DNA from: a virus
Reading direction: 5' to 3' (one strand)
Length of the DNA: 57,579 nucleotides
Virus record (IMG/VR): IMGVR_UViG_3300030389_000234
Location: 1-57,579 of that record
This document shows positions 1-57,579 of this stretch, piece by piece. The position numbers and the translations under genes are program-made. How positions within the stretch are numbered: position 1 is the first letter of the stretch; each line of letters opens with the position of its first letter. Below the pieces are notes generated by a model that worked only from the letters and a program-made list of their open reading frames with translations, made no database searches and was not told the origin of the DNA.

Positions 1-267
1 CCCTACGTGGATCGAAGAGTCTGTAGTAGTACCTGCCATTGCAGTTACAACTTCAAAACCTGCGTGTAGGATTAACGTGTTGGCAGGAACAGCAAGAGCC
101 TCAATGATATCATTGGCTGCTAATGCAGTACCACCGTTTTGTAATATAGCATCTGCAAGATCTATATCGTTTTGTATAGTAACTAAGCTGCCACGAAGCT
201 GCTTGTTGCCAGTACCGCCATTGTTGGAAGTAGAGGCTGAGTTTGTGCTCATAGAAATAGTAGCCAT
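1..267 (-). CDS. Decoration-like capsid protein, copy 1 (3' end cut by window edge)
   Basis: The first 89 codons of a structural protein run leftward off the window. The product differs by only two conservative changes (I/L, L/I) from the first 89 residues of the complete 178-residue protein at 54071-54607. It lies directly downstream of the major capsid gene, the usual place for a head decoration or stabilising protein. That role is inferred from position and from the small Ala/Gly/Thr-rich beta-type composition; I recognise no named family. The cut is caused by the edge of the window and is not a mutation. Confidence 0.7.
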   Translation of the reverse strand, partial: MATISMSTNSASTSNNGGTGNKQLRGSLVTIQNDIDLADAILQNGGTALAANDIIEALAVPANTLILHAGFEVVTAMAGTTTDSSIHVG

Positions 268-281
268 AATTCAATCCCCCC

Positions 282-1355
282 TTACGCTGCGTTATATTTG
301 GCAGTTACGATAGCTTCAGGACGAAGAATCTTTCTACCATATAGATGCATACCACGAACAATGTCAGCAAAGCTGTCAGGGTCACGATATGTTTCAGTTT
401 TGTTGATTTGCTCCGCAGTTGCGACAGCAGAATCATGTCCTGCAACAATAACACCGAAGTTAGCGTTTTGGTTTGCAGAACCAGTTGTGCCAGCACCTGT
501 GCCAACGGCTGGTAGGTTGCTTGAAGTATATACACGGAAGCCGTGGAAGTTATTCAAGACAAGACCATTACGTAGTCCACCTGATTCACCGAAGTCTGCG
601 TTAAGAAGACGTGAGTCTTCGTCACGAAGAATTTCCATGAATACTGGGTCAACAACTAACCAACGACCTTGTGTATCAACTTGTTGTTGATCCAACAAAC
701 GAGCCATTCTAGCTACAACCATTGCTGGTGAAGCTGTTGCTGTTGGTAATGCTGATGCACCTGGCAAACGTGCTGCTAGTGGAATCGAATGATCGCCAGC
801 AGAAGTTGTTGTGATGTTGCCAAAGTCACCTTTTTTCAGCTTCATGCTTGAAAGCAATTCGTCTGAACCTGCAGTGTTTACTGCTTTAGTACCATTTACT
901 TGATCGTTTACAGTGTCAGCTTTAGCATGTAGAGCAGACTGTTTAAAACCTGACAAGTAGCCAAGAACTTCTTGGTCATACTGATCAGATAAACGATATG
1001 CGGCTCGGTTTGTAGCCAAGTCCATGAAGTTCACATGTGAGTGAGCTTCTTCAATGTCATCAATTTTAAAGGCAAAATAGTTTGACTTATCAACAACAAG
1101 TGAGAAATCTTCATCGTCAAGATCTTGTGCAGTGATTGTTGTACCACGAGCATAAGAGCTAACTGAGATTTCAGGTTCTTTGATGATTTTCACTGTATCG
1201 CCTTGAGCAGCAATCTCTCCAAAATAATCAGAGTTAGTGATATCACCAGCAACGGTAGACTTGCGAAAAGCAAGCTGTACCTTCTTAGAATAGATTACGG
1301 ATGAAAAATTACCGTTAGGTAGGTTTCCGTAACCCGATGCGGATGTAAATGCCAT
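282..1355 (-). CDS. Major capsid protein, copy 1
   Basis: This 357-residue protein follows the scaffold-like gene and precedes the decoration-like gene, the order T7-like and HMO-2011-like phages use for the major head protein. It is rich in short turns, has no signal peptide or membrane segment, and has the size of an HK97-fold capsid subunit. A strong AAGGAG ribosome-binding site precedes the ATG. A second copy at 54624-55697 has the same length. By hand alignment about 45 residues differ (roughly 87% identity), with only one change in the last 80 residues. Assignment rests on position and family resemblance. Confidence 0.85.
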   Translation of the reverse strand: MAFTSASGYGNLPNGNFSSVIYSKKVQLAFRKSTVAGDITNSDYFGEIAAQGDTVKIIKEPEISVSSYARGTTITAQDLDDEDFSLVVDKSNYFAFKIDDIEEAHSHVNFMDLATNRAAYRLSDQYDQEVLGYLSGFKQSALHAKADTVNDQVNGTKAVNTAGSDELLSSMKLKKGDFGNITTTSAGDHSIPLAARLPGASALPTATASPAMVVARMARLLDQQQVDTQGRWLVVDPVFMEILRDEDSRLLNADFGESGGLRNGLVLNNFHGFRVYTSSNLPAVGTGAGTTGSANQNANFGVIVAGHDSAVATAEQINKTETYRDPDSFADIVRGMHLYGRKILRPEAIVTAKYNAA

Positions 1356-1413
1356 TTTTCTTCTCCTTAGAATATTATTGGCGTTTCAAGTTAAGGAACC
1401 CAAACAACCGTAA

Positions 1414-1558
1414 TAAGAGGCTAAACGTTTTCTAGGGTGCGTTAGGCTAACAGTCGGCCAACCGTTAACCTTACGGGCCTGTACTTGTCTAGGTAGTTCC
1501 CATTTGTGTTTAAGTTTTTAGTGAGAGTAAGAGAGGTAGTCCCGGATGGGAGGCTCTT
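1414..1558 (-). promoter_or_regulatory. Two-hairpin leader of the capsid mRNA, copy 1
   Basis: In the transcript of the minus strand two stem-loops precede the capsid gene. Hairpin B (1529-1558) pairs AAGAG with CTCTT around a TCCC/GGGA inner stem. Hairpin A (1445-1470) is an 11-pair stem with a GGCC loop. The flanks (1414-1440 and 1475-1500) are nearly identical to the second copy near 55750-55832, whereas the stem sequences differ but still pair. It lies between the promoter at 1571-1598 and the start codon, so it would be a 5' untranslated leader. A role in mRNA stability or translation is inference. Confidence 0.6.
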
Positions 1559-1570
1559 TAAATACTCCTA

Positions 1571-1598
1571 GTTATACACTAAGGTTTTGTTTTGTCAA
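1571..1598 (-). promoter_or_regulatory. Sigma70-like promoter of the capsid gene, copy 1
   Basis: Read on the minus strand: TTGACA, 16 bases, then TATAACTA. The same boxes and spacing occur before the second capsid copy (55909-55936), although the spacer sequence differs, so the boxes look selected. The start point would fall just upstream of hairpin B. Confidence 0.65.
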
Positions 1599-1601
1599 CA
1601 C

Positions 1602-2546
1602 CTATCGTGCATTACCTGTTACATCATAGATGAATTTACCATTACGCATAGCTTTATTGATATCATCTTGACGTTTTTCAAATTCTTTTGCAGACATCTT
1701 TGCAACTTCAGACTCTCGTATTTGAGTAGAAGATTCGTCTGTGTCTACAGTAGCCTTTGAACCTTTGCTTACCAAAGATGCAGCAGCTTTCTTGTCTGCT
1801 TTCTTTGCAGTTTTAGTAAGTCCTTTATCGACCTTGTACAGATCAATAACTCGTATTACAGAAGCTGGATCATCTGCATTTTCATAGATTGCATCCTGAA
1901 CCCATTTAGGTTGTGCTTCTGCCCAATCATGAAACTCATCTGCTTTACGTAGTGTATCAAAGTCTGGATGTGTTTCACGAATTGTTGCTTCTGCTGATTT
2001 ACGATTAGCTTCATATTGTATTTCATCTAACTCAGCTAAACGTGATTCAGCTTTCTTATACATCTCTTGAGCTTTTCTAGCTGCAATAGTTTCTACTATT
2101 CCTGCTACATCTGGGTATTCTTTTGCCCATTGCTCGATGTCTTCATCTGACTTGGGTGGTATAATAGATTCACCCTTCATTCTTTTTTCGAGTGCTTCTA
2201 ACTTATCGTTCCACTCTTTTTCTTTTTCCGACATATGTCGTCTAAGATCACCGTAGCGTTTCTTAAAAGACTTTTCTTCACGACTTAAGTTAGAATCATC
2301 TTCTTGTGCTTCTTCTTTAATGTCGGTTTCTTTTTGTTCGGTATCACCTGTGGCTTGTACTTCGGTTGTCTCAGATCCTTCGCCATCGGGTTCATTCTCT
2401 TCAACTTTTTCACCACGTTGTTGTGCCTCTAGTCTAGCAATTTCTTCTTCTTCTTTTTTTAACCGTTCCTGTTTACGTGCATAGTTACTTCCACGTTGTA
2501 CAAAACCGGCAGTCTTTGGGGTTTCTACTGCTTGTAGTTCAGGCAT
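1602..2546 (-). CDS. Scaffold-like head assembly protein, copy 1
   Basis: This 314-residue protein is strongly charged, with long Glu/Lys/Arg-rich helical stretches. An acidic segment (about residues 45-85) is followed by predicted coiled coil and a basic Ala/Lys-rich region near residue 245. Composition, size and position between the portal side and the capsid gene fit an internal scaffolding protein. A homologue of 315 residues lies at 55944-56891. No protease motif was seen. The ATG has an AAGGAG site 6-10 bases upstream. Confidence 0.7.
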   Translation of the reverse strand: MPELQAVETPKTAGFVQRGSNYARKQERLKKEEEEIARLEAQQRGEKVEENEPDGEGSETTEVQATGDTEQKETDIKEEAQEDDSNLSREEKSFKKRYGDLRRHMSEKEKEWNDKLEALEKRMKGESIIPPKSDEDIEQWAKEYPDVAGIVETIAARKAQEMYKKAESRLAELDEIQYEANRKSAEATIRETHPDFDTLRKADEFHDWAEAQPKWVQDAIYENADDPASVIRVIDLYKVDKGLTKTAKKADKKAAASLVSKGSKATVDTDESSTQIRESEVAKMSAKEFEKRQDDINKAMRNGKFIYDVTGNAR

Positions 2547-2567
2547 TTTATTCTCCTTATGTTGGGG

Positions 2568-2583
2568 CCAGCGTTATTGCTGG
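2568..2583 (-). promoter_or_regulatory. Stem-loop upstream of scaffold gene, copy 1
   Basis: CCAGC and GCTGG form a five-pair stem just upstream of the ribosome-binding site of the scaffold gene. The same position in copy 2 has CCAGG/CCTGG, so the fifth pair changed on both sides. The bases just upstream in the transcript (ATAACTATAAGGCTACCC) are identical in both copies and may hold a -10 box. Confidence 0.45.
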
Positions 2584-2606
2584 GTAGCCTTATAGTTATT
2601 CGGATA

Positions 2607-5474
2607 TTATTTTTTCTTTTTCTTTTTCTTTGACATCAAGCCGCCTTTGTTAATACCTGTTGAGTCATCATCATAATCACCTGCTTTATCATCATCATAT
2701 ATTGATGATGGTTTAGGTTCAGGTTTAGGTTCAGGAGCACCGGGAGTAAATCCTCTGTCTCCGGGATTAGTAGAACCAGACCCAGAACTATCTACTGTGC
2801 TAGGTGGTAAGAAAGATTCAGGATCTTTTATTACACTTTTAATAAAATCGTCATTATCATCTGGTTTTGGTGTTGATCCGGGGCCATCATCTTTATCATC
2901 ATCTTTTGTTGGAGTTACAACTGGATCTTTATAGTTAGGTGCATATTTATTTCGTAGTGCTTTTCTTGACTCATCACTTAAATCTTTTAAGTAGTCTTGA
3001 AGTTCGTCATCACGAAGTCCTCTAGGAACATCTATACCTGCAGCTTTCATAGCTGATATTGTAAGCATATCTCCGTCAGATCCAACAAACTTATTAATAG
3101 TATCATCTGCTATACCTAAAGCTTTATTTTGTTCAGTTATACCGTTAACTTTATCCCTAATGTCTTGAGCTTCTTTACTCATACCCATAGCATCATAAAC
3201 ATTTGCCATAGCTCTTGCTTGTGCAAGGTTACTTACCTGAGCACCAAAAGTTAAAGCTCCACCAACTAATGGACCACCAATCATGCTTCCAGCTACACCT
3301 GCTATAGCTGAACCTACCCTACCTTCTTTACCAAAGAAAGAATCCATTTGAGCCGTAGGATCTTCCCAGTTTACATTATTAAACCAAGGTTCTGGTTTAG
3401 GTGGTTCTGGACCGTCATCATCACTTCCACCACTTGTTTGTTGTGGTGTTTGTGCCATTTCTCTAGGTACACACATTTTAGTTGATGGATTATAATCCAT
3501 ATCTATAGAGTTACAATATTCAACTGAAGGCATATTTGAAGCTGCAGCTGATGTTGTTAATTCGGGTGGAGATGCATAAATAGAACTAGCTCCGGGAGTT
3601 AAATATGATGATCCGGGAATTGTTGGGCTAGTAACATAATCTCTAGCTGTAGTTTCATTAGAAGTTAATCCACCGGGATTCATACCCATACGTGCTTCTG
3701 AAGGTGGATTAGCTTGATTCATTTGTTGTGGCATCATCTGAGCCTGAGTACGATTAACTTGAATACCACGTCTTGCTAGTTCATCCATAACCTGTGGATT
3801 ATTGTATATAGTAGAAATAATGTTGTTTACTTCCTGATCCATCTGAGTAGGATTGTTGTACAAGTTAGAAGCCATACCGCCAACATTATATTCTGCTGCT
3901 GGTATACCATCAATGTATCCTCCAGTGCTTACTGCGACTGTAGGTGTATCATCCATCGGCATATCTCTTGGCATATCTATAGGCTCTCCACCTATTCTAC
4001 CATTAGACTCCATGTCAGCTAAACCTCTTTTAGCTTCCATTCTTAAATCTTCAAAAAACTTTACACCAAAGTATTGTACGACATCAGCAGGAACTACATA
4101 CTCGCCTTCAGATAGTTGAGCCGGTATATCATCTCGAACCTCACTAGCCATAGAACCCGGAGGTATTTCGTTACCTGATACTGGATCTACATCCATACCG
4201 TCATCTTTTAAACCACCTTCTTGCATAAAGGCCATTTCCATTTGATCTTTCATAATCATGCCTCCTTCGGCAACTCTCTTCGTTGTAAAATGTTTTATAA
4301 ATTCATCCCTAGTAGGGTTGTTTTTTCTTAAAAAATTAATGATCGTATCATCTATAATTTTAGGGTTTGTCATAGGTGCAGTTTTATTTAGCTCAAACAT
4401 TTGATGTATTTGATTTTCAAATATTCTTTTACCATCTTTAAAATCAATAGCTAACATTTCTTTACCATCTACTTCGTAGCTATTAATCTCAAATTCTTTT
4501 TCTTCTGCTAGTCCACCTTCATCAAACCCTAGTTTATCTTTAAAAAAGTTAGCAGCTCTTTGAAAGAAGTTTAAACTTTCTTTTTTAAATTTAGGTGGCT
4601 CACCTTGTTCAGTAAGTATATCTTGAGCTGCATCCATTAACCCAAAGATACCATGATCAAGATCTTTACTACCGTATTCTTTTCTAGGCGGTTTACCTTT
4701 TTCTCTTCTCTTTAATTTCTTTTTTTGAAACTCTTCTATCTGCCTTATACGTTTATTTCGATCTTCTTCACTTATGCCTCTTCCTAATTTATATTCTGCA
4801 AAATCTATTCTTGGTGAAAAATAAGAACTTTGAACTGTATCTCTTATTGTATTTTTAGGAAAATCTTCAAAATCTTTACTCACACCTTGATAGCTTGTAT
4901 TAAATCTAGTATTTAAATCATCAAAAAGTTCTATATAATATTCTTGATCAATATTTCCTGATTCAATAAACTTTAAAATTTTACCAGCTGCATCTCCATA
5001 TTTTTTATCAAAAGCTTTAGGGTCTTCATTTCGTTTTTTTCTTAATAAAGTAAAACCTCTTTCAGTAAACTCATGAGAAATTATGGGAGGGACAGATACA
5101 TTTGAACCTGTTACTATATTATCATCTTTAAATTTTGCAGCCTCTTCAGCAGAAATTACACCTCTTTTTAGTGCATCCTCCCCTAAGTTACCTGCTCTTT
5201 CATAATATGCAGCAGGTATATTTAATCTTGTTTTTATAACTTTGTGTTTATCAGGATCGTAACCAAGTCTAGCTATAGGGTTCCAAGAAAGTTGTGGCTC
5301 TAGTTCAGCTCTATATTCAAGATCAGCAAACTCTTTTGTTTGCCTATTTCTTTCTGCTTTCCTATTTAGTTTTTCTTTTAAACCTTCTTCTCTTGACTTA
5401 GGACGTAAACTTTCTGTCATCTGTTTATCAATGTCAGGTCTTATACGTGGTCTAAGAGATGTATTAGTCGCCAT
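2607..5474 (-). CDS. Large structural protein with GGL/SEGEYVVPADVV motif
   Basis: This 955-residue protein lies between the portal and scaffold genes. The N-terminal third is charged and helical. The middle (about residues 395-500) has Gly-Gly-rich acidic turns and the stretch DDIPAQLSEGEYVVPADVV, a motif common in large proteins of marine podoviruses. The C-terminal half is low complexity (Pro, Asp, Gly) and ends in GGLMS followed by seven lysines. The protein at the right edge ends similarly (GGLMNKK), so the same locus is probably occupied there by a different version. Function is unknown; a head or ejection role is inferred from position. Confidence 0.6.
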   Translation of the reverse strand: MATNTSLRPRIRPDIDKQMTESLRPKSREEGLKEKLNRKAERNRQTKEFADLEYRAELEPQLSWNPIARLGYDPDKHKVIKTRLNIPAAYYERAGNLGEDALKRGVISAEEAAKFKDDNIVTGSNVSVPPIISHEFTERGFTLLRKKRNEDPKAFDKKYGDAAGKILKFIESGNIDQEYYIELFDDLNTRFNTSYQGVSKDFEDFPKNTIRDTVQSSYFSPRIDFAEYKLGRGISEEDRNKRIRQIEEFQKKKLKRREKGKPPRKEYGSKDLDHGIFGLMDAAQDILTEQGEPPKFKKESLNFFQRAANFFKDKLGFDEGGLAEEKEFEINSYEVDGKEMLAIDFKDGKRIFENQIHQMFELNKTAPMTNPKIIDDTIINFLRKNNPTRDEFIKHFTTKRVAEGGMIMKDQMEMAFMQEGGLKDDGMDVDPVSGNEIPPGSMASEVRDDIPAQLSEGEYVVPADVVQYFGVKFFEDLRMEAKRGLADMESNGRIGGEPIDMPRDMPMDDTPTVAVSTGGYIDGIPAAEYNVGGMASNLYNNPTQMDQEVNNIISTIYNNPQVMDELARRGIQVNRTQAQMMPQQMNQANPPSEARMGMNPGGLTSNETTARDYVTSPTIPGSSYLTPGASSIYASPPELTTSAAASNMPSVEYCNSIDMDYNPSTKMCVPREMAQTPQQTSGGSDDDGPEPPKPEPWFNNVNWEDPTAQMDSFFGKEGRVGSAIAGVAGSMIGGPLVGGALTFGAQVSNLAQARAMANVYDAMGMSKEAQDIRDKVNGITEQNKALGIADDTINKFVGSDGDMLTISAMKAAGIDVPRGLRDDELQDYLKDLSDESRKALRNKYAPNYKDPVVTPTKDDDKDDGPGSTPKPDDNDDFIKSVIKDPESFLPPSTVDSSGSGSTNPGDRGFTPGAPEPKPEPKPSSIYDDDKAGDYDDDSTGINKGGLMSKKKKKKK

Positions 5475-5661
5475 CTTTGTTTACTCTATCCCTAAGCATA
5501 GCTAAAGATTTTAATGCACGAATTTCTCCTTGAAGTCTATAGATCTCTTCAAGTTCTGTTCGTTGTTCTAATTGTCGGTAAGCAAATGCAATACGGATAT
5601 TAAACTCATCGAGCATTGCATCCCATTGAGGTTTATTATTAACTACTAATTTTAGGCTCAT
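5464..5661 (-). CDS. Small helical protein between portal and structural protein
   Basis: A 65-residue, mostly alpha-helical protein whose second half has heptad-like spacing of Leu/Ile. It overlaps the portal stop by four bases (ATGA) and the next gene start by 11 bases, so translation is probably coupled. I do not recognise the family. Its position suggests a portal- or scaffold-associated accessory protein. Confidence 0.7.
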   Translation of the reverse strand: MSLKLVVNNKPQWDAMLDEFNIRIAFAYRQLEQRTELEEIYRLQGEIRALKSLAMLRDRVNKDGD

Positions 5662-7793
5662 GCAGCACCCTGTTGTCCAGTATTAGCTGAGAAGCCTTGT
5701 TCTCCCGGCTGAGGTGCTGTACCTATACCTATATTACCTCCCCCACCTCCAGCAGTATCCCCTACTTGTGGAGCTGCTCCTTGCCCCTGTGGAGCTACTG
5801 GCTGTCCATCAGGTCCAACTTGGGGTTGTTGCTGTGGTTCTGGTGGGTTTGCTTCTTGAAACTTCTTCAGTATCTCTGCTTGTACTGCAGCATCAGACAT
5901 AGAGTTTACCAACTTGTCTGGGTCAAGATCCATAGCCTTGGCAATCTCACGAATGATATAATCCATCTTAGCAAACGGTGCTAGTACTGGATTTTGTACA
6001 ACTTGTAAGAACTGCATCAGTCTCTGACTACGTACTTCATTAGCCATTAAACTTTCAGTACCACGAGCTTTTACATCTAAGTCACCTTTAATTTCCTCAT
6101 CAAAGTCAAACTGCATGTTAAAGTGGTAGAATGCTTTTGCTATTGGACCTAGTAGATAATCATCCACATTTTTGATAACATTACGTATGCTGCCGTTAGC
6201 AGCAGACATAAGCATACTGATTCCAGAAGCAGTACGCCCCACTCCTTGAACTCCTGTTTGACCATGAGCAAAAGATGGGAAACCTGTCGATTCATCTGCT
6301 AGTACCCTCGCTTTATCAAACATCTGCATGTTTTCACTTGATACGTTTGGAAACTTAGTTCCAAAGATTGCTTGACCCGGAGCACCGCCCTGTCTGCGGA
6401 AAACTTTGCCGGGGTATACCGACAAGTCTTGACCGGGAACCAAGTTTGTCTCATCAACCTCGATGAGCATGTTACCCGACAGTGCAGCGTTATCAACTGC
6501 CATACGCATAAAACCATTCATAAGTGTTTGTGTATCGTCCATGTTTTCTGCTAGACCAACGCCAAACATATTGTATGGATTTACCTCATATGGAACTGCA
6601 TAGTAAGGTATAATAGATGGGGTGAACGGATTCATGACAAGTCTGAGAACTTGACCATTACATATCCAAATGTTTACGGAGACTTGCTCCATATCTTTTA
6701 GATCATCTGGAATGTCTACATCATGTCCTTCTAAGACATCAGTATCAACGTTCCCCCAGAACTCAAGAACTTCAAACCTTTCGGATCTAGATTCTTGAGC
6801 ATCATCTTCCATGACTTGCTCCCACCACTCCTTGGTATAAGACTCACCCATAGATATTGCAGTGTCGATGGCATTCTCACGGAAGAAAGGACGATTTTTT
6901 AGAGAACGCATTTGAGATCGAGACATCTTGTGTCTCTCTACTACGTACTCGGCCTCGTCCATGTTAGCTGCATCTGGATCTGGATAGAAATTCCAGATAG
7001 ATACAGAAGAAGTTTGTGGTACTGTTTTAAATGTAGGTGAATACTCACCTTCTTCATTCCAATTAGGATATTCTTTGTCTACAGCAAACGGACCTTTCAT
7101 AACTCCAGTGCCAAACAAAGATGTTTCAAAAGCAGCTACACGTAACTGTTTGTTTGCACCAGACTCTTCTAGCTGATCATGGATTTTCTTTTCCATTTTT
7201 TTAGCTGAGACCATTGCTGGATGTATTGTAATTTCTGTAGGTGTTTTACCTTCACCCTCTTCTAGTTTATCTACGACTGGTGATAGTTGTTTTTCAACAC
7301 TAGCTAAACGTTCACGTAGATCTACGATAGTTTCACCGGGTCTAAGTTTAGTTTCTTCTGGGCCAAACTCCTGTTTAGCCTCACTCATCTTATCATTAGA
7401 CTCGAAGTGTACAGATTCTGCTGCACCTTCTGGTAAAGTTGTTGGGTCAATAGATATAGGAAACTTGTTGTTTCCGAATAGTACATCTACAATCTGACCG
7501 TAAGCTGCAAGTACTTTTGTTTTTGTAACTTTAACAAATACCTGAGATTTTTCTGTAGAAGTAAATTGTACATCAGGTCCGTACAATCCACGATAGTTTC
7601 TGTAAGCTTTTACCCAACGCTGCTCTTCTGTCTCACGAGCTGTAGAAGCTTTATTATAACGATCCTTAACTAAACCAATAATGTTTCCTGTTAATGGATC
7701 TGAATATGTTTCCTTTTCCACATCTTCAATAGCTTGACTTTCTATAGAGTCCATTGCCATTTCGTTTTCAAAAGTTTCGTCTTCTTCTGCCAT
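5658..7793 (-). CDS. Portal (head-tail connector) protein
   Basis: This 711-residue protein lies downstream of the large terminase. It would form the dodecameric ring at one vertex through which DNA is packaged. Length, the N-terminal segment with RWVKAYRNYRGLYGPD, and the position before scaffold and capsid support the call. The last 60 residues are a Pro/Gln/Gly-rich flexible tail (PEPQQQPQVGPDGQPVAP). It overlaps the next gene (ATGA) and abuts the 66-residue protein upstream. Confidence 0.85.
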   Translation of the reverse strand: MAEEDETFENEMAMDSIESQAIEDVEKETYSDPLTGNIIGLVKDRYNKASTARETEEQRWVKAYRNYRGLYGPDVQFTSTEKSQVFVKVTKTKVLAAYGQIVDVLFGNNKFPISIDPTTLPEGAAESVHFESNDKMSEAKQEFGPEETKLRPGETIVDLRERLASVEKQLSPVVDKLEEGEGKTPTEITIHPAMVSAKKMEKKIHDQLEESGANKQLRVAAFETSLFGTGVMKGPFAVDKEYPNWNEEGEYSPTFKTVPQTSSVSIWNFYPDPDAANMDEAEYVVERHKMSRSQMRSLKNRPFFRENAIDTAISMGESYTKEWWEQVMEDDAQESRSERFEVLEFWGNVDTDVLEGHDVDIPDDLKDMEQVSVNIWICNGQVLRLVMNPFTPSIIPYYAVPYEVNPYNMFGVGLAENMDDTQTLMNGFMRMAVDNAALSGNMLIEVDETNLVPGQDLSVYPGKVFRRQGGAPGQAIFGTKFPNVSSENMQMFDKARVLADESTGFPSFAHGQTGVQGVGRTASGISMLMSAANGSIRNVIKNVDDYLLGPIAKAFYHFNMQFDFDEEIKGDLDVKARGTESLMANEVRSQRLMQFLQVVQNPVLAPFAKMDYIIREIAKAMDLDPDKLVNSMSDAAVQAEILKKFQEANPPEPQQQPQVGPDGQPVAPQGQGAAPQVGDTAGGGGGNIGIGTAPQPGEQGFSANTGQQGAA

Positions 7794-7993
7794 TATTGAT
7801 TATCCTCATTAAAACAGTCAAACTGTAAATCGTAGTATTTGTTTTCTTTAAACTTATTCCAGTTAGAACTATCAACAATTTGTTCACATTGTTCTTTTGT
7901 AAACAGTTGGTTCATAACATACTGATTGCCGGTATACACCCAGTCAGTACCATTATTACCCCATATACTTACAACAACTACAAAAGTTTTCAT
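7793..7993 (-). CDS. Small hypothetical protein
   Basis: 66 residues. A hydrophobic first strand (KTFVVVVSIWG) is followed by an aromatic strand and a segment with two Cys. The layout recalls the small rightward proteins at 18211, 24328 and 25407. It overlaps the portal start by one base and the zinc-ribbon ORF upstream by four. No function recognised. Confidence 0.6.
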   Translation of the reverse strand: MKTFVVVVSIWGNNGTDWVYTGNQYVMNQLFTKEQCEQIVDSSNWNKFKENKYYDLQFDCFNEDNQ

Positions 7994-8118
7994 TCGTTAT
8001 TTTTCCAAGGCCCGTTATCAAAATCGTATTGTTCTCGACATCTAGGGCAATACTCAAACTTATCTGTGTCATAAATTATTGAACACTTAGGACAAGTTAC
8101 TATTACATTAGTATCCAA
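7990..8118 (-). CDS. Zinc-ribbon micro-protein
   Basis: A 42-residue frame starting at TTG (an in-frame GTG at 8130 would add four residues) fills the gap between the large terminase and the 66-residue gene. It has two CxxC knuckles, CPKC and CPRC, 16 residues apart, the hallmark of a rubredoxin-type zinc ribbon. Its stop overlaps the next ATG. No ATG start is available, which lowers confidence. Confidence 0.5.
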   Translation of the reverse strand: MDTNVIVTCPKCSIIYDTDKFEYCPRCREQYDFDNGPWKNNE

Positions 8119-9667
8119 AGGTTGTATCACTAGCTTGAAACCCTGTGTTTGAAACAGGTGTATAATCAAACAAACTACTTTTTGGTCTTGTCATAACACC
8201 ATACCTTAAAGCATCATAAAGGTGGTCTTCTGATTTTGTATCTACATCCTCTGGATTATTTTTATCTAAAGGTATAGCCGGTAATTGAGAAATTAAATTT
8301 TTACAACTATCGAAGATTATCATTCTAGGTTCTTCTGTAAACTCATCTACCTGCAGTCTTCTGTGTATTTCATTTTTACCTGAAACACGAGATCCTTTTG
8401 ACCTATCTGCTGGTCTCCATCTACAACCACGAACAATCATCTGTTCTGCTAGACTTGGGCCAGTGTCTCCACGTTTGTGCCACAATGAAGAGTCAAGAAC
8501 ACCATAACGTATTTTTTCTTCTGACTCTGTTTCTAAAATCATATCAGCTAGATCTGTTGCAAGAACTTTACTGACGTACATTTCACGATATACAATTAAC
8601 TGCTCATCAGGTGCAACTGCTATCCATACAACTCCGGTATAAGAACCATAACCATAGTCACACGCTCTAAACTTAGGCCAGTTATTTGGAATATCAAAAG
8701 GTTCTACAACATGAATCTTTCGATTAAACTCTGGAAATGCTGCACCTTCATTTATATCCCAGTCACCTTCTAACAACTGTCTGCGTTGGTGTTCTGGTAA
8801 CGACAGAAGATTAGCTTCGTACATTCCATCATCTGCAAGGTAAGGGTTGTCAAATAAGTTAGCAGGTATAAATCTACGTTTAAATAACGGTTCACCTTCT
8901 TTAGTGTGACCTTTAGGCCAAGAGATAACTTCACCGGTATCTGAGTCTGTAGCCCAAAAAGATTTATTAGGTGTATCTGGGTCTATAAAAGTTTTTTTAA
9001 CCCATTGATGGCCGGGACCACCGGGGTTACTAGTAGCTCTCATGTATAAAGGTAGCCCACTAGCTTTGGTTGTACGAAGACGTGACCTCATATAATTCCA
9101 AGGATAGGGTGTAGGCCATTGCGTTAATTCGTCAAAACCAATCCAGTTAAATGCTTGCCCTTGATATCTCATAACGTCATCGTCACGATCAAGGTAAGAC
9201 ATCCAGAGTGTAGCTCCACTAGGGGCTACCCAAGTCTTATCTCGTTCCATAAACTTGATACCGGGAATTGCTTTAGGATATAACTGTTTAGAGACAGAGA
9301 TAAGTTCCCTCAGCTCTTCGGTGCTTCTACGTACTAAAAGCATACGAGCATTTGGATTGTTTAAGTATCTTACAGGATCAGCAACCATTGCATATGATTT
9401 ACCACCACCTGCAGATCCTCCATACAAAACTTCCTGTTCTGTTGAAGCTAGAAAGTCTGTTTGTGGACCGGGATTAGGTTCAAAGATTACTTCTCTTTGT
9501 ACCTGTTCTACTTCAATGTCCGGTGTGCTGATCGGAGTCGCTGGTTTCAACTCTACGTCTTGCACCAATTCTTTCTTTTTCGAGCTTCTCCGCCTTTTCT
9601 GCTGCCTCTTTGTACCTTTGGGCATAGAAATCTTGGACTGAAGCTGCGTTCTTACGTCTTTGCTCAA
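8108..9667 (-). CDS. terL: Terminase large subunit
   Basis: ATP-driven DNA packaging motor and headful or site nuclease, 519 residues. Walker A GGSAGGGKS at residues 83-91, Walker B WIGFDE at about 175-180, and a C-terminal RNase H-like nuclease beginning near Asp337 (ACDYGYG) with later acidic residues near SEDHLYDAL. The first 35 residues are very basic. An internal Met at residue 15 is an alternative start. The gene overlaps the upstream helix-turn-helix gene by 155 bases in a different frame. Confidence 0.95.
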   Translation of the reverse strand: MSKDVRTQLQSKISMPKGTKRQQKRRRSSKKKELVQDVELKPATPISTPDIEVEQVQREVIFEPNPGPQTDFLASTEQEVLYGGSAGGGKSYAMVADPVRYLNNPNARMLLVRRSTEELRELISVSKQLYPKAIPGIKFMERDKTWVAPSGATLWMSYLDRDDDVMRYQGQAFNWIGFDELTQWPTPYPWNYMRSRLRTTKASGLPLYMRATSNPGGPGHQWVKKTFIDPDTPNKSFWATDSDTGEVISWPKGHTKEGEPLFKRRFIPANLFDNPYLADDGMYEANLLSLPEHQRRQLLEGDWDINEGAAFPEFNRKIHVVEPFDIPNNWPKFRACDYGYGSYTGVVWIAVAPDEQLIVYREMYVSKVLATDLADMILETESEEKIRYGVLDSSLWHKRGDTGPSLAEQMIVRGCRWRPADRSKGSRVSGKNEIHRRLQVDEFTEEPRMIIFDSCKNLISQLPAIPLDKNNPEDVDTKSEDHLYDALRYGVMTRPKSSLFDYTPVSNTGFQASDTTFGY

Positions 9668-9941
9668 GTTTTACCCTTTTAAATAAACCTACATGAGAAA
9701 TCATTCTACCAGAGGTTGTACTTAACCAAGCAGCTACTTCTCTATAACTATATCTTTTTAAATGTTTCTTAGCTTCTTCAAAAAGTTCTAGTTCTTCTGG
9801 TATTGGTAGTAGAATATCCTGATCTTCTGGGTCTTGTTTGTAACCAAAAGGTATTGTTCTACCTATTCTTACTACTGGAACCCATTCATATTCGTTATCT
9901 ACCTTCTCAGGTTTAGGTAACTTCCAAGTTTTAGTCTTCAT
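9513..9941 (-). CDS. Helix-turn-helix protein upstream of terL
   Basis: A 142-residue protein whose middle part (about residues 60-85, YSYREVAAWLSTTSGRMISHVG) reads as a DNA-binding helix-turn-helix. The C-terminal third is a charged coiled coil. It sits between two terminase genes, overlapping the large subunit start by 155 bases and the small-subunit gene by 11 bases. It may contribute to packaging-site recognition, but this is inference from position. Confidence 0.65.
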   Translation of the reverse strand: MKTKTWKLPKPEKVDNEYEWVPVVRIGRTIPFGYKQDPEDQDILLPIPEELELFEEAKKHLKRYSYREVAAWLSTTSGRMISHVGLFKRVKLEQRRKNAASVQDFYAQRYKEAAEKAEKLEKERIGARRRVETSDSDQHTGH

Positions 9942-10296
9942 CTGCTTTCGGTGGCAGAATAAATAAAGGGCTTTCGGATTTTACTTCGACTTTTTCTGTT
10001 TTTACAAAGCCAGCTCTATCTAAAAAGTCCTTAGCTGCTGCCATTTTCTCTTTATTGCCCAAGTCGGTGGGGTTTTCCATTACATGCATCATGGACCACA
10101 CAGCTTGTGGCCCACTTGTTGCAATAAAATCTCTAGTTTTTTCTGCAATCTGTTCTTTTAGTGGAGCCATTACAGAAGTTGTAGACACGCCATCGGCATA
10201 TCCTGCAATCTTTTTAGCTTGAACAGGATTGCCTCTAGCTTCATTAAACAATGCGTTTAAAAATGCCTGTTGTTTTTCAGTGAGTTCTCTCGCCAT
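9931..10296 (-). CDS. Terminase small subunit (probable)
   Basis: A 121-residue protein starting with LTEKQQAFLNALF and an N-terminal HTH-like region with AKKIAGYAD. This is the layout of phage terminase small subunits, which bind the packaging site and recruit the large subunit. It starts inside the DUF1127-like gene and ends inside the HTH gene. The ending is acidic. Confidence 0.7.
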   Translation of the reverse strand: MARELTEKQQAFLNALFNEARGNPVQAKKIAGYADGVSTTSVMAPLKEQIAEKTRDFIATSGPQAVWSMMHVMENPTDLGNKEKMAAAKDFLDRAGFVKTEKVEVKSESPLFILPPKADED

Positions 10297-10441
10297 AGAT
10301 TTTTTCTCTTATCTCAGACTTACCAATTCCTAAGTCTTTGAGTTCACGTTCAGATAAATTCATTAATGTTTGAAAATCTGCTCGTCTTTGTTGTGATTTT
10401 TGAATTGCTTCTAAAATTCTGTTACAATATGCTTTAAACAT
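10277..10441 (-). CDS. DUF1127-like small protein
   Basis: A 54-residue protein with the core LMNLSERELKDLGIGKSEI (residues 27-45), closely matching the DUF1127 signature (LxxLSDxxLxDIGlxRsxI). These proteins are mostly from Alphaproteobacteria, where some act in phosphate metabolism and RNA-related regulation. An AAAAGGAG site precedes the ATG. The 3' end overlaps the terminase small subunit by 20 bases. A cellular-type regulator at the head of a terminase operon is unusual. Confidence 0.8.
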   Translation of the reverse strand: MFKAYCNRILEAIQKSQQRRADFQTLMNLSERELKDLGIGKSEIREKIYGERTH

Positions 10442-10483
10442 TTTCTACTCCTTTTAAATGTTAGCCCTAACTAGGCAGGAGTA

Positions 10484-10526
10484 GTTATATTCAAATAGTT
10501 ATAACATACTATAGATAATAATGCAA
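10484..10526 (-). promoter_or_regulatory. Late promoter(s) before the terminase operon
   Basis: On the minus strand: TTGCAT, 17 bases, TATAACTA (-10 at 10498-10503), with a second TATAACTA core at 10484-10489. The latter shares ATATAACTACTC with the capsid promoter of copy 2. Downstream, 10461-10477 can form a small hairpin (GCCT/AGGGC). Confidence 0.5.
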
Positions 10527-10538
10527 CCCCGTTATGCA

Positions 10539-10904
10539 TTAAGTGGGTTGATAATGTTCTTCACCAGATAGTGTTACTTGAAAATCTGAACTGCTTTCTT
10601 CAAAGCCTATAATTTTATCACCTGCAGATAGTGCAATATACGCACCACCTTCAATAACTTTTTCATTTGTGCTTGCTGCTAAACTAACTTCATCTACAAC
10701 ACTGTGATAGGTAGTTGTAGCTGCTTCATACCACTGTATACTATATTTTTTAGCACCAGTCGCACCATTTGATATAAGTAAAAACTTAATTAACGAAACA
10801 AAATTATTAGGGCAAGTGTATATTACATCACCACTCGCCCCACCTGCTGTAGCAGATAAATTTTTTGCTGCCGTAAAATATTTTGCTGTATCAGTTGTAG
10901 CCAT
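10539..10904 (-). CDS. Small beta-rich structural protein (hypothetical)
   Basis: A 121-residue protein rich in Ala, Thr, Ser and Gly with alternating hydrophobic residues, like a beta-sandwich virion or decoration protein. No membrane segment. It is the last gene before the intergenic space and promoter of the terminase operon. Family not recognised. Confidence 0.65.
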   Translation of the reverse strand: MATTDTAKYFTAAKNLSATAGGASGDVIYTCPNNFVSLIKFLLISNGATGAKKYSIQWYEAATTTYHSVVDEVSLAASTNEKVIEGGAYIALSAGDKIIGFEESSSDFQVTLSGEEHYQPT

Positions 10905-10906
10905 AT

Positions 10907-11137
10907 TTAGCCTTTATCTGTAACAAACTCGTACAGTTTTTCTGCTTGAGCTTTTACTTCTTCTGGTGTGTACATCTTTGGAACATAGTCTTTCCAAGCT
11001 TTTAATGCGCCTTCAGAGTTTTCTTTATACTGTTCCATTGCGGCATAAGTTAATTGTAGTTGTGTATCATAAGCTTTGTCTAACATTTCTTTTGACATTG
11101 CTAATAGATCTGTTCTTATTTGATATGGATTACTCAT
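10907..11137 (-). CDS. Small helical hypothetical protein
   Basis: A 76-residue, strongly helical, amphipathic protein with the look of phasin-like or coiled-coil proteins (EMLDKAYDTQLQLTYAAMEQ). It sits three bases upstream of the next gene. No function recognised. Confidence 0.65.
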   Translation of the reverse strand: MSNPYQIRTDLLAMSKEMLDKAYDTQLQLTYAAMEQYKENSEGALKAWKDYVPKMYTPEEVKAQAEKLYEFVTDKG

Positions 11138-11160
11138 GTGTGTGTGTCTCCTGTGTGTTG

Positions 11161-11715
11161 TTATTTTTGCATACGTTTAATAATACCCTGAATCTCCCTA
11201 ATACGGGCTTCAGCACGTCTATCGTTAGTACCTCTTTTTCTAGCATTAGCTATTTTTGTACGTAACTTTCTTATTTCTGCTTTTAATTCTGCTATACGAG
11301 CTTCTTTATTTCTAGGCTTATTAACTTTAGTTTTAGATTTTTTAGTTTCTGCTGGACCTAATGCAACTAAAACCATTTTAGTAAGTTTAGCAGTAGACAT
11401 AGGTTTTTTATTAGCCTTATCTACTTCCACCTTTTCATCAAGAGTTCCTCGATTTTTTGTTGGTCCTTGAAGAGGTCCGGGTTTTTTCTTAGGTCTAACC
11501 TTTGGTCTTGGTATTGGTTTAGGTGCAGCCTTTTTTAAATCACCTGCATAGACAGCTGCCATTACTTTACCATCTTTATTAGTATAGTAAAGTGATCCAG
11601 CCTTTTTAGCTGCAGCTATACTTTTATAGTTTTTAGCCTTAGCTTTTTCTTTAGTAAGCGTAGAACCTTTGGCTTTTATTTTACTATTTAAATAGTCTTT
11701 AAGTGACATAGCCAT
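11161..11715 (-). CDS. Lysine-rich basic protein
   Basis: A 184-residue protein with long Lys/Arg/Pro/Ala stretches (KPIPRPKVRPKKKPG) and a C-terminal charged helix of about 50 residues. The high positive charge suggests nucleic-acid binding or packaging with DNA. The 23 bases between it and the next gene are a TG-rich run. Family not recognised. Confidence 0.65.
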   Translation of the reverse strand: MAMSLKDYLNSKIKAKGSTLTKEKAKAKNYKSIAAAKKAGSLYYTNKDGKVMAAVYAGDLKKAAPKPIPRPKVRPKKKPGPLQGPTKNRGTLDEKVEVDKANKKPMSTAKLTKMVLVALGPAETKKSKTKVNKPRNKEARIAELKAEIRKLRTKIANARKRGTNDRRAEARIREIQGIIKRMQK

Positions 11716-11726
11716 GTTGCTGTTCC

Positions 11727-12095
11727 TTACTTGTAAGTATTTTTGGCAGTCTTAATACCTGTATTCATTGTACCTGTAGACTTAACCATACCACCTTGGT
11801 TGTACATAGCAACTCTACCACCTTTAGCGTATGCTTTCTTCTTCATAGCACCGCCCTTGGCCATACCTTTTTTCTTCATCATGGCTCCACCTTTAGCCAT
11901 GCCTTTCTTTTTCATCATGCCACCTTTGTTCATCTTACCTTTACCATCGGCAGCATAAAATGGAACCATATCTCCATCTTTATTCTTAACCATTTTAAGA
12001 CCACCGGCTGCATAACCTTTCTTTTTCATACCGCCTTTAGCCATACCTTTTTTCTTCATGCCACCCATTGCGTAGCCTTTTTTCTTCATTTTCAT
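11727..12095 (-). CDS. MKKKGxAxGG tandem-repeat protein
   Basis: 122 residues built almost entirely from units of the type MKKKGMAKGG, at least six imperfect copies at residues 1-95, interrupted near residues 34-52 by a segment with DGDMVPFYAADGKGK. It has extreme Lys/Gly/Met content and almost no acidic residues. Such proteins occur in marine phages without known function. DNA or RNA condensation is a guess from charge. It overlaps the upstream gene by four bases. Confidence 0.75.
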   Translation of the reverse strand: MKMKKKGYAMGGMKKKGMAKGGMKKKGYAAGGLKMVKNKDGDMVPFYAADGKGKMNKGGMMKKKGMAKGGAMMKKKGMAKGGAMKKKAYAKGGRVAMYNQGGMVKSTGTMNTGIKTAKNTYK

Positions 12096-12772
12096 GATTC
12101 TTCCTCACTATATAGATTGTTAAAAACTCGTTGCGTATCCCAAACATAGTCTACGTGTTCTTTCGAGTTGTATATATGTTGATTTGGCCTAAAGTCAGGA
12201 GCACCTTCTCCTGTTTCAAACCAAGCTGGGTGAGTTACTCTCACTCTGTTATTGGGTAACGCAACCATGTTACCAGTATATTCTCCAGCGTCTAACAACT
12301 CTAATACGTGAGATTGTTTGTGTTGCGCTGGGTCATCTGCAACTTCACTGTCTGTGTAGTCTACAGTAAAATAATATTTAGCTGGGTAGAACTCTCCATC
12401 TACCTTTGCAATCCAAGGAGCTGGAGTTGCTCTTTCTAATTTATACACACTGTGGTGGTGCGACATACAATCCCAAGGTTGAGCTAGATATGGTGGTAAC
12501 TCTTCTGGCCAATCTTCTAGGGGGGTGTCTGCCACCAGAGCTACAAGAGGTAATCTAGCCCACATCGCACCACCATGTATATTGGGGCTATCACTATCAT
12601 CAGACTCGCAGCCTGTAAAAATAACTTGAAAGCTGAGAGTCCGGTTTGGCATAGTAGTGACACCAATGACCATGCAATGTAAAAACTCTCCATGATACTC
12701 TTCTAAGTTTTTTGTATATTCTCTTCTAACCCACGCTTTAAAGTGAGGAATGCTACTTGTTAGATACGCCAT
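12092..12772 (-). CDS. Hypothetical protein, 226 aa
   Basis: An acidic, aromatic-rich globular protein without membrane segments. It has many His and Trp residues (MSHHHSVY, WDCM) but no catalytic motif I can name. Translationally coupled on both sides through short overlaps with the basic-protein genes. Function unknown. Confidence 0.7.
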   Translation of the reverse strand: MAYLTSSIPHFKAWVRREYTKNLEEYHGEFLHCMVIGVTTMPNRTLSFQVIFTGCESDDSDSPNIHGGAMWARLPLVALVADTPLEDWPEELPPYLAQPWDCMSHHHSVYKLERATPAPWIAKVDGEFYPAKYYFTVDYTDSEVADDPAQHKQSHVLELLDAGEYTGNMVALPNNRVRVTHPAWFETGEGAPDFRPNQHIYNSKEHVDYVWDTQRVFNNLYSEEES

Positions 12773-13052
12773 CTTTTTTATGTTTCCTTCGCAAGTCTGC
12801 TTTAGCTTCTTTAAATAATCTAGCTATTGCAGTTTTCCCCATTACTTTAGCACGTTGTTCGGCCACTGTCAAGATCTGAATCTTCCTTGCGTAAGGTTTT
12901 TTTATCTTTTTTACTTTTGCTATAGTAGCTTTTGCATCAGCTATAGTAGCAAACTTTATTGATACTGTGTCTTTTGGGTTTTCGTCTGTATATAATCTAC
13001 GACCAGAACCTTTAGGTTTTTTACCTGTACCTACTTTAGGATCTTTAGCCAT
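12753..13052 (-). CDS. Basic hypothetical protein, 99 aa
   Basis: 99 residues, highly basic, with an N-terminal Gly/Lys-rich tail (GTGKKPKGSGRR) and a helical body. The type recurs in marine phages, but I cannot assign a role. It overlaps the next gene by 20 bases and touches the preceding one (13052). Confidence 0.65.
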   Translation of the reverse strand: MAKDPKVGTGKKPKGSGRRLYTDENPKDTVSIKFATIADAKATIAKVKKIKKPYARKIQILTVAEQRAKVMGKTAIARLFKEAKADLRRKHKKDGVSNK

Positions 13053-13375
13053 TACTTCTTTTTACCTTTTGGTTTTACACCACGTTTTTTCATATTAATA
13101 GCTATAGCTGCTTGTCGGGCAAGACCACCCTTAGCGGCTCTAAATCGTTTTGTCTTTTCTGCGATTTTCTTAGGTTGAGCCACATGCTGCTTACCTGCCT
13201 TCGTGCCTTTTCGTTTAGCTCTGGTTGTAGCGGCATACTCAGCACTGCTAAGAGACTTAATAGCCGCAGTAGGTAAATAACGCTCACCAGTCTTAGCACT
13301 AGGCTTACCACTTTTGGTTCTCCACTTTTGTTTTGTCCAAGACTTTAGGCTTTTTTGTGATTTAGAAAGTGCCAC
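13052..13375 (-). CDS. DUF5872-like basic protein
   Basis: 107 residues with the stretch LKSWTKQKWRTKSGKPSAKT followed by a YLP.AAI..LS..EYAATT core, which matches a conserved phage family I recall as DUF5872. Very basic; function unknown. It starts at GTG, immediately after the TAG of a 24-codon micro-ORF, and no good ribosome-binding site is visible, so coupling to that ORF is plausible. Confidence 0.65.
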   Translation of the reverse strand: MALSKSQKSLKSWTKQKWRTKSGKPSAKTGERYLPTAAIKSLSSAEYAATTRAKRKGTKAGKQHVAQPKKIAEKTKRFRAAKGGLARQAAIAINMKKRGVKPKGKKK

Positions 13376-13450
13376 CTAACAACACTCACAATCTGGATTA
13401 CATTTACGATTTGTCAAGGCACACCAAAGTCTCCTTAAATACCTTCTCAT
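13376..13450 (-). CDS. Cys-rich micro-ORF (24 aa)
   Basis: 24 codons, basic at the N terminus and ending CNPDCECC. Its ATG overlaps the stop of the upstream 59-residue gene (ATGA), and its stop abuts the GTG of the next gene. It may be a real micro-protein or only a translational relay; conservation would decide. Confidence 0.4.
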   Translation of the reverse strand: MRRYLRRLWCALTNRKCNPDCECC

Positions 13451-13626
13451 TTGTATCCTCCCCCTTTTGCTTTGTATTGTTTGGCAACCATTTGCGCTTT
13501 TCTCGCAGACCATTGTCCGGGCTTGCCACCTTTGCTACCGGCTTTAACTCTGTTGAATATACTTTTCCTGAGACCCGGTTTGGTGTAATTACCAGCAGCA
13601 TTTACTGTACTTTTTTTCTTAGCCAT
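13447..13626 (-). CDS. Small basic protein (KAGSKGGKPGQWSARKAQ family)
   Basis: 59 residues, starting MAKKKSTVNAAG and containing KAGSKGGKPGQWSARKAQ and a C-terminal KAKGGGYK. This is a recurring small basic family in phages. A ribosome-binding site (GGAGTTCCT) precedes the ATG. A longer frame at 13404-13601 lies out of phase and is rejected as a shadow. Confidence 0.65.
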   Translation of the reverse strand: MAKKKSTVNAAGNYTKPGLRKSIFNRVKAGSKGGKPGQWSARKAQMVAKQYKAKGGGYK

Positions 13627-13639
13627 TAGGAACTCCTAA

Positions 13640-13987
13640 TTAAAATGAAAACTTTACACCCATTGTAATATCACCAAATTTAAAGTCTGCATCTGACGAT
13701 ACTTCTGTGTAAGTTGTTAGACCTTTCCAAGCATATTCAGCTTTCCAGTCTACACCGGTAAAGATATCACCGTTGTTAATGTCTAATACATCTACAGTTG
13801 TTTCAGCAGAAAGAGCGGCTCCGTATGCACCCATACTTAGTTTAGGGGTAACATCCAGTTCCCATGTTTCTGTTCCTGTTGTATAACTCATATCTGTTTC
13901 GGCACCAACAGATAATCCATATCCAATATCCATAGCCGACACTGATGTTCCTGCAACTAATGTAGTTGCTAGTAATAACTTCTTCAT
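13640..13987 (-). CDS. Exported outer-membrane beta-barrel-like protein
   Basis: 115 residues. Clear signal peptide MKKLLLATTLVAGTSVSA with cleavage expected after residue 18. The mature part consists of alternating amphipathic strands and ends with a terminal Phe (MGVKFSF), the beta-signal used by the BAM complex. About eight short strands are visible, so it resembles a small porin-like or OmpA/YfaZ-type barrel. No tail-attachment feature is seen. A role in altering the host surface, such as blocking superinfection, is inference. Confidence 0.65.
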   Translation of the reverse strand: MKKLLLATTLVAGTSVSAMDIGYGLSVGAETDMSYTTGTETWELDVTPKLSMGAYGAALSAETTVDVLDINNGDIFTGVDWKAEYAWKGLTTYTEVSSDADFKFGDITMGVKFSF

Positions 13988-13996
13988 TTTATACTC

Positions 13997-14182
13997 CTAT
14001 AAGTTTGTTCCGATTTTAACGCATGTTGGTACTGCGTATATACCTTTTGATACTAAGTCATTTGTTATAATAATAGTTTCTTGTTTACAGGCTTCCTCTA
14101 CATAAAAAGGCTCTGGCTTTGCTACAACTTGACAGGATAATGCTGATGGAGTTGTACACATTAATAATACAGCCATCCACAT
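13997..14182 (-). CDS. Small exported Cys-containing protein
   Basis: 61 residues from the ATG at 14182, which overlaps the stop of the preceding gene (TAATG). A hydrophobic N-terminus (MWMAVLLMCTTPSALSC) looks like a signal peptide, possibly a lipoprotein signal at one of two Cys. The mature part has two further Cys. Located between the endolysin cluster and the outer-membrane-like gene, it could be a small outer spanin, but this is unproven. Confidence 0.5.
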   Translation of the reverse strand: MWMAVLLMCTTPSALSCQVVAKPEPFYVEEACKQETIIITNDLVSKGIYAVPTCVKIGTNL

Positions 14183-14466
14183 TACCAAGCCTTACAAGAC
14201 CAGTAACGTGCAGTAAACTTGTCAGTTGCTGTATCACAGTTATGTCTTGCCCTAAAACTTTTACGTCTTCCCGGCTGATCTTTTTTAATACTCATATTAG
14301 GATCACCAAAACGAACAATCTTTACCTCTTTGCCTTTCTTGGCAAGGACAGCAGATTTTTTAGATCCACCGGGAGTTTTCTTTGGTTTATTATAACCCGG
14401 AAATGTTTCACCCCGATATTTTAGTTTGCCACTAGGTAGACGTTCTACGTCTTTGGTTGTTGCCAT
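14182..14466 (-). CDS. Conserved basic protein with RRKSFRARHNC motif
   Basis: 94 residues. Its C-terminal half has the motif GRRKSFRARHNC and the ending ARYWSCKAW, a conserved phage family I recall as DUF6321. The spaced Cys/His may bind metal. Function unknown. It lies two bases from the endolysin gene. Confidence 0.65.
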   Translation of the reverse strand: MATTKDVERLPSGKLKYRGETFPGYNKPKKTPGGSKKSAVLAKKGKEVKIVRFGDPNMSIKKDQPGRRKSFRARHNCDTATDKFTARYWSCKAW

Positions 14467-14468
14467 AT

Positions 14469-14924
14469 CTACACCATCAATTCAAAATGTGGTCCATCAA
14501 TAAAAGGTCTACGTCCCTGAGACCTACGTAGATCAATATATTCATTCATTGCATCTTCCATAGATCCTTCGTAGTCACCGATATTATCTATGTGCCAAGC
14601 TGCACCCCAACGAACTTTACATCCGACAAAGTCTGCACCTTCTTTCATAGCATCTGCCAAGTCATCATACAAGTTTAGCTCCCAAGAGCCACGACCATTA
14701 ATATAGGCCATCAGATCTACTGCCAGTCCTTCTAGGTGCTTACTCTTCATAGTCTGACTTGCACCTTTTGCCACTAATTCTTTTTGTTGTTCTACAGTTC
14801 TCATACCTTGGATAACTCCAAAGTCAGTGTTAGTTGCTGTGATAGCATGTTTAACAACTGCCACCATTCTATCGTCAACACCTTCTAGCCTGTCAAGGCT
14901 ACGTCTACTTAATTTAAATGCCAT
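14469..14924 (-). CDS. Endolysin, peptidase M15-like
   Basis: 151 residues. The motif SKHLEGLAVDL (near residue 78) supplies the His and Asp ligands and DGPHFELMV at the C terminus the last zinc His, the pattern of M15 D-Ala-D-Ala or L-Ala-D-Glu peptidases such as T5-type endolysins. It would cut peptidoglycan cross-links at lysis. No signal peptide, so it depends on the adjacent holin. It lies two bases from the holin gene. Confidence 0.88.
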   Translation of the reverse strand: MAFKLSRRSLDRLEGVDDRMVAVVKHAITATNTDFGVIQGMRTVEQQKELVAKGASQTMKSKHLEGLAVDLMAYINGRGSWELNLYDDLADAMKEGADFVGCKVRWGAAWHIDNIGDYEGSMEDAMNEYIDLRRSQGRRPFIDGPHFELMV

Positions 14925-14926
14925 AT

Positions 14927-15313
14927 CTATTTTCCAAAAAACTTAGTAGCTGATCTTACACCAAAGCTGGCAGCTACGATTACTCCAAGTGTGTAACTAT
15001 ACCACTGAGGCATAGTCTCCAAAGCAGCAAAGCCATTAGCTACAGCTGCATCTGCCCATTCAAAAGGTAAAAAGGCTAGTATTAATGGTATTGAAAACAA
15101 AATAGTTAGCCACTCGTCTTTCCACGAAGATTGGCTACCTTGTGCCATAATCTTTTCCCAATCTGCCTCACTGGTTGCACGAGACAGCATAATCTGCGCC
15201 TCAGCTTCAGCTTTGGCAACTTTTGCTTTAGTCTCTGCAGCTTTTGTTTCAACTTTTCCATTTAACCATGTTCCTGCTAAATTTGCTATAGGTCCAATTA
15301 AACCTTGTATCAT
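14927..15313 (-). CDS. Holin, 3TM-type
   Basis: 128 residues. An N-terminal amphipathic region with Ala/Lys/Glu repeats is followed by DEWLTILFSIPLILAFLPF and a second segment near residue 105. The charged linker and the SSWKDEW motif match the 3TM holin family (PF11351-like). It would permeabilise the inner membrane and release the M15 endolysin encoded next. Overlaps the EF-hand gene by four bases. Confidence 0.8.
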   Translation of the reverse strand: MIQGLIGPIANLAGTWLNGKVETKAAETKAKVAKAEAEAQIMLSRATSEADWEKIMAQGSQSSWKDEWLTILFSIPLILAFLPFEWADAAVANGFAALETMPQWYSYTLGVIVAASFGVRSATKFFGK

Positions 15314-15621
15314 TTTTTATTTCCTATTGCATTAAATCCAAAGTATGCACCAACAAGTGCTGATACAGATACGACATAGATGTTAGCAATATCTGCTATT
15401 AACATCGCTGCTGTATCCATGCCAAGTAGTGTACATAGAAAGATACCCATAGGATAGAGCACCATTCCAGATAAAGCAAACCAAGTCATGTTGCGTTGGG
15501 CATCACGCTTGGCATCTTCATCTTCCATCTTTCTACGTCTATCTTCTAAATAGATCTCACGTTCTTCGGCATCTAGTTTACCGTTCTTGTCTAAGTCGTA
15601 TTCCTCTACCATTATTCCCAA
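15310..15621 (-). CDS. EF-hand membrane protein
   Basis: 103 residues. An EF-hand-like loop DLDKNGKLDAEE (residues 9-20) could bind calcium. It is followed by a charged linker and two membrane segments (about 48-66 and 74-95). Placed directly before the holin, it may take part in lysis. Calcium control of lysis is inference only. Confidence 0.7.
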   Translation of the reverse strand: MGIMVEEYDLDKNGKLDAEEREIYLEDRRRKMEDEDAKRDAQRNMTWFALSGMVLYPMGIFLCTLLGMDTAAMLIADIANIYVVSVSALVGAYFGFNAIGNKK

Positions 15622-15863
15622 TCTCTTTTTCTATCAGGATCTAACACGTCATGCTTATTAAGATGCCCCTCCAAATACATAGCACGTTCTACTCTGTCTA
15701 GAGTATACCTAAAGCCTGTGTTTTGATGAATAGCTTCTCGTACATAGAATACATCTGAACGTGGTATATGTACTCTTCGTAGTTTTGATTCGTTGTTATC
15801 AGCTAGTGCTTTGTAAAATTCCTCTATAACGGAATCCGAAGCATACATTTTTTTCTTGGACAT
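15612..15863 (-). CDS. First leftward gene, small hypothetical protein
   Basis: 83 residues, charged, with FYVREAIHQNTGFRYTLDRVERAMYLEGHL suggestive of a helical DNA- or partner-binding protein. It is the first gene downstream of the leftward promoter at 16060-16088. A TATAACTA core lies only a few bases upstream of its ATG, within a repeat shared with the upstream region of the recombinase. Function unknown. Confidence 0.7.
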   Translation of the reverse strand: MSKKKMYASDSVIEEFYKALADNNESKLRRVHIPRSDVFYVREAIHQNTGFRYTLDRVERAMYLEGHLNKHDVLDPDRKRDWE

Positions 15864-15866
15864 TGC

Positions 15867-15882
15867 TAGTTATACTTTAAGT
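15867..15882 (-). promoter_or_regulatory. 16-base repeat with TATAACTA core
   Basis: ACTTAAAGTATAACTA on the minus strand, identical to 22481-22496 on the plus strand. It combines the ACTTAAAGT operator-like nonamer with the TATAACTA core seen at other late promoters. If it acts as a -10 box here, the transcript would be almost leaderless. Confidence 0.45.
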
Positions 15883-15954
15883 TTTGGGAAAAGCAAGTAC
15901 TTTTATAGGGACGACAGAAAAAAAGTTTAAATATGCGTCAGTACTTATAGTATT

Positions 15955-15975
15955 ACTTTAAGTATTACTTTAAGT
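15955..15975. repeat. Paired ACTTTAAGT operator-like repeats
   Basis: Two exact ACTTTAAGT copies 12 bases apart (15955 and 15967), with another at 15874. The same pair at the same 12-base spacing occurs at 22533 and 22545, and single reverse copies at 17940 and 22481. All are intergenic, consistent with binding sites of one phage regulator. Confidence 0.5.
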
Positions 15976-16059
15976 TTAACTCTTAGTATCTATTAACTTT
16001 AATTATATTAGTAATAAAAGAGTAAAGTTAAGCTTTGTGTAATACGTTATGTATACATA

Positions 16060-16088
16060 ATTATATCTCATAATGCCCCCGCTGTCAA
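16060..16088 (-). promoter_or_regulatory. Consensus sigma70 promoter for the leftward block
   Basis: On the minus strand: TTGACA, exactly 17 bases, TATAAT, a perfect match to the bacterial consensus. Transcription would start near 16053 and run into the lysis and terminase genes. The ACTTTAAGT repeats lie downstream of the start, where a bound protein could block elongation or initiation. Confidence 0.8.
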
Positions 16089-16099
16089 GTATTAATTTA

Positions 16100-16166
16100 T
16101 GTAACACCAATACACAATTTGTTACAGTATATTACAGTATATACACAAATTGTTACAAATGTTACA
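16100..16166. repeat. TGTTACA iterons
   Basis: TGTTACA at 16120, 16151 and 16160, an inverted TGTAACA near 16100, and a TATTACA variant near 16130. The block is short, AT-rich and directly upstream of the leftward promoter, so it could be an initiator or regulator binding array. Confidence 0.4.
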
Positions 16167-16357
16167 GCTTTAAAACAATGTGGTTAACAACCTAATTTTC
16201 CTAAATTCTGTCATTCTGTGTATACATATACGTAGGTACCCCCAGTGTCCCATACCGATATACCATTTTCTACATATTCAAACATCTGAATATCTGAATA
16301 TATCTCTTTTTGTCGTCTAACATACTGTATTTATTAAGTATTTTACACAATATACTA

Positions 16358-16387
16358 TTAAGAATACCAATATCACACTGTTATAAT
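16358..16387 (+). promoter_or_regulatory. Possible rightward promoter
   Basis: TTAAGA, 18 bases, TATAAT (16382-16387). The -10 box is perfect and the -35 weak. The first TGTGATCAC palindrome begins 13 bases downstream, a good place for a repressor. Direction and use are inferred. Confidence 0.35.
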
Positions 16388-16400
16388 ATAACATTTTGAA

Positions 16401-16487
16401 TTTGTGATCACAAAAAGCATTAAATCATGTATAACCTATCCCTCATTTGTGATCACATTTTAATATACCCCTCAATTTGTGATCACG
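16401..16487. repeat. Three TTTGTGATCAC palindromic operators
   Basis: TTTGTGATCACAAA (16401-16414, perfect palindrome), TTTGTGATCACATT (16446-16459) and TTTGTGATCACG (16476-16487). Centres are 45 and 30 bases apart, and the second and third share a CCCTC-A lead. The core resembles CRP/FNR-family half sites (TGTGA-TCACA) but without the usual six-base spacer, so another dimeric regulator is likely. Confidence 0.55.
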
Positions 16488-16498
16488 TTTTATATTTG

Positions 16499-16573
16499 GT
16501 TTAACATTAAACGAAAATACATAAAGTAGTTTACCATTAAACTATATTTCAAAAGTAGTTTAACGTTAAACTA
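16499..16573. repeat. Three GTTTAAC-GTTAAAC palindromic operators
   Basis: GTTTAACATTAAAC (16499-16512), GTTTACCATTAAAC (16529-16542) and the perfect 18-base palindrome TAGTTTAACGTTAAACTA (16556-16573). Centres are 30 and 29 bases apart, near three helical turns, which fits cooperative dimer binding on one DNA face. They follow directly on the TGTGATCAC set. Confidence 0.55.
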
Positions 16574-16599
16574 TATTAGTAGAACAAACAGTAAACAGA

Positions 16600-17415
16600 A
16601 CGGTAACAAAACGCTCAGAAGCTCTGTACTGCTCGCTGAGTAGGGTAAAAGCTTTTTAGGCTATCTACCCTCCAGAAAATAAAGTACCCGAAATAAACCC
16701 TTTTTGTTCTATCTTTGTTCTTTAGCCAGTTATTACACATATTATATATAAAAAATAATTAGGTCATAACTGCTTACCTAAATAAAAGTGACGTAACGTA
16801 ACAATTTACAATAAAAGAATACCTGATATTCAGGGTTCATGGCTTGGCATTAGTCGGAAATATTAGCCCTTACCAGTAAGACCACGTTATTTGAAAATTG
16901 GAACCGCAATAGTAGATAGCCCTAGGTTATCATATGCTAAATACTTCAAGCCTTGTTACTGGTCAGGAAGTTAGCGGCAAGCCATACATACAAAGTAAAG
17001 TAACCTGATCTTATGGTAACGGATCAGCTACCGAATATAAGCCTAATCTTTTAGGGTATAGTTAAACCTAGTTTACTGGTCATGCTAGTAAATGAAACAT
17101 CCGTCTATCATATAGATTGATTGATAAGAGTTTAAATGCCTGAGAATAAAGCAAGGGTTTTAAAAGGGTAGCGCATAGCAAATGCAAAGTGCGAAAATGA
17201 AAAAGAGATATAGTCCTAGTTAATAATGCGCTATAAAATTATAACGTCTAATTTATTAGAATATTTTATAGCAAGTGATTAGCTTATTAAAACCTATTAG
17301 CAAGGGTTTAATAGTATGGATAACCGCTCAAAAGTAAGTAAAGTGAAAAGCTTGTAGGCATGGGATATTTTATCTTGTGCCTATTATGGTTTTTACTTTT
17401 TGTAAAAATCGTTTT
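16600..17415 (+). ncRNA. Candidate large structured RNA
   Basis: About 800 bases without reading frames but with dense base pairing. A nested domain pairs 16839-16846 with 16978-16985 (8 bp) and, inside it, 16872-16879 with 16956-16963 (8 bp) and 16915-16921 with 16925-16931. Local stems lie at 16822-16834, 17005-17027, 17042-17055, 17072-17092 (8 bp), 17104-17116, 17173-17185, 17230-17272 (10 bp plus an inner 5 bp), 17286-17312 and 17355-17383 (6+4 bp). A terminator-like hairpin closes the region. Size and phage location recall giant RNAs such as GOLLD or ROOL, but I could not match a consensus. Strand is inferred from the terminator and the gene downstream. Confidence 0.4.
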
Positions 17416-17418
17416 GTC
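17388..17418 (+). terminator. Terminator-like hairpin before first early gene
   Basis: GGTTTTTAC and GTAAAAATC pair over nine positions around a T5 loop, followed by GTTTTGTC. The stem is AT-rich and therefore weak. It would end the candidate RNA 24 bases before the start of the 17442 gene, or act as an attenuator. Confidence 0.4.
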
Positions 17419-17441
17419 ATTAACTTATAGGAGCTAATAAA

Positions 17442-17933
17442 ATGACTTCAATTATTGAAAATGTAGTAAAGAATTTCTCAAACAATATCGGAAACGGTAT
17501 CAACTTAGGCGTATATTATAAATCTATTGTAGATCATGTTATTAAAACAGGTGATACTACACCATTAGTTAAAGCAATAAACGCCTCAATCAATAGAGGT
17601 GATACAGCATTGACTAGTCAACTTAGGGTAACAACAGGTAAAATTTGGATAGGTGCAAAGATTAAAACGAAAGCTAATAAAGTTATTTCCATTAAGATTA
17701 AAAATGCCAAGCTTTCAAATAGTGCTGTTAAAGCTTTATCGGATGTAGCTGGCCAAGTGTCTATGCGTGGCAGTAATTGGAAAAAAGCATTTACCCCTGA
17801 TACTGAGCCTAAAGCTTTTGACGTTGCACTATGGGCAGTAAGACAAGCAACGGCCAGACCTGATCAATTAGAAGCAATGATTGCAGCATTACAAGCGCAA
17901 CGGGCTACAGTGAGCAAGAAAAAAGCTGCTTAA
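17442..17933 (+). CDS. First rightward early protein, 163 aa
   Basis: A basic 163-residue protein, soluble, with alternating helices and Ile/Lys-rich strands and a Lys/Ala-rich C terminus (VSKKKAA). A good TAGGAG site lies 10 bases before the ATG. It is bounded by a terminator on each side, so it is probably transcribed alone at a high level. I do not recognise it. Its position next to the control region makes a DNA-binding or RNA-associated role worth testing. Confidence 0.75.
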   Translation: MTSIIENVVKNFSNNIGNGINLGVYYKSIVDHVIKTGDTTPLVKAINASINRGDTALTSQLRVTTGKIWIGAKIKTKANKVISIKIKNAKLSNSAVKALSDVAGQVSMRGSNWKKAFTPDTEPKAFDVALWAVRQATARPDQLEAMIAALQAQRATVSKKKAA

Positions 17934-17939
17934 TCAATA

Positions 17940-17948
17940 ACTTAAAGT
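17940..17948. promoter_or_regulatory. Single ACTTAAAGT site
   Basis: One copy of the operator-like nonamer, reverse orientation, between the stop of the first early gene and its terminator. Confidence 0.35.
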
Positions 17949-17960
17949 AAATATTGGATA

Positions 17961-17995
17961 AACCCTCAATGTAATTTGTTGAGGGTTTTCTTATA
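17961..17995 (+). terminator. Intrinsic terminator after first early gene
   Basis: AACCCTCAA (17961-17969) pairs with TTGAGGGTT (17979-17987), followed by TTCTTATAT. A nine-pair stem with a T-rich tail in the rightward direction. Confidence 0.75.
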
Positions 17996-18015
17996 TCTAC
18001 TTAGAAATAGTACGG

Positions 18016-18021
18016 TATAAT
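18016..18021 (+). promoter_or_regulatory. Possible -10 box for the small early genes
   Basis: TATAAT lies between the terminator and the next small gene. No convincing -35 was found at 16-18 bases. It would restart transcription of the 18049 cluster. Confidence 0.3.
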
Positions 18022-18048
18022 TGTGTCCAATTAACAAAGAGGTAAAGT

Positions 18049-18207
18049 ATGGATAAATTTCTGGACAGGTATGGTGCGTCCTTTGGTTACTTTGTAACCT
18101 TGGATGGCGTGAAATACCTTGTGAAAACTGACGCTAATGGTGCGTCTTATTTTGTGCCAGTCACTAGGGAAAGCGTGACTGATTTATGTTTTGAAATAGA
18201 GGGGTAA
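18049..18207 (+). CDS. Small early protein, 52 aa
   Basis: 52 codons with AAAGAGG upstream. It reads as two or three beta strands with aromatic residues (SFGYFVTLDGVKYLVKTD) and ends acidic. It is followed after three bases by a gene with the same leader (GGGGTAAAGT). Function unknown. Confidence 0.6.
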   Translation: MDKFLDRYGASFGYFVTLDGVKYLVKTDANGASYFVPVTRESVTDLCFEIEG

Positions 18208-18210
18208 AGT

Positions 18211-18366
18211 ATGGATTTATTTGTAGTAATTGTCACCAATTCTGGTGATGGTGCATGGGTACACTCAGACCACCATTGTATCTGGGATGCCTATGATGCG
18301 AGACATGATGCCGAGAAAGACACTGGCTGTAATGTCATTATTGAAACCATAAAGATAGAGGTGTGA
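18211..18366 (+). CDS. Small early protein, 51 aa
   Basis: 51 codons starting MDLFVVIVTN, with His and two Cys in the middle. The layout (hydrophobic first strand, then a Cys-containing helix) resembles the proteins at 24328, 25407 and 7793. It is one base from the next gene. Function unknown. Confidence 0.6.
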   Translation: MDLFVVIVTNSGDGAWVHSDHHCIWDAYDARHDAEKDTGCNVIIETIKIEV

Positions 18367-18367
18367 T

Positions 18368-18607
18368 ATGTACAGAATAAATGTGTCTAAACGAAAGCTA
18401 GAACGTAGGTGGACTGTAGGCCAAAATGAGTATACCTACGTCCATTATTTCAGGATAAACACGCCCTTATTGCCTAAAGATAAATGGAATAATGGCGACA
18501 ATTTAACAGACTTGGTGAGTGAAATGCGCTCTGTTTATCCTGAGCCTGAGTTCAAAGTGGATGTGTGGGAAACCCCAAGAGTGAATGATGTAAAGGTGGA
18601 TATATGA
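18368..18607 (+). CDS. Small early protein, 79 aa
   Basis: 79 residues, basic N-terminus and beta-rich centre with many Trp and Tyr. A GAGGTG ribosome-binding site overlaps the previous gene. The stop overlaps the next ATG (ATGA). Function unknown. Confidence 0.6.
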   Translation: MYRINVSKRKLERRWTVGQNEYTYVHYFRINTPLLPKDKWNNGDNLTDLVSEMRSVYPEPEFKVDVWETPRVNDVKVDI

Positions 18608-18717
18608 AAATAATAAAACGTGGCAATAAGTACGTCCTTTATGATGATAATGGGCGTGTTGTAATTATAACAAGTTATCGTAGAATATGTGAAGGGATGA
18701 TGAAAGATGACACATAA
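18604..18717 (+). CDS. Small early protein, 37 aa
   Basis: 37 codons (MKIIKRGNKYVLYDDNG...), overlapping the previous stop by four bases and the next start by 11, which supports coupled translation. It resembles a small two-strand beta hairpin followed by a basic helix. Function unknown. Confidence 0.5.
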   Translation: MKIIKRGNKYVLYDDNGRVVIITSYRRICEGMMKDDT

Positions 18718-18922
18718 AGTTATATTGGATGGATGGTACGAGACTGAAGGTGGCCTCTTGCCTATCTATGAGGAAGGCACTAGCCTCAATGAAATAGTGT
18801 ATCGTCTGCAAAAAGATGATGAAGACTTTGGTCATACTGATATGGAGTTTGAACTAGAACTGCCTAGTGGTGAGATCAAAGATGTTAGCAATCTAATCAG
18901 TCGCATTGTAACCAATGCATAA
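18707..18922 (+). CDS. Small acidic early protein, 71 aa
   Basis: 71 residues, acidic (MEFELELPSGEIKD). A GAAGGGATGATG stretch upstream could serve as the ribosome-binding site. Small acidic early phage proteins are often inhibitors of host enzymes, but nothing specific is visible here. Confidence 0.6.
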   Translation: MTHKVILDGWYETEGGLLPIYEEGTSLNEIVYRLQKDDEDFGHTDMEFELELPSGEIKDVSNLISRIVTNA

Positions 18923-18951
18923 TTCAACCGTTCATGTGAGGAGATATAAAC

Positions 18952-19320
18952 ATGGCAAATTCTAAACAAAAACGATATTCAAACTCATTCAAGCATGAGG
19001 TGTGCCAATACTATGAGCATCACACTCGTAAAGCTACACACGAAAAGTATGGTGTGGATGAACGAACTATAGGTAGATGGCGTGTGGATTTAGGTTATCG
19101 CAACAAACACTTTGGTTACAATATCTATACTGAAGCTATGCAACCTGCATTGAAGAAACGTCAGCAAAGGGATTTCATGGTTACGAAAAGAGACAATGCT
19201 TTTCTATTAGATGAAGTCAATGACTTGAAAAGTAGGATAAAAGCTAAAGACTTAGACAGTGCTTGGCTAAAAGATAAGCTACAACAAATAGCTGAGGCTA
19301 TAAAAACACAGGAGATCTAA
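18952..19320 (+). CDS. Helix-turn-helix protein, transposase-HTH-like
   Basis: 122 residues. The first 50 residues (SFKHEVCQYYEHHTRKATHE, then DERTIGRWRVDLGY) match the HTH of IS3-type transposase OrfA/homeodomain-like proteins. The second half is coiled coil. No transposase catalytic domain or inverted repeats are nearby, so it is more likely a phage regulator; the palindromes at 16401-16573 are possible targets. GAGGAGATATAAAC precedes the ATG. Confidence 0.7.
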   Translation: MANSKQKRYSNSFKHEVCQYYEHHTRKATHEKYGVDERTIGRWRVDLGYRNKHFGYNIYTEAMQPALKKRQQRDFMVTKRDNAFLLDEVNDLKSRIKAKDLDSAWLKDKLQQIAEAIKTQEI

Positions 19321-19811
19321 TGAATATATTTGCATTTGACAAGTGTCCGATGCGGTCTGCACTGTGGTTAGATGACATTCGTAAGAACAAGATGATACTT
19401 GAGTCTGCACAAATGTTGTCTACCGCAGTGAGGGCTTTGTGTCCTGACACTACACTTGAAGTCTACAAAACTGCATACTTAAATCACCCATGCAGTAAGT
19501 GGGCTAGACAGTCTCGTGCTAACTTTCAGTGGCTACTACACCACATGAGTTGGCTATACAATCAAAAGTCTGGCGAACATAAGTCTGCCCGACTAATACC
19601 TGAGTTCCAAAAGTATGCAGATGATGGAGATTTTCCAGATGAGTACTTGACACCGTTTGCAAACTGTGCTAGGAATTTAGAACGTGGAGTTGATTATTCA
19701 AACGTAGATGATGTGCATCAAGCATATCGAATGTATATGAATGATCGTTGGAAAGAACGTAACATCACCTTGACATGGCGTTGGGGTGAGGAGCCAGATT
19801 GGAGGTCTTAA
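19320..19811 (+). CDS. Hypothetical protein, 163 aa
   Basis: 163 residues starting one base before the stop of the HTH gene (TAATG). Rich in Trp, Tyr and Arg (RSALWLDDIRKNKM; HHMSWLYNQKSG; RWKERNITLTWRWG). The pattern is familiar from T4-like and cyanophage hypothetical proteins, but I cannot name the family. A GGAGG inside its 3' end serves the next gene. Confidence 0.65.
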   Translation: MNIFAFDKCPMRSALWLDDIRKNKMILESAQMLSTAVRALCPDTTLEVYKTAYLNHPCSKWARQSRANFQWLLHHMSWLYNQKSGEHKSARLIPEFQKYADDGDFPDEYLTPFANCARNLERGVDYSNVDDVHQAYRMYMNDRWKERNITLTWRWGEEPDWRS

Positions 19812-19812
19812 T

Positions 19813-21450
19813 ATGGCAAATTACACACTCGTTCCAGTAGATGGTAATCAAATCAGAAATCACTTTGGTGATGCCGTCTTTGACAAACTCGTACCATATC
19901 AACCACACTTGTTTGATAATGTTATGTGGGGTAGTGACCTTGGTACACCTGCCATCATTGGTGGTAACGTACAGCTATCTGATGGTACTATGTACTATGT
20001 AGAAAACCCCACTGAGTATGGTTTCATAGTCAAGAAACAGTATCGTGAGAACCCTGACGAGACTGACCCTGTGCTTCGTGCATGGGGTGACTACCATGCT
20101 GATGGTGCATTGTTTACATCCAGTGACCATGTGCTACAAGACTGGTTTATATCTACACTCAACAGTCTTGATAATCACAAGATGTATTATCAGGGTAAGA
20201 GTCTCTTTACTAGTGATGCATTCAAACCTAAGTGGAGGTTACGTGCATTCAACTGTAGACGTTCCGAGCAATTCGTTGGTAAGATTACTTTGTACAAGTC
20301 ACACAAAGATGTTGATGAGAATCGTGAGACTGCAATGCGACCTGCTCGTGCTATCAAGCTTATGTTTCCTGAGCTTGACCACAACACACTCAATGAGGTC
20401 ACTGACAAGTACCTACAGAAGTTTGTGTCTCGTGAGCTTAAACTACATGTGTCTCAAGATCCTAAAGACTTTGCACTTGCATACTCTGGTGAGCAGTCTG
20501 TCAGTGAGAATATGCAGACTACCTATGCCAGAAAACATATGGCTCACAGCTGTATGCGGTATCCGTTTGATCATCTACCTCAACACCCTGCCGAGGCTTA
20601 TGCTAGTGGTGACTTCAAGATCATCTATGTATTAGATCAAGAGGGTTTAGTGTGTAGTAGGTGTGTAGTAGCTGTGCATGAGGAGACACCACAACCTAGC
20701 CCTATCTATGGTGTTACAGAGCAAGCTATTGACTTGATTGATGCTCACCTAAAAAATATAGGTGCGTGTTCTGTTGGTGACTCTGACTGGTCTGGTGCTA
20801 AGTTATCGAGAATACCTTACACTGACGGTGACAGTTTCGTTGCACCATACCTAGACACATCACCACAGTCACTGCATGATGACGGTACTCATCTTGTTGT
20901 AGATAACTACGGTGAGATAGATGCCAGTTGTTATAGTGGTTTACTTGGTAGTCATCAACACCATTGCTACTGCTGTGAAGAGGGTCTCAGTGAGGATCAG
21001 GCATACTTCTCAGAGTACACAGAAGAATACTACTGTGAGTCCTGCTACTATGAGGAGCATATCTACTGTGAGTATGCAGGAGAAGATGTACATAGGGATC
21101 ACACTACTACAGCATATATTATGGGTAGAAGTGGTCACAAGTATCGTGAGATGGTAGCTACCAGTGTTATTGAGTATGGTGATGAGTTCATCTACTGTGA
21201 GAGTGATGGTGAGTATTGGCACTGTGACGATGTTACCTATGTTGAGTCAGAGGATATCTATGTTGATCCTATCAATCTTGAAGCTCATTACTTCGAGTGT
21301 GATTGGCTTTGCGAGTGGTATCACAATGACGAGATGTGTAGAACAGAAGACGGTGAGAAGGTGTGTAAACAAGCACTGGATGACCATGAAGAAGATTGGA
21401 CTTACAACGAGTCCGATGGACTATATTATGTAAATAAAGAGGAGCTATAA
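19813..21450 (+). CDS. Cys- and acid-rich 545-aa protein
   Basis: The start at 19813 follows GGAGG by eight bases; an in-frame upstream ATG at 19786 lacks such a site. The first 370 residues look globular. The last 180 are extraordinarily rich in Cys, Tyr, Glu and His with repeated CxxC-type pairs (HHCYCCEEG, YYCESCYYEE, HIYCEYAGED, ECDWLCEWYHND), indicating several zinc or other metal sites. It is coupled to the peptidase gene downstream (TAATG). No family recognised. A metal-dependent regulator or inhibitor is possible. Confidence 0.7.
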   Translation: MANYTLVPVDGNQIRNHFGDAVFDKLVPYQPHLFDNVMWGSDLGTPAIIGGNVQLSDGTMYYVENPTEYGFIVKKQYRENPDETDPVLRAWGDYHADGALFTSSDHVLQDWFISTLNSLDNHKMYYQGKSLFTSDAFKPKWRLRAFNCRRSEQFVGKITLYKSHKDVDENRETAMRPARAIKLMFPELDHNTLNEVTDKYLQKFVSRELKLHVSQDPKDFALAYSGEQSVSENMQTTYARKHMAHSCMRYPFDHLPQHPAEAYASGDFKIIYVLDQEGLVCSRCVVAVHEETPQPSPIYGVTEQAIDLIDAHLKNIGACSVGDSDWSGAKLSRIPYTDGDSFVAPYLDTSPQSLHDDGTHLVVDNYGEIDASCYSGLLGSHQHHCYCCEEGLSEDQAYFSEYTEEYYCESCYYEEHIYCEYAGEDVHRDHTTTAYIMGRSGHKYREMVATSVIEYGDEFIYCESDGEYWHCDDVTYVESEDIYVDPINLEAHYFECDWLCEWYHNDEMCRTEDGEKVCKQALDDHEEDWTYNESDGLYYVNKEEL

Positions 21451-22436
21451 TGTATAGTATAATAGAAATGTTGGGGTACATGAGACCCCAAGGATCAGAC
21501 ACACAACAGGAGTTTTGTGAACGATTCATTGAACCAACCTTTGGCAAACCTGATGAGCATGGTAACTATGTATTGCAGGTAGGCGACAAGCCACACCTTT
21601 GTTTTACTGCACACCATGACACTGTGCATAAACAGGGTGGTATTCAAAAGCTAGTTGTTACTAATGATGTAGTAACCGTAGCTGACTCCAAAGTATCTAA
21701 CTGTCTAGGTGCTGACTGTACCTCTGGTATATACGTCATACTATCTATGATCGAGGCAGGTATCGAGGGTACGTATGTCATTCATGCAGCTGAAGAGAGT
21801 GGCTGTGTAGGTAGCACTGAGATGATCAAAGACTACCCGATGTGGCTTACCTACACTAAGGCTGTAATATCTTTTGATAGGTACGGTGACAACTCTGTGA
21901 TTACACATCAGATGGGCTTTCGTACTGCATCAGATGCCTTTGCTAATTCATTTGCAGATGCACTCAATATGCCTCAGCTACAGCCTGACAGTGGTGGTTC
22001 TTATACTGATAGTAATGAGTATGCTGAGATTGTACCTGAGTGTACTAACATCAGCGTTGGTTACTATGATCAACACAATGTCAGTGAGTCACAAGACTTA
22101 GCCTACTTGGACAAGCTAGTATTTGCATTGGAGAATGCTGACTGGTCTAAGCTAGTGTTTGAACGTGATCCATCTGTCATTGAGACTATTGATAGAGGTA
22201 GTAGGTACGGCTACAGTCTAGGACGACACTACGACTATGGTTTTGACGACAACTATAGGTACGATCCAAACATGGATAATGTAGGTCAACTCTATGAACT
22301 TATCATAGATAACTCCTATGCTGTTGCAGAGTTACTAGACTCATTAGGTATTACACCACTAGACTTAATGGAAGAGTGTAAGATAGACGATGCTAACTTA
22401 TACACAAAGATATCTAATACTACATATAGTATGTGA
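21450..22436 (+). CDS. Zinc peptidase of the M20/M28/M42 type
   Basis: 328 residues. Ligand pattern in order: HHDTVH (55-60), GADCTSG with Asp89, AAEESG with Glu115-Glu116, SFDRYG with Asp143, and a late His in YYDQHNVSE. This is the di-zinc aminopeptidase or amidohydrolase arrangement of the M20/M28/M42 clan. The C-terminal 100 residues are Tyr/Asp-rich and atypical. The gene overlaps the Cys-rich gene and is followed by a promoter-like region. Substrate unknown; such enzymes are uncommon in phages. Confidence 0.75.
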   Translation: MYSIIEMLGYMRPQGSDTQQEFCERFIEPTFGKPDEHGNYVLQVGDKPHLCFTAHHDTVHKQGGIQKLVVTNDVVTVADSKVSNCLGADCTSGIYVILSMIEAGIEGTYVIHAAEESGCVGSTEMIKDYPMWLTYTKAVISFDRYGDNSVITHQMGFRTASDAFANSFADALNMPQLQPDSGGSYTDSNEYAEIVPECTNISVGYYDQHNVSESQDLAYLDKLVFALENADWSKLVFERDPSVIETIDRGSRYGYSLGRHYDYGFDDNYRYDPNMDNVGQLYELIIDNSYAVAELLDSLGITPLDLMEECKIDDANLYTKISNTTYSM

Positions 22437-22449
22437 CACTGTGTCACGC

Positions 22450-22478
22450 TTGACTAAGATATGATTTGCATATATGTA
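22450..22478 (+). promoter_or_regulatory. Promoter candidate before the recombinase
   Basis: TTGACT, 17 bases, TATGTA (22473-22478). It is followed at once by the ACTTAAAGT site at 22481. The -35 is close to consensus, the -10 weak. An alternative -10 is TATAACTA at 22489. Confidence 0.4.
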
Positions 22479-22480
22479 TT

Positions 22481-22553
22481 ACTTAAAGTATAACTATAAG
22501 TATTTAATAATTATAATTAAAAGTTATTAGATACTTTAAGTTAAACTTTAAGT
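22481..22553. repeat. ACTTTAAGT operator-like cluster
   Basis: Three copies: ACTTAAAGT at 22481 (part of the 16-base repeat shared with 15867-15882), and ACTTTAAGT at 22533 and 22545, 12 bases apart as at 15955/15967. It lies between the promoter candidate and the recombinase, so the same regulator could link this operon with the leftward block. Confidence 0.5.
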
Positions 22554-22566
22554 AGGAAAGGATAAC

Positions 22567-22632
22567 ATGGAAGTATACCAAAAACCTGACGACTCACATG
22601 ATGATTGCACACACTGGATAGGAAAGATATGA
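22567..22632 (+). CDS. 21-aa leader ORF upstream of recombinase
   Basis: An ATG with a good site (GGAAAGGATAAC) opens a 21-codon frame rich in Asp and His, whose stop overlaps the start of the recombinase (ATGA at 22629). It could be a leader peptide controlling recombinase translation, or merely chance. Confidence 0.35.
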   Translation: MEVYQKPDDSHDDCTHWIGKI

Positions 22633-23513
22633 AACTAAAAGATGCTATGAACAAATACTTTAGAACCAGACAGTTTAGCTCCCTGTCTAGATCCTCTCAA
22701 CTAAACTATGAGTATGCTCTAGCATCTATCTGTCGTATGTCTGTTATGGGCAAGACACTTGGCAATGTTAATATCAAGAAGCTTAACGCTGCTATGTGTC
22801 TGGAGATATACGACACAGTAGAGCTGGAAACCTCAACAGCAAACGCAAACCATATTGCTAGAGTGTTTTCAGTTCTCATGAATTTTCTAATCTCAATAGA
22901 TGAGATACCAAACAACCCGATGGCTAGAGTCAAGAAGAGATCAAGCGAACCTCGATCTGTGATATGGACACATGACCAAGTGATGTCTTTTCTTGACGCT
23001 GCCTTCGGTAATTTTGAATGGAGAAACATAGGACTAATTGTTCTTATGTGTTATGAGTGGGGACAGAGACCAATAGACATTCGTAACTTAACTTGGGAGT
23101 CAGTTGACTTAGATGAAGGTAAAGTTACAATCACTCAAAGTAAACGTGGTGCTACCGTTGAACTACCAATACCTGACAACTTATTAGAAATGCTAACTGA
23201 ACAGAAAAAGGATTGGGACTTTCAAGAATATGTAGTACCCCATCACAGGCCACAGGACAGTGCCTACAGGCCACTAACGGTATCCCAGATGACCTCCCTG
23301 CTTGGAGAAGTTAAGGCTACTGTAGGACTTCCTGATGACCTGCGAGTTGGTGACTTGAGAAAGACTGCGATAGTACAGATGATTGAAAGTGGAGTAGATC
23401 ACCTAGCTATCCAGTCTGTCTCTGGTCACAAGAGTGTATCAAGTTTAAATCCGTATAATAAATTTAGTTTAAAAACAGCACAGTCTGCATTAGAGAGGAG
23501 ACAAAGACAATGA
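22629..23513 (+). CDS. Tyrosine recombinase / integrase
   Basis: 294 residues from the ATG at 22629 (an upstream TTG is less likely). SAM-like N-terminal arm domain and a C-terminal catalytic domain. Arg147 in GQRPIDIRNLTW, Lys172 in SKRGATVELPI, Arg244 in GDLRKT, His267 in SGHKS and the Tyr276 nucleophile in NPYNKF are present. The His that normally lies three residues before the second Arg is Gly. It would catalyse site-specific recombination for integration or genome resolution. No attP was identified, no repressor or excisionase is obvious, and the next gene overlaps its stop. Confidence 0.88.
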   Translation: MKLKDAMNKYFRTRQFSSLSRSSQLNYEYALASICRMSVMGKTLGNVNIKKLNAAMCLEIYDTVELETSTANANHIARVFSVLMNFLISIDEIPNNPMARVKKRSSEPRSVIWTHDQVMSFLDAAFGNFEWRNIGLIVLMCYEWGQRPIDIRNLTWESVDLDEGKVTITQSKRGATVELPIPDNLLEMLTEQKKDWDFQEYVVPHHRPQDSAYRPLTVSQMTSLLGEVKATVGLPDDLRVGDLRKTAIVQMIESGVDHLAIQSVSGHKSVSSLNPYNKFSLKTAQSALERRQRQ

Positions 23514-23653
23514 TTGATGTGACTATCGACTATGGCATAACAAACGAGTGGATTGCTACGTTTGCTGATGAAGAAACCTACATGGCTTGCTTACCTGCTT
23601 TAGAAAAATATGCAAAAGCAAATCGTGGTAAAATTGTGGAGAGTGTACAATGA
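23510..23653 (+). CDS. Small acidic protein, 47 aa
   Basis: 47 codons overlapping the recombinase stop (ATGA) and the next start (ATGA). Acidic, globular, with a single Cys (TYMACLPALEKY). It could be a small partner of the recombinase, but only position supports this. Confidence 0.6.
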   Translation: MIDVTIDYGITNEWIATFADEETYMACLPALEKYAKANRGKIVESVQ

Positions 23654-23979
23654 GACTATACAAGAACAGCAATGGTGTATGGGCAGGAACACAGGCCGAT
23701 GCACGTAAGATGTGTGGCAAGGACTACACCGTAGTTGATGTACCAGTGGACAAGCCTAGCCTACTGAAGTTCCTTAACCTCAATCAGGTTGGCTCTCTTA
23801 CTAGTAACGATAAGCCAGACGTAGGTCATCCATATGAAGTTGACGTACTAAACAAACAGGCATTGTCATGGATCAGGTGGAGCTATGATAAGATATGCAG
23901 TGGTCAATATGAGGATTGCAGAGAGATGTTACGTAAAGGATTAGAGTTAGCAAAGAAGGAGAAGATTGATGCAAAATAG
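23650..23979 (+). CDS. Hypothetical protein, 109 aa
   Basis: 109 residues, mixed alpha/beta. A first strand with RLYKNSNGVWAGTQADARKM, as in small substrate-binding proteins, then a helical C-terminal half ending in Lys. No motif of known function. It overlaps neighbours at both ends. Confidence 0.6.
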   Translation: MRLYKNSNGVWAGTQADARKMCGKDYTVVDVPVDKPSLLKFLNLNQVGSLTSNDKPDVGHPYEVDVLNKQALSWIRWSYDKICSGQYEDCREMLRKGLELAKKEKIDAK

Positions 23980-24328
23980 TGTAACAACAAACAAATCACT
24001 TGGCTTTACTGATAATCAGTGGGGTCAACTCATAGAAAGTAACGGACTGCTACTCATGTGGTTTATTGAGTGGAACAAAAAAGACAAGGACAATCCACTA
24101 ACAATCATAGATTTCTTTAAGCAAAAATATAATATGTCAGCAGGTGGTGATCCTTGGCCTATGAAAGGTAAGGTATCACTTGATGGTAAGTATGTATCTG
24201 AGGGTGACGATGACCTTGAGCCATACTTCCTGATCAATACTGATGATGGTGTTGGGTACATCTATCCCTACGCCTTTGTAGCACTGCCCACTAAGTCAGG
24301 TAGTCACCATGTAGTGAGGATGGACTAA
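23969..24328 (+). CDS. Hypothetical protein, 119 aa
   Basis: 119 residues from the ATG at 23969, with AAGGAGAAG upstream; a TTG three bases before is unlikely. Many Trp, Asp and Gly residues (GLLLMWFIEWNKKDKDNP). No known motif. The next gene overlaps its stop by one base (TAATG). Confidence 0.6.
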   Translation: MQNSVTTNKSLGFTDNQWGQLIESNGLLLMWFIEWNKKDKDNPLTIIDFFKQKYNMSAGGDPWPMKGKVSLDGKYVSEGDDDLEPYFLINTDDGVGYIYPYAFVALPTKSGSHHVVRMD

Positions 24329-24498
24329 TGATGTGGATATTAGTATGGATGCAACTTGTAACTAATCAAGGAGTTGATTACTACCAGTTAGGATCTTATG
24401 GTAAGAAAGAAGATTGCCAGTTGGCATTGAAAGAAGCCGTGGTGTTAGTCAACCATAGCTCAGAAACACTGGCTTGTTTGGAGGTAGATACAAGATGA
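24328..24498 (+). CDS. Small exported-like protein, 56 aa
   Basis: 56 codons. Hydrophobic first strand MMWILVWMQLVTNQG, then YYQLGSYGKKEDCQLAL and a second Cys. It shares the general layout of the 25407 and 7793 proteins. It is coupled to neighbours at both ends. Function unknown. Confidence 0.55.
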   Translation: MMWILVWMQLVTNQGVDYYQLGSYGKKEDCQLALKEAVVLVNHSSETLACLEVDTR

Positions 24499-24728
24499 TT
24501 GATATAGAAATGTGGGCTATTAAAGATACAGCAAAAAATAAATTAGTAGTAGCTAAGTGGGGTAGAAGTACATGGAAACGTAAGGTAAATCCTGATAGTG
24601 TTAATATTGCAGGGTACTCAAAGTATGATTGGGATATGTCAAAACAACCTTGGGTTAGAACAGAGTGTCCAGAATACAAGATGTTAAAGCCCATTAAAAT
24701 TAGGATAACGGAGATTGTGGATGATTGA
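24495..24728 (+). CDS. Small hypothetical protein, 77 aa
   Basis: 77 residues from the ATG at 24495 (ATGA overlap with the previous gene), rich in Trp, Lys and Ile (MIDIEMWAIKDT, VVAKWGRSTWKRKV). The strands could form a small beta-barrel. The ThyX start lies inside its 3' end. Confidence 0.6.
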   Translation: MIDIEMWAIKDTAKNKLVVAKWGRSTWKRKVNPDSVNIAGYSKYDWDMSKQPWVRTECPEYKMLKPIKIRITEIVDD

Positions 24729-25410
24729 AGCAACTTACATAGATCACATGGGGGATGACCTCACCATAGTAAACTCAGCACGAGTTAGCTTTGGTAAAAA
24801 AAGTGATTGGCTTCAACGTATTCACTCTGGTGAAGCTCAACTATTACCTGATAAAGATATTAAGCTGATACATTACTTAGCCAAGCACAATCACAAGTCA
24901 CCATTCAATCATGTCTTTACTACGTTTCATGTCAAGGCTCCCATCTTTGTAGCACGACAGTTACAGAAACATGAGTACATGCCTTGGAATGAAATCAGTA
25001 GACGCTATGTAGATAGTGAACCTGAGTTCTATATGCCTGAAGTTTGGCGTGGACGTAGTAAAGATAAGAAGCAAGGTAGTAGTGGTGCTGTGGGAATGAT
25101 TGATGTAAACGGTAAATTTCCTTTATCAGCAACTACAATACAAAGTTTATCAGACGGTAAAGCACTGGAAGCTTATCGTAACTTTATTGATGCAGGGGTA
25201 GCACCAGAACAAGCACGTATGGTGCTGCCTCAATCAACCATGACTGAATGGTACTGGTCAGGTAGTCTGTATGCATTTGCAAAGATGTGTGGGCTACGTC
25301 TACAAGATGATGCTCAGTACGAGACAAGACTTGTAGCTGAACAGATTGAAGATGTGATGATGAAACTATACCCTGTATCTTGGGAAGCTTTAAGGATGTA
25401 TGCAGAATGA
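24721..25410 (+). CDS. thyX: Flavin-dependent thymidylate synthase
   Basis: 229 residues from the ATG at 24721. Makes dTMP from dUMP using FAD, NADPH and methylene-tetrahydrofolate. The signature region FVARQLQKHEYMPWNEISRRYVD is present; the classic RHR-x7-S motif reads KHE-x7-S, with the NExSRRY part kept. The later QARMVLPQSTMTEWYWSG stretch is also typical. With the RNR and MazG genes downstream it forms a nucleotide-supply set for DNA synthesis. Confidence 0.92.
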   Translation: MIEATYIDHMGDDLTIVNSARVSFGKKSDWLQRIHSGEAQLLPDKDIKLIHYLAKHNHKSPFNHVFTTFHVKAPIFVARQLQKHEYMPWNEISRRYVDSEPEFYMPEVWRGRSKDKKQGSSGAVGMIDVNGKFPLSATTIQSLSDGKALEAYRNFIDAGVAPEQARMVLPQSTMTEWYWSGSLYAFAKMCGLRLQDDAQYETRLVAEQIEDVMMKLYPVSWEALRMYAE

Positions 25411-25625
25411 ATTGGGTAATCTTAGTGACACTAACTGTAGGCAATCCCTTTACCGTATTTAATAAATCTTTTGAACATGAGGATGCTTGCGTAGAGTATG
25501 TCAACAACCCCAACAATTATGATACACTTGCTGTAGAAATTATTGCAGTGGCAGGTTTCAATGACCCTGTTACAGATATAGTTTGCCTACCAGAATTTGA
25601 AACAGAAAGGAGAAAAAAGGGATGA
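25407..25625 (+). CDS. Small protein, 72 aa
   Basis: 72 residues from the ATG overlapping the thyX stop (ATGA). Starts MNWVILVTLTVGNPF and has two Cys about 35 residues apart. A weak signal-like N terminus. A relative of the small proteins at 24328 and 7793 by layout only. Confidence 0.55.
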   Translation: MNWVILVTLTVGNPFTVFNKSFEHEDACVEYVNNPNNYDTLAVEIIAVAGFNDPVTDIVCLPEFETERRKKG

Positions 25626-25864
25626 AGTTTGCAATTCTACTTGACATTGATGGTGATATCATGTATCTACCGAATCAGTGGCCATGTGAGACTAGTCACA
25701 ACGATCCTAAATTATTTGATACTATTGAAGAAGCAGAAGTAGAAAGAAAGAACTGGAACACTGGAATGATTGTAGATTATTTTGATGATGCTATTAGACC
25801 TATGAATCCAGAAGAGAGAAAGGCTGCTTTGGTTAGAGGATTAAAAAATAATGGCCGCAAATGA
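25622..25864 (+). CDS. Small acidic protein, 80 aa
   Basis: 80 residues; ATGA overlap with the previous gene and a 14-base overlap with the primase-helicase. Begins MKFAILLDIDGDIMYLP. Although DIDGD recalls an acidic phosphatase motif, the protein is too short for a HAD enzyme. Function unknown. Confidence 0.6.
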   Translation: MKFAILLDIDGDIMYLPNQWPCETSHNDPKLFDTIEEAEVERKNWNTGMIVDYFDDAIRPMNPEERKAALVRGLKNNGRK

Positions 25865-27455
25865 TAACCCACATCTAGCTTGTCCGTATGTAGATTGCGG
25901 ATCAAGTGATGCATTCAACTGGAATGATGATGGCTACGGTCACTGTCATTCCTGTAGTAAATCCTATCCGATGAAAGACATGCCAGAAGTCTTTGACTGG
26001 GTAGCTAACGAGTATCAACTCAAAGAGAGGAGAAATATCATGGATATAGAAATTGATGGTATGACTTACGATGATATCAGAAGTATTGATCCTGATGTCT
26101 GTGAGTTATACGGGATACAGTTACAGACTAGCGAGGGTAAACCTATACGCTATGCTTACAAGTATCCACACACTGTTAAATACAGATCGTATCAGGATAA
26201 GTCCAAGACTTGGATGAAGGACAAGGGACTTGGTATGCACTACCTGTTTGGCCCTGAGTTCAATGCAGGTACAAGTCAACGTATCTATTTGACTGAGGGT
26301 GAGTTCGATGCTGCATCTCTCTATCAGATACTCGGTAAAACATTTCCTGTTAAGTCACTGCCCAGCGCAAGCATTGGTGAAAAGTTTATCAAACACAATC
26401 ACCTCTATCTGTCGTCATTCAAAGAGATCATCTATGCAGGTGAGTTAGATGATGCAGGGCGTAGAGCTGCTGATAAAATCTATCAAGCATTTCCAGATAA
26501 GTTCTGGTATGTTCCTATGACAAAACATAAAGATGCCAATGACTTTCTGCAACATGGCGATGGTAATGATCTGATGTGGGCTGCAAAGAAACCACAGCGT
26601 TACTCACCAGAGAACTTCTTCTGTTCTGATGTAGATGTTGAACAGGCAATCTTAAATGAAAACCCTTACGAGTATGTACCCACTGGTCATTCTGGCCTCG
26701 ATGACAAGATACGTGGTATGGTTAAGGGAGGTCTTACCTTTATCAAAGCTCCTCGTGGTACTGGTAAGACCGAAGTTATTCGGTACTTTGAGACTGGGCT
26801 ATTGCGTGATAACGATACACGAATAGCTCTACTACACATGGAGGAGATGAAGTCCACAACCTATCGTGCTATGGCTACCTATCACCTTGGTATAAATGTA
26901 AGAACTAAAGATGATACCAAAGAAAATGGTTACTCAGAAGATAGTGTAATCAAAGCCGCACAGGATATGACACAAGGAGAACGCACTATTGTTTTTGAAA
27001 TGCGCAGTCATGATGATCCTCTTAAGCTCCTCGACTATACCAGACTTGCTGCATCTGTGTATGGAGCTGATTTTATTTTTGTTGACCACGTTCAACGACT
27101 TGCATATCTATCCCAGTCTGGTGTAGATGGTGCAACAAGTACACTTACTACGTTGGGTTCACGCATGGCACAACTTGCCAAAGAACTCAACATCGGTGTA
27201 GTATTTATATCACAGGTCAATGATGATGGACGTACAAAGTATGCAGGATCTCTTGAAGAAGAGGCTATCATATGTATAAAAATTGAACGTGACGTTGAGT
27301 CAGACGATGAAATAATTCAGAATACCACTAACTTTATTGTTGACAAGAACAGACCGTTTGCTAAATTAGGTAGAGCAGGGTCAGTCTACTACGATCCAGA
27401 GACTACAATCCTCACTGAGGAAGCACCATATCAAGGGAGTGTAATTGCTGCATGA
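25851..27455 (+). CDS. Primase-helicase (T7 gp4-like)
   Basis: 534 residues; unwinds DNA 5'-3' at the fork and probably makes primers. Zinc finger with C11, C16, C32 and C35; Toprim domain with TEGEFD (148-153) and GELDDAGRRA (197-206); RecA-like helicase with Walker A APRGTGKTE (300-308) and FIFVDHV (near 407). An internal ATG at codon 64 (26040) has AGGAG seven bases upstream, predicting a shorter helicase-only form as in T7 gp4B. It overlaps the polymerase start by four bases. Confidence 0.93.
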   Translation: MAANDNPHLACPYVDCGSSDAFNWNDDGYGHCHSCSKSYPMKDMPEVFDWVANEYQLKERRNIMDIEIDGMTYDDIRSIDPDVCELYGIQLQTSEGKPIRYAYKYPHTVKYRSYQDKSKTWMKDKGLGMHYLFGPEFNAGTSQRIYLTEGEFDAASLYQILGKTFPVKSLPSASIGEKFIKHNHLYLSSFKEIIYAGELDDAGRRAADKIYQAFPDKFWYVPMTKHKDANDFLQHGDGNDLMWAAKKPQRYSPENFFCSDVDVEQAILNENPYEYVPTGHSGLDDKIRGMVKGGLTFIKAPRGTGKTEVIRYFETGLLRDNDTRIALLHMEEMKSTTYRAMATYHLGINVRTKDDTKENGYSEDSVIKAAQDMTQGERTIVFEMRSHDDPLKLLDYTRLAASVYGADFIFVDHVQRLAYLSQSGVDGATSTLTTLGSRMAQLAKELNIGVVFISQVNDDGRTKYAGSLEEEAIICIKIERDVESDDEIIQNTTNFIVDKNRPFAKLGRAGSVYYDPETTILTEEAPYQGSVIAA

Positions 27456-29296
27456 TTGTATTTGACGTAGAAGCTAATGGTTTATTAGATGATGCTACAA
27501 AGATACACTGCTTGTCCTACACAACTGACGGTGTTATCTATGATACACTGTTTGACTATGATGATATGAGAGATCTACTACTAAGTCAGCAAGGTTTGAT
27601 AGGTCATAACATTATCAGGTATGATGTACCATTACTAGAAAAGATCTTGGACATTAAGATTAAAGCTAGATTGTTTGATACATTACCTATGTCTTGGGTT
27701 CTTAACTACAACAGACCTAAGCATGGGCTTGAGTCTTTCGGTGAAGACTTTGGAATACCTAAGCCTAAGATAGATGACTGGCACAACCTTACTCAAGACG
27801 ACTATCGACACCGTTGTGTTGAGGATGTCAAGATTAATTGGAAACTGTGGCAAGACATGTTAAAACGGTTTATGTTTATCTACAAAAGTAAACCTGAGCT
27901 AGATAAGTTCTTTCGATACTTACAATTTAAGATGGACTGTGCAGCAGAAGCTGAAAGAGTAGGTTGGAAGTTAGATGTCGGTTTAGCTAAAGATTGTGTC
28001 GCAAAATTAACGGAACAACAATCATCTAAAATTAATGAATTAAAAGGTGTAATGCCTAGAGTAAAAATTACTACTAAAAAATCTAAACCTAAAGTTTGTT
28101 TCAAGAAGGATGGCTCACCTTCATCTCATGGTGAGAGATGGTTTGCTTTACTTGATGAACACAGACTACCCAGACATTACGAAGGAGAAGTAGAAGTTAT
28201 CAAAGGTTGGGATCAACCTAACCCTAACTCTAATGATCAAGTAAAGAGTTGGTTATTTTCTTTAGGTTGGGAGCCTTGCACTTTCAATTATATCAAAGAG
28301 TCACCAACAGAAACAAGGCTCGTACCACAAGTACGAAGTAATGGCGAGCTTACTGAATCAGTTAAGAGATTAATAAAAGATAATCCAGTTGTAAGTGTAT
28401 TAGATGGACTCACCGTTATACAACACAGACTAAAAATCTTTGAGGGTTTTTTAGAATGTGAGTACAATGGTTACGTAAGAGCTGAGATTGATGGTCTTAC
28501 AAATACATTACGTTTTAAACACAAGAAACCTCTTGTCAATCTACCTGCTGTAGATAAACCTTGGGGTAAAGAGGTACGTGGTTGTCTTACAGTTCCAGAT
28601 GGTTACACACTGTGTGGTGCTGACATGACTTCACTGGAGGATACAACCAAACGACACTACATGTATCCCTATGATCCAGACTATGTAAACGATATGTCAC
28701 AAGAAGGATTTGATCCTCACCTTGACCTAGCTTTACATGCTAATGCTGTATCTCAGATAGAGATAGACGAGTATAATGCAGGTAGAAACGATCAACTCAA
28801 GGACTTACGTAAAGACTTTAAAGTAGTTAATTACTCTGCTACCTATGGCGTAGGCAAGGCTAAGTTAGCACGTACCACTGGTATGTCAGAGGAAGCAGCA
28901 CAAGAGTTGCTCGATGCATACTGGAAACGTAACTGGTCGGTCAAAGCTTTTATCGACAATCAAAAAGTACGAAAGATAAATGACGAGATGTGGGTACAGA
29001 ATCCAGTAAGTAAGTTCTGGCACTCACTTCGATATGAGAAGGATGTATTCTCTACACTCAATCAATCGACTGGTGCTTACTGTTTTGATAAGTGGGTTGC
29101 TTACTACAGAACTCGTAGGCCAAATATCATTGGACAGTTTCATGATGAATCAATTAACTTAGTTAGAAAAGGAGAAGAAGATGAGCACAGTTCCGCACTA
29201 GAATGGGCAATAAAAAAACTTAACGAAAATCTTAAATTAAATGTTGACTTAGGTATTGAAATACAGTATGGTCAACGTTATAGTGACGTACATTAA
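27452..29296 (+). CDS. DNA polymerase, family A with 3'-5' exonuclease
   Basis: 614 residues. Exonuclease motifs: DVEANG with D5 and E7, GHNIIRYD near 51-58, HRCVEDV near 120. Polymerase motif A has D391 in GADMTSLED, motif B has R453, K457 and Y465 (YSATYG), motif C is HDE at 564-566. It replicates the phage genome with the helicase and gp2.5-like protein. Shorter than T7 polymerase (704). The thioredoxin-binding loop is not obvious, and I see no DnaJ-type CxxCxGxG repeats. Confidence 0.94.
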   Translation: MIVFDVEANGLLDDATKIHCLSYTTDGVIYDTLFDYDDMRDLLLSQQGLIGHNIIRYDVPLLEKILDIKIKARLFDTLPMSWVLNYNRPKHGLESFGEDFGIPKPKIDDWHNLTQDDYRHRCVEDVKINWKLWQDMLKRFMFIYKSKPELDKFFRYLQFKMDCAAEAERVGWKLDVGLAKDCVAKLTEQQSSKINELKGVMPRVKITTKKSKPKVCFKKDGSPSSHGERWFALLDEHRLPRHYEGEVEVIKGWDQPNPNSNDQVKSWLFSLGWEPCTFNYIKESPTETRLVPQVRSNGELTESVKRLIKDNPVVSVLDGLTVIQHRLKIFEGFLECEYNGYVRAEIDGLTNTLRFKHKKPLVNLPAVDKPWGKEVRGCLTVPDGYTLCGADMTSLEDTTKRHYMYPYDPDYVNDMSQEGFDPHLDLALHANAVSQIEIDEYNAGRNDQLKDLRKDFKVVNYSATYGVGKAKLARTTGMSEEAAQELLDAYWKRNWSVKAFIDNQKVRKINDEMWVQNPVSKFWHSLRYEKDVFSTLNQSTGAYCFDKWVAYYRTRRPNIIGQFHDESINLVRKGEEDEHSSALEWAIKKLNENLKLNVDLGIEIQYGQRYSDVH

Positions 29297-29310
29297 CAAT
29301 GGAGGGCCGC

Positions 29311-29820
29311 ATGGCTACACGTAAAGTAAAATTAACTGGTACTGCAGAATGGGCAAAAGTGTTTGCTCAAAACCGTGACTTGAAAGGTTTTCAAGGTGCG
29401 TATGAAGATCACGATGGTGCTTGCACTATTGACCTACTCATGGATGAAAAGAATGTTGCTGCACTAAAAGCATCACGTTCAATCAAGAATCCAAAGGATG
29501 TAGGTAATGGTCTATTCAAAACTAAATTCATACGTAAGTTCAATACAGGTAGGGATTGGGATAGTGGCGCACCTGCTGTTACTAATTCTGATGGTGCTAC
29601 TTGGGATTTCGATACTGATGGCCCCATTGGGAATGGCTCTACTGTAGAGGTCATGCTATCTGTATATGATACCAGTTATAAAGATCGTCCCGGTACTCGT
29701 CTTGATTCTGTAAAGGTTATCAAACATGTACCAGTGGATGCCGTAATCCAAGCTGATACTATCTCAGCGGATACTCTGCCTTCGGCAGACAAAAAAGAAG
29801 CAGACGCAGTTCTGTTCTAG
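29311..29820 (+). CDS. Single-stranded DNA-binding protein, gp2.5-like
   Basis: 169 residues from the ATG at 29311, eight bases after GGAGGG; the ATG at 29299 precedes that site and is rejected. OB-fold-like strands fill residues 5-140. The C-terminal tail is acidic and ends ADAVLF, with the terminal Phe typical of T7 gp2.5, which contacts polymerase and helicase. It directly follows the polymerase gene and is closed by a strong terminator. Confidence 0.85.
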   Translation: MATRKVKLTGTAEWAKVFAQNRDLKGFQGAYEDHDGACTIDLLMDEKNVAALKASRSIKNPKDVGNGLFKTKFIRKFNTGRDWDSGAPAVTNSDGATWDFDTDGPIGNGSTVEVMLSVYDTSYKDRPGTRLDSVKVIKHVPVDAVIQADTISADTLPSADKKEADAVLF

Positions 29821-29837
29821 TACTCCTCTCTCAACTA

Positions 29838-29866
29838 AGCCCCCTTCGGGGGGCTACTTTTAAGGA
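29838..29866 (+). terminator. Intrinsic terminator with UUCG loop
   Basis: AGCCCCC pairs with GGGGGCT around a TTCG tetraloop (29838-29855), followed by ACTTTTAAGG. The strongest terminator in the window; it separates the replication genes from the nuclease operon. Confidence 0.85.
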
Positions 29867-29872
29867 TAAAAT

Positions 29873-30727
29873 ATGAAAAATATTGATACTCTAATAGAAG
29901 ATCTTGAGTCAGTTATCTACGGTCAAGGTGGTTGGAGAAAATCTATTGCAGAAACTATGGGTAAGAACATTGCTGATGTTGCAAGTAAGAGATTCAGTAA
30001 GCCACAGGAACCTCGTGGTTATCTTTCCCTGTCTTCAGTAGGTACACCATGTAAGCGTAAGCTGTGGTATAAAGTTAATCAACCACAGATTGGTGAACGA
30101 TTAGATGCTAAGATGCTTCTTAAGTTTTTCTATGGAGATATGATAGAGGAACTAATACTTTCTATGTGTAAGGCAGCAGGCCATAAAGTAGAAGGTATGC
30201 AGGATCGTGTTACTGTGCATGGCATACGTGGACATAGGGATGCAGTCATTGACGGTATGACTGTTGACGTAAAGTCTTGTAGTCCTTTTGCATTTAAAAA
30301 GTTTCGTGATGGTGAGCTAAGAAACAATGATCCCTTTGGTTACATCAGTCAACTATCTTCTTATGTTTATGCAGCACAAACTGATCCACTAGTTACAGAT
30401 AAAAATCGTGGTGCTTTTCTAGCTATCGACAAAGTTAACGGAGAAATATGTCTTGATGTATATGACTTTTCTAATGAGCTTTCTACCAAACAAACAGAGA
30501 TGGAAGCTGCAAAAGCTATGGTCGCAGGTGATATACCTACTGAGCGTGTATCACCCGTACCTGCCAGCAAGTCTAGTCCTAACACCAAGCTAGATAAAGC
30601 TTGTCAGTTCTGTGAGTACAAGAAATCTTGTTGGCCTAACCTACGAATGTTTGAATACTCTTACGGTATTGAATACCTAGTTCATGTAGAGAAACCACCA
30701 AAGGTTCCAGAGATTACAAATGGCTAG
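29873..30727 (+). CDS. PD-(D/E)XK exonuclease with Cys cluster (Cas4/RecB-like)
   Basis: 284 residues. Nuclease core: GHRDAVIDG with Asp123, then VDVKS with Asp132 and Lys134. One Cys at position 60 (TPCKRKLWY) and three in CQFCEYKKSCW near the C terminus match the four-Cys iron-sulfur arrangement of Cas4/AddB nucleases. Likely a 5'-3' exonuclease in recombination or host DNA breakdown, taking the place of T7 gp6. The next gene overlaps by eight bases. Confidence 0.82.
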   Translation: MKNIDTLIEDLESVIYGQGGWRKSIAETMGKNIADVASKRFSKPQEPRGYLSLSSVGTPCKRKLWYKVNQPQIGERLDAKMLLKFFYGDMIEELILSMCKAAGHKVEGMQDRVTVHGIRGHRDAVIDGMTVDVKSCSPFAFKKFRDGELRNNDPFGYISQLSSYVYAAQTDPLVTDKNRGAFLAIDKVNGEICLDVYDFSNELSTKQTEMEAAKAMVAGDIPTERVSPVPASKSSPNTKLDKACQFCEYKKSCWPNLRMFEYSYGIEYLVHVEKPPKVPEITNG

Positions 30728-31076
30728 AACAGCTAAAGCAAAAGGTAGACTTGGACAAAACGAAATCAGGGACAAGATACTAGAAACATTTCCTGATCTA
30801 GAACCTGATGACGTTAGGTCTACTACTATGGGAGATACTGGTGAAGATATTCAACTATCTCCTGCAGCTAGAAAAAAGATACCAATAACAATAGAAGTTA
30901 AAAGAAGAAAGTCTGCACTAAAGACTGTGTATGACTACATAGAACAAGCTGAAGCTCACGGTAAAGGTGAGCCTGTAGTTTGTTATAGATCAGATCGTAA
31001 GCCTTGGGTAGTTATGATAGGCTTAGATCATTACATGAACCTGCTAAAATCTTGGGGTAATAATAATGATAGTTAA
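30720..31076 (+). CDS. PD-(D/E)XK endonuclease, probable Holliday junction resolvase
   Basis: 118 residues. Gly/Lys-rich N terminus (KAKGRLGQNEIRDKI), then GEDIQLSP (Glu, Asp) and IEVKRRK (Glu-x-Lys), as in small phage resolvases. It would cut branched DNA before packaging, like T7 endonuclease I. Coupled to the exonuclease upstream and overlaps the next gene by 11 bases. Confidence 0.72.
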   Translation: MARTAKAKGRLGQNEIRDKILETFPDLEPDDVRSTTMGDTGEDIQLSPAARKKIPITIEVKRRKSALKTVYDYIEQAEAHGKGEPVVCYRSDRKPWVVMIGLDHYMNLLKSWGNNNDS

Positions 31077-31302
31077 AATATGGGATGTAATAGAAGGCCC
31101 GATAAGTATAGAAGAATACCCAGATGAAGCACCTGATGGTGCTAACTGGTACATGGTATGTAGAACAGAGGTAGATGGTGTCATGGCAGACGATAACTTT
31201 TGGTTTGAAGAGTTTGATGATGCTTACGAATGGGAGTCTCATTTTAAAAAAAGTATAGAGCCATTAGTGATTGACATGACTACTATGTATGGATATAACT
31301 AG
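31066..31302 (+). CDS. Small acidic protein, 78 aa
   Basis: 78 residues, acidic with many Trp, Phe and Tyr. A four-strand small beta fold is likely. No motif recognised. It overlaps the resolvase gene. Confidence 0.6.
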   Translation: MIVKIWDVIEGPISIEEYPDEAPDGANWYMVCRTEVDGVMADDNFWFEEFDDAYEWESHFKKSIEPLVIDMTTMYGYN

Positions 31303-31311
31303 GGGTTCGTC

Positions 31312-31473
31312 ATGGAGTTTGAGATTAACATAAGACTAAAAGTAGATCCAGATGCAAACTTCTTAGAGACTTCTGGTGATAACACTGAGGTAATATCAGA
31401 GCTAGTTAAGAACTACTTATATGACATAGATGATGCGAAAGTACTAGAATGCGAGGTAACATATGATAACTAA
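31312..31473 (+). CDS. Small acidic protein, 53 aa
   Basis: 53 codons, MEFEINIRLKVDPDANFLE..., ending just inside the mazG gene. No strong ribosome-binding site, but the frame fills the gap between two coupled genes and its composition matches them. Function unknown. Confidence 0.55.
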   Translation: MEFEINIRLKVDPDANFLETSGDNTEVISELVKNYLYDIDDAKVLECEVTYDN

Positions 31474-31822
31474 ATGGACTGACATAGAATCTTTTGAAGT
31501 GTTTGACTCAGGTCAAATGAATGACTACCAAAGAGCTGCTGCAAGTACAGCTATATACAAACAAGAACATGCAGTAATATATCCTGCATTAGGTTTAGCT
31601 GCAGAGGCAGGTGAGGTAGCCAACAAGGTAAAGAAAATATTACGTGATGGTAACTTTGATAGAGAAGCTATTGCAGATGAGGTAGGTGATTGCCTGTGGT
31701 ACATAGCCGCATTGTGTAGGGACTTAAATATTGATATGCAAGATATTGCTAACAACAATATTAAGAAACTAAAAGATAGACAAGAACGTGGTGTACTATC
31801 AGGATCAGGAGATAAGAGATGA
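31463..31822 (+). CDS. mazG: MazG-like nucleotide pyrophosphohydrolase
   Basis: 119 residues. The MazG core is clear: GLAAEAGEVANKVKK with the first Glu pair, then DEVGDCLWYIAALC with the second acidic pair. Hydrolyses dNTP or NTP to the monophosphate; in phages it is proposed to adjust dNTP pools or ppGpp. It sits before the RNR gene with thyX upstream. ATGA overlap with the next gene. Confidence 0.9.
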   Translation: MITKWTDIESFEVFDSGQMNDYQRAAASTAIYKQEHAVIYPALGLAAEAGEVANKVKKILRDGNFDREAIADEVGDCLWYIAALCRDLNIDMQDIANNNIKKLKDRQERGVLSGSGDKR

Positions 31823-31974
31823 ACTACTGTGATATGAAAGGTCTAGTATGGCCGGTATTATTCTGTATATTCGTAATAGTGGTATTACCAGTATTGTTAG
31901 TAGATAATGCAAAGTATTGTAAACAAAGTATTGTACCCTGTTATCCTTGGACGGAGCCAGTAGAATGGAATTAG
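31819..31974 (+). CDS. Small membrane protein, 51 aa
   Basis: 51 codons with one strong membrane segment (LVWPVLFCIFVIVVLPVLLV) and three Cys around it. Short soluble tails. Overlaps neighbours at both ends. Function unknown. Confidence 0.6.
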   Translation: MNYCDMKGLVWPVLFCIFVIVVLPVLLVDNAKYCKQSIVPCYPWTEPVEWN

Positions 31975-32180
31975 ATGTAAAGAAAGCTGCACAAGAAGAA
32001 GCAGAAAAAACATTTGAAGCATTTATATTATGGTCAAAAAAAGTTACCTTAGTAGCTATATTCTTTTTACTACTAGTAGTTTTTAAATGTAACAATGGTG
32101 TTGAGACTGGTGAAAATGCTACTGGTTCTAAATATAATGGTGAGCAATACAATCCAAGTAATATAAAGGTAAAAAAATGA
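31965..32180 (+). CDS. Small single-pass membrane protein, 71 aa
   Basis: 71 residues from the ATG at 31965. Acidic helical N terminus, a membrane segment at about 28-44 and a polar Asn/Gly-rich tail. Part of a run of three to four membrane proteins before the RNR gene. Function unknown. Confidence 0.6.
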   Translation: MELDVKKAAQEEAEKTFEAFILWSKKVTLVAIFFLLLVVFKCNNGVETGENATGSKYNGEQYNPSNIKVKK

Positions 32181-32503
32181 GTAATAAAGTAACACCCATA
32201 GGGTGGGGAAGAACTCTTTTAGGTGTAAAGGATGCATGGAAAAGTATCATGACTATAAAGAACTCCCCACTCCGCAACCTACCACCTCAGCTAGGTCTGA
32301 TGGTTTTTTCAATACTATCTGTGATGTGGAGTGGTATCTTTGCAGCAATAATAAATAACCCATATGCATTTGGTGTATCCGCAGGTGGGCATCTATTAGT
32401 AGTCTTTGGTATTTTTATTACAGCTATAGTCTATGATAGTGCAGAAAAATATAGTGCACCACAAAATTATAACTCACGTGGTATAGGAGGAGAACACGAA
32501 TGA
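32177..32503 (+). CDS. Two-pass membrane protein, 108 aa
   Basis: 108 residues, two membrane segments (about 37-58 and 70-90) with a short loop. ATGA overlaps with both neighbours. Could be a second holin-like or membrane-remodelling protein. No family recognised. Confidence 0.6.
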   Translation: MSNKVTPIGWGRTLLGVKDAWKSIMTIKNSPLRNLPPQLGLMVFSILSVMWSGIFAAIINNPYAFGVSAGGHLLVVFGIFITAIVYDSAEKYSAPQNYNSRGIGGEHE

Positions 32504-32913
32504 AGTTTTTAAGAAAGATGGCAGACGCAGGGTTTAGTCATTGGCTAATTAGAATACCTTTAATGGTTGTATTTTTTCAACAAGGTATGGATAAAATGCC
32601 TGTTACTGTAGAGGCAGCAGAGTCTTGGGACTTGCCTTATCTAGTCTGGTGGATCGTAGCCTATGGTGAAGTAGGTGCTGCTCTAGGCATACTAGTAGGT
32701 GGTATTTTAAACTTAGATATGATGAAGTCTTGGATAAAGACTTTGGGAGACATGCTAACACGATTCTCTGGTATAACTATCTGTTGTATTATGACTGGTG
32801 TCATTTGGATAGGACAACCAGAAAGTGTTTGGGATGTTTTATTGTATGACAACCTTCATGTCATGTTGTATTTTGGAGGATTATTTTTTGCGTTGAGAGG
32901 AAACAGAACATGA
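32500..32913 (+). CDS. DoxX-like membrane protein, 137 aa
   Basis: 137 residues, four membrane segments. The first has LIRIPLMVVFFQQGMDKMPV, close to the opening of DoxX-family proteins (R-x-xLG-x-FFxxGxxK). Function in a phage is unclear; DoxX relatives act in redox or membrane processes. It overlaps the RNR gene by four bases. Confidence 0.6.
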   Translation: MKFLRKMADAGFSHWLIRIPLMVVFFQQGMDKMPVTVEAAESWDLPYLVWWIVAYGEVGAALGILVGGILNLDMMKSWIKTLGDMLTRFSGITICCIMTGVIWIGQPESVWDVLLYDNLHVMLYFGGLFFALRGNRT

Positions 32914-34805
32914 ATAATTACTTACCTACAGATTACCAAGCATTCATACACAAGTCAAGATATGCAAAATACTTTGACGGTAAAGGTCGAGAGTCTTGGC
33001 CTGAGACTGTTAGCAGATATGTATCCAATGTTGTTCATACAAAAGTTGATGAGCAAACAACCAACGATATAGAGCAAGCAATACTTAATCTAGAAGTTAT
33101 GCCAAGCATGAGAGCTATGATGACTGCAGGTCCAGCTTTAGAGAGGGACAACACAGCAGGTTACAACTGTTCTTATCTACCAGTAGATGATCCTAAGTCT
33201 TTTGATGAAGCTATGTTTATTCTACTCTGTGGTACCGGTGTAGGCTTCAGTGTTGAACGTCAACATGTACAGCAGCTACCAGAAGTACCTGAGCTGTACG
33301 AGAGTGAGACAATGATAGTTGTTAAGGATAGTAAAGAAGGTTGGGCTAAGGCTTTTCGTCAGCTATTAGCTTTACTCTGGGCAGGTGAGGTACCACAATG
33401 GGATGTCTCTCGTGTACGTCCTGCAGGTGCAAGGCTAAAGACATTTGGCGGTAGAGCATCAGGTCCAGCTCCTCTAGTAGAACTATTTAACTTTACTGTG
33501 CAGACATTTAAAGGCGCACAAGGACGTAGGCTATCTTCTATGGAGTGTCATGACCTAATGTGTTTCATAGGTCAGATAGTTGTAGTAGGTGGTGTTAGAC
33601 GTAGTGCTATGATCTCTCTGTCCAACCTGAGTGATGACCGTATGCGTCATGCTAAATCAGGACAGTGGTGGGAGACAGCAGCACATCGAGCACTAGCTAA
33701 CAACAGTGTATCTTACACAGAGAAGCCTGACATTGAAACATTCATGCGAGAATGGACTGCTCTAGTAGAGAGTAAGTCTGGTGAAAGAGGGATATTTAAT
33801 CGTGAAGCATCTAAGAAACAAGCTGCAAAATTTGGCAGACGAGATCCTAACTATGACTTTGGAACTAACCCTTGCAGCGAGATCATACTTAGGCCGTATC
33901 AGTTCTGCAATCTTACAGAGGTCGTGGTTAGGGCGACAGATACAATTGATGATCTTGAGCGTAAAGTTAAACTGGCAACTATTCTTGGAACTATTCAGTC
34001 TTCCTTTACTAAGTTCCCATATCTGCGAAAAGTGTGGCAACGAAATACAGAAGAAGAACGACTGTTGGGTGTGTCGCTCACTGGAATAATGGATAATAAA
34101 CTATTAACATCTAAGAACAAAGGATTGGAGAAGACTCTTGAACATCTACGAGAAGTTGCTGTCAGTACTAATCTTGATTATGCTAGTCGGCTTGGCATAC
34201 CACAAAGTACATCTATCACCTGCGTCAAACCAAGTGGAACAGTTTCACAATTAGTTGACAGTGCATCTGGAATACACGCAAGGCATAGTCAATACTATAT
34301 AAGAACAGTAAGAGGTGATAACAAAGATCCTCTAACACAGTTTATGAAAGACCAAGGCATACCTAATGAGCCTTGTGTATTTAAGGGAGATACAACTACA
34401 GTGTTTAGTTTTCCTGTAAAGTCTCCTAACAAAGCTATTACAAGAAACGATATGACAGCCATAGAGCAGCTAGAGATGTGGCTTACTTATCAACGATCAT
34501 GGTGTGAACATAAACCATCAGTAACTATCTCAGTTAGAGATGATGAGTGGATGGAAGTTGGTGCATTTGTTTATAAACATTTCGATGAGATGTCAGGTGT
34601 ATCATTTCTACCACACTCTGATCATACCTATCAACAAGCACCATATCAAGACTGTGGTAAGCATGACTATGAGATGTTACTGTCGTGTATGCCAGACAAG
34701 ATTGACTGGTCTAAACTATCAGAGTATGAACAAGAAGATAATACTGTAGCGATGCAGACAATGGCTTGCTCTGGCGATGTCTGTGAAATTGTAGATTTAA
34801 CATAA
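32910..34805 (+). CDS. nrdJ: Adenosylcobalamin-dependent ribonucleotide reductase (class II, monomeric type)
   Basis: 631 residues. Converts ribonucleoside triphosphates to deoxy forms. NPCSEI gives Cys322 (thiyl radical) and Glu324; Cys87 (YNCSY) and Cys333 (QFCNLTE) form the redox pair, the 11-residue spacing matching Lactobacillus RTPR. PSGTVSQLVD and ASGIHARHS are conserved barrel motifs. The C-terminal ACSGDVC supplies the swinging-arm Cys pair. Depends on host cobalamin. Shorter than the 739-residue Lactobacillus enzyme, as in marine podoviruses. Confidence 0.93.
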   Translation: MNNYLPTDYQAFIHKSRYAKYFDGKGRESWPETVSRYVSNVVHTKVDEQTTNDIEQAILNLEVMPSMRAMMTAGPALERDNTAGYNCSYLPVDDPKSFDEAMFILLCGTGVGFSVERQHVQQLPEVPELYESETMIVVKDSKEGWAKAFRQLLALLWAGEVPQWDVSRVRPAGARLKTFGGRASGPAPLVELFNFTVQTFKGAQGRRLSSMECHDLMCFIGQIVVVGGVRRSAMISLSNLSDDRMRHAKSGQWWETAAHRALANNSVSYTEKPDIETFMREWTALVESKSGERGIFNREASKKQAAKFGRRDPNYDFGTNPCSEIILRPYQFCNLTEVVVRATDTIDDLERKVKLATILGTIQSSFTKFPYLRKVWQRNTEEERLLGVSLTGIMDNKLLTSKNKGLEKTLEHLREVAVSTNLDYASRLGIPQSTSITCVKPSGTVSQLVDSASGIHARHSQYYIRTVRGDNKDPLTQFMKDQGIPNEPCVFKGDTTTVFSFPVKSPNKAITRNDMTAIEQLEMWLTYQRSWCEHKPSVTISVRDDEWMEVGAFVYKHFDEMSGVSFLPHSDHTYQQAPYQDCGKHDYEMLLSCMPDKIDWSKLSEYEQEDNTVAMQTMACSGDVCEIVDLT

Positions 34806-34814
34806 GGAGATACT

Positions 34815-35285
34815 ATGTTACAACCAATTAAAGGATCATATTACCGAAGGTTTCAACCTCAGTCATACGCAGAGAATGACAGTAAGGCTAAGACAACAAT
34901 AACTAATTATCTAGAAAGTCATGGTCATACTATTCTTGATACTGAAGAAGACTTTTCTTTTGACATAAAGAGTGAAAAGAATGGTGGTATGTATTACTCT
35001 GAAGTTGAGATGAAGAACCAGTGGACAGGCGACTGGAATCCTAAGTGGAAAGAAATACGTATACCTTACAGAAAGTACAGGCTTATAAACAAGTACAAGA
35101 AAGTAGAGGGTGACAATACTTATTGTAACTTCTATGTAATACGTAGTGATTGTAAACAAGCATGGAGAATAAAAGACTTTCAACTTAATGAGGATTGTGC
35201 TAAGGAGATATGGTTAGCTAATGCTAGACGGTATGAATACTTCTTCCACATTCCTTACGGTGAAGCAGAACTTATAGAGGTGTAA
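34815..35285 (+). CDS. Possible PD-(D/E)XK-fold protein, 156 aa
   Basis: 156 residues. FSFDIKSEKNGG followed by YYSEVEMKNQW has the spacing D...ExK of restriction-like nucleases, preceded by a helix with KAKTTITNYLESHGH. The C-terminal half is aromatic and basic. Only the motif supports nuclease activity. AAGGAGATAC precedes the ATG. Confidence 0.55.
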   Translation: MLQPIKGSYYRRFQPQSYAENDSKAKTTITNYLESHGHTILDTEEDFSFDIKSEKNGGMYYSEVEMKNQWTGDWNPKWKEIRIPYRKYRLINKYKKVEGDNTYCNFYVIRSDCKQAWRIKDFQLNEDCAKEIWLANARRYEYFFHIPYGEAELIEV

Positions 35286-35286
35286 C

Positions 35287-35580
35287 ATGGTAAAAAATAA
35301 ACAAGAAGAAGAAGAATTTGAAATTGAAGATTTATTCAATGATATAGATGGAGATATAGCAGGGGAGGACTATGTAAATAGTCCACCTCATTATGGTCAA
35401 GGTAGGATAGAGTGTATAGAATACATAAAAGATTTTCTATCAGATGATGAATATACTGGCTACCTTCGGGGCAACATAGCTAAGTATCTTCATCGTTGGA
35501 GATATAAAAATGGTTTAGAAGATCTGAAGAAAGCACGTTGGTATCTTGAGGCATTAATACAGCAGCAGTCGAGGAAGTAA
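35287..35580 (+). CDS. DUF3310 protein
   Basis: 97 residues. After an acidic N-terminus the body reads VNSPPHY...ECIEYI...GNIAKYLHRW...KNGLEDLKKARWYLE, which matches DUF3310, a small phage family of unknown function often found with nucleotide metabolism genes. Confidence 0.85.
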   Translation: MVKNKQEEEEFEIEDLFNDIDGDIAGEDYVNSPPHYGQGRIECIEYIKDFLSDDEYTGYLRGNIAKYLHRWRYKNGLEDLKKARWYLEALIQQQSRK

Positions 35581-35581
35581 A

Positions 35582-35791
35582 ATGAAAGGCACAAAAAAGA
35601 AAACCCTTGAGCAAGAAGCCCAAGAGTTTCGTAAAACAAAGATTGTTGAAGAGCCACCTATGTCAGCTCGTATATATCTAGCAGGTCAAGCACTGTCAGG
35701 GTTGCTTGCTGCTAGTCGTGGTGGTTATGTTAGATCTGATGAGGTAAAAAGAGAAGCCTACGAGTGGGCAGATAGAATGTTAGAAGATTAG
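35582..35791 (+). CDS. Small hypothetical protein, 69 aa
   Basis: 69 residues, charged and helical, with an Ala/Gly/Leu-rich middle (ARIYLAGQALSGLLAAS). Last gene of the rightward block; its stop touches that of the opposing gene at 35792. Function unknown. Confidence 0.6.
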   Translation: MKGTKKKTLEQEAQEFRKTKIVEEPPMSARIYLAGQALSGLLAASRGGYVRSDEVKREAYEWADRMLED

Positions 35792-38700
35792 TTATTTGTA
35801 GACATCGTAATTATCTACCATCCTCATTAATTCTTGTCTTCTAAATAGTTCATCCTCTATGGTTTCTGCATCTGCTATATAGTCATCAGCATTCTTAAAT
35901 TTACCTTTTGAAAGATCTAAAGCAGACCTAGAAAAATCTTCTGGTAAATTTTGTTTCTTCATTATTTCGTATGAGTTTCTAATATAACTAGCGGCAGCTC
36001 TAGGATTTTTTCTTTTTAACTCTTCAAAATATTGTGTGACTAAATCTTTTGTTTGGCCTATGTTTTCTCTAAGAAAAGCTTTTAACTCTAGTCTTTTCTT
36101 TTCATCACTTAGTTGTCCGTAAGATACAACATTATTGTATCGCACTAAAGGTTTAGAGATATGTTCTTCAAAACTTTTTGGCAATGTTTTAGACAAGCCA
36201 TATCTAACTAGCCAATCTAAAGCAGGATTTTCAACAGTATTTCTACCATAAAGTTTGTATTCTTGTAGTCCTAAGTTAGCTATTTCTTTTTGTAACTCTG
36301 TTGGTGCAGCTCTAGTCTCAATACCAAGTAACTGTTTTGTCATTGGATTAACAGCTGTAACTGGACGACCTGAAAAAGGATCATATATAGGAGTAGAAGT
36401 TTTACCGTTAAAAGATTGTGTGTATTGTACAAAATCTACTTCAGGAAAAAATCTTACAAGTCTGTTAAAACTTTCTGTGTCAGTCAGCATAGCATTTAAC
36501 ATGTTATTATCAGATAGTAAAAGGCTTCTTGTATATGGTGTGTAGCCTAGCTCAGGATCTATCTGACCACCTAAGTCTCTGAAGATTGTTGCAGGATAAC
36601 TAAAGGTAGCACCTATATCTGTAAATCTACTTTTAAGTCCTTCAGTTATACTTCCAGACTCAAACGATCTTCTGATATCAGTCGTTAAGCCTTTGTCAAA
36701 TCCCATATTACCTAAGCCACCTGCTACCTCTAATGTATTTTTTGCTAAAGGTGTGTACTCAGGCATAGGTAAGTCGTAGTAGTTTCTAACCCACAGATCT
36801 GCAAGCAGTTGGTGTGCAGCTAATGCACCAGATACACGCCCCAGTTTAGCAAGTTTACCTTCTTCTCCAAACTGCATGTCAGAAAAATTTGTTTTCATTC
36901 CAACAGCATTTCCCTCATCGTCAAATTCTACTTGAGAACCTCTTGCGTATACAGCTCCTGTAAATAATGTAACACCCGTTAGCTGTCTAGCCCAACGCTC
37001 ATTAACATCTTTTAATTTATTTGAATAGATACTATCATCAAAGTTTTTAGCACCACCTGTGATAAGTGCTATCGGTGTGTAGTCATTTATAAACTCTATG
37101 TGATTTGCTACGTATCTTGGAAAAGGCATACCAAGAACACCTGATACAACGAATGGTGCTTCTTTGTGTAGCTTAAGTACATTCTTTGCAGTAAGCATAC
37201 CAGCATCTGAAATACTTTTTATTTGTTTAGGTTTTGCATAACCTTTTTGAAAAACAAAATCCAATGCTTCATATACTGCTTTAGCTCTTACATCTTCAGG
37301 TAAATCTAATAAAGAGTTATTACGTTTTAAAAATTCAGATGCACTGGAACCTTTTTCAATTAACTGTCTATCTATTGAAGCATAAAAAGCTGCCTGTTTA
37401 AATCTTGTATCAACAGCACTGTTAAAAATATTTACAGTAGAACCTATCTTACCAGCTAATGAAGAAGATTCAGAACTAATTTCAACACGATTTATATCAT
37501 AAAAAATCTTCTGATATTCTTCGGGAAGATCTCTTTTAAACATTTCCCTAAGTATAATAGATTCGTTTCTTGATATTGACATACCTCTTAATGCAGAAGT
37601 TACAGCATTATAACTACTAATAGGAATTTTTTCACCTTTAGCAGTAGCTTTACCAACTCTTAGAGTTTGTCTAAATATCTCATCTACTACATCTATACCA
37701 ATTCTAGCTGTAGAAAACATTGTATTAGCAGCCGTAGTTCCTAACTGAGAAGTCATAAAAGCAATACGAACAGAGTCTAAACCTTTTAAAGTATCTATCA
37801 GAGTTCCGTATGCACCCTTTTTAACACCTATTGTTTCAGAAATTTGTCTTGCTAGACTATCACCTTCAGTAGCAAGACCTTGTTCAGCTATTCTTTCTAT
37901 GTTAGTTAAGATATCTTTTTGTGCTTCTTGAGATATTCTACCTGCTAGACCAAGAGTTCTACCTGCTTCTGATAAATCAGATAAAAATATGTAGCTAAAC
38001 TCTTCTCTTGATAGTGTATACTCATCTATAATCTCATCTATCTCTTTTGTTTTTATAGATCCATCACGAATCTTTGACGCTATTACAGAACTTATACGTT
38101 CATTTTCTGGTATCTTAAACTTATCTATTATATCATATGTTGCAGCAGCAATGGCTTGTAATGTATGTCTTGATAACCCACTTGAAAGTTTTTTATCTGG
38201 ACCTTGTCTAAGTAAAGTATCTTTAAGCTCTTCACCTATAGCTACTTGTTCTTTATTTAGTGGGTCTAACTTAATTCGTCTTTTAGCAAGTACATTATTA
38301 AGTTCTGTAATACGATCTACTACACGACCTACTTTTTCTTTACCTGCTTTTGTTTTTTGAACTGTCTTTAGTTTGTTTGTAGCTTTCTTTGCTGCAGCAA
38401 GTTTACTTTTTGCAATACTTGCAGATTGTTTTTCTAAAACTTCATAAGCTTTATCTGCACTTTTTACGTCTATACCCCTAGCAATACCACCAATAGCTCC
38501 ACCAAAAGCAGAGTTAAGACCTACTGACACAGCCTTCTGAGTATTAGACATACCTTCGTAGCCCTCTACTGTCTCTTCTCTTGCAGCTTCTTGTGCTTCA
38601 ATCTGACCATAACCTAAAGCACCTTCAACAGCTGCCGTTGTAGCAAAACCTTTTGCAGCTTCTTTAGCAAACTCTTTAGATAGTACCCTAGATACAGCAG

Positions 38701-39139
38701 CTCTAGCACCAATAGCTGAAGCCTTGGTTGCACCTAATGCACCAAGTTTACTAAAACCACCAGTAAAAATACCAGCTATAGTAGATGGAGATGTAGCAAT
38801 AGCTTCTAGATAATCTCCTACACCTTTACCAGTTCCTGCACGTTCTACAGAATCCCAAGCCATCATAAGACGACCAAAAGCTAGACGATCTTTTTCTCTA
38901 GCATTTTCATCACGAGCAAAGTAAAGATCTTGTAGTGCTGTTGCCTCGTTGGTATCTTGACTACGCATGTGTTCAACATACTCATCAACCATCCAGTCAA
39001 CATCCTTTTCTTTTAATTCTTTTAAGCTGTAGTTTTTTCTAGAGCTTGATAAAAAACGTATAAGATCTTTTTGAAATTCCCTATCGTCTTTTATGTCAGC
39101 TATAGTTTTACCTTTAGCTTTTTCTACATAAGATTCCAT
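35792..39139 (-). CDS. Large internal virion (ejection) protein candidate, 1115 aa
   Basis: 1115 residues, largely helical, with Ala/Gly-rich amphipathic stretches near residues 120-200 and Ser/Lys-rich helices around 240-290. No enzymatic motif seen. Its length and position at the end of the late block match T7 gp16-like ejection proteins, which form a DNA conduit across the host envelope. Assignment by position. Confidence 0.55.
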   Translation of the reverse strand: MESYVEKAKGKTIADIKDDREFQKDLIRFLSSSRKNYSLKELKEKDVDWMVDEYVEHMRSQDTNEATALQDLYFARDENAREKDRLAFGRLMMAWDSVERAGTGKGVGDYLEAIATSPSTIAGIFTGGFSKLGALGATKASAIGARAAVSRVLSKEFAKEAAKGFATTAAVEGALGYGQIEAQEAAREETVEGYEGMSNTQKAVSVGLNSAFGGAIGGIARGIDVKSADKAYEVLEKQSASIAKSKLAAAKKATNKLKTVQKTKAGKEKVGRVVDRITELNNVLAKRRIKLDPLNKEQVAIGEELKDTLLRQGPDKKLSSGLSRHTLQAIAAATYDIIDKFKIPENERISSVIASKIRDGSIKTKEIDEIIDEYTLSREEFSYIFLSDLSEAGRTLGLAGRISQEAQKDILTNIERIAEQGLATEGDSLARQISETIGVKKGAYGTLIDTLKGLDSVRIAFMTSQLGTTAANTMFSTARIGIDVVDEIFRQTLRVGKATAKGEKIPISSYNAVTSALRGMSISRNESIILREMFKRDLPEEYQKIFYDINRVEISSESSSLAGKIGSTVNIFNSAVDTRFKQAAFYASIDRQLIEKGSSASEFLKRNNSLLDLPEDVRAKAVYEALDFVFQKGYAKPKQIKSISDAGMLTAKNVLKLHKEAPFVVSGVLGMPFPRYVANHIEFINDYTPIALITGGAKNFDDSIYSNKLKDVNERWARQLTGVTLFTGAVYARGSQVEFDDEGNAVGMKTNFSDMQFGEEGKLAKLGRVSGALAAHQLLADLWVRNYYDLPMPEYTPLAKNTLEVAGGLGNMGFDKGLTTDIRRSFESGSITEGLKSRFTDIGATFSYPATIFRDLGGQIDPELGYTPYTRSLLLSDNNMLNAMLTDTESFNRLVRFFPEVDFVQYTQSFNGKTSTPIYDPFSGRPVTAVNPMTKQLLGIETRAAPTELQKEIANLGLQEYKLYGRNTVENPALDWLVRYGLSKTLPKSFEEHISKPLVRYNNVVSYGQLSDEKKRLELKAFLRENIGQTKDLVTQYFEELKRKNPRAAASYIRNSYEIMKKQNLPEDFSRSALDLSKGKFKNADDYIADAETIEDELFRRQELMRMVDNYDVYK

Positions 39140-39145
39140 AGTTTA

Positions 39146-40126
39146 TTAATTTCTTTCTTGTTCAATAGATGTAAAATTATCTATAAATAAATCTTTACCT
39201 GCATCGAAACTATCTGCAGGGTTTTTAATTACTTTAGGATTTTTAACTTCCGGTTGTTTAGATCCTGTAAAACTTGGTATAAGATTTATAGCATCAGGAA
39301 TATGTTTTTGATATATATCAATAGTATTCATATACCCTGTTTGCATATCTGCTGCAATTTTATATGTTGTGTCAGATATTATTCTTGCTAATTTACCTGC
39401 AGATTGATCTGTTTTAATTTTTGCAGGATCTATTCTATAATCACCTTGATCATCTTTAACAATTAATTCTCCTGCAAAAGGTCTAATTTCTTCTATAACT
39501 TGTTTTCTTATACTAGCTCTGTCTGCTAAAGTTACTTTTGCTGATCCAAGATTTAATCCACCTATAGCAGGTAACTCTGGTGTAAAGTCTTCAACTCTAG
39601 GTGCAGTTACAATCTCTAATATTTTTTCATCTACCTCTTTAAAATCTTTAAAAGTTTTTGCTGAAAAAATAGCTTCAATTAAAGATCCCTCTTGACCAAC
39701 CTCTGTAGACATATCCTCACTACTTAACAGTGCAGTTTTTGTTGCTATAGCAATAGCTTGTGGAGAACTTTTATCAGCTAAAGTAGATCTAACTTTTTTA
39801 GTAATAGTAGGTATCCAATTTTTATTTAATGTACCATCTTTTACACGCTTTTCAAATAACTCAAGTATCATTGCACCTTCACCAGTTTCAGCTATATAAG
39901 AGGCAACATCTTTAGGTAAACCTACCGTACTTATTAAACTTTGAGTTAGATCAATTTTTTTCTTTCTACGTTCTTTTGATTCTCTTGAAGAAACTCCATA
40001 CTCAGCAAGTAAAGCTATTCTTTCTTTACGTTCACCAGAAAAATATTTTTGTTTAGCAAACTCAATTTTTTGGTTTTCTTTTATTGAATCAATACCTTCT
40101 CTGATACCTGACCAATTAATACTCAT
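39146..40126 (-). CDS. Virion-associated protein candidate, 326 aa
   Basis: 326 residues, helical, charged, no membrane segment. It lies between the large internal virion protein and the 174-residue gene, whose stop it overlaps by four bases. A part of the internal core is likely; no family recognised. Confidence 0.5.
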   Translation of the reverse strand: MSINWSGIREGIDSIKENQKIEFAKQKYFSGERKERIALLAEYGVSSRESKERRKKKIDLTQSLISTVGLPKDVASYIAETGEGAMILELFEKRVKDGTLNKNWIPTITKKVRSTLADKSSPQAIAIATKTALLSSEDMSTEVGQEGSLIEAIFSAKTFKDFKEVDEKILEIVTAPRVEDFTPELPAIGGLNLGSAKVTLADRASIRKQVIEEIRPFAGELIVKDDQGDYRIDPAKIKTDQSAGKLARIISDTTYKIAADMQTGYMNTIDIYQKHIPDAINLIPSFTGSKQPEVKNPKVIKNPADSFDAGKDLFIDNFTSIEQERN

Positions 40127-40647
40127 GATAAAACCTCCCTTGCCATAAGACCTTTAGGTTTTTCTTTAACTTCTGATTCTTCAACTTGTGGCTCTTCTTG
40201 TTCTATTACGTCTTCTATTGGATCAAGATCTATAGGTTTATCTTCGTCTATATCTTTTAATACTTCATTAATCTTATTCTTATCTATAGCAGATTCAAAT
40301 TGTTTATAGTCTACTTTAAATTCACTAAGACCTTCTTTAAAATCTATTCCGACTGCATTTGCAGTTCCAACTATATACTCATGAATAATAGGTGCAATAA
40401 TTAAAGATATGTCAATGTTATGTATACCCTGTACGACTCCTCCACGAAGAATACCTTCGGTTAAAGTTACGACATCTAAACCTAATTCTAATAAAGTTAA
40501 TACTGCTTTAGTTCTTTCAGGGTCTTCTAACCTATCCATATGCCACATTAATGCATCTTCTGGTTTAGAATATTTAGGTGGATCTTCCCAAGCATAAGAT
40601 CTTGGTTCTCTTGTTAATGATTGCCCCGGAATTGGTGTATTATACAT
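40123..40647 (-). CDS. Hypothetical late protein, 174 aa
   Basis: 174 residues. The Pro/Tyr-rich N terminus (MYNTPIPGQSLTREPRSYAW) is followed by a hydrophobic helical part (LELGLDVVTLTEGILRGGVV) and a long acidic tail ending in KPKGLMAREVLS. Between the tail lysozyme and internal protein genes. Function unknown. Confidence 0.55.
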   Translation of the reverse strand: MYNTPIPGQSLTREPRSYAWEDPPKYSKPEDALMWHMDRLEDPERTKAVLTLLELGLDVVTLTEGILRGGVVQGIHNIDISLIIAPIIHEYIVGTANAVGIDFKEGLSEFKVDYKQFESAIDKNKINEVLKDIDEDKPIDLDPIEDVIEQEEPQVEESEVKEKPKGLMAREVLS

Positions 40648-40650
40648 TTA

Positions 40651-41421
40651 TTATTTCCCTAAATAAAGTCTTGATTTTTTCTTACGTAAATTCATTTTCG
40701 GTATTCCCGGTTTTAAATAACCTTCAGAAAAAACTTCTGTTGCTTCGTCTATGTTTTTAGTCTTACTTAATTTTTCCATTACTTTTATAAAGTAATCATT
40801 ATTTTGAATCTCATGAACCAAAAATCCAAAGTTTGCATCATATGAACTAATATCTAAATTATTTTGAGATGCCCATGCTTCAAATGCTTTTCTTCTAGGT
40901 CCAGTCCATTGAGCAAAACCATAACCTCCTTTAGAACCTTTTACTGCTGGATCTAATTCCTGCATAAATTTAAAGCCACCAGTTTCTTGATCTAAGTTTC
41001 CTACTATAGCAGCAGCTTGAAAATCTTCTAAACCAAAAACTTCTTCTAGTTCAATTTTTAATCTAGTACCTGTGTTAAAAGATGTAGTCTCAGGATCTTC
41101 TTCAGTTAAATTTAATTTAGGTTCTTTTTGTGTAGATTCACTTTCATTTTTTCGTATATATTCTTCTATCTGTTCTGCTAAACTTTGATTAGAAACAAGT
41201 AACTCATTGTAAAATTCAGTTAAAAAATCAGGTTGAGAAGTTTCTTCTTTTCTATCTCTACTTGGTATTAAACCTCTTGTTGTAACTAGTTTATTTGGAT
41301 CTGCCTCTTCATCTTTAAATAGACGAGTCCTATCACCAAGACCTTTTTGTGCCCTTCTTAACCCTGCCTGTTCTCTTGCAGATAATCGTAAACTATCTAA
41401 TTTAGTTTCATAATATGACAT
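40651..41421 (-). CDS. Virion lysozyme-like protein (phage tail lysozyme fold)
   Basis: 256 residues. The C-terminal half has AAIVGNLDQETGGFKF, with the catalytic Glu, and GYGFAQWTGPRRKAFEAWA, the signature of the phage tail lysozyme family (PF18013-like). It would open peptidoglycan locally during DNA entry. The N-terminal 110 residues are charged linker. Grouped with the internal virion genes, consistent with an ejected enzyme. Confidence 0.8.
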   Translation of the reverse strand: MSYYETKLDSLRLSAREQAGLRRAQKGLGDRTRLFKDEEADPNKLVTTRGLIPSRDRKEETSQPDFLTEFYNELLVSNQSLAEQIEEYIRKNESESTQKEPKLNLTEEDPETTSFNTGTRLKIELEEVFGLEDFQAAAIVGNLDQETGGFKFMQELDPAVKGSKGGYGFAQWTGPRRKAFEAWASQNNLDISSYDANFGFLVHEIQNNDYFIKVMEKLSKTKNIDEATEVFSEGYLKPGIPKMNLRKKKSRLYLGK

Positions 41422-41433
41422 ACCATTACTTTC

Positions 41434-43500
41434 TTATATTAAATCTAAACCTTTGCCACCCAAAACTATCTCTGTGACAATTGCCCACATATCTTTTTCT
41501 TGTTGGCTGTCTCTAACTAACTGATATTCATCGTATTTTTTATCAGCTAATATTAATTCTAACAACCTTTCTTTTGAGTCTTCAGTAGATGTAAACACAA
41601 AATCCATAAAATCTCTTTCACGTTGCCATATTTCATCTATTGCTTTATTAGTGAGTCCGTTAGCTTCTTTTGCAAGTTCTTGAGAAGCTAAATTGTCAGC
41701 AGCAGTATTTATTGTTTCAGTATTTTGTCTCCAAAGAGCATTTGCTTGTGCAATGGCTAGTCTATTTGATGAATTAAATTGATCTCTTGTATTTTGAACA
41801 TTAGCATTAAATTGTTCAGCAGCATTTACTGCATTTACATTAACTTGTTCTATTGCAAGTTGTTGAGCTGAGTTAATACTATCCGCTTGAAATTTTAAAT
41901 TAGCTAAAAGAGTATTAGCTTGATTTTGACTAGAAGCATTAATTTGAAGAGCTGCATTTTCTGCTGCTTGGTCAGTAAATATAGACTGAGCAATCTGTTG
42001 AGCTTTAAATAAAACAGTTGCTTGTTCATTATTTAAATTTGCCATATCCATCTGTAAAAATGCCTGAGCATTTTGAACAGCAGCTTGTTGTTGATTAGAT
42101 AAATTTTGTTGTTCTAGTTGTGATATTGCAGCAGCTTCTGCCATTACCATAGCTTGCCTGTTAGATAGGTTTTGTAAGTTCATCGTATTTGTTATACGAC
42201 TATTTTCCAAAGCTACCTGCTGTTCTGCAGTAAAATTCATATTAGCTATATCGGCAATACGAGATGCGTTTTGAACTCTTGCTTGAAATTCCTGATCAAA
42301 CTCTTGACCAATAAATACTGCTCTTTGTTGTGCTGCAAGCATAGCACGTTGTTGACGATTTGACAAGTTTTGCATTTCAAATTGTGCAACTGTTTGCGCA
42401 TCAGCCATAGCAATAGGTAGTGCTGATTCCATAGCTGCTTGTACAACAGCTTGACCTGCTATACTAGATGCACCCAGACCTCTAGCTGCCATCTTACCTA
42501 GAGCAGCTCTCATAGCTCCTGCTGCCCATGCAGGTGTTTGACCACCCTGAAAATCATCCATTAAACCTTCTAGCTGATTTTGCACCATAGCTTTTTGTGA
42601 TGGTGTAGCTTGAGCAGCTTGAATTTGTTCTGTAAATGCAACAGCTTTTTGTGCATTTGCAGCACCAGTAATAATTTCACCTTCCTGTATCTCACGTTGA
42701 ACAGGATTAGTCATCATTATACCAGTACCTTGAGCAGCTTGTAGATTACCAACTAAGGTCTTACTAGGATCTGCTTGAGCTGCTTGAGCTATAGCTTCTG
42801 GTGATAGTTGACCCTGTGCTGCTGTAACTCCTTGCATTGCAGTAGTAATTTGATCTTGAGATTTAACTGCATCAAATTTAGCAACATCTATTGAATCAGG
42901 AGCTGTTACATCATCTATTTTTGTAGGATCAATCGTAGTAGCTGTATACTGTTTTGCTTGATCTGGTGCAAGATAGTCATCTTCATCTATCGTAGTTCCT
43001 TCAGTATCAGGATCAAGATAACTTACTTCAGCTTTTTTAACTACAGAACTAGGGTCAGTTAACACATCAGTTGATAAATCTCTTTGAGCAGTTTGTAATT
43101 CTGTTACAGTATCTGTTTGTAGTTGTGATAGTTCTTGTTGAACTTTAGTAATTTTTGTTCTTAATTTTTCTGCTTTTTTAAAGTTAGCAGATGCAACTTT
43201 CCATTCATTATATGGTTTATTCATTTTTTCTAAGTAAGCTTTAACTTCTTTAGCAATTACAGCTTTTCTATTAGGTGTATCTAATGGATACTTTGCCGTA
43301 ACTCTATTGTCTGTATTAGCATCACCTTTACCTACTTGATAAGCTGTACCATATTCAATTCCACCACCAGTTCTATTATAGCCACCCTTATAACGAGCAG
43401 GTGCAGCTCCGGGATCAGCAACATCACCTAACTCTTTAAGTTGATTTTGTAAATCTATTATTTCTTTTTGTTTTTTACCAATAGCGTCTACTTCTGCCAT
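41434..43500 (-). CDS. Internal virion protein with helical repeats, 688 aa
   Basis: 688 residues. The N-terminal 290 residues contain charged and Asp/Thr-rich linkers. Residues about 370-600 carry imperfect repeats of roughly 30 residues with the core QNLSNRQQ-A and long Gln/Ala/Asn helices, typical of an extended coiled-coil or tube-forming virion protein. Likely an ejection-core part by position. Confidence 0.6.
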   Translation of the reverse strand: MAEVDAIGKKQKEIIDLQNQLKELGDVADPGAAPARYKGGYNRTGGGIEYGTAYQVGKGDANTDNRVTAKYPLDTPNRKAVIAKEVKAYLEKMNKPYNEWKVASANFKKAEKLRTKITKVQQELSQLQTDTVTELQTAQRDLSTDVLTDPSSVVKKAEVSYLDPDTEGTTIDEDDYLAPDQAKQYTATTIDPTKIDDVTAPDSIDVAKFDAVKSQDQITTAMQGVTAAQGQLSPEAIAQAAQADPSKTLVGNLQAAQGTGIMMTNPVQREIQEGEIITGAANAQKAVAFTEQIQAAQATPSQKAMVQNQLEGLMDDFQGGQTPAWAAGAMRAALGKMAARGLGASSIAGQAVVQAAMESALPIAMADAQTVAQFEMQNLSNRQQRAMLAAQQRAVFIGQEFDQEFQARVQNASRIADIANMNFTAEQQVALENSRITNTMNLQNLSNRQAMVMAEAAAISQLEQQNLSNQQQAAVQNAQAFLQMDMANLNNEQATVLFKAQQIAQSIFTDQAAENAALQINASSQNQANTLLANLKFQADSINSAQQLAIEQVNVNAVNAAEQFNANVQNTRDQFNSSNRLAIAQANALWRQNTETINTAADNLASQELAKEANGLTNKAIDEIWQRERDFMDFVFTSTEDSKERLLELILADKKYDEYQLVRDSQQEKDMWAIVTEIVLGGKGLDLI

Positions 43501-43519
43501 CTATCAAACCTTTTTAATT

Positions 43520-43996
43520 TTACCAAGTTCCTCGGTATTTTCCTATAAAATAAATTATTGCACCAAATAAAGCAAAACCAGTTATTACTATAAGGATTCC
43601 AACAGTCCAGTTTATTAAGTTATCTATCTTTTCTTGTCTACGGTATACAGCTTCTTTTTGCATTCTTCTCTGTTCGGCTTCTATTTGTACAATACTTTCC
43701 CAAGCTGAAGGTCCGTAGTATAGTGAGATATACTCACGTAACTCTTCTCTCATCTCTTTGGCTTTTTGCTGTGCTGCCCATATTTCTACAGCAGATGTAT
43801 CAAATTTAGGATCAAGTCTTTTCCAAAGAGGTGGATCTTTTGCTTTGTTACCTAGATAATCTAAATCACTTACAGCTTTACCAAACGAAGAGAGATCTTT
43901 ACCTAGTTCACTAATTTCCTTACCAGCATTAACAGCTTTTTTAATTCCACTAAAAGCGGTGGTAGCTAATGCAATAGCTGTTGCTGGATCTATCAT
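43520..43996 (-). CDS. Late protein with C-terminal membrane segment, 158 aa
   Basis: 158 residues: Ala-rich N terminus (PATAIALATTAFSGI), a charged central helix and a membrane segment near residues 128-150 (WTVGILIVITGFALFGAIIYFI). One-base overlap with the next gene. Could help DNA transfer or lysis; no family named. Confidence 0.6.
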   Translation of the reverse strand: MIDPATAIALATTAFSGIKKAVNAGKEISELGKDLSSFGKAVSDLDYLGNKAKDPPLWKRLDPKFDTSAVEIWAAQQKAKEMREELREYISLYYGPSAWESIVQIEAEQRRMQKEAVYRRQEKIDNLINWTVGILIVITGFALFGAIIYFIGKYRGTW

Positions 43997-44358
43997 TACA
44001 TACCATCGTCATTCATTATCATTCTATTATGTTCACGATTCATGTATCTTAATTCCGTTTCCAGTAAAGCTATTCTTTGTTTTAATTCATTAATGGAATT
44101 GAAAGAAGCAAGCATAGCTGCCATCTCTTCCCACACCTCATCACTGTCTTCCCACAGTTCTATTATGTCTGTTCTACTTTCTTGTACATCACGTTTAAGA
44201 TTTACAGTATCTTCTACAGCCATGCGACTAGCAAACTGCTCTACATTTTCTTCTAGTGATTGTATTGTAGCTGCTTGTTGAGATACCCACCAAACACCAC
44301 CTGCAAGTTGTACAGCCATTGCCATAACAAGAGCTATAGGAAGTTTCATGTTTTCCAT
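43996..44358 (-). CDS. Membrane-anchored coiled-coil protein, 120 aa
   Basis: 120 residues. N-terminal membrane anchor (LPIALVMAMAVQLAGGVWWV) and then an extended charged coiled coil to the end. This is the layout of an inner-membrane spanin, but the late position between tail genes and the missing outer partner make it uncertain. Confidence 0.55.
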   Translation of the reverse strand: MENMKLPIALVMAMAVQLAGGVWWVSQQAATIQSLEENVEQFASRMAVEDTVNLKRDVQESRTDIIELWEDSDEVWEEMAAMLASFNSINELKQRIALLETELRYMNREHNRMIMNDDGM

Positions 44359-44540
44359 TATTTCTTTGCTACCTGTGAGTTACGAACCAAGAAGTCTTCC
44401 CACATAGGTTTGATCATCTTATGATTCTCATCTACTTTATATGACATGAGCAAGACTTTGGCATTCATTTGATAAAGTTGAAGTGCTCCCCAACTTAATA
44501 TACCAATTGCTATAACACCAAAGACTTGCTCAAGTTTCAT
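44358..44540 (-). CDS. Small membrane protein, 60 aa
   Basis: 60 residues from the ATG at 44540, which overlaps the previous stop region (ATAAAATG); a longer frame upstream lacks support. One membrane segment (VFGVIAIGILSWGALQLY), then a charged tail. Holin-like in size only. One-base overlap downstream. Confidence 0.55.
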   Translation of the reverse strand: MKLEQVFGVIAIGILSWGALQLYQMNAKVLLMSYKVDENHKMIKPMWEDFLVRNSQVAKK

Positions 44541-44541
44541 T

Positions 44542-44772
44542 TTATGCAGCCTCTTCTTTTGATTTTTCTTCAGTTGAAGAAAGAGCCTGTGTAAGTGCAT
44601 TCATAAATGCATTGCGACCAACATTTAACTGATCTAAATTAAATTGTGTTGACTTAATCTTACGATCTAAATCAGTAACATGATTTAATAGTACTTGTTG
44701 TTCTACAGTCATGTCTTCCAATGCATATTCAACATTGTCGATCACAACTGGCGTTGTTTTTTTCTCAGCCAT
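44542..44772 (-). CDS. Small coiled-coil protein, 76 aa
   Basis: 76 residues. A short strand (VVIDNVEYALEDM) and a heptad-rich helix (QQVLLNHVTDLDRKIKSTQFN) precede an acidic Lys/Glu tail. AAAGGAGAAA precedes the ATG. Small proteins of this kind follow the fibre gene in other marine phages. Function unknown. Confidence 0.6.
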   Translation of the reverse strand: MAEKKTTPVVIDNVEYALEDMTVEQQVLLNHVTDLDRKIKSTQFNLDQLNVGRNAFMNALTQALSSTEEKSKEEAA

Positions 44773-44795
44773 TTGTTTTCTCCTTTTATGGTTGA

Positions 44796-47700
44796 TTAGG
44801 TTTCTAATGCATCAAGTCTTGCCTTGATTGCGGTATTCTCTGTTTCCAGAGATTCTATTTTGGTCATTGCTTCTTGCAATGCCTTAACTGCTTTCATATA
44901 TAAAATACTATATTTAACTGATAAAAAGTTTTGTTCGTTACCATCATTATCTAGTATTGGATTATCTTCTGCATCTATAAGAGTGTGTGATTTAACTAAT
45001 CCATTCATTCCTGATGCTTGCAAGTCTTGAGCAATAACACCAAGCATATTAGGCGCATCAAGATTATCTTCTTTCATAGAGTATTTTTTAATTTGTAGTG
45101 CTTTAACATCATCCCACTGAGAACCAGATAACTCAATGTTTTCCTTTAGCCGTTCATCTGATGTAGAACCGTAAGAGTTGCTTGCACTTAAAAAGTCTCC
45201 GTTAGCTTCGATCTCTGCTCTTAAAGTTCCGTCTTGAAATTTAAAAACATCGTCACCACCTGAACTTGGTGCTCTTACATTTATTCTTACAAAAGTAGAA
45301 CTGTTATCATAAAAAACAGCTACTTGTTCTTCAGTTGAGTTATAAGTACCATCAGCGTCTTTTCCTACATTTACGCCACCTTTAGGAACAAATGTATCAT
45401 TTGCATCAGATATTTGAAACGCACCTAGCGCACCTGATGTGTCTGTAGTAGAATTACCTGCATAAAGTTCTAAATGAAAGTTACCTGAACTATCATCTGC
45501 TTTACCTCTCATACCACCAAATTTAACACCTGATGAATCATTTGATCTTATAAGATAAGCACCAATTACATTTCCTGCTGAAATAGTGCTATCATTCCTT
45601 GCAGCAATATATGTTCCGCCACCAGATCCTACGTTAACAACATCTCGACCACCAGATACATTAGTTGGGACAAAAGAGTCAGGGTCAGTTGTACCAAAAC
45701 CAATATTAGCACCATTAATAGTTAGTATTCCTGTTTGTCCATCGGGGTCAAAAGTAAAAAATGAGCTACCTGCTGTCGATTTAAAACTTGTACGGTTTGC
45801 ATTGCCTGTGTCAGCATCAGGAAAGGTCTGTATAGAAAAATTATTTCCGACAGTTTGCAATTGTAATATAGCATCTGCACCACTTGAAGCATGACCATTT
45901 TGAACCTTTATAGTAGCGGCATCACCTGATGTGTTTTGTTCTATGTGTAAAAGTTCATCTACAGCATTTGATGTATTACCAATTCCAACTTTACCATTCT
46001 GATCAACACGCATACGCAATTCTGTACCTGTGGCAAAATCTATACCTTGAGAACCCTCAGCATGTAAAAAAAGATTATTAGAATCAGAATTAGTAAATGG
46101 TGCTCCAGAAGATCCTACTAGGCCAATACTAGCCGTTGTTGCACCACCATCTTGAAGAAACTTAACACTTGGAGTATCATCTTCATCATTGTTATCAGTA
46201 TCAGCTTCTATTGTAATTACAGCATCTCCTGCTGTTCCTGATGATACATGTAAACTTGATGCTGGAGTACTTGTACCGATACCAACTCTATCTTCACTAG
46301 CATCAACATAAAATAAATTAGTTGTGGTGTCACCTTCTACCTTAAAGTCAATATCAACTGTACCTTCATTAACAACAACTTGACCCCTTGATCCACCAGT
46401 GTCTGTTCTTAATCCAAGTAATTGAGTACTTGAACCTGCGCTCTGTAAGCTAAATGTTAATCTAGCATCTTCAGTACCATCAGATGCATCTTCAATAAAA
46501 CTATCCATTCTAGCATATGTTATTTTTTCACCTGCATCATTTTCACCATTAAACTGAATTATACCTATATTATCATTGTCATCAGGGTTTGCAGAATTAC
46601 GATATAAATCTAGGACAGGTCCATCGGAAGCATTATCACTAGTACTTTCAAGTGTAATTCTAGTATCGTTAGATGTATCTGCTATATGAAGTTTTGTTGA
46701 AGGTGTACTAGTTCCAATTCCAACATCACCTGTATCAGTAATACGTACACGTTCACCACGATCTGAACTAGTAGTAACACCAGTATAAAATGCTAACCCA
46801 TATCCACCACCAACACTTGTTTCAGATAACGCTGCTATTTCTGCAGCAATACCGTCAGAGTATGTTCCAGTATAAGATGCATCACTTGTAATAAAACTAA
46901 TTGTACCTGTTTTTTCACCAACGCCTAAAGCTGTATCTGTTCCACCTATTGATAAAATTGGACCATCTCCACCAGACACAAGTGATGAAGGTGTACTAGT
47001 TCCTATTCCAACATTTCCATCATGGTCTATAAGCATACGTTCAGACAAAGTTTGTGTTGAATTACTTGTGGTATAAAACTCTAGTCTTGTACCTGCATTT
47101 GAGCCAGTATAATTTTGAGTTGCATCTGCAATAATAGCTGCACCATCATAAAAAGACGAACCAGTTGACCCAGAAAAAAGTATCTTTCCAAGAGTGTCAT
47201 TAACAGTAACAGCAGTTTGTGTTCCGATTGTATCATTTAAAGAATGAGCTAAACGTAAAGTTGATCCTGCACCTTGGGTCGTGCTAAATAAAGAAACATT
47301 AATACCAGTATTATCAGTATCATGTTGAATATCTAAAGGTACACTAGGTGAGTTAGTTCCAAGTCCAACATTACCACTAGTATCAATATGTATTCTTGAT
47401 GTAAAAGTATTACTACTTGTGTTCCAATGACCTATGTCAGCATTTTCATCATGTGGAAAGGTTATATCACCTTCTGTTCCACTACCACCTGCAATAAATA
47501 CAGCAGGTCCAGTTGTACCTATATCGGCTATGTGCAATGCGGCAACTGGTGTAGCTGAATTAATTCCAACTTCACCTGTATCTGTAATACGCATACGTTC
47601 TGTTAAAGAACCACTAGCTTCAAAAGTAGAAAATGTAAGTGCTGATGGCATATTGTTAGAGGATGGAGTGCCATCAACTTCTGCTTTAATTCTTGCACCA

Positions 47701-49019
47701 ATAGTAACTACATCTGATCCGTCATCACCTGCAAAATCTATTTGACCTAAAACATCATTGTCTACAACTGCAGTTCCAACTGTACCTACTGAAGCACTAC
47801 GTGTGTGACCAAGAGTAATACGTGATCCTCCTGAAGAGTTACTATATCTTAATGTAGAAAAAATATTAGCATCTGTATTACCTACTTGAAAAACGTGTTG
47901 CCCATTTCCTACTTGAATAGCACTTGTATTTCCTACAAGAACTCTACCATTATTTTCTACAACTATTCTAGGCTCACCTGCACCATCAGATAATACAATA
48001 TGGTTACTAGAAGTACGAATGTCTAATGTTTGTAGTGTACCTTGATTACCATCAAACTGTCCAATAATAGTGTTGGCTGCACCTGAAGTAATTAAATTAC
48101 CTGCATCTTTACCTATTGCTGTGTTGTTACTTCCTGTCGCTACTTCTAATGCAGTGTTACCAACTGCAACATTAGATGCACCTGTAACATTTGTTTTTAG
48201 TGCATCAGCACCTACTGCTGTGTTACTACTTGAAGTAGTTGTAGCTGTTAAAGCATTGTATCCTACAGCAACATTTGACCCACCTGAATTAATAGCATCA
48301 CCTGCTTCTGCACCCAACAATGTATTTTTAACACCTGTTGAAACTGCTGTACCTGCAAGATAACCAACTGCTACGTTTAAACCAGATGCACCTGCATTCT
48401 GTGTTTTAAGTGCTTGATAACCAATAGCAGTACTTTCACCATTTCCATCTTCTGTTGATAAAGCTTCAAATCCGATAGCTATATTTTTACCGCCTGTTGT
48501 TAAGGCATCACCTGCAGATGAACCTATGGCAATGTTATGACTTCCTGTAGTCAATGCAGTAAGAGCAGCATTACCAATTGCTATATTGTTTCCACCGGGA
48601 GATGAACCATCAAGACTATCAAGAGCAGTTAAACCCATAGCTACGTTAGCACTACCATCAGGATAGTTACCATCTAGTTTAATTGTAGCATCTGTACCCT
48701 CATCATCAAGAACAACTAAGCTGTGTACTGTAACTGTTCCATCAAAGAAACCATCTTTATACATCAATGAAGATGTACCTAAGTCTACAGTATTATCTGT
48801 CTTAGGGCGTAAAGCTGATGCAGTAATAACTACATCTTGCGTTGGACCAACAACTTCAATGGGCGCACCTTCAGAAGATGTACCATCGTGTGTGTGACCA
48901 GAAGATGAATTAAACGCTGATTCAATTGCGTCAAATTCACCATCAAAATCTGCAGCATTGATAACGTTACCGTCAGCAATGTTATTAGCTGTATCGTTTC
49001 TAGTGTAACCTGTTCCCAT
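44796..49019 (-). CDS. Tail fibre with trimeric repeats and S74 chaperone domain
   Basis: 1407 residues. The N-terminal domain has a GHTHDGTSSEG stretch. Residues about 135-310 carry head-type repeats (NIAIG, NVAVG). Most of the rest has GNVGIGTSTP-type repeats with beta-rich linkers, about seven or more. The C terminus has SDERLKENIE and LGVIAQDLQ, the S74 intramolecular chaperone that trims itself after trimer assembly, probably before the Ser in TSDER. Receptor-binding protein of the virion. Confidence 0.88.
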   Translation of the reverse strand: MGTGYTRNDTANNIADGNVINAADFDGEFDAIESAFNSSSGHTHDGTSSEGAPIEVVGPTQDVVITASALRPKTDNTVDLGTSSLMYKDGFFDGTVTVHSLVVLDDEGTDATIKLDGNYPDGSANVAMGLTALDSLDGSSPGGNNIAIGNAALTALTTGSHNIAIGSSAGDALTTGGKNIAIGFEALSTEDGNGESTAIGYQALKTQNAGASGLNVAVGYLAGTAVSTGVKNTLLGAEAGDAINSGGSNVAVGYNALTATTTSSSNTAVGADALKTNVTGASNVAVGNTALEVATGSNNTAIGKDAGNLITSGAANTIIGQFDGNQGTLQTLDIRTSSNHIVLSDGAGEPRIVVENNGRVLVGNTSAIQVGNGQHVFQVGNTDANIFSTLRYSNSSGGSRITLGHTRSASVGTVGTAVVDNDVLGQIDFAGDDGSDVVTIGARIKAEVDGTPSSNNMPSALTFSTFEASGSLTERMRITDTGEVGINSATPVAALHIADIGTTGPAVFIAGGSGTEGDITFPHDENADIGHWNTSSNTFTSRIHIDTSGNVGLGTNSPSVPLDIQHDTDNTGINVSLFSTTQGAGSTLRLAHSLNDTIGTQTAVTVNDTLGKILFSGSTGSSFYDGAAIIADATQNYTGSNAGTRLEFYTTSNSTQTLSERMLIDHDGNVGIGTSTPSSLVSGGDGPILSIGGTDTALGVGEKTGTISFITSDASYTGTYSDGIAAEIAALSETSVGGGYGLAFYTGVTTSSDRGERVRITDTGDVGIGTSTPSTKLHIADTSNDTRITLESTSDNASDGPVLDLYRNSANPDDNDNIGIIQFNGENDAGEKITYARMDSFIEDASDGTEDARLTFSLQSAGSSTQLLGLRTDTGGSRGQVVVNEGTVDIDFKVEGDTTTNLFYVDASEDRVGIGTSTPASSLHVSSGTAGDAVITIEADTDNNDEDDTPSVKFLQDGGATTASIGLVGSSGAPFTNSDSNNLFLHAEGSQGIDFATGTELRMRVDQNGKVGIGNTSNAVDELLHIEQNTSGDAATIKVQNGHASSGADAILQLQTVGNNFSIQTFPDADTGNANRTSFKSTAGSSFFTFDPDGQTGILTINGANIGFGTTDPDSFVPTNVSGGRDVVNVGSGGGTYIAARNDSTISAGNVIGAYLIRSNDSSGVKFGGMRGKADDSSGNFHLELYAGNSTTDTSGALGAFQISDANDTFVPKGGVNVGKDADGTYNSTEEQVAVFYDNSSTFVRINVRAPSSGGDDVFKFQDGTLRAEIEANGDFLSASNSYGSTSDERLKENIELSGSQWDDVKALQIKKYSMKEDNLDAPNMLGVIAQDLQASGMNGLVKSHTLIDAEDNPILDNDGNEQNFLSVKYSILYMKAVKALQEAMTKIESLETENTAIKARLDALET

Positions 49020-49025
49020 AGTTTT

Positions 49026-51203
49026 TTACCTTCTTGTATTTGTTCCGTATTCTAAAGTGATAGCATCTAATGAAAATGGTGGGTCTGTGCTATCGGTTGT
49101 ATACTGTAGAGATACGACAAAACCCGAACCTATAACTTGTGTTTCAAATAGTGTTAATAGTTTATTACTAAATACTGCTGTTGATCCATATGTTGCCTGA
49201 CCAAAAAAAGCAACTTGTCCTGTATTATTGTCAAAGTTTATTCTTGTTGGCTGTATACTGTCCTTTTGGTCAAAGTCTAATTTAAGACTCATATCAAAAG
49301 ATACACTACCTTGTGGATCTGTATACAAAAACATCTTATAAAATGTTTTACGTACTCTTGGATCAGTAATTGGTAAATAAGGGGTAGCAAAAGAGCTTTC
49401 TATATTTTCGCCATCAAAACTATTATCTTGCTCCATCTGGTATAAATAACCATCATTGTTTGCAAATACTATTGTTTCTGAGTTTTGAAAAAACCTACTA
49501 TCTGCTACATGTGCACGTATACCACGTAAGTCTGCCCAAGCCATTCCTTCACCACCTTGAACTGCCATCTGTGTTCCAAGTATACCTTGAGCATTCCCTT
49601 CTGCAATATTATTATTATAGCCTAATATTCTATATTGTGATTTACCTCTAATTACAACACTTGTAAAAGAAGTATTTGTATTAACAAAATCTGTAACTTC
49701 TTTTTGTATTGATTTAGAAACAACTGCTAATCCAAAGTCTCCTATCCTATCTGTACCACTTAACAATCTTAAACCATCTGGGGCAAGAAACATTACATCT
49801 CCACCCACTTCTTGTATTGTATCTTCGTCAACACAACCTATATCTAATGTTATTGGTTGTAGTGCAAAATCTAATATTGTATTACCAGTAAGTTGAAATA
49901 TAGAAGACTCAGTAAATATAATTAACTGCTGTCTAAAAACAATCATTCCTGTTACATCTGCACCTACAGATATTGTACCAGAACCGTTTGCAACTGTAAA
50001 GTCATTATCAGTATATGGAGCAGTAAATGTTATTAAATTATCTTTTGCAAAAAATAATTGATTTTTAAAGTTTACTACAAATTTAGCAGCAGCTACATCT
50101 GAAGGAGCATCATTAAGTGCTGTAAATATATTTTTATCATAAAGTGCAGGAACATTAGTTCCATCTACTATAGCAATTTTTTCTGTTCCACTATAGTTAT
50201 ATCGTGCAAATCTAGTTTTACCAGCAGTTTCTCGTGATGTACTTAAAAAAGTTATAGCTGCATCATCTGCAGGTGAACTAGCTAAAGCAGGTGCTATAGC
50301 CATTGTAGCTCCACCAGAAGTAACTGTAGGTGTTGCAGTTAAAGTGTAAATTTTATCTACACCTGCAATTTTAAATACGTCACCTATTTGTGGTGTAGCA
50401 GTTAAACCATCTACTACTAGACTACTACCAGTTTGTGATGCCCCATTTACAAGTACAGTTCCATACGAAGGAATATTTATAAGATCGTAACCAGAACCAG
50501 AAGTTTTATATAAACTTTCGTTTTTGGCTACAATTACTATATCTGTAAATATACCACAACCTAAAGCAAGATAATTAGAGCTAGTAGTTAAAAAATCTAC
50601 ACTATCTCCATTTAAAGGTGATGCAAGTAGACTAGAAGTTAAACTTAAATCTGCTGTATTATTTGTATCATTAAATGTAACTGCACCTGCTGCAATAGTA
50701 TACGTTTGAGAAAAAGTTAATGCAGTATCGTCTCCTAAAGTTTGTGCTGATGAAAGCACAATATTGTTTTGGTCAGTTACTGTTGCTACAGTTACAGCTC
50801 CACTTATACCTGTACCTGTAACAGTCATTCCTACAGCTATTGTTCCAGAATTACCATCAAGAACTAATGCGGTAGTACTAGAAGTAGCACCATTAACATT
50901 GGCAGTAGCATGTATAAGTTTAAAAGTATCACCTGCCTCTGGTGATTTACGAATATTACCAATGTTTAAAGTTGTACCTGTTTGACTTGCACCTCTTACA
51001 ACAGGAGCACCATATGGTGGTATGATATTACTATCGTATTTATTAAAACCAAGTATTCTACGATAACCACCTTCTACTGAAGGTTCGAAGTTTTTAAGTA
51101 TTCGTGCAGAACCGGGCAGATTAATACCTTGCTGCAAAGGACTCATATTAGTAATAAGCCCACCCCGAAACTCAATCGGATATGTTTGACGAGTTGAAGG
51201 CAT
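49026..51203 (-). CDS. Tail tubular protein B (T7 gp12-like)
   Basis: 725 residues. Starts PIEFRGGLITNMSPLQQGINLPGSARILKNFEPSVEGGYRR in spirit of T7 gp12-family nozzle proteins, where the conserved N terminus sits on the gatekeeper. Beta-rich throughout, with Ser/Thr-rich middle inserts. It follows tail tubular protein A and precedes the fibre gene, the normal podovirus order. Confidence 0.82.
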   Translation of the reverse strand: MPSTRQTYPIEFRGGLITNMSPLQQGINLPGSARILKNFEPSVEGGYRRILGFNKYDSNIIPPYGAPVVRGASQTGTTLNIGNIRKSPEAGDTFKLIHATANVNGATSSTTALVLDGNSGTIAVGMTVTGTGISGAVTVATVTDQNNIVLSSAQTLGDDTALTFSQTYTIAAGAVTFNDTNNTADLSLTSSLLASPLNGDSVDFLTTSSNYLALGCGIFTDIVIVAKNESLYKTSGSGYDLINIPSYGTVLVNGASQTGSSLVVDGLTATPQIGDVFKIAGVDKIYTLTATPTVTSGGATMAIAPALASSPADDAAITFLSTSRETAGKTRFARYNYSGTEKIAIVDGTNVPALYDKNIFTALNDAPSDVAAAKFVVNFKNQLFFAKDNLITFTAPYTDNDFTVANGSGTISVGADVTGMIVFRQQLIIFTESSIFQLTGNTILDFALQPITLDIGCVDEDTIQEVGGDVMFLAPDGLRLLSGTDRIGDFGLAVVSKSIQKEVTDFVNTNTSFTSVVIRGKSQYRILGYNNNIAEGNAQGILGTQMAVQGGEGMAWADLRGIRAHVADSRFFQNSETIVFANNDGYLYQMEQDNSFDGENIESSFATPYLPITDPRVRKTFYKMFLYTDPQGSVSFDMSLKLDFDQKDSIQPTRINFDNNTGQVAFFGQATYGSTAVFSNKLLTLFETQVIGSGFVVSLQYTTDSTDPPFSLDAITLEYGTNTRR

Positions 51204-51206
51204 ATA

Positions 51207-51923
51207 TTAAGAAACTCTAGCTGAAGTTGTTACTGTTGTATTTAAGATAGTTGATCTAAGATATTCATAACGATTAATATATAAACTTCGCATTTGTTTT
51301 ATTTCTTGTTCAAATCTAGCTTGCATCATTGCAGACTCTTGACTTTCACCCCTAAACAAGTAAGCAAAATACATTGCTCCGTCTACAATTACATATCTAA
51401 ATTGTTCAGGTATACTAGGAACATCTGTTGAGTTAATAAGATCTACAGGTAATCTATAATATTCGTAGACTAATTCATAAGCTTTATCGGGTGGATTAAC
51501 AAGACCAAACTCTGAACTAGGTGATTTAAATACATAAGTTGGTAGTTGTCTTAAAGAAGTTGACGTATTATACTCTACATCTGCATAACTGTCAAGGTAT
51601 TCTTCATAAGATAATACATTTAATTTTCTAGTTTCATTACCTAGCGTATCATTTCTTTTAATTCTAAAAGTATTAAAGTTTATTGTTTTTGCATCTGAAG
51701 GAAATGTGTAACGTACTATACCTGCGGTAAGTGTTTCTTCTTCAGTAACATGGTTAAAAGGCCATTCATATTCATGTTGATTAATAAAACGAATAGATGC
51801 ATTAACTGCATCCTTAACCATTCCATACTCACCATTAGCTGTAGCAAAATTTGTTGTAGTTAAAGGTACTTCATTAAGCCTACGATTTACATCATTTACA
51901 AGTCCAAGATAATCATATGCCAT
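51207..51923 (-). CDS. Tail tubular protein A (T7 gp11-like adaptor)
   Basis: 238 residues. The N-terminal YLGLVNDVNRRLNEVPL and the NASIRFINQHEYEWPFN region, with alternating helices and strands, match the gp11 gatekeeper family. It joins portal to nozzle. Three bases separate it from the nozzle gene, and its start touches the adaptor gene. Confidence 0.8.
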   Translation of the reverse strand: MAYDYLGLVNDVNRRLNEVPLTTTNFATANGEYGMVKDAVNASIRFINQHEYEWPFNHVTEEETLTAGIVRYTFPSDAKTINFNTFRIKRNDTLGNETRKLNVLSYEEYLDSYADVEYNTSTSLRQLPTYVFKSPSSEFGLVNPPDKAYELVYEYYRLPVDLINSTDVPSIPEQFRYVIVDGAMYFAYLFRGESQESAMMQARFEQEIKQMRSLYINRYEYLRSTILNTTVTTSARVS

Positions 51924-52271
51924 TTATCGTTCCTTTAACCGTATCTTAATACTACGCTCTGCCGTACTTCCTGTACTATCAGTCATTTGACAAAAGAAAG
52001 TATACTCTATATTATTTTGTCCACCAGCTATATTTATAGTAGCAACAGTATTTGTGTTTGTTTGAGATATATTTTGTATGCTATCAGTAGTAGCACCACC
52101 TGAAGCAGTAGTTAAATTTTGTCCTGCATTTAGTCTTGTTTTAGTATTATACAAAGATGATTTAACAAACCATATAACTGACACGATAGTAGCAGTGTCA
52201 AGAAATCGTGACCAATCTACACTATAGTCTAATGTTTCATCTGGGTCTTTACTAGGCCAACGAAAGCTCAT
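51924..52271 (-). CDS. Small beta-rich tail or connector protein, 115 aa
   Basis: 115 residues. Starts RWPSKDPDETLDYSVDWSRFL, with a DPDE..DY..DW pattern found in phage fibre-tail adaptor proteins, followed by an Ig-like set of strands ending in basic residues. Its location before the gp11-like gene fits a virion connector role. Confidence 0.6.
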   Translation of the reverse strand: MSFRWPSKDPDETLDYSVDWSRFLDTATIVSVIWFVKSSLYNTKTRLNAGQNLTTASGGATTDSIQNISQTNTNTVATINIAGGQNNIEYTFFCQMTDSTGSTAERSIKIRLKER

Positions 52272-52274
52272 ATA

Positions 52275-52448
52275 TTAATCCTCATTTGCGTATACAACTC
52301 TATCAATAGATTTAGGTTTTGTTTCTACAAAAACTGTTCTATCCTGTGCTCTAACTCTTACTGTTCTGTTTGTATCTATAGCTTCTGCAAAAACCAGTCT
52401 ATTTTGAAAAGGTATTCTTGCTGTTCTTTCTGCTGCTGTTGTAGTCAT
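52275..52448 (-). CDS. Small beta-rich protein, 57 aa
   Basis: 57 codons, basic Arg/Thr-rich strands (TARIPFQNRLVFAEAID, NRTVRVRAQDRTVFVETK). The start overlaps the previous stop by one base (TAATG). Fills the gap between two virion genes. No family recognised. Confidence 0.6.
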   Translation of the reverse strand: MTTTAAERTARIPFQNRLVFAEAIDTNRTVRVRAQDRTVFVETKPKSIDRVVYANED

Positions 52449-53167
52449 TATGCAGCCCTACCTATTAATATAGTACGTCTTTTATTATATAAATGTGCAA
52501 CTGCTTGATAATCAAATTGTACTGCTATTACATTTGATCTGGCAAAACCTATAGTTCCTGTCATACCTGTAGAAGTTAAACCTGCAACAGTGTGTAAAGT
52601 AGGTGTACCAATAGAACCTGTAGCTGATACACTGTCTAGTTTTTCATTTGTCTTAGCTTCAATGCTGCCAAGTTGTAGTGTACCTTCAGTTCCAGTAAGA
52701 GTTACTGAAAAACTAACAACTGGTTGTACTGCACTGATAGAACCTGTAGCACTTACACCAGCTAGTTTTTCTTTTACGTTTACTGTAACAGTATTTACAG
52801 AACCTGTAGCACTTACCCCTGTGCTAATACGTTCAGTAATATCAATTTCAAAACCACCAGCAGATACTGCTTCTATTGCACCTGTAGCTGAAACACCTGT
52901 TAGTGTAGTAGAGTTACCTATACCTACAGTATTTATTGAACCTGTAGCTGATACACCAGTTACATCTTCTTGTATATTTACAGTTACGGTGTTTACAGAA
53001 CCAGTGGCACTTACACTTTGTAATGCTTCACTTACTTTTGCTTCTACAGTATTAACTGCACTTGTAGCTGATACGCCTGTTAAAGCAAAAGAAACATTAC
53101 GAGTACCAAAGGTAGAACCTCCGTATACACCTGTTCCATATAAAGCAGAGGAAGCTACAACTGCCAT
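52448..53167 (-). CDS. Beta-repeat virion protein (GVSATGSVNTV repeats)
   Basis: 239 residues made of about eight tandem units of 20-28 residues centred on GVSATGSVNTV with V-rich strands between. The first 20 residues (ASSALYGTGVYGGSTFG) and the last 40 lie outside the repeats. Likely an elongated beta-solenoid or fibrous head/tail protein. Between the ParB-like and connector genes; function unknown. Confidence 0.65.
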   Translation of the reverse strand: MAVVASSALYGTGVYGGSTFGTRNVSFALTGVSATSAVNTVEAKVSEALQSVSATGSVNTVTVNIQEDVTGVSATGSINTVGIGNSTTLTGVSATGAIEAVSAGGFEIDITERISTGVSATGSVNTVTVNVKEKLAGVSATGSISAVQPVVSFSVTLTGTEGTLQLGSIEAKTNEKLDSVSATGSIGTPTLHTVAGLTSTGMTGTIGFARSNVIAVQFDYQAVAHLYNKRRTILIGRAA

Positions 53168-53177
53168 AACTTACCTC

Positions 53178-53615
53178 TTAGGCAATACGTATTACTGCTG
53201 TAGATGCTCCTGCAGCAGGAAACTCAATAGTTAAATCACCTGCTGTAGCACTAACTGTACCACCAAAATCAATTACACAAATAGCTTTATTAGAAGCTGA
53301 TGAATTATAAATAATACAACCATCTGCTGATGTAGTTACGTTTGAAAATACTTCATCAGTAAAGTCAACAATGGCTGTAGTACCTGTTGTTGAAATAGTT
53401 GCACCATCTAGGTTTTGTCCACCTGCAGAATAACCAGTACCAGTAGCTTCATCTGAGTTACCAGTAACATCTGAATAATTTGTTGTTGCCGCACCATATG
53501 TGCCTGATGGTGAATTTTTAATAAGTGCAAGTTTTAAAGTGTGGGTATCCAAATCATGAGTACCCCCAAGAAGTTCACCTTTAAAACTTGTACACATTGC
53601 TGTTGTAATGCCCAT
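53178..53615 (-). CDS. Conserved phage structural protein, 145 aa
   Basis: 145 residues. Starts TTAMCTSFKGELLGGTHDLD, then HTLKLALIKNS, GTGYSAGGQNL and a final strand ending EFPAAGASTAVIRIA. This architecture recurs in many phages and prophages as a small head or tail protein. Beta-sandwich likely. The exact role is unassigned. Confidence 0.7.
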   Translation of the reverse strand: MGITTAMCTSFKGELLGGTHDLDTHTLKLALIKNSPSGTYGAATTNYSDVTGNSDEATGTGYSAGGQNLDGATISTTGTTAIVDFTDEVFSNVTTSADGCIIYNSSASNKAICVIDFGGTVSATAGDLTIEFPAAGASTAVIRIA

Positions 53616-53630
53616 GTTTGGATTTCCTTT

Positions 53631-54023
53631 TTAAAAGTCTACGCAGTATTCCATTTTAGTTACTTCTAATACTGCATCTTTGTCTTGCCAATTTGAAACA
53701 TAAACGCATTCTATTTGTTTATACCCATTTTCTTTGGCATAGTTAAATCTATTATTTCCTATAGCACAACGATATTTAAAATCTATATCTACAGGTTTAG
53801 TACGATCTTGTCTATGGGGTTGCTCTTTATAATAAACCAGAAAAGTTTCTTGTGACCAAACTATTGGAGGCCAAAGCATTCCATTATTATCTAATGATTT
53901 TTCTATAGCAGCCCTAAAGTTTCTATCTGCTAAAGCAGCGTCATCCATTTGTGAATATACTTCATTTAAATTAAATGCTCTAATATCCCAATCAGGTAAT
54001 TTATTTTTAGCTTTGAGTATCAT
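53631..54023 (-). CDS. ParB-N-like domain protein, 130 aa
   Basis: 130 residues. IEKSLDNNGMLWPPIVW, then CAIGNNRFNYAKENGYKQIECVYV, match the ParB/sulfiredoxin fold (the GxxR-like turn is GNNRF). Such domains bind DNA or nucleotides and can act as nuclease or CTPase. Within a structural operon it may be a head-associated or DNA-modifying protein; no further evidence. Confidence 0.62.
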   Translation of the reverse strand: MILKAKNKLPDWDIRAFNLNEVYSQMDDAALADRNFRAAIEKSLDNNGMLWPPIVWSQETFLVYYKEQPHRQDRTKPVDIDFKYRCAIGNNRFNYAKENGYKQIECVYVSNWQDKDAVLEVTKMEYCVDF

Positions 54024-54036
54024 TTAGATGTTCTAA

Positions 54037-54060
54037 AGGGGCTACCCTAAAGCAGCCCCT
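54037..54060 (-). terminator. Hairpin after decoration gene
   Basis: AGGGGCT and AGCCCCT form a perfect seven-pair stem (54037-54060) between the decoration and ParB-like genes. On the minus strand it is followed by only three T, so partial termination or mRNA processing is more likely than a complete stop. Confidence 0.55.
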
Positions 54061-54070
54061 AAAGTTATTT

Positions 54071-54607
54071 TTATGCGAGTAAATCTCGGTCTACTTCACT
54101 AGCAGATTTAGATTGTGTTATATCATCCATCATTACGCATACAGCGTATACACGAATAATACCACCAGTTATAGTTCCACCTGACGCATGAATTTCTACG
54201 TCAATAGTGTCTGCTGATGCAGTGAACACTGGTAAGTTAGAACATACACCTGAAGATGTAATAGCAGGAGTGTGATCTCCTACTGATGCACCGTCTAGGT
54301 CAAATGCCGTAGCAAAAATGTCTACGTCTGTTCCTGTGATACCAACGTGGATTGAAGAGTCTGTAGTAGTACCTGCCATTGCAGTTACAACTTCAAAACC
54401 TGCATGCAGGATCAAAGTGTTTGCAGGGACAGCAATAGCCTCAATGATATCATTGGCTGCTAGTGCAGTACCACCGTTTTGTAATATAGCATCTGCAAGA
54501 TCTATATCATTTTGTAAAGTAACTAAGCTGCCACGAAGCTGCTTGTTGCCAGTACCGCCATTGTTGGAAGTAGAGGCTGAGTTCGTGCTCATTGAAATAG
54601 TAGCCAT
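54071..54607 (-). CDS. Decoration-like capsid protein, copy 2 (complete)
   Basis: 178 residues, Ala/Thr/Gly/Asp-rich, beta-type, no membrane segment. Directly follows the capsid gene as in many head modules. It is nearly identical to the truncated copy at the left edge over the shared 89 residues. The role as decoration or stabilising protein is inferred from position and size. Confidence 0.7.
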   Translation of the reverse strand: MATISMSTNSASTSNNGGTGNKQLRGSLVTLQNDIDLADAILQNGGTALAANDIIEAIAVPANTLILHAGFEVVTAMAGTTTDSSIHVGITGTDVDIFATAFDLDGASVGDHTPAITSSGVCSNLPVFTASADTIDVEIHASGGTITGGIIRVYAVCVMMDDITQSKSASEVDRDLLA

Positions 54608-54623
54608 TGTTCAATCTCCCTTC

Positions 54624-55697
54624 TTACGCAGCGTTGTATTTAGCAGTTACGATTGCTTCTGGACGAAGAATCTTCCTACCATATAGGTGCATACCACGAA
54701 CAATGTCAGCAAAGCTGTCAGGGTCACGATATGTTTCTGTCTTGTTGATCTGCTCTGCAGTTGCTACAGCAGAATCATGTCCAGCAACAATCACACCAAA
54801 GTTAGCATTTTGGTTTGCTGATCCTGTTGTACCTGGGCCTGTACCTACAGCAGGTAGGTTTGAGGACACGTACATACGGAAGCCATGAAAGTTGTTGATT
54901 ACAAGACCGTTACGAAGTCCACCAGACTCACCGTAGTCTCCATTCATGAAGCGGCTGTCTTCGTCTGATAGGATTTCCATGAACACTGGGTCAATTACGA
55001 GCCAACGTCCTTGTGTATCAACTTGTTGTTGATCAAGCAATCTTTTCATTCTTGCAACAACCATTGCAGGTGAAACTGTAGCTGTTGGCAAAGCAGTTGC
55101 ACCTGGTAAACGTGCTACGACAGGAATTGAGTGATCTCCTGCAGAGCTTGTTGTGATGTTACCGAATGAATCCTTACGGAGTTTCATGCTTGTAAGCAAT
55201 TCGTCTGAACCTGCGGTAGTCACAGCTTTTGAACCGTTTACACTGTCATTAACTGTGTCTGCTTGTGCATGTAAAGAAGTTTGCTTAAAACCTGACATAT
55301 AACCAAGAACTTCTTGGTCATACTGATCAGCTAGTCTGTAAGCTGCACGATCTGTTGCAAGTTGCATGAAGTTCACATGTGAGTGAGCTTCTTCAATATC
55401 GTCCATCTTAAAAGCAAAGTAGTTGCTTTTGTCTACGACTAACTGAAAATCTTCATCGTCAAGGTCTTGTGCTGTGACTGTTGTGCCACGAGCATAAGCT
55501 TGAACTGAGATTTCAGGCTCTTTGATTATACGCACAGTATCACCTTGTGCGCTGATCTCTCCGAAATAATCGGAGTTAGTTATATCTCCTACAGTAGCAG
55601 CTTTACGGAAAGCAAGCTGTACCTTCTTGGAGTAGATTATAGGACTAAAATTACCGTTAGGCAGATTCCCATAACCCGATGCGGTTTGAAAAGCCAT
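54624..55697 (-). CDS. Major capsid protein, copy 2
   Basis: 357 residues from the ATG at 55697, seven bases after GGAGG; a more upstream in-frame ATG (55712) overlaps that site and is unlikely. Same length as copy 1 with about 45 substitutions, mostly conservative and clustered in the first 280 residues. The C-terminal 80 residues differ at one position. Function as for copy 1. Confidence 0.85.
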   Translation of the reverse strand: MAFQTASGYGNLPNGNFSPIIYSKKVQLAFRKAATVGDITNSDYFGEISAQGDTVRIIKEPEISVQAYARGTTVTAQDLDDEDFQLVVDKSNYFAFKMDDIEEAHSHVNFMQLATDRAAYRLADQYDQEVLGYMSGFKQTSLHAQADTVNDSVNGSKAVTTAGSDELLTSMKLRKDSFGNITTSSAGDHSIPVVARLPGATALPTATVSPAMVVARMKRLLDQQQVDTQGRWLVIDPVFMEILSDEDSRFMNGDYGESGGLRNGLVINNFHGFRMYVSSNLPAVGTGPGTTGSANQNANFGVIVAGHDSAVATAEQINKTETYRDPDSFADIVRGMHLYGRKILRPEAIVTAKYNAA

Positions 55698-55746
55698 TGT
55701 TAAATCCTCCATGATATTTGGCTTTGGGAATAAAGCTTAAACACCT

Positions 55747-55893
55747 GAAAGAGGCTGTACGTTTTCTAGGGTGCAGAAAGTATTGGGTTGCGCTACCGAA
55801 TACCACTGGGCCTATACTTGTCCAGGTAGTTCTTTGTAGTTTAGACTTTTGGGTTAAATGTATCTCTGAAGGTGGTCCTTTACGGAGGCTTCA
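55747..55893 (-). promoter_or_regulatory. Two-hairpin leader of the capsid mRNA, copy 2
   Basis: Hairpin B2 (55867-55893) pairs TGAAG with CTTCA around TCC/GGA. Hairpin A2 (55780-55803) pairs GTATT with AATAC and GGT with ACC. Both occupy the same places as in copy 1 but with different stem sequences, while the flanks (55747-55774 and 55808-55832) are conserved. Confidence 0.6.
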
Positions 55894-55908
55894 AGTCAGA
55901 TACGAGTA

Positions 55909-55936
55909 GTTATATAGATGACTTTAAATATGTCAA
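55909..55936 (-). promoter_or_regulatory. Sigma70-like promoter of the capsid gene, copy 2
   Basis: TTGACA, 16 bases, TATAACTA on the minus strand, matching boxes and spacing of copy 1 (1571-1598). Confidence 0.65.
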
Positions 55937-55943
55937 CTAATTA

Positions 55944-56891
55944 TCATGCAGAACGAGACATATCATAAACAAACTTGCCAGTACGCATAGCTTCGTTTAT
56001 TTTGTCCTGCATTTCCTCAAACTCCTTGTTAGACATTCTGGCTACATCAGACTCTTTTATTTGTCCTTGTACACCCTCTGCGTCTACAGAAGTACGAGTT
56101 CCTTTAGCAACAGTAGATGCTGCAGCTTTCTTAGACTTCTTTTTAGCTGCTACGGTCATACCGTTGTCAATCTTGTATAGATCTATCACACGTATAACTG
56201 AGGCAGGATCATCCATGTTTTCATAGAGTGCATCCTTAACCCACTTGGGTTGATCGTCTGCCCAGTTGTGAAACTTATCTGACTGTCTTAGTTCATCAAA
56301 GTCTTCGTGAGTCTTACGAATAACATTCTCTGCTTTTACTCTTTGAGCCTCAGAGTGTGCTTCATCTAATTCTTGTAGACGTGTCTCAGCCTTGTTGAAC
56401 ATCTCTTGAGCTTTCTTAGCTGCAATTGTTTCAACAATACCTGCTACGTCTGGATATTCTTGCGCCCACTTTTCTATGTCTTCATCAGACTTAGGAGGAA
56501 CGATACCTTCGTGTTTACTCTTTTTCTCTAGAGCTTCAAACTTTTCTTGCCACTCTTTTTCTTTAGCAGCTAAGTGTTTGCGAATATCACCATAGCGTTT
56601 TTTAAAAGACTTCTCTTCAGCATCTAACTCGCTGTCATCGTCTTCCTGTGCTTTGGTTTCCTCTGGGGTTTCTTCTTGTTTGGAATCATCTGAGGCTTGA
56701 ACTTCGGTGTTCTCAGTATCCTCGCTACTGGATTCCTCTTGTTCTTCGACTGTTTCACCACGAGCCTCTGCTTCTAGTCGGGCAATCTCTGCCTCTGCTT
56801 CTTCCATCTGTTTTTGTTTTTTAGCGTGGTTAAATCCACGATCTACAAAACCTGCTATTTTAGGTTTTTCCATTGCAGTTAGTTCAGGCAT
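55944..56891 (-). CDS. Scaffold-like head assembly protein, copy 2
   Basis: 315 residues, highly charged coiled coil with an acidic stretch (residues about 45-85), homologous along its length to the 314-residue copy 1. The segments KSFKKRYGD and KSDEDIE shared by both copies are the best conserved. Replacements keep charge, as expected for scaffold helices. AAGGAGAAC precedes the start. Confidence 0.7.
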   Translation of the reverse strand: MPELTAMEKPKIAGFVDRGFNHAKKQKQMEEAEAEIARLEAEARGETVEEQEESSSEDTENTEVQASDDSKQEETPEETKAQEDDDSELDAEEKSFKKRYGDIRKHLAAKEKEWQEKFEALEKKSKHEGIVPPKSDEDIEKWAQEYPDVAGIVETIAAKKAQEMFNKAETRLQELDEAHSEAQRVKAENVIRKTHEDFDELRQSDKFHNWADDQPKWVKDALYENMDDPASVIRVIDLYKIDNGMTVAAKKKSKKAAASTVAKGTRTSVDAEGVQGQIKESDVARMSNKEFEEMQDKINEAMRTGKFVYDMSRSA

Positions 56892-56915
56892 TTAAAGTTC
56901 TCCTTTATGTTGGGG

Positions 56916-56932
56916 CCAGGAACCATTCCTGG
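56916..56932 (-). promoter_or_regulatory. Stem-loop upstream of scaffold gene, copy 2
   Basis: CCAGGAA pairs with TTCCTGG around a three-base loop, directly upstream of the scaffold ribosome-binding site. The corresponding copy 1 stem has a different fifth pair. The adjacent bases ATAACTATAAGGCTACCC are conserved. Confidence 0.45.
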
Positions 56933-56951
56933 GTAGCCTTATAGTTATTGT

Positions 56952-57579
56952 TTACTTGTCGCCCTTTTTATTCATTAGTCCACCTTCGTTTCTTCCTCCA
57001 ATATTACGTACATTTCCTTTAGAGTCTTTGGTGGTTTTCTGAGTTCGTTTAGCAAATGCACCTCTACCTGTACCTGCATCTTGCCTTAATCTTTTTGTCT
57101 CTGCAGGACTAACTCCTTTTTTCTTTCTTTTTTCTCTTGCACGTCTTATTTTATCTACTTCTTGTTGTTCAGATTTTCTAAAACTATCTAATGGACGTTT
57201 AGGTCTAGCTACTGGTCTAGGTGATTCAGTAGGTGCTACACTAGCTGCAGTTTTATCATCTGATTTTTGTACTATAGTGTTCTTTACTTCTTGTTTGTCT
57301 TTACCAAATAGACCAGAAACAAAGTCTGTAATGTTGTCTAGAACAGTTGCCTCATTTTCTGGTGGTTTAATACCTTTAGCTTCCATTGCAGCTATTATTT
57401 CTTTTTCTTGTGCTCTTGTTGCACCCTGACCGAATAGAGCAATCAAAGGATTAACAGCACCCAAAGCTGTCAGTGCTATACGTGTCTTTCTGTTTTTATC
57501 AAAAGCTTCTAGTAACTCATCTGGTTCGTATGTAGTGTAGTCTATCTTTTCAGGTGTTGGAGTAGTGCCACCACCCCTG
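56952..57579 (-). CDS. Structural protein upstream of scaffold, copy 2 locus (5' end beyond window)
   Basis: The frame stays open to the right edge, adding 38 codons upstream of the TTG at 57464, so at least 208 residues are encoded and the start is not in the window. A short Ala/Leu-rich helix (IALTALGAVNPLIALFG) is followed by Pro/Arg/Lys-rich basic linker and the end GGLMNKKGDK, like the end of the 955-residue protein at 2607-5474. The rest cannot be aligned by eye, so the locus is highly variable. Confidence 0.6.
   Translation of the reverse strand, partial: RGGGTTPTPEKIDYTTYEPDELLEAFDKNRKTRIALTALGAVNPLIALFGQGATRAQEKEIIAAMEAKGIKPPENEATVLDNITDFVSGLFGKDKQEVKNTIVQKSDDKTAASVAPTESPRPVARPKRPLDSFRKSEQQEVDKIRRAREKRKKKGVSPAETKRLRQDAGTGRGAFAKRTQKTTKDSKGNVRNIGGRNEGGLMNKKGDK

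Follow-up and report, generated by a model that had tools for sequence, protein, structure and literature searches.

The locus examined here raises the question of whether a long gene-free interval in a phage genome encodes a structured RNA and, if so, what that RNA might do. The DNA analyzed (the window) comprises 57,579 of the 58,043 bases of its record, and the interval (15864-17441) is flanked by two gene blocks that point in opposite directions. The rightward block includes genes for an integrase, ThyX, a primase/helicase, PolA and ribonucleotide reductase. The RCA roseophages CRP-13 and CRP-9, whose replication module is of the cobavirus type (PMC8528129), have primases that share 65% identity with this one; judged by this likeness, the window phage is cobavirus-like and its host is probably a roseobacter. 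The phage may also be temperate. The ORFs that were scanned yielded no RNA polymerase gene, and the related phage SIO1 has been described as having no RNA polymerase (PMC6775973). A gene pair is present in two copies at the ends of the record (282-1355 / 54624-55712 and 1602-2546 / 55944-56891), which would lie in tandem if the genome were circular or permuted. The copies of the major head protein are 87% identical and those of its neighbor (PHROG 13678) are 63% identical; a phage with two capsid proteins is possible, given this duplication.

An initial annotation had singled out positions 16600-17415, with operators on one side and the first early gene on the other, as a stretch that fits no protein frame and is a candidate for a giant phage RNA. 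The location was confirmed, no ORF of at least 60 amino acids was found between 15863 and 17442, and the exact helices quoted in support of the RNA are all present at their coordinates. The folding energy of 16600-17441 has a z-score of -4.4 (20 shuffles), and that of 16824-17441 (100 shuffles) has z-scores of -3.9 on the plus strand and -0.8 on the minus strand. Coding sequence of equal length and the upstream spacer were also low (-2.75 and -2.7, respectively), and folding energy alone is therefore weak evidence that was not relied upon. An excess this modest would also suit a reading in which there is no RNA, and AT-rich operator DNA simply contains hairpins by chance; comparison with homologues makes that reading extremely improbable.

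Relatives of the locus were gathered through the downstream protein (nine loci), through DNA motifs (more loci) and through a protein profile (others), and were aligned with MAFFT by sequence only, blind to structure. Group A consists of seven contigs and the window (n=8), with the same RNA in the same place and with swapped domains and insertions. Group B consists of about ten phage contigs whose RNA is diverged, is about 450-560 bases long and mostly lies ahead of a homologous gene. The RNAalifold consensus of group A (n=8) lies 11 SD below column-shuffled alignments, and the consensus-fold z-score is near -11 in both groups. Both-side changes occur in 22 of the 71 pairs that RNAalifold predicts for group A. 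Among 34 named pairs of this group, the cells are paired in 90% of cases and both sides have changed in 14 pairs, a count that was reached by none of 500 shuffles (6.3, SD 1.7) and by none of the slid registers (6 at most). The count for group B is 14 of 31 pairs (0 of 500 shuffles), and here too the covariation exceeds that of slid registers. A covariance model built from five group A sequences recovered the three held-out members (E 1e-26 to 2e-11).

The compensatory changes among relatives therefore lie far above the controls, and because the compensation is long-range and of several pair types, the reading of chance hairpins in operator DNA is already refuted. That the stretch encodes a phage RNA some 600 bases long, conserved and with an intricate fold, is well supported by the alignments, the covariation and the covariance model, which place its approximate ends at 16824 and 17410 on the plus strand. 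The annotated RNA is thus upheld from about 16824 onward; the first 200 bases or so of the annotated interval precede this start and look like regulatory DNA.

The longest invariant run of the group A RNA is ACGTTATTTGAAA (16884-16896, 13 nt; the next longest is 8 nt), and its identification as an rRNA-leader boxA is well supported by comparison with bacterial genomes. The run belongs to ACGTTATTTGAAAATTGGA (16884-16902, plus strand), the first 17 bases of which are identical to the boxA of the Sulfitobacter rRNA leader; this 17-base form, ACGTTATTTGAAAATTG, lies 267-269 nt before the 16S gene in Sulfitobacter. Other Rhodobacteraceae carry boxA variants at -248 to -298 relative to 16S, the leader variants of the family being ACGCTATTTGACATCG, ACGTTGTTTGAAAATTG and ACGCTATTTGAAATCG, and 16S leaders of Alphaproteobacteria carry variants at -158 to -372, including TTGCTCTTTGACATTG, AGGCTGTTTGACATTG and ACGCTCTTTGACAAGTG. 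The 19-base pattern had 25 matches in the genome collection, mostly in unrelated places, with two in Sulfitobacter rRNA operons, at about 267-271 nt ahead of 16S. The exact 19-mer was present in one of 81 genomes of the host family (in a Sulfitobacter rRNA operon) and is rare because boxA differs between genera. The phage sequence is thus equal to the host leader form, and is conserved while its flanks vary. It was also found in relatives that were fetched by the downstream protein alone (L006-L009, L056, L061, L065-L068, by locus number), and in members of group B, L067 carrying the variant ACGTTATTTGACATTGTAAATA. This boxA is the most informative part of the locus; the initial annotation had missed both it and a LexA-type site at 16706.

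For part of group A, RNAalifold offers an alternative pairing that would hide boxA (alignment columns 73-79/239-245). This pairing is broken in L003 and L004, and an alternative helix formed by GTTAC is restored there by compensation, which suggests that boxA is probably unpaired in the RNA.

The helices quoted in the initial annotation fared unevenly. ATGGCTTG (16839-16846) pairs exactly with CAAGCCAT (16978-16985), and this helix is kept only in part in relatives. The pairing of ACCAGTAA (16872-16879) with its exact complement TTACTGGT (16956-16963) is not conserved and was rejected, as several relatives lack it and the helix 16955-16959/17000-17004 is a competing structure. The helix within 17230-17272 (GCTATAAAAT / ATTTTATAGC) was supported by RNAalifold and a repeat search, and belongs to a long hairpin of the 3' domain (inverted repeat I1, 17218-17284). 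Another inverted repeat, 16296-16311/17200-17215, was taken as chance, its upstream arm being missing in five relatives checked.

Further elements on the plus strand were recognized from the alignments. By inspection, and not by formal counting, CCGC (16904-16907) pairs with GCGG (16974-16977); the counterpart is CCGTAAA/TTTACGG in L002 and CTACC/GGTAG in L003, with a shifted register in L003 and L004. GTTAC (16955-16959) pairs with GTAAC (17000-17004), also by inspection, and is compensated as GTTGT/ACAAC in L003 and L004. The hairpin CTGATC/GATCAG (17005-17027) has the invariant TATGGTAA in its loop, and three covarying pairs, with all cells (100%) paired and three pair types at the first pair across relatives. 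Pairing is also 100% in the long-range helix between CTACC (17028-17032) and GGGTAG (17167-17171), the first pair of which is C-G, U-A or A-U across relatives, and in the hairpin CGCAT/GTGCG with inner GC/GC (17172-17193), which has three covarying pairs. Both-side changes were seen in five pairs of the hairpin 17072-17079/17085-17092, and in two pairs of a hairpin with the loop ATATA (17104-17120) that is missing in L003, L004 and L018. At the 3' end, a hairpin of TAGGCA..TGCCTA (17354-17384) was classed as terminator-like by terminator scoring and has a weak U tract; alignment inspection indicated that L018, L049 and L056 keep this hairpin with its sequence replaced. A second hairpin, GGTTTTTAC..GTAAAAATC (17388-17410), was identified by exact complementarity and alignment, and is followed by GTTTTG. 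In group B, the hairpin loop UGCCAA forms a covariation-supported pseudoknot with UUGGCA just 5' of the ribosome-binding site.

The covariance model of group A gave no significant match to group B or to the CRP, SIO1 and ICBM2 loci. The case for common descent of groups A and B, which is likely, therefore depends on their position and boxA, on the downstream gene and on the hairpin at 17104-17120, the CATATAG of which occurs in group B RNAs too. BLASTN of the window region, and of one group B RNA, found no match among named phages.

Optional domains are inserted at fixed points of the RNA, one of about 57 nt in L003 and L018 and one of about 47 nt in L003, L018 and L056; they are common to otherwise different relatives, as if swapped by recombination. 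In L046 (1758-2141), a short hairpin and another gene (MNNQTRIELIE...) take the place of the 3' domain of the RNA after the GCA..GCAAA hairpin, and the 5' and core domains can therefore stand without the usual downstream gene. The exchange of entire domains and the pseudoknots are reasons to think that the RNA is more than a passive leader.

The initial annotation had likened the RNA, by its size and phage location, to the GOLLD/ROOL class, with no consensus matched. A search with Rfam covariance models returned no match for the window at the gathering score or at E up to 5, and none for the relatives at E up to 1; the window RNA is therefore not GOLLD or ROOL. It resembles them as a large, ornate, intergenic RNA of phages and prophages with pseudoknots (PMC12286853), but differs in having a boxA, in preceding an early operon, and in having neither an Rfam match nor a tRNA island in the window. 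GOLLD and ROOL are often near tRNA islands (PMC12286853), and no tRNAs were found in the window. A homo-oligomeric RNA cage is a further characteristic of that class. EAR and other antitermination RNAs with Rfam models were not detected at E up to 5, the only hits being chance eukaryotic or UTR models below the cut-off. A group I intron (AGATATAGTCC near 17205) was considered and rejected, there being no Rfam Intron_gpI match and the position being intergenic rather than within a gene.

Action in trans is supposed for GOLLD and ROOL. The window RNA could similarly be a discrete giant RNA that acts in trans and is ended by the hairpins at 17354-17410, in which case boxA would just ensure a full-length, folded product, and the downstream gene would be separate in its role or its start. 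A complex modular fold with exchanged domains and strong covariation, terminator-like hairpins 5' of the gene, the size and the phage location are all consistent with this possibility, which is nonetheless considered rather unlikely: wherever the surroundings are visible the RNA is directly upstream of an early gene, the U tracts of the hairpins are weak, and L046 has the 3' domain and the following gene replaced. In group B, a few bases separate the last pseudoknot arm from the ribosome-binding site, which suggests a single transcript.

The first gene of the rightward block (17442-17933, plus strand) encodes a protein of 163 amino acids and of no known family, homologues of which follow the RNA in both groups. 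It had no Pfam, PHROG or NCBIfam match and no PDB fold match, and no N-like antiterminator was identified by these searches. A protein of ICP2_2011_A ranked second in a viral fold search (E 0.07, probability 0.87); profile comparison of the family with ICP2 gp27, which is of equal length, was weak (probability 18%), and comparisons with VpV262 gp1 and SIO1 gp9 were negative. The RNA could conceivably be a cis-regulatory leader of this gene, riboswitch-like or translational, with boxA acting on translation as in suhB. The group B pseudoknot lies just before the ribosome-binding site and has three pair types at its last position, and boxA-dependent translational repression of suhB is known in E. 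coli (PMC5725501). In group A, however, boxA is 556 bases from the start codon with two hairpins between, and no Rfam riboswitch was matched; a leader of this kind is thought very unlikely.

Upstream of the RNA, a motif search located three operator-like palindromes of TTTGTGATCACA (16399-16411, 16444-16456 and 16474-16486; span 16399-16486), a motif that is also upstream in L003, L046, L056, L068 and roseophage CRP-13. Two operator-like palindromes of AGTTTAACGTTAAACTA (16523-16548 and 16552-16577; span 16523-16577) have equivalents in L002-L004, L018, L049, L056 and CRP-13. A LexA-type site, GTTC-N7-GTTC, follows at 16706-16720 and has the form of the alphaproteobacterial SOS box; the GTTC and GAAC forms of this motif have been applied to Dinoroseobacter (PMC6473078). 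The window contains one copy of the site and 1.4 are expected by chance, so weight was placed on its recurrence across loci: the sequence extended 1100 nt upstream in 19 loci, some being close relatives of one another, and in 15 of these loci 1-6 copies precede the RNA. The operators and the LexA-type site fit a prophage-type control region, and the early transcript is possibly SOS-induced.

The best reading of these observations, and one that is held to be probable, is that an early untranslated transcript would recruit host NusB-S10, be transcribed and folded like rRNA, and be read on into the early operon. A promoter between the operators or LexA-type site and 16824 would be released on infection or DNA damage, and the nascent RNA would expose its boxA, which copies the one in host rRNA leaders. 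Given the identity of boxA, host NusB-S10 with NusA, NusG and SuhB would be expected to bind it and form an rRNA-type elongation complex. Such a complex would resist Rho across about 550 untranslated bases, would help long-range helices to fold, as with pre-rRNA, and would let the polymerase continue through the terminator-like hairpins at 17354-17410, which are weak, and enter the early operon. Nus factors that load at boxA in E. coli travel with RNA polymerase, assist the folding of rRNA and are able to oppose Rho (PMC5725501, PMC4807359 and PMC10250234). An untranslated RNA of 550 nt with long-range helices would face the same problems as rRNA, and borrowing the rRNA machinery would suit a phage in which no RNA polymerase gene of its own was found. 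After processing, the folded body may be active in trans.

Some observations count against transcription in the manner of rRNA. The boxA of E. coli suhB favors Rho termination (PMC5725501), and so the sign of a boxA effect depends on context. The elaborate pseudoknotted fold seems to exceed the needs of a plain antitermination leader, and the boxA-hiding pairing in part of group A was counted on the same side.

The window RNA and the rrn antitermination system (NusB-S10-NusA-NusG-SuhB) have an identical boxA, located in both in the 5' portion of a long structured transcript that is not translated and contains long-range helices. The window RNA differs in that its body has no similarity to rRNA (Rfam), that it precedes a phage early gene and that its Nus binding is putative. 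As in lambdoid nut sites (boxA-boxB plus N), boxA is in an early phage leader, Nus factors would be expected, and a hairpin is beside boxA in several contigs; in contrast, the boxA of the window has the host rRNA form and is followed by a conserved fold of 550 nt, and no N-like protein was identified by the family and fold searches. HK022 put is a structured nascent phage RNA 5' of early genes that is proposed to modify the elongating polymerase. It is about 70 nt long and is not known to need Nus factors, whereas the window RNA is much larger and bears a boxA. No report of boxA within a large structured phage RNA or in leaders of Zobellviridae was found in the open-access papers searched, and no claim of priority is made.

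Other phage genomes were scanned with a boxA consensus of the host type, for which 0.13-0.63 matches were expected per record searched; the gamma form was GYTCTTTAANA (PMC5725501). In the window, the scan returned boxA at 16886 and two matches within genes. The motif recurs in the early leaders of other Zobellviridae. SIO1 has one match, in an ORF-free region between modules, and VpV262 has one, 490 nt before gene 1. ICBM2 has boxA once in its leader and once elsewhere, ICP2 twice in a 1.7-kb leader and once elsewhere, and PA11 twice in early leaders and once inside a gene. PQ867845, of which the first 17.9 kb were searched, has one boxA 342 nt before ORF1. The form is gamma in VpV262, ICP2 and PA11, and alpha in SIO1, ICBM2 and PQ867845. 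The ICP2_2011_A leader (L132, 25238-26981) is free of genes and its two sites are exact gamma-type boxA sequences; those of PA11 (L136) are at 43587 and 43897, in successive early leaders. No match was found in RIO-1 or CRP-4/5/6/9/13, which was also counted against the rRNA-type reading. The folding-energy z-scores of the ICP2, VpV262, RIO-1, CRP-9 and ICBM2 leaders were not above controls, and so boxA, and not a shared fold, is claimed for these other phages.

That the boxA is an authentic host element of the form used by the host clade would also be compatible with a decoy, in which an abundant boxA-bearing RNA titrates NusB-S10 (and SuhB) off the rRNA operons and thereby shuts down ribosome synthesis or frees resources. 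A decoy would need multiple or very abundant boxA sequences, whereas there is one per RNA here and two in the ICP2 leader, and the extensive conserved fold outside boxA would be left unexplained; this explanation is regarded as very improbable.

The motif was also seen in unrelated phage contigs, after promoter-like sequence and a hairpin, and before small early-looking mRNAs or a spacer and tRNAs. This placement is as would be expected of a NusB-S10 loading signal. In L022 (13427), L025, L033, L038 and L051, the same boxA follows a promoter-like TTGACA..TATATT and precedes a spacer of about 250 nt with inverted segments and then a tRNA array (Thr, Leu, Ala, Asn, Ser, Val, Gly, Asp), an arrangement that reads as a phage tRNA operon patterned on the rRNA/tRNA operons of the host. 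In L026, L027, L041, L042, L030, L048, L029, L032, L036 and L037, a hairpin directly followed by ACGTTATTTGACAATT stands after sigma-70-like promoters. It precedes several unrelated small phage genes, sometimes with several copies per contig (L029 and L037 are one contig), and reads as a reusable boxB-boxA-like cassette.

A conserved host rRNA boxA inside a giant phage RNA provides a molecular handle (NusB-S10-SuhB) that makes the question of what such RNAs do testable. A broader proposal is made tentatively, as it is more doubtful than the rRNA-type reading itself: a giant phage RNA might be handled as rRNA, capturing the host rRNA transcription and folding complex via an authentic rrn boxA and then taking part, as a stable and functional RNA or RNP, in an early or SOS-induced lytic switch, and Zobellviridae-type phages might broadly have taken up the boxA that their own host clade uses. 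The distribution of the motif suggests that boxA follows the host clade, with the alpha form in roseophages and the gamma form in vibriophages and PA11. The locus suggests that the phage borrows the host rRNA transcription machinery for its first transcript, and that phages without an RNA polymerase of their own may co-opt rRNA-type elongation complexes to transcribe long early operons.
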